Shown here piece by piece: positions 1 to 11,303 of a stretch of 11,303 nt of DNA. The notes beneath the pieces are model-generated. The model made no database searches and was not told the DNA's origin. It saw nothing but the letters and a program-made list of their open reading frames with translations. The position numbers and the translations under genes were made by a program. Position 1 is the first letter of the stretch, and each line of letters opens with the position of its first letter. Source of the stretch: an uncultured Oscillospiraceae bacterium (GTDB lineage: Bacteria; Bacillota; Clostridia; Oscillospirales; Oscillospiraceae); assembly GCA_934572365.1 (NCBI GenBank), contig CAKTKX010000027.1, positions 1 through 11,303 of the forward strand, read 5' to 3'.

Positions 1-1
1 A

Positions 2-148
2 TACCTGCACCCCAACGACGCCACCGACCCGGATTTTGCCGCCGCCCTCCGGGAAGCCGCCGGAAACGGCGTCCACATCCTCGCCATGGACTGCGCCGTA
101 ACGGAGCAATCCATGACCATCCGCCGCCCGGTAGAGGTGCGGCTGTAG
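2..148 (+). CDS. sfsA: SfsA family protein, C-terminal fragment
   Basis: This is the last 48 codons of a gene that begins before the window; the reading frame is open from base 2 to the TAG at 146-148. The translation contains HPNDATDPDFAAALREA, then GVHILAMDCAVT and a final PVEVRL. This matches the C-terminal pattern of SfsA (sugar fermentation stimulation protein), in which an ATDPxFxxAL stretch is followed by a GVxxxAxDCxVT block. SfsA is a conserved nuclease-fold or nucleic-acid-binding protein whose cellular role is poorly defined; full-length members are around 230 residues, so about four fifths is missing here. No clear terminator separates it from the biotin operator that starts 28 nt later, so some read-through into bioY is possible. 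The family call rests on a short tail but the motif spacing is convincing. Confidence 0.8.
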   Translation, partial: YLHPNDATDPDFAAALREAAGNGVHILAMDCAVTEQSMTIRRPVEVRL

Positions 149-176
149 CATTCAAATCTGTTTTCCTCCGCTCTCC

Positions 177-209
177 ATTGTCAACCAAAAATTATTTATG
201 GTTGACAAT
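177..209. promoter_or_regulatory. BirA operator upstream of bioY
   Basis: ATTGTCAACC at 177-186 and GGTTGACAAT at 200-209 are perfect inverted repeats separated by 13 A/T-rich bases. The half-site agrees with the TTGTnAACC type of operator bound by the BirA biotin ligase/repressor in Firmicutes and other bacteria. The right half covers the -35 hexamer (202-207) of the bioY promoter, so binding of biotinyl-AMP-loaded BirA would block RNA polymerase. The gene for BirA itself lies about 1 kb downstream on the same strand. The sequence match is seen directly; repression is inferred from the known family behaviour. Confidence 0.9.
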
Positions 210-231
210 CAAGTGCTGCCTGTGCTATACT
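202..231 (+). promoter_or_regulatory. sigma-A promoter of bioY
   Basis: TTGACA at 202-207 is followed after 18 nt by TATACT at 226-231, preceded by TG at 223-224, which makes an extended -10. Transcription should begin near 238, leaving a leader of about 27 nt that carries the GGAGGAA ribosome binding site at 252-258. The -35 hexamer is embedded in the right half of the BirA operator. Confidence 0.85.
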
Positions 232-264
232 GCTCAGGAATTCAACAGTTCGGAGGAAATCACT

Positions 265-822
265 ATGGAAGCACCTGTTTCAAGAAAGTGGAAAACCATC
301 GACATGGCGTATATCGCCCTGTTTGCCGTTCTGATGGCGGTCTGTTCCTGGATCTCCATTCCCGCGGTCGTCCCCTTCACCCTGCAAACCTTCGGCGTCT
401 TTGTCGCGGTGAGCGTCCTCGGCGGAAAGCGGGGAACCCTGGCCGTCGTGCTGTATCTGCTTATGGGCATCGTCGGTCTGCCGGTGTTCGCAGGCTTCTC
501 CGGTGGACTGGGCGTTCTTCTGGGCAGCACCGGCGGGTATATTGTCGGATTTGTGTTCACCGCCCTAACTATGTGGCTCATGGAGCGGCTTCTGGGAACG
601 AAAACCTGGGCGCTGGCGCTTTCCATGCTGCTGGGGCTTGTGGTATGCTACGCCTTCGGCACCGCCTGGTTCCTGGTGGTGTACACCAAAAACACCGGCG
701 CCATCGGTCTGTGGACGGCGCTGGGCTGGTGCGTATTCCCCTACATTCTCCCGGACTGCGTGAAAATTGCCCTCGCGCTGGCCATCCGCAAGCGTCTGGC
801 CGCCGCCATCCGTCTGCGGTAA
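265..822 (+). CDS. bioY: BioY, biotin transporter substrate-binding (S) component
   Basis: This is a hydrophobic 185-residue protein, the normal length for BioY, the membrane S component that binds biotin for ECF-type uptake. Family motifs are clear: VPFTLQT at residues 36-42, a glycine-rich GLPVFAGFSGGLGVLLGSTGG-like block at 71-91, YAFGTAWF at 129-136 and PYILPD near the C-terminus at 159-164, with about six membrane segments. The ATG at 265 is chosen because GGAGGAA lies 6 nt upstream at 252-258; a longer in-frame reading from TTG 178 would start inside the BirA operator and before the transcription start. No EcfA/A'/T genes are in the window, so it probably uses a shared energizing module encoded elsewhere or acts alone. 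The BirA operator indicates biotin repression. A DUF1284 gene follows after 4 nt. Confidence 0.95.
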   Translation: MEAPVSRKWKTIDMAYIALFAVLMAVCSWISIPAVVPFTLQTFGVFVAVSVLGGKRGTLAVVLYLLMGIVGLPVFAGFSGGLGVLLGSTGGYIVGFVFTALTMWLMERLLGTKTWALALSMLLGLVVCYAFGTAWFLVVYTKNTGAIGLWTALGWCVFPYILPDCVKIALALAIRKRLAAAIRLR

Positions 823-826
823 CGGT

Positions 827-1201
827 ATGGACGAAGCAGTCATTCCCCTGCGCGCCCATCATGGCCTTTGTCTCCGCTTCTTTCGGGGGAAGGGCTACAG
901 CGGTGCTTTTGTGGAAAACATGGCGCGGAAAAAGGCCATGCTGGAAGAAAATCCCCTTGTCCGGCTGACCGATCAGGCGGACGAAATCTGCCGCGCCTGC
1001 CCCAACAATCTGTCCGGCCAATGTGAATCTACCGAGAAGGTACGGCGCTACGACCGGGAGGTGCTGTCCCGGTGCAGCCTGACCGTCGGGGACGTGCTGC
1101 CCTACCGGGAGCTGACGGAACGGGTGCGGAAAACCATTTTGGTGCCCGGTCACCGGGAGGAAATCTGCGGCGACTGCCAGTGGACGGACTTGTGCCGCTG
1201 A
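827..1201 (+). CDS. DUF1284 family Cys-rich protein, cotranscribed with bioY
   Basis: This encodes 124 residues. The start LRAHHGLCLRFFRGKGYSG, followed by FVENM, then a Cys-rich centre and a C-terminal CGDCxWTDLC, matches the DUF1284 (COG3543) family, whose biochemical function is not established. Eight cysteines are present: C15, C55, C58, C66, C83, C114, C117 and C123. They form a CX2CX7C cluster and a CX2CX5C cluster, and there is a His pair at 11-12, so a metal or iron-sulfur site is plausible but unproven. The ATG at 827 is 4 nt after the bioY stop; there is no strong ribosome binding site, so translational coupling to bioY is likely. Sitting between bioY and birA under the BirA operator, it is probably biotin-repressed and may act in biotin or iron-sulfur handling; that role is inference only. 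The family call is firm. Confidence 0.85.
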   Translation: MDEAVIPLRAHHGLCLRFFRGKGYSGAFVENMARKKAMLEENPLVRLTDQADEICRACPNNLSGQCESTEKVRRYDREVLSRCSLTVGDVLPYRELTERVRKTILVPGHREEICGDCQWTDLCR

Positions 1202-1219
1202 TCCGGTTTCCCTTATAAT
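1190..1219 (+). promoter_or_regulatory. possible promoter for birA
   Basis: TATAAT at 1214-1219 is a perfect -10 hexamer. The best -35 at a permitted distance is TTGTGC at 1190-1195, with an 18-nt spacer, inside the end of the DUF1284 gene. This would allow birA to be made independently of the BirA-repressed bioY promoter. The -35 match is only partial, so confidence is moderate. Confidence 0.5.
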
Positions 1220-1255
1220 GATTTGTTCAGAAGCCGTATGAAAGGAGGAACCGCC

Positions 1256-2245
1256 GTGACCACCAAAGGAAAGCTGCTTGCCCTGCTGGAAGACAACAAA
1301 GAGACGTTTTTCTCCGGGGAGGAGATTGCCCGGACGCTTCAGATATCCCGGGCAGCCGTGTGGAAGGCAGTAAACGCACTTCGGGAGGACGGCTACACCA
1401 TCGACGCGGTGACCAACAAAGGTTATCGGCTTTCTCCGGATTCGGACATTCTGTCCCCCCAGGGTATCCGCAAATTTCTAAAGCCGGAATACCGGGATTT
1501 GGACTTGACGGTACTCCCCACCGCCCCCTCCACCAACGCCCTTGTCCGGGAAAAGGCCAACCAGGGCTGCCCGGAAGGCTGCGTCATCATCGCCTGTGAG
1601 CAGACCGCTGGACGGGGACGCTATGGGCGGCAATTCTTTTCCCCGGTTGACACCGGCGTATACCTAAGTCTGCTGCTGCGACCGACAGCCTATTCCCCCC
1701 AACAGGCAACCTGCCTCACGGCGGCGGCCGCGACGGCGATGTGTCAGGCCATAGAAAGCATGACCAGACAGCAGCCCGGCATCAAATGGGTCAACGACAT
1801 TTTTCTCCACGGCAAGAAGGTCTGCGGCATTCTGACGGAAGCTGCCGTAGGTCTGGAGACCGGTTCCTTAGACTACATGGTGCTGGGGGCCGGTATCAAC
1901 ATTTATCCGCCTACAGAGGGATTCCCGGAGGAGATCCAGTCCATTGCCGGGGCGATTCTGGAGCATAGCACTCCGGAGGCAAAAAACCGGCTGGTCGGAG
2001 AATTTCTGAACCGCTTTTGGGATTTCTATACCCACCCGGAACGTAAGGCGTATCTGGAAGACTACCGCGCCCGCAGTTTGGCGATTGGGCGGAATGTCAC
2101 CGTTCTCTCCACAGGACGAAAGGTCAGCGCCTATGCCTACGGCATTGACGACGATTTCCGTCTTCTGGTGCGCTACGAAAACGGCGAAACCGAAGCGCTG
2201 TCCTACGGCGAAATCAGCATTCAGCTGGGCGCGGACACCCCCTGA
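1256..2245 (+). CDS. birA: BirA, bifunctional biotin--[acetyl-CoA carboxylase] ligase / biotin repressor
   Basis: This 329-residue protein activates biotin with ATP and attaches it to carboxyl carrier proteins, and as a holo-dimer represses biotin genes. The N-terminal winged helix (about residues 4-60) has the pattern SGEEIARTLQISRAAVWKAV followed by GYTIDAVTNKGYRL, so this is the group II, DNA-binding form. The catalytic domain shows the biotinyl-AMP loop GRGRYGR at 119-125, KWVNDI at 177-182 and KKVCGILTE at 187-195 with the biotin-contacting lysine, then GAGINI at 211-216 and a C-terminal SH3-like domain from about 275. The GTG start at 1256 is preferred because AAAGGAGGAA (1241-1250) sits just upstream; earlier in-frame TTG or ATG codons would lie on or before that site. 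The operator in front of bioY is its probable target. Length and motif order are typical. Confidence 0.95.
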   Translation: MTTKGKLLALLEDNKETFFSGEEIARTLQISRAAVWKAVNALREDGYTIDAVTNKGYRLSPDSDILSPQGIRKFLKPEYRDLDLTVLPTAPSTNALVREKANQGCPEGCVIIACEQTAGRGRYGRQFFSPVDTGVYLSLLLRPTAYSPQQATCLTAAAATAMCQAIESMTRQQPGIKWVNDIFLHGKKVCGILTEAAVGLETGSLDYMVLGAGINIYPPTEGFPEEIQSIAGAILEHSTPEAKNRLVGEFLNRFWDFYTHPERKAYLEDYRARSLAIGRNVTVLSTGRKVSAYAYGIDDDFRLLVRYENGETEALSYGEISIQLGADTP

Positions 2246-2296
2246 CAAGCACATGCAAAAGCACCATGTACTTTTATGTGCGGTCGTAAAACAGTC

Positions 2297-2328
2297 AATG
2301 GAGCGTATCCGTACAGATACGCTCCATT
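2297..2328. terminator. hairpin downstream of birA (likely terminator)
   Basis: AATGGAGCGTATC at 2297-2309 and GATACGCTCCATT at 2316-2328 are perfect 13-bp inverted repeats around a 6-nt loop. The following TTTCTTGTGT is only moderately T-rich. It lies between the convergent birA and transketolase genes and could end transcripts from either side. The same hairpin recurs at 6024-6055 beside the same repeat element, so it is part of a dispersed unit rather than a gene-specific terminator. Confidence 0.6.
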
Positions 2329-2467
2329 TCTTGTGTCAATATACGCCCCCCTTGGCTCTCCCTCTGGGAGAACTGTCACCGAAGGTGACTGAGAGGGTAT
2401 TGCGCCCTAGTTTCCCTCTCCGTCTTCGCTTCGCTCAGCCGCCTCTCCCATAGGGAGAGGCAAGGGG
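2297..2467 (+). repeat. dispersed palindromic repeat unit, copy 1
   Basis: The unit consists of the 13-bp hairpin at 2297-2328 and a 120-bp element at 2348-2467. The element has imperfect terminal inverted repeats (CCCCTTGGCTCTCCC at the left, GGGAGAGGCAAGGGG at the right, one mismatch) and contains small internal palindromes: CTCTCCCTCTGGGAGA, GTCACC-GAA-GGTGAC (2375-2389) and CCTCTCCCATAGGGAGAGG. A closely similar copy in the opposite orientation lies at 5877-6055. There is no coding capacity. It resembles non-autonomous palindromic or MITE-like elements common between genes of gut Clostridia. It fills most of the 301-nt birA-transketolase gap; nothing else is apparent there beyond a weak palindrome near 2255-2280. 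Confidence 0.85.
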
Positions 2468-2546
2468 TACTCATATTAACAGGCACAGCGGGTTATCCTG
2501 CTGTGCCTGTTCGCTGTCTGACCCCATTCCGTACGGGGCGCCTGTT

Positions 2547-3488
2547 TTACCGATTCAGAAACTCCTTTGTAACTTCAACAATGTGTTCCGCGCTCAGGCC
2601 GTAAGCCTTCAGCACCTCAGCCGCGGTACCGGAGCAGCCGAACTTGTCGTCCACGCCGATGCGCTTGACCGGGACAGGATAGGTTTCCGCAAGGAAGCTG
2701 CACACCGCTTCGCCCAGGCCGCCGATGATGCTGTGTTCCTCGCAGGTGATGATCTTGCCGCACTCCTTGGCGCATTTCAGCACCAGCTCTTCGTCCAGGG
2801 GCTTGATGGTGGACATGTTCACGATCCGGGCGTGGATGCCCATGGCTTCCAGCGCCTCACCGGCCTTGATGGCCTCGTAGGTCATCAGCCCGTTGGCAAT
2901 GACGGCAATGTCCGTACCCTCGCGCATAATCTCGCCCTTGCCGATCTTAAATTCAAAGCCGTCCTCATGGAACACCGGAACTGCCAGACGTCCCATCCGC
3001 AGGTAGACAGGCCCCTGATAGGCATAGGCCGCCTTGGTGGCCGCCTCGGCCTCCACGCCGTCGGCGGGGCAGATGACGACCATGCCGGGGATGGAACGCA
3101 TCAGCGCGAAATCCTCACAGCACTGGTGGCTTGCGCCGTCCTCGCCCACGGACAGGCCGCCGTGGGAAGCGCCGATCTTCACGTTCAGGTGGGGATATCC
3201 GATGGAGTTGCGAATCTGCTCGAAAGCCCGCCCCGCGGCGAACATGGCAAAGGAGGACGCGAAGGGAACGAAGCCGTTGGCCGCGAAGCCCGCCGCCACG
3301 CACATCATGTCCGCTTCCGCAATGCCGCAGTTAAAGTGACGGTCGGGGTACGCCTTGGCGAACATACCGGTCTTGGTGGAGCCTGCCAGATCGGCGTCCA
3401 GCACCACGATATCCTCATGCTCCGCGCCCAGGGCAACCAGACCCCGTCCGTAGCCCTCGCGGGTGGCCATTTTCTTTACATCTGCCAT
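2547..3488 (-). CDS. tkt: transketolase, C-terminal subunit
   Basis: This 313-residue protein is the second half of a split transketolase, carrying the pyrimidine-binding (Pyr) and C-terminal domains. With the partner encoded just upstream it moves two-carbon units between sugar phosphates in the non-oxidative pentose phosphate pathway. HFNCGIAEADM at 51-61 contains the conserved thiamine-activating Glu58. The active-site stretch GASHGGLSVGEDGASHQ at 106-122 and the following CEDFALMRSIPGM are typical, and the C-terminal domain holds HSIIGGLGEAV and the terminal region GVDDKFGCSGTA. The ATG at 3488 begins 1 nt after the stop of the N-terminal gene, and GGAGGG in that gene's end serves as ribosome binding site, so the two are translationally coupled for equal subunit supply. 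The split form is normal for many Firmicutes and archaea. Two-gene size and motif content argue against DXS or pyruvate dehydrogenase E1. Confidence 0.95.
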   Translation of the reverse strand: MADVKKMATREGYGRGLVALGAEHEDIVVLDADLAGSTKTGMFAKAYPDRHFNCGIAEADMMCVAAGFAANGFVPFASSFAMFAAGRAFEQIRNSIGYPHLNVKIGASHGGLSVGEDGASHQCCEDFALMRSIPGMVVICPADGVEAEAATKAAYAYQGPVYLRMGRLAVPVFHEDGFEFKIGKGEIMREGTDIAVIANGLMTYEAIKAGEALEAMGIHARIVNMSTIKPLDEELVLKCAKECGKIITCEEHSIIGGLGEAVCSFLAETYPVPVKRIGVDDKFGCSGTAAEVLKAYGLSAEHIVEVTKEFLNR

Positions 3489-3489
3489 T

Positions 3490-4335
3490 TTACATGCCCT
3501 CCAGATTGCTGAGCTGCTGCTTCAGCTCCGCCATCGCCACTGCGTACTGCTCGTCATTTGGTGCTGAGCCGTGCCAGCCGGCCTGATTTTCCATGAAGGA
3601 AACACCCTTGCCCTTGACGGTCTTCATAATGATCGCGCTGGGTTTGCCTTTGACGGTCTTCGCCGTGTCCAGCGCCGACGCGATGGCATCAAAGTCGTGG
3701 CCGTCGATGGTGTCCACGTGGAAGCCGAAGGCCTCCAGCTTCTTATCAATGGGATAAGGACTCATGACCTTGGCGATATCGCCGTCAATTTGCAGGCCGT
3801 TGTTGTCGATGATGACGCAGAGGTTGTCCAGTTTGTAGTGGGCGGCGAACATGCACGCCTCCCAGACCTGCCCCTCCTCGATCTCGCCGTCACCCAGCAG
3901 GGTGTATACCCGGTTGTCCCGCTTCTTCTGGCGGCTGGCCAGCGCCATGCCGCAGGCGACGGAAATGCCCTGCCCCAGAGAACCCGTGGACATGTCCACG
4001 CCGGGGACGGAGTTCATATTGGGGTGTCCCTGCAAATAGCTTCCCAGCTTACGCAGCGTCACCAGATCCTCCACGGGGAAAAAGCCCCGCAGTGCCAGCG
4101 TCGCATACAGGCCGGGCGCGGTGTGACCCTTGCTCAGGACGAACCTGTCCCGATCCTCCCATTGGGGATTTTTCGGATCCACGCGCAGTTCCTTGAAATA
4201 CAGATAGGTGAACATGTCCGCAGCGGACAGACTGCCGCCGGGATGTCCACTTTTGGCTGCGTGGACGCCCTCAATTACGCCCATACGCACTTTGCAGGCC
4301 ATGACCTGCAGCTGCTTTTTTTCCTGGGGTGTCAT
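3490..4335 (-). CDS. tkt: transketolase, N-terminal subunit (thiamine diphosphate-binding)
   Basis: This 281-residue protein is the pyrophosphate-binding (PP) half of the split transketolase. KSGHPGGSLSAADM at 28-41 and SKGHTAPGLYATL at 68-80 carry substrate-side histidines, QGHPN at 102-106 and STGSLGQG at 116-123 are conserved, and the thiamine diphosphate/metal motif runs from GDGEIEEGQVWEA at 148-160 to NN at 178-179. GWHG near 253-256 is also typical. The start at 4335 is chosen because a perfect AAGGAGG (cctcctt on the given strand, 4341-4347) lies 5 nt upstream; an in-frame ATG at 4380 would add 15 residues but has no ribosome binding site and lies only about 8 nt from the expected transcription start. 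It forms an operon with the C-terminal subunit gene. Confidence 0.95.
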   Translation of the reverse strand: MTPQEKKQLQVMACKVRMGVIEGVHAAKSGHPGGSLSAADMFTYLYFKELRVDPKNPQWEDRDRFVLSKGHTAPGLYATLALRGFFPVEDLVTLRKLGSYLQGHPNMNSVPGVDMSTGSLGQGISVACGMALASRQKKRDNRVYTLLGDGEIEEGQVWEACMFAAHYKLDNLCVIIDNNGLQIDGDIAKVMSPYPIDKKLEAFGFHVDTIDGHDFDAIASALDTAKTVKGKPSAIIMKTVKGKGVSFMENQAGWHGSAPNDEQYAVAMAELKQQLSNLEGM

Positions 4336-4394
4336 AGTATCCTCCTTGAAATATATAAATGCGGAATTTTCTATAGTCATACCAAGACAAGTGT

Positions 4395-4424
4395 ATTATA
4401 CATATCCCAGGCAGCATTTGTCAA
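4395..4424 (-). promoter_or_regulatory. sigma-A promoter of the transketolase operon
   Basis: On the minus strand TTGACA (given-strand 4419-4424) is followed after 18 nt by TATAAT (4395-4400); both hexamers are perfect consensus. The expected start is near 4388, giving a leader of about 50 nt before the ATG at 4335. This predicts strong, housekeeping expression, in line with a central carbon enzyme. The promoter diverges from the ECF sigma gene on the other strand. Confidence 0.9.
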
Positions 4425-4479
4425 GCAGACCAGCCTGAAAATATATCCTGTCCCGTCTCTTAAAAATTTTTCGGCCGGG

Positions 4480-4506
4480 TGCAACAAAATGCCCGTCTCA
4501 ATCGTA
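4480..4506 (+). promoter_or_regulatory. ECF-type promoter before the sigma factor gene (candidate)
   Basis: TGCAAC at 4480-4485 followed after 17 nt by CGTA at 4503-4506 resembles promoters of ECF sigma factors such as B. subtilis SigW (TGAAAC-N16/17-CGTA). It lies about 40 nt before the GTG at 4548. Autoregulation is common for ECF sigma genes, so this may be the site the encoded factor itself uses. No convincing sigma-A pair is seen here, although TATATA occurs at 4509-4514. This is inference from motif similarity. Confidence 0.45.
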
Positions 4507-4547
4507 TTGTATATAGGGTGCAATGCGAATTTGGGGGAGGTTGGGCA

Positions 4548-4988
4548 GTGGACGCGCTAAACTTATTTCATCGCTACCGGGATGATGTTTACCGGCTGGC
4601 AGTCAACTATACCAGCAGTCCCCGGGAAGCGGAGGACGTAAGCCGGACGGTATTTCTGAAGCTGGTGGAGCATGGAGAACTGACGCCGGAAACAGAGCGG
4701 GATTTTCTCATGCAGGCAACTGCTGATACGTGCCATGATCTGCTTCGCTCGGGCGGCTGGAAACGCGCCGTGAAGGGCATCTTCCTCACCCCGAAGACGG
4801 GCGGCTCCCGACAGAGCATCCTGCGCCTGCCGCCCAAATACCGGGTGGTTCTGTACCTGCGCTACTACGAGGACTTTACCACCGGAGAAATCGCCCGGCT
4901 TCTGAAAATCCCCCAAGGCATCGCGGCCGCCCGGCTCTCCCGGGGGCGGGGACAGCTGGAAAAGCTGATGAGAAAGGGTGCAGCGTGA
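4548..4988 (+). CDS. ECF-family RNA polymerase sigma factor (short)
   Basis: This 146-residue protein has the two-domain layout of an ECF sigma factor, near the short end of the family. The region 2 equivalent is at residues 6-42, with LFHRYRDDVYRLAVNYTSSP followed by AEDVSRTVFLKLVEH, matching the usual DAEDVxQxVFxKxW pattern. A linker contains a stretch like the xxDLLR helix (58-68). Region 4 is at 94-142, with LPPKYRVVLYLRYYEDFTTGEIA and an HTH ending in ARLSRGRGQLEKLM. The GTG at 4548 is chosen because GGGGGAGG (4532-4539) lies 8 nt upstream; an in-frame GTG at 4479 would place the start in the putative promoter. The stop overlaps the next gene by 4 nt (GTGA). It should bind core polymerase and respond to the membrane protein encoded next. 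Its regulon is unknown. Confidence 0.88.
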   Translation: MDALNLFHRYRDDVYRLAVNYTSSPREAEDVSRTVFLKLVEHGELTPETERDFLMQATADTCHDLLRSGGWKRAVKGIFLTPKTGGSRQSILRLPPKYRVVLYLRYYEDFTTGEIARLLKIPQGIAAARLSRGRGQLEKLMRKGAA

Positions 4989-5851
4989 ATAAACAAGTGA
5001 TCGATGTCTACGATGGGATGGCCATGCCCGACGACTGCGCCCGGCGCATTGAGGGAGAAATGAACCGTGCCATCCGTCAGAAAGGTGAAACCAAATTTAT
5101 GAAGAACGAAAAGAATGAGAAAAAGCAGAGCTGGGGCTTTGCGGTCGTGCTGGTACGTCTGGTGCTGGTGTTGTCCGTGGGAGGGGTGTTTCTCTTCCTG
5201 AACGCCTCCGGATCAAAGGACGCCCCCGCCGCGCCGGTGGGGACTGAGCAGATTGTCCAGCCGGAAATCCAGACGGGACCTGACACAGCAAGTACGGAAG
5301 CGGATTCCTTCACCCTGAGCGAAACCGGCAGGGCTTTTCTGGAAAAAATGTGCTACTTCATGCCGGACTGGGCAGGTGACGATTCCCTGAACGACGAATT
5401 CTGGCGGAACTTCCTGTTCTCCTCCTTCACCTGTCCGGAAATAACGGACAGCGGAGCGGCAATGACCGTCTGCGGCGAACAGGAACTGGTCACCACCTCC
5501 TGGGGACAGGCGGTAAAGGTCAGCCGGGAGGACAGCGTTGTCCCCTACGTTCGCCTTGCCCTTGGCCGGGAAATGCCCTCCTACGCCCCCGCCATCCGGG
5601 ACGTGAGCGCGGGGCAAACCTTGTTCTATCTTGAAGACGGCTATTACTATATCGGCCTTTCCGACTTTGGCGACGTGGGCTACTCCTTCCGCGGCTGCTA
5701 CCCGGATTCCGTCAACGGCGCTACTGTCATTTTCGATGTCTACAGCGGCACCCCGGAGGATACCATCGGCACCGTCTGCTTTACCCTCGTCCCGGCGGAC
5801 AACGAAAACGGCTTTACCATCTCCTCAAAAAGCTCCGATTTCGGCGGATGA
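4985..5851 (+). CDS. single-pass membrane protein, probable anti-sigma factor/sensor for the preceding sigma
   Basis: I do not recognise a named family over the whole length. The 288-residue product has a charged cytoplasmic N-terminus (1-48) with a short predicted helical segment, CARRIEGEMNRAI (18-30), one membrane segment at about 50-73, a Pro/Thr/Glu-rich linker (78-108) and an extracytoplasmic domain (109-288) rich in aromatic and acidic residues. Three cysteines occur near 123-163 and two more at 238 and 265. There is no HxxxCxxC zinc-binding motif of the RsiW/ZAS class. The GTG start overlaps the sigma stop (GTGA, 4985-4988), with AAAGGG at 4973-4978 as ribosome binding site, so the pair is tightly coupled. 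That coupling and the N-in/C-out layout suggest an anti-sigma that senses envelope conditions. The role is inferred from context; secreted lipoprotein-like alternatives cannot be excluded. Confidence 0.75.
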   Translation: MNKQVIDVYDGMAMPDDCARRIEGEMNRAIRQKGETKFMKNEKNEKKQSWGFAVVLVRLVLVLSVGGVFLFLNASGSKDAPAAPVGTEQIVQPEIQTGPDTASTEADSFTLSETGRAFLEKMCYFMPDWAGDDSLNDEFWRNFLFSSFTCPEITDSGAAMTVCGEQELVTTSWGQAVKVSREDSVVPYVRLALGREMPSYAPAIRDVSAGQTLFYLEDGYYYIGLSDFGDVGYSFRGCYPDSVNGATVIFDVYSGTPEDTIGTVCFTLVPADNENGFTISSKSSDFGG

Positions 5852-5876
5852 CCCGCATTTTTGACCATTTATGATG

Positions 5877-6055
5877 CCCCCTAGCCTCTCCCTATGGGAG
5901 AGGTGGCTGAGCGAAGCGAAGACGGAGAGGGTACGCAAGGCTGCAATGCCCCCTCAGTCACCTTCGGCGACAGCTCTCCCAAAGGGAGAGCCAAGGGGGT
6001 CTGCACCCCGTTATAGAACGAGAAATGGAGCGTATCTGTGTCGATATGCTCCATT
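5877..6055 (-). repeat. dispersed palindromic repeat unit, copy 2 (inverted relative to copy 1)
   Basis: The reverse complement of this stretch reads as the same unit as 2297-2467: a hairpin with ATGGAGC arms, then an element starting with CCCCCTTGGCTCTCCC and ending in GGGAGAGGCTAGGGGG. Here the 123-bp element is at 5877-5999 and the hairpin at 6024-6055. By eye most positions agree, with the longest mismatched patch in the middle (around 5937-5948). It occupies most of the 322-nt gap between the ECF operon and the envelope operon; the rest of that gap holds the promoter at 6114-6142. Confidence 0.85.
6024..6055 (+). terminator. hairpin in repeat copy 2 (possible terminator of the ECF operon)
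   Basis: AATGGAGCGTATC at 6024-6036 pairs with GATATGCTCCATT at 6043-6055 across a 6-nt loop, with one G-U pair in the plus-strand RNA. The downstream CACTATTTTAT is only modestly T-rich. The pairing is kept in the plus-strand RNA, fitting termination of the sigma/anti-sigma transcript before the next promoter. Confidence 0.5.
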
Positions 6056-6113
6056 CACTATTTTATGGTCACCCATCAGACCGACAAGGGAGGTTTCTTA
6101 ATCCAACGTTCAA

Positions 6114-6142
6114 TTGACAACCTTCCCATTGCCCTGTATAAT
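6114..6142 (+). promoter_or_regulatory. consensus sigma-A promoter of the envelope operon
   Basis: TTGACA at 6114-6119 and TATAAT at 6137-6142 are both perfect hexamers with the optimal 17-nt spacer. Transcription should start near 6149, about 25 nt before the ATG at 6174. This predicts strong constitutive transcription of the three genes through 8999. Confidence 0.92.
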
Positions 6143-6173
6143 AGGCGGTATATGGAAAATCCGAGGTGTGCAT

Positions 6174-6803
6174 ATGAAAGGATCCAAAATTTTTTCCGCC
6201 CTGTTCGGCATTCTGGGCATCCTACTGATGGTAGTGACGGCGGCGGTGAGCATTGCGTCGCGGAACGCCCAGCCGAGAATGTTGGAATCTCCCGAGGCCG
6301 CCTCGGCGCAGGCACAGCGCATGATGGACGCCCTGTGCGCCGGGGACTATGCCACCGCCCAAGGCTGCATTTACGGCCAGCCGGATTTGGGCGCTGGGGA
6401 GCCGGAGGATGCCGTAAGCAAGCTCCTATGGGATGCCTTCACGGACAGCCTTTCCTATGAATTCACCGGACTTTGCCGGGTCACGGATACGGGGTTTGCC
6501 CAGGACGCCTCGGTCACCTATCTGGATGTGTCCGGCGTGACGGAGGCAGTTCCCCAGCGGGCGAAGGCGCTGCTGGATGCCAAAGCCACCGCGGCCGAGG
6601 ACAAAACGGAACTTTACAACGAGGATAACAGCTACCGGGATGAGCTGGTGGATCAGGCGCTGAACGACGCGGTGACCCAGGCGCTGAACGAAGACGCCCA
6701 GGCCGTCACCCGCGATGTGACGCTGGGTCTGATCTATCAGGATGGCGCATGGTGGGTGGTGCCGGATCAGGCGCTGCTGCGCATCATCTCCGGCGTGGCG
6801 TAA
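6174..6803 (+). CDS. membrane-anchored extracytoplasmic protein, unknown function
   Basis: I do not recognise the family. The 209-residue product has a short positive N-terminus (MKGSK), one hydrophobic segment at about 6-28 that looks like an uncleaved signal anchor, and an external domain. There is no lipobox cysteine. The external part starts with a helical segment, AQRMMDALCAGDYATAQGCIYG, and ends with VTLGLIYQDGAWWVVPDQALLRIISG. That combination, a helix with GDY followed by strands and a terminal dGxWwv motif, resembles small NTF2-like or DUF4878-type lipoprotein domains, but this is a fold guess. The ATG at 6174 is preceded by GAGGTG (6163-6168) and sits 32 nt after the -10. It is the first gene of an operon with a phosphodiester glycosidase domain protein and an Lgt-like protein, so a partner or substrate-presenting role at the envelope is plausible. 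Confidence 0.75.
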   Translation: MKGSKIFSALFGILGILLMVVTAAVSIASRNAQPRMLESPEAASAQAQRMMDALCAGDYATAQGCIYGQPDLGAGEPEDAVSKLLWDAFTDSLSYEFTGLCRVTDTGFAQDASVTYLDVSGVTEAVPQRAKALLDAKATAAEDKTELYNEDNSYRDELVDQALNDAVTQALNEDAQAVTRDVTLGLIYQDGAWWVVPDQALLRIISGVA

Positions 6804-6814
6804 GGAGGACGGAC

Positions 6815-8023
6815 ATGGCATATCAACCCAAATTTGCCCGAAAAAAAGACCGGGTCAGTCCGTTTTTCGTCCTGCTGGGGGTCATCGTGGTGCCGATTTC
6901 TCTGGCACTGACGGCCGTTCTGCTGGGAAAGATGGCGCAGTCCCTCAGCCGTCCCAAAGCCACGGCGCAGACGGCACCGGAGAATATGGCAATTATGGAG
7001 CAGTTTGACGGCTTCGTCTCCGCAAAAATGGACGCCGCCCGGGATACCCTCACCGCCGTGCAAACACCGGAGAATGTTCCCGAGACTACCGTTCCCGTAA
7101 GAGAAAAGGTCATCATCGAGATTCCGGACGACGCTCAGGTCGCCCCGGAGCCGAACCCGGAGTGCTACGGTCAGACCGACGACCCGTCCTCTCTGCAATG
7201 GCTCCTGGATGAAGCGGCCTTTCTCTTAGATGGGCAGGAGCTGTATTTCAGCACCGACGCAGAGCTGTTTGAGGGCAGTCTTGTCAACTATTATCTGGAC
7301 GACACCATTTTTGCCATCACCTGGAAGGAGGTCCACGACGGTTCCGTGTATACCTTCTCCGAGGTGAAGGTCAACCATCCGTCCCAGTTCCGGCGGCATC
7401 TGGCCGGCGGCGAATACGGCTCAGCGCCCCAGTTCTACACCTCGGAAATGGCAGAAAGCGTCAACGCGGTGGTGGCGTCCTCCGGCGATTTCTACAATTT
7501 CCGCAACTTTGGCATCATCGTCTATCAAGGGCAGGTGCGCAAGGTGGAAGGCACCTACGCCGAGACCTGCTATATCGACCGGAACGGCGACCTCCACTTC
7601 ACCTACGGCGGTGACATCACGACCACGGCGGCCGCCAAGGAATACGTGGCGGAGAACGACATCTGGTTCAGTCTGGGCTTTGGCCCAGTATTGGTGAACA
7701 ATTATGAAGTGATCGACCACACTTGGTACGGCGTGGGCGAAATCACGGAGGGCTACGCCCGAGCAGCGCTGTGCCAGATGGGCGAGCTGCACTATATCGT
7801 CGCCACGGCGAACACGGAAGGCCCCTGGCAGGACATTCCCACCGTCAAGACCTTTGCCAAAAACATCGCCGCCACCGGCTGCCGCATGGCCTACTGCCTG
7901 GACGGCGGACAGACCGCCGCCATCGTCATGGGCGACCAGCTCATCAACCGCCCGGTCTACGGCCAGCAGCGGAAGATCAGCGACATCATCTACTTCGCCA
8001 CGGCGATGCCGGAAGGAGGCTGA
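6815..8023 (+). CDS. membrane-anchored phosphodiester glycosidase (NAGPA/PF09992) domain protein
   Basis: This 402-residue protein has a basic N-terminus, a membrane segment at about 16-40, a low-complexity Pro/Glu/Val linker (50-115) and a C-terminal domain matching the phosphodiester glycosidase family (NAGPA, the lysosomal uncovering enzyme, and bacterial exopolysaccharide-associated homologues). Supporting motifs are ASSGDFYNFR at 221-230, SLGFGPVLVNN at 286-296, CLDGGQTAAIVMGDQLINRP at 361-380 and RKISDIIYF at 386-394, the usual order in the family. The usual GG-S-S pattern reads DGGQTAA here. By family, it should cleave sugar-1-phosphodiester bonds outside the membrane, for example in wall polymers or glycans, but the substrate is unknown. 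AAGGAGG (6802-6808) lies 6 nt before the ATG at 6815, which is 11 nt after the preceding stop. The next gene starts 4 nt after this one ends. Confidence 0.87.
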   Translation: MAYQPKFARKKDRVSPFFVLLGVIVVPISLALTAVLLGKMAQSLSRPKATAQTAPENMAIMEQFDGFVSAKMDAARDTLTAVQTPENVPETTVPVREKVIIEIPDDAQVAPEPNPECYGQTDDPSSLQWLLDEAAFLLDGQELYFSTDAELFEGSLVNYYLDDTIFAITWKEVHDGSVYTFSEVKVNHPSQFRRHLAGGEYGSAPQFYTSEMAESVNAVVASSGDFYNFRNFGIIVYQGQVRKVEGTYAETCYIDRNGDLHFTYGGDITTTAAAKEYVAENDIWFSLGFGPVLVNNYEVIDHTWYGVGEITEGYARAALCQMGELHYIVATANTEGPWQDIPTVKTFAKNIAATGCRMAYCLDGGQTAAIVMGDQLINRPVYGQQRKISDIIYFATAMPEGG

Positions 8024-8027
8024 CGGT

Positions 8028-8999
8028 ATGGAAAAAATTGCGTTTATTTCCGGAGAAACCGTGTATTACTGGAGTTCCATCGTGCTGACCCTGGCGTCAC
8101 TGACTGCCATCTGCTTTTTCTGGTCGCTGTATCTGGGAAAGGGTGGCAACGCCGTCGCCGCCTTCAGTGTGGTACCCTTGGCCATCGCGCTGTCCCTTCT
8201 GCTCGGGCGGCTGGTTCACTGGTACTGCCGCACCAGCAGCTACGATAGCTTCACCTCCGCCATGAAGCCCTTCTCCCCGGGCGGATATGCCCTGCTGGGC
8301 GTCTTTGCCGGATGCGCACTGGCGGCGGTGATCGTTCGTCTGGTGCATTTTGACCGGAACCTCCCACAGATGCTGGACTGCATGGCTGTAGCCGGGTGCG
8401 CCGGTATCGCCGTGGGGCGGCTTGCCTGTTTCTTCAATTCCGCTGACCGAGGGCAGATCATTGCTTCCACCCAGTCGCTGCCCTGGGTCTATCCCGTGAC
8501 CAACGCCGTCTCCGGCGCTACGGAGTACCGTCTTGCAACCTTTGTTTTGCAGGCCATGGCGGCGCTGGTGCTGTTTTTGATCCTGCTTCTATACTACCTG
8601 CCCAAAAAGCGGAAGGACGGGGACACGGCGCTGATTTTCCTGCTGCTTTACGGCGTGTCCCAGATCGTGCTGGACAGCACCCGGTATGACAAGCTGTTTT
8701 TCCGCAGCAACGGCTTCGTCAGCGTGGTGCAGGTGCTGGGTGCGCTGGGGCTGCTGTTGGTGATCATCGTATTCTCTGTGCGGATGGTGAAAGCCCGGGG
8801 CTTCCGGTTCTGGAATGTGCTGGTGTGGCTGGGGATCGCCGCCTGCATCGGCGGCGCGGGCTTTATGGAATATTACGTCCAGCGCCACGGCGATCTGGCA
8901 GCCTTTTCCTACAGTATTATGAGCGTTTGCCTGCTGGCGGCGGCGGGACTGGTTCTCCTGCTGCACAAGCTGGCGCAGCCCGTCCGGCGCAGACGATAA
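8028..8999 (+). CDS. Lgt-like (prolipoprotein diacylglyceryl transferase family) membrane protein, diverged
   Basis: This 323-residue protein has about seven to eight membrane segments and the motif order of Lgt, which transfers diacylglycerol from phosphatidylglycerol to lipoprotein cysteines: GRLVHWY at 60-66, SPGGYALLG at 83-91, GRLACFFNSADRG at 130-142, YRLATFVLQA at 167-176 and YGVSQIVLDSTR at 208-219. Several Lgt residues differ. The HGG histidine is Pro84. In the GRxxNxxxxExxG signature the Arg (131) and last Gly (142) remain, but the first Asn is Cys134 and the Glu position is Ala139. The late Arg/Glu pair reads Gln212/Asp216. So it may have a changed activity or none; this comparison is from memory of the E. 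coli enzyme. An extra C-terminal pair of membrane segments ends in a basic tail. GGAAGGAGG in the preceding gene provides the ribosome binding site. A strong terminator follows. Confidence 0.72.
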   Translation: MEKIAFISGETVYYWSSIVLTLASLTAICFFWSLYLGKGGNAVAAFSVVPLAIALSLLLGRLVHWYCRTSSYDSFTSAMKPFSPGGYALLGVFAGCALAAVIVRLVHFDRNLPQMLDCMAVAGCAGIAVGRLACFFNSADRGQIIASTQSLPWVYPVTNAVSGATEYRLATFVLQAMAALVLFLILLLYYLPKKRKDGDTALIFLLLYGVSQIVLDSTRYDKLFFRSNGFVSVVQVLGALGLLLVIIVFSVRMVKARGFRFWNVLVWLGIAACIGGAGFMEYYVQRHGDLAAFSYSIMSVCLLAAAGLVLLLHKLAQPVRRRR

Positions 9000-9014
9000 T
9001 TGGATTTCTGACGC

Positions 9015-9057
9015 AAAACCCTCCGTATGCACGAACTGTCATACGGAGGGTTTTTAT
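9015..9057. terminator. intrinsic terminator after the Lgt-like gene, probably bidirectional
   Basis: AAAACCCTCCGTATG at 9015-9029 and CATACGGAGGGTTTT at 9040-9054 are perfect 15-bp arms around a 10-nt loop, followed by a short T tract (TTTTTAT in total, 9051-9057). The A-rich left edge gives a matching T tract on the minus strand, so it could also stop transcripts coming from the HD-domain gene. Confidence 0.92.
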
Positions 9058-9059
9058 AA

Positions 9060-9220
9060 GGCAACACCGCATAATTTGACAAGAAGACTCAGCCAGGATT
9101 TTTGTCCCAATTCAAAGTTTGAAAAATGGAGGAATACTGTATGTATTTCCCATTTTTCAAACTGAAGAAGTGGGGCAAAAAGGCGGCTGAGGCTCGCAGG
9201 CAGAATTATGCGGTGTTGCC
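9060..9220. mobile_element. MITE-like element forming one long hairpin
   Basis: The ends are perfect 17-bp inverted repeats: GGCAACACCGCATAATT at 9060-9076 and AATTATGCGGTGTTGCC at 9204-9220. Pairing continues inward: CTCAGCC (about 9088-9094) with GGCTGAG (about 9185-9191), TTTTTGTCCCA with TGGGGCAAAAA, and a 14-bp perfect inner stem AGTTTGAAAAATGG / CCATTTTTCAAACT around the centre. The 4-bp ATAA flanks both sides (9056-9059 and 9221-9224), consistent with a target-site duplication. There is no transposase; mobilisation would need a helper elsewhere. It landed right behind the terminator at 9015-9057. Confidence 0.82.
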
Positions 9221-9224
9221 ATAA
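9141..9224 (+). CDS. possible 27-residue cationic small protein inside the MITE-like element
   Basis: An ATG at 9141 is preceded 7 nt upstream by GGAGGA (9128-9133), an ideal ribosome binding site, and the frame runs to a TAA at 9222-9224, just past the element end. The product starts MYFPFFKLKKWGKKAAEARR and is strongly basic with an aromatic N-terminus. Much of it is encoded by the right arm of the hairpin, so composition is constrained by pairing. It may be chance, or a carried micro-ORF; no family is recognised. No promoter is obvious, and the terminator at 9015-9057 would block read-through from upstream. Confidence 0.25.
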   Translation: MYFPFFKLKKWGKKAAEARRQNYAVLP

Positions 9225-9236
9225 TATTGTGGCGCC

Positions 9237-9806
9237 TTATTCCGGCTTCTCCCGGGCGATTTTCTCTCTCGTCCGGTCGTTGACCTCCGCCTTGAGCTGC
9301 CGCATATAGGGGGAAAACTGTACGTTTTCCTCGCCGTAGGTCAGCTGCAAGTCATATTCCAGGGGCAGCCAGGTGGAAATGTCCGACTCGTTGTGCTGAA
9401 TCACCGCTTCCATTTTGTCCAGCGCCTTGTAGATTTTCGCTTCCCGGGTCTCCATGGCGTTCATCTCGGTAAGCAGTGCCGTCCACTCCTCCCGGGCGTC
9501 TTCCGGAAGGGTGTTCACCCAATTCAGCAGAATATCGTCCTCCTTCTGGGTATCGGCGCCGGTTTTCTCAAAGGTCGGGATGTCCCCGGTGAAGGCTTCT
9601 CCCATGTCGTGGATCAGGCACATACGGATCACCTTGTCCATGTCCGCCTCCGGGAATTCCTTCGTCAGCAGCATCGCCATCAGGGAAATCCGCCAGCTGT
9701 GCTCTGCTACGCTTTCCCGACGTCCGGAGGAGGTGTAGCAGTGCCGGGTGTTGCATTTCAGTTTTTCCGCCACGGACAGAATTTCCAGCAGTTCTTTGGG
9801 TTTCAT
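9237..9806 (-). CDS. HD-domain phosphohydrolase (YfbR/HDDC2-like, likely 5'-nucleotidase)
   Basis: The 189-residue product has the HD-superfamily metal-binding signature: His36 in SVAEHSW, His66-Asp67 in LIHDMGEAFTGDIPTFEK, and Asp130 in KALDKMEAV. The order H...HD...D, the preceding LKCNTRHCYTSSGRRESVAEHSWR and the short length match the COG1896 group that includes YfbR (a deoxyribonucleoside 5'-monophosphatase) and human HDDC2. It is presumably cytosolic and divalent-metal dependent; the precise substrate cannot be read from sequence. ATG 9804-9806 has GGGAGGAA upstream (given-strand 9812-9819). It lies 55 nt downstream of the ABC ATPase gene on the same strand, with a hairpin between them, so partial cotranscription is possible. 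The tail ends in a basic Lys/Arg-rich stretch. Confidence 0.87.
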   Translation of the reverse strand: MKPKELLEILSVAEKLKCNTRHCYTSSGRRESVAEHSWRISLMAMLLTKEFPEADMDKVIRMCLIHDMGEAFTGDIPTFEKTGADTQKEDDILLNWVNTLPEDAREEWTALLTEMNAMETREAKIYKALDKMEAVIQHNESDISTWLPLEYDLQLTYGEENVQFSPYMRQLKAEVNDRTREKIAREKPE

Positions 9807-9826
9807 TTTGGTTCCTCCCAGTAAAT

Positions 9827-9852
9827 CAGGGCGCGCAGAAATGCGCGCCCTG
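9827..9852 (-). terminator. GC-rich hairpin between ABC ATPase and HD genes
   Basis: CAGGGCGCGCA at 9827-9837 and TGCGCGCCCTG at 9842-9852 form a perfect 11-bp stem with a 4-nt loop, starting 10 nt after the ATPase stop. On the minus strand the tail is ATTTACTGG, without a run of T, so it is a weak or leaky terminator, or a processing/stability hairpin. No promoter for the HD gene is visible, which favours leaky read-through. Confidence 0.55.
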
Positions 9853-9861
9853 TTGATCGTA

Positions 9862-10656
9862 TCAGGAAAGCAGCAGCTTATCGTCGGCTTCGTCGGAGCC
9901 GGAGGCTCTGCTGAACAGATTCAGCAGCTGCTCCACCGTCAGATTCTTCTTTTCCTCCCCGGAAACGTCCACCACAACATGTCCCTCGTACATCATGATC
10001 AGGCGGTTGCCATAGGAAATGGCATCGCGCATATTGTGGGTGATCATCATGGTGGTCAGGTGATTCTTCTCCACGATCCGCTGGGTCGCTTCCAGCACCT
10101 TGGCCGCGGTCTTGGGGTCAAGGGCAGCGGTATGCTCGTCCAGAAGCAGAAGCTTCGGCTGCTGCAAGGTCGCCATCAGCAGCGTCAGCGCCTGACGCTG
10201 ACCGCCGGACAGCAGACCGACCTTGGTGGTCATCCGGTCTTCCAGCCCCAGATCAAGGATCCGCAGCTGCTCTCTATAGAACTCCCGATCCGCTTTGGTG
10301 ATGCCGGGACGGAGGGTTCTGGGCTTGCCCCGGCGCGCTGCCAGGGCAAGGTTTTCCTCGATCTGCATGGTCGCGGCGGTACCCATCATGGGATCCTGGA
10401 ACACCCGGCCGATGTACTTCGCCCGCTTGTATTCCGGCAGGGCGGTCACGTCCACGCCGTCAATGAGGATTTTTCCGGTGTCCACCGGGAAAACACCGGC
10501 GATGGCGTTGAGCATGGTACTCTTGCCCGCGCCGTTGCCGCCGATGACGGTGACAAAGTCACCCTCATTCATGGTCAGATTCAGGCCGTTCAAGGCCACC
10601 TTCTGGTTCACCGTTCCGGCGTTGAAGGTCTTGCTGATATTTTTCAGCTCCAGCAT
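9862..10656 (-). CDS. ABC transporter ATP-binding protein of TrpXYZ-type importer
   Basis: This 264-residue protein is a complete ABC ATPase: Walker A GGNGAGKST at 39-47, Q-loop Gln87 in RVFQDP, signature LSGGQRQALTLL at 149-160, Walker B LLLLDEHTAALDP at 169-181 and H-loop His207 in MITHNMRD. The DEHTAALDPKTA form and the permease partner point to the importer class that works with PF04392 substrate-binding lipoproteins (TrpXYZ of streptococci and relatives), which take up tryptophan or related compounds; the actual substrate is unknown. The ATG at 10656 is chosen because AAGGAGG (given-strand cctcctt, 10664-10670) is 7 nt away. Another ATG at 10662 overlaps the permease stop as ATGA but sits only 1 nt from that ribosome binding site. 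A short Ser/Asp/Glu-rich tail follows the ATPase fold. Confidence 0.92.
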   Translation of the reverse strand: MLELKNISKTFNAGTVNQKVALNGLNLTMNEGDFVTVIGGNGAGKSTMLNAIAGVFPVDTGKILIDGVDVTALPEYKRAKYIGRVFQDPMMGTAATMQIEENLALAARRGKPRTLRPGITKADREFYREQLRILDLGLEDRMTTKVGLLSGGQRQALTLLMATLQQPKLLLLDEHTAALDPKTAAKVLEATQRIVEKNHLTTMMITHNMRDAISYGNRLIMMYEGHVVVDVSGEEKKNLTVEQLLNLFSRASGSDEADDKLLLS

Positions 10657-10658
10657 CG

Positions 10659-11303
10659 TCATACCTCCTTCTTCTTGGGAAGCACGATGGTCTTCCAATA
10701 GGGAACCGCCAGGAACAGCGCCACAACCAGCGCCGTCAGCAGCTTCAGGTCATTGGTGTTCAGGCCGAGCTGCAGGACGATCTGGATGACCACGTAATAG
10801 ATCACCGCGCCGATGACCACGGACAGCAGCTTCAGGGCGAAATTGCGGAACACGCGTCCCAGCAGCACCTCGCCGATGATGACGGCGGCAAGGCCGATGA
10901 CAATGGCGCCGCGCCCCATGTTCACGTCCACCGCGCCCTGATACTGGGCAAGCAGGCCGCCCGCCATGGCAACCATGCCGTTGGCCAGCATCAGTCCGAA
11001 GGTGATGCAGGACTTAGTGTTGATGCCCTGGGCGCGAGCCATGTTCTGATTGGCGCCGGTAGCCCGCAGGGAGCTTCCGTACTCGGTGCCGAAGAACCAG
11101 TACAATAGGCCGATCAGCACCGCCAGGAACAGGATTACCAGGGGAATGGGGTTATTCAGCGCCAGCTCCCGGACATACCGCTGGGAGACCAGCAGATCGT
11201 ACTTATCCACGCCGATGGGCTGGTTGGCCTTGCCGGTCATGATCCGCAGATTGACGGAGTACAGCGCCAGCTGGGTAAGAATACCGGCCAGAATGGCAGG
11301 AAT
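10659..11303 (-). CDS. ABC transporter permease (BPD_transp_2 family), N-terminus outside window
   Basis: The frame is open from the window edge, so the 214 visible residues are the C-terminal part; an internal Met at 11240 is not the start, since the upstream 21 codons continue without a stop as a hydrophobic ILAGILTQLALYSVNLRI-like segment. The product is rich in membrane helices. GSSLRATGANQNMARAQGIN is the cytoplasmic coupling loop typical of this permease family (the GxxxRAxGxNxxxAxxxGI pattern), followed by GLMLANGMVAMAGGLLAQYQG. The end is a basic LPKKKEV. It is paired with the ATPase gene whose start is 2 nt past this stop. A substrate-binding lipoprotein gene is expected just upstream, outside the window. 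This fits the TrpY-type permease. Confidence 0.92.
   Translation of the reverse strand: MPAILAGILTQLALYSVNLRIMTGKANQPIGVDKYDLLVSQRYVRELALNNPIPLVILFLAVLIGLLYWFFGTEYGSSLRATGANQNMARAQGINTKSCITFGLMLANGMVAMAGGLLAQYQGAVDVNMGRGAIVIGLAAVIIGEVLLGRVFRNFALKLLSVVIGAVIYYVVIQIVLQLGLNTNDLKLLTALVVALFLAVPYWKTIVLPKKKEV

What the first reader, a model, noticed from the sequence alone, without database searches (positions are those of the whole stretch)
6174..8999. Candidate new envelope system: unknown anchor protein + phosphodiester glycosidase + Lgt-like protein
Three tightly spaced genes share a perfect consensus promoter and one strong terminator. A NAGPA-type glycosidase anchored outside the membrane is paired with a diverged member of a lipid-transferring family and an unknown single-pass protein. 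Together they could trim or lipidate a surface glycan or wall polymer. I know of no described pathway with this trio.
Basis: partly seen in the sequence, partly recalled or inferred. Interest (0 to 1): 0.72.

Follow-up and report, generated by a model that had tools for sequence, protein, structure and literature searches.

The report
Conserved NTF2–phosphodiester glycosidase–Lgt-like envelope operon
Three neighbouring genes of a gut bacterium form a conserved, apparently undescribed cell-envelope module in which a rebuilt copy of a lipid-transferring enzyme travels with a sugar-phosphate-cutting enzyme, suggesting an unknown way of fitting lipids to, or trimming, a surface polymer.

Summary
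Three close-set genes (6174-6803, 6815-8023, 8028-8999) lie between a 12/12 consensus promoter and a strong terminator. The trio is real beyond this window: among loci found through the Lgt-like gene, a phosphodiester glycosidase (NAGPA) gene lies directly upstream in 33 of 33 where that side is held, and all 9 loci found through NAGPA have the Lgt-like gene directly downstream. In a 200-genome family sample both occur in the same 15 genomes. Five ORFs fuse the first protein to NAGPA.

The first protein is a membrane-anchored NTF2-like domain, nearest by model to the N-domain of PBP5fm. The third has the Lgt fold but changed key residues: R143 and R246 equivalents stay, while R239, N146, E151 and Y26 are gone in every readable sequence (42-43). 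It has a C-terminal extension with an invariant ExxxQR. Of 23 such genomes tested, 20 also hold a canonical Lgt. So it is a repurposed paralogue.

My best reading is an outer-face envelope module that couples phospholipid handling to a glycosyl-phosphate polymer. The exact reaction is inferred, not shown. Novelty: new variant of known parts.

The parts
6114..6142 (+). sigma-70-type promoter TTGACA-17-TATAAT
   Evidence: 12/12 match; kept 12/12 at the same distance in L001 and L002
6163..6168 (+). ribosome-binding site (GAGGTG) of orfA
   Evidence: read from sequence
6174..6803 (+). orfA: membrane-anchored (helix 3-30) NTF2-like protein, 209 aa, domain predicted outside
6802..6808 (+). ribosome-binding site (AAGGAGG) of NAGPA gene
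   Evidence: read from sequence
6815..8023 (+). NAGPA: membrane-anchored phosphodiester glycosidase domain protein, 402 aa
   Evidence: PF09992 59.2 bits over residues 217-394; profile finds NAGPA structures 6pkg, 6pku and DUF2233 structure 3ohg; subfamily motif LDGGQ[TS] in 41 of 43
8013..8019 (+). ribosome-binding site (AAGGAGG) of lgtL
   Evidence: read from sequence
8028..8999 (+). lgtL: Lgt-fold integral membrane protein with two further C-terminal helices, 323 aa
9015..9055 (+). intrinsic terminator
   Evidence: -24.6 kcal/mol, z -6.68

Best explanation
The three genes encode one functional unit on the outer face of the cytoplasmic membrane of certain Oscillospiraceae. OrfA (one anchor helix plus an NTF2-like domain) is an adaptor or wall-docking subunit of NAGPA. 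NAGPA acts on a glycosyl-1-phosphate diester of a surface or wall polymer. LgtL is a canonical-Lgt paralogue that keeps part of the phospholipid site (R143, R246, and D in place of E243) but has lost residues needed for lipoprotein transfer. Its outer-face pocket is rebuilt with R141, R168 and an ExxxQR motif at the end of an added helix. The most likely mechanism is that LgtL takes a lipid group from a phospholipid and passes it to a non-protein acceptor on the polymer that NAGPA exposes or releases, giving (or exchanging) a lipid anchor. Shown: operon layout, linkage, folds by model, residue changes. Inferred: physical complex, membrane side, phospholipid as donor, glycan as acceptor, order of steps.
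For: NAGPA directly upstream of lgtL in 33 of 33 testable loci found through lgtL, and lgtL directly downstream in 9 of 9 loci found through NAGPA; gap -1 to 19 nt in 41 of the 42, 50 nt in L081. lgtL and high-scoring NAGPA in the same 15 of 200 family genomes; orfA (170 bits or more) in those 15 plus G158, whose contig ends inside NAGPA. OrfA-NAGPA fusions in 5 ORFs, two of them the copies next to lgtL (L059, L089) and three second copies. Canonical Lgt (100 bits or more) also present in 20 of 23 lgtL genomes tested, one as a fragment, so LgtL is free to do something else. R143 equivalent 42/43, R246 43/43, D at the E243 place 43/43; R141, R168, E281, Q285 and R286 constant. Wall and glycan neighbours: a class A beta-lactamase-like serine hydrolase domain upstream on the same strand in 15 of 43 loci, fused to OrfA in 8 and to NAGPA in 1; MBOAT and DHHW relatives in 4 of 43. 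OrfA's best structural matches are N-domains of PBP5fm.
Against: No activity data. R239, which Lgt mutagenesis finds indispensable (PMC4728403, PMC13251419, passages), is Q, E, D or T in 43 of 43, so diacylglyceryl transfer may be impossible. The NAGPA loop also departs from the GGG or GGSS form of PDB members and of ordinary NAGPA neighbours. No glycan-synthesis family recurs at all loci. The beta-lactamase-like domain was not found in the window or upstream in 28 of 43 loci, some of which are cut short by contig ends. orfA was not found upstream in L073, L081 and L088, nor in L003, where the contig starts inside NAGPA. The gene set is patchy: 31 of 400 genomes of the family.
Confidence: 0.42

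Rival explanations
1. LgtL is a non-catalytic lipid-binding scaffold: an Lgt pseudoenzyme that seats NAGPA and OrfA at the membrane and perhaps senses phospholipid, while NAGPA alone does the chemistry.
For: R239 and N146 are lost in 43 of 43 sequences, Y26 in 42 of 42 readable, and the H103 place is His or aromatic in only 2 of 42 (W in L071, F in L085); NAGPA linkage held in 42 of 42.
Against: 23 positions, many charged (R61, D117, R131, R141, R168, D216, R219, D221, E281, R286), are conserved in at least 97% of 43 sequences whose mean pairwise difference is about 60%; that is more than a scaffold usually needs (my judgement).
Confidence: 0.26
2. LgtL is a specialised second prolipoprotein diacylglyceryl transferase for unusual lipoboxes.
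For: Same fold as Lgt; second Lgt homologues and homologues lacking R143/R239 are noted in other phyla (PMC13251419, passages).
Against: R239, N146 and Y26 of Lgt are missing; neither OrfA nor NAGPA of the window has a cysteine in its anchor stretch (sequence); scores far below the Lgt equivalog cut-off.
Confidence: 0.1
3. LgtL breaks or remodels phospholipid (for example releases a head group) and NAGPA trims the matching glycolipid, a turnover pathway rather than an anchoring pathway.
For: R143-type site kept; loss of other residues could fit hydrolysis; diacylglycerol in the E. coli Lgt crystal was put down to slow hydrolysis of PG (PMC4728403, passages).
Against: I saw no family that handles the products recurring in the neighbourhood.
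Confidence: 0.14
4. The genes only share a transcript; there is no joint function.
For: Compact genomes can keep operons for other reasons; distance correlations between the genes are moderate (Spearman 0.69, 0.53, 0.48).
Against: Co-occurrence in the 200-genome sample is all-or-none for lgtL and high-scoring NAGPA, the order is kept while flanks change, and OrfA-NAGPA fusions exist.
Confidence: 0.06

Closest known systems
Lgt, prolipoprotein diacylglyceryl transferase (PF01790, TIGR00544; E. coli 5azb)
   Different: Lacks R239, N146, E151 and Y26, and nearly always the H103/aromatic site; two further C-terminal helices with invariant ExxxQR; coexists with a canonical Lgt in 20 of 23 genomes tested.
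NAGPA / DUF2233 phosphodiester glycosidases (PF09992; 6pkg, 3ohg)
   Same: Domain match.
   Different: Own subfamily with LDGGQ[TS] in 41 of 43, where PDB members have DGGG and two ordinary neighbours DGGSS; fixed neighbour lgtL.
NTF2-like N-terminal domain of class B PBPs (PBP5fm, PBP2a)
   Different: No transpeptidase in the window; several relatives carry a beta-lactamase-like hydrolase domain instead.
Lgt homologues without R143/R239 in Deinococci, Myxococcales and others (PMC13251419, passages)
   Same: Lgt homologues that break the Lgt motif.
   Different: Those lack both arginines and are from other phyla; LgtL keeps R143 in 42 of 43 and is tied to NAGPA. I did not compare the sequences.

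Membership tests
Lgt (PF01790) | Pfam gathering score and Lgt fold | tested here: met
Lgt, functional prolipoprotein diacylglyceryl transferase (TIGR00544) | Equivalog cut-off 118.9 bits | tested here: not met
   65.1 bits
Lgt, functional prolipoprotein diacylglyceryl transferase | Essential residues Y26, R143, N146, G154, R239 (list from PMC13251419, passages; H103 is replaced in other phyla) | tested here: not met
   LgtL: R143 42/43, G154 30/43, but Y26 0/42 readable, N146 0/43, R239 0/43. Canonical Lgts of the same family: R143, N146, G154 and R239 17/17, Y26 in the 9 of 17 that extend that far
Lgt, functional prolipoprotein diacylglyceryl transferase | Transfers diacylglyceryl from phosphatidylglycerol to lipobox Cys | not testable with these tools
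   needs assay
NAGPA (PF09992) | Pfam gathering score | tested here: met
   59.2 bits against 25
NAGPA (PF09992) | Hydrolysis of a glycosyl-1-phosphodiester | not testable with these tools
   needs assay; the paper on the bacterial structure is not held
NTF2-like / PBP5fm-type N-domain | NTF2-like fold | tested here: met
NTF2-like / PBP5fm-type N-domain | Match to a Pfam family of that fold | tested here: not met
   77 members scanned at E 0.01: 7 families, each matched by one member, none recognised as NTF2-like

The most novel reading that the evidence does not exclude
LgtL is the first Lgt-fold enzyme whose acceptor is not a protein: together with NAGPA it moves a diacylglyceryl (or other phospholipid-derived) group onto a glycosyl-phosphate wall polymer, swapping a peptidoglycan-type phosphodiester anchor for a lipid anchor. 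This would be a new route to a lipoglycan in monoderm gut bacteria.
Probability: 0.2. Interest if true: 0.88.

Novelty: new variant of a known kind. Interest (0 to 1): 0.62.

Why it matters
Lgt is commonly treated as a one-reaction family and is proposed as a drug target (PMC13251419, abstract passage); a relative of this protein is named prolipoprotein diacylglyceryl transferase by its source (P0044). A subfamily that lost reaction residues, yet is strongly conserved and locked to a sugar-phosphate enzyme, would show that the fold has been reused. How Oscillospiraceae build and turn over their surface polymers is, to my knowledge, little known, and the trio gives a defined, testable entry.

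Tried and rejected
Tried without result: Pfam, NCBIfam (below cut-offs) and PDB sequence searches with single OrfA; Rfam on the window (none); Foldseek on OrfA (no match at E 0.001 or better), then the second look by VIA-align. Rejected: that the trio is a chance grouping; that LgtL replaces a missing Lgt (canonical copy in 20 of 23 tested; none found in G006, G076, G092, whose completeness is not told; the genomes new were not tested); that loss of His103 by itself is telling, because the canonical Lgts of these bacteria have Tyr (16 of 17) or Phe there and PMC13251419 says the same of Firmicutes. Loss of E151 also weighs little: that paper reports E151A, R73A, D129A and E243A as functional, whereas PMC4728403 reports E243 changes as non-complementing. 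The ECF sigma factor and its neighbour at 4479-5851 were considered as part of the system and dropped: among L001-L009 only L001 shows them (some of these loci are cut short). The match of OrfA to Rv0361_Cterm (E 0.00078, 19.7 bits, below its cut-off 37) was not followed. In one search four of 22 'canonical' rows looked like wrong-strand translations; one search dropped these, L020 and rows without GRWGNF, leaving 17. In one search six seeds were named but only four were found and used.

Full report
What is there. The three ORFs are as described: orfA 6174-6803, NAGPA 6815-8023, lgtL 8028-8999, spaced 11 and 4 bases apart. A 12/12 promoter precedes them and a strong terminator follows. The promoter is kept exactly, with the same distance to the ATG, in two relatives (L001, L002); in L004, L005, L007, L008 and L009 the best site in the 200 bases upstream is 8 to 10 of 12. 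dN/dS values of 0.02 to 0.29 among close relatives fit purifying selection on all three genes.

Is the trio a unit? Nine relatives were found from the NAGPA protein, so for those NAGPA is present by construction; the test there is that lgtL follows directly, in 9 of 9. Another 34 loci were found through lgtL in genome samples and fetched. L091 and L092 are probably two ends of one gene in genome G899; in L091 the upstream side is missing. Among the other 33, NAGPA lies next to lgtL upstream in 33. Over all 42 the gap is -1 to 19 nt in 41 and 50 nt in L081. An orfA homologue lies upstream in 38 of 42 (partial in L006, L074 and L086; behind a second NAGPA in L070); it is not seen in L003 (contig start), L073, L081 and L088. 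In the 200-genome family sample, lgtL scored 172 bits or more in 15 genomes and other matches 49 or less. NAGPA of this subfamily (360 bits or more) occurred in the same 15; 17 further genomes had NAGPA matches of 43 to 145 bits, which I read as ordinary NAGPA, apart from G158. orfA (170 bits or more) occurred in the same 15 plus G158, where orfA and a NAGPA fragment lie together and the contig ends at base 6671, inside NAGPA; 6 further genomes had weak orfA matches of 37 bits or less. A 400-genome sample, which includes those 15, gave 31 genomes with lgtL. Outside the family it was not seen: the order sample held it in 3 of 295, all three also in the family sample (a fourth genome, G755, at 114.9 bits was left undecided); the class sample in 1 of 391 and the phylum sample in 1 of 279, each time the query genome itself. 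In the class sample 66 other genomes matched at up to 125.6 bits, which I read as canonical Lgt without checking each. The named loci L007 and L009 are Candidatus Faecousia, family Oscillospiraceae. In the protein database LgtL has 3076 matches at E 0.001 among 7999 scored, of which I saw the best 120, and OrfA 110.

Fusions and further partners. Five ORFs join an OrfA domain to NAGPA: L059 and L089 next to lgtL, and second copies in L068, L076 and L091. A class A beta-lactamase-like domain (PF13354) is found in 16 of 43 loci, on the same strand upstream in 15; it is fused to OrfA in eight and to NAGPA in one. The four seed sequences show SxxK, SxN and KxG motifs (my reading; the motif names are recalled). 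The LgtL frame of L067 runs on into leucine-rich repeats. Relatives of the MBOAT and DHHW proteins of L059 lie in L059, L065, L067 and L082. Transketolase genes follow lgtL in L003-L009; in the window they lie upstream on the other strand. No beta-lactamase-like domain was found in the window.

NAGPA. The domain is clear and its profile reaches NAGPA structures. The subfamily has LDGGQT or LDGGQS in 41 of 43 linked copies, two not fitting the pattern. Which residues are catalytic I could not check in the primary paper.

How it may work. The anchors and positive charges suggest that all three work on the outer face (inference). NAGPA releases phosphodiester-linked sugars (PMC12419801, passages). 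The linkage of wall teichoic acid to peptidoglycan is such a diester, GlcNAc-1-P-6-MurNAc (recalled, no call). The PBP-type NTF2 domain and the beta-lactamase-like partner of relatives also point to the wall. I therefore favour a module in which NAGPA acts on a glycosyl-phosphate wall polymer and LgtL supplies or removes a lipid. The neighbour evidence is circumstantial, and the LgtL reaction could be absent (scaffold) or hydrolytic.

Literature. No held paper has the terms phosphodiester glycosidase, prolipoprotein diacylglyceryl transferase and Lgt together. Searches on NAGPA terms, phosphodiester glycosidase with teichoic acid, the enzyme's long name with teichoic acid, Lgt homologue or paralogue terms and Faecousia with cell envelope gave no title, abstract start or passage that I saw which describes this trio. 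Only listed papers were seen, and only open-licence papers are held. Nearest ideas in print, seen as passages only: NAGPA fused with TelC in large surface proteins (PMC12419801) and a hypothetical Lgt-like step in myxobacterial protein sorting (PMC11980579).

Verdict.

Noticed in passing
window 2276-2475 and 5870-6076: A roughly 200-base element is present twice in inverted orientation (three arms, 80-92% alike); the second copy ends 37 bases before the trio's -35 box. It looks like a MITE-type element.
   Followed up: partly
window 9057-9223: A second inverted-repeat element (20-base arms, 95% complementary) lies directly after the terminator.
   Followed up: no
window 4479-5851: ECF sigma factor gene overlapping a gene for a protein of unknown family with one likely membrane helix, perhaps an anti-sigma pair; relatives of both lie upstream of the trio in L001.
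   Followed up: no
L020 (genome of L007): A further Lgt-family protein, 154 bits, with Cys-rich GRIGCFCAGCCYG in place of GRxGNF.
   Followed up: no
L067 4448-7051 (-), and the frame of L082: LgtL frames of about 870 codons; in L067 the extension holds leucine-rich repeats.
   Followed up: no
L004, L068, L070, L076, L081, L083, L085, L088, L091: Second copies of the NAGPA subfamily beside the trio, some fused to an OrfA domain.
   Followed up: partly
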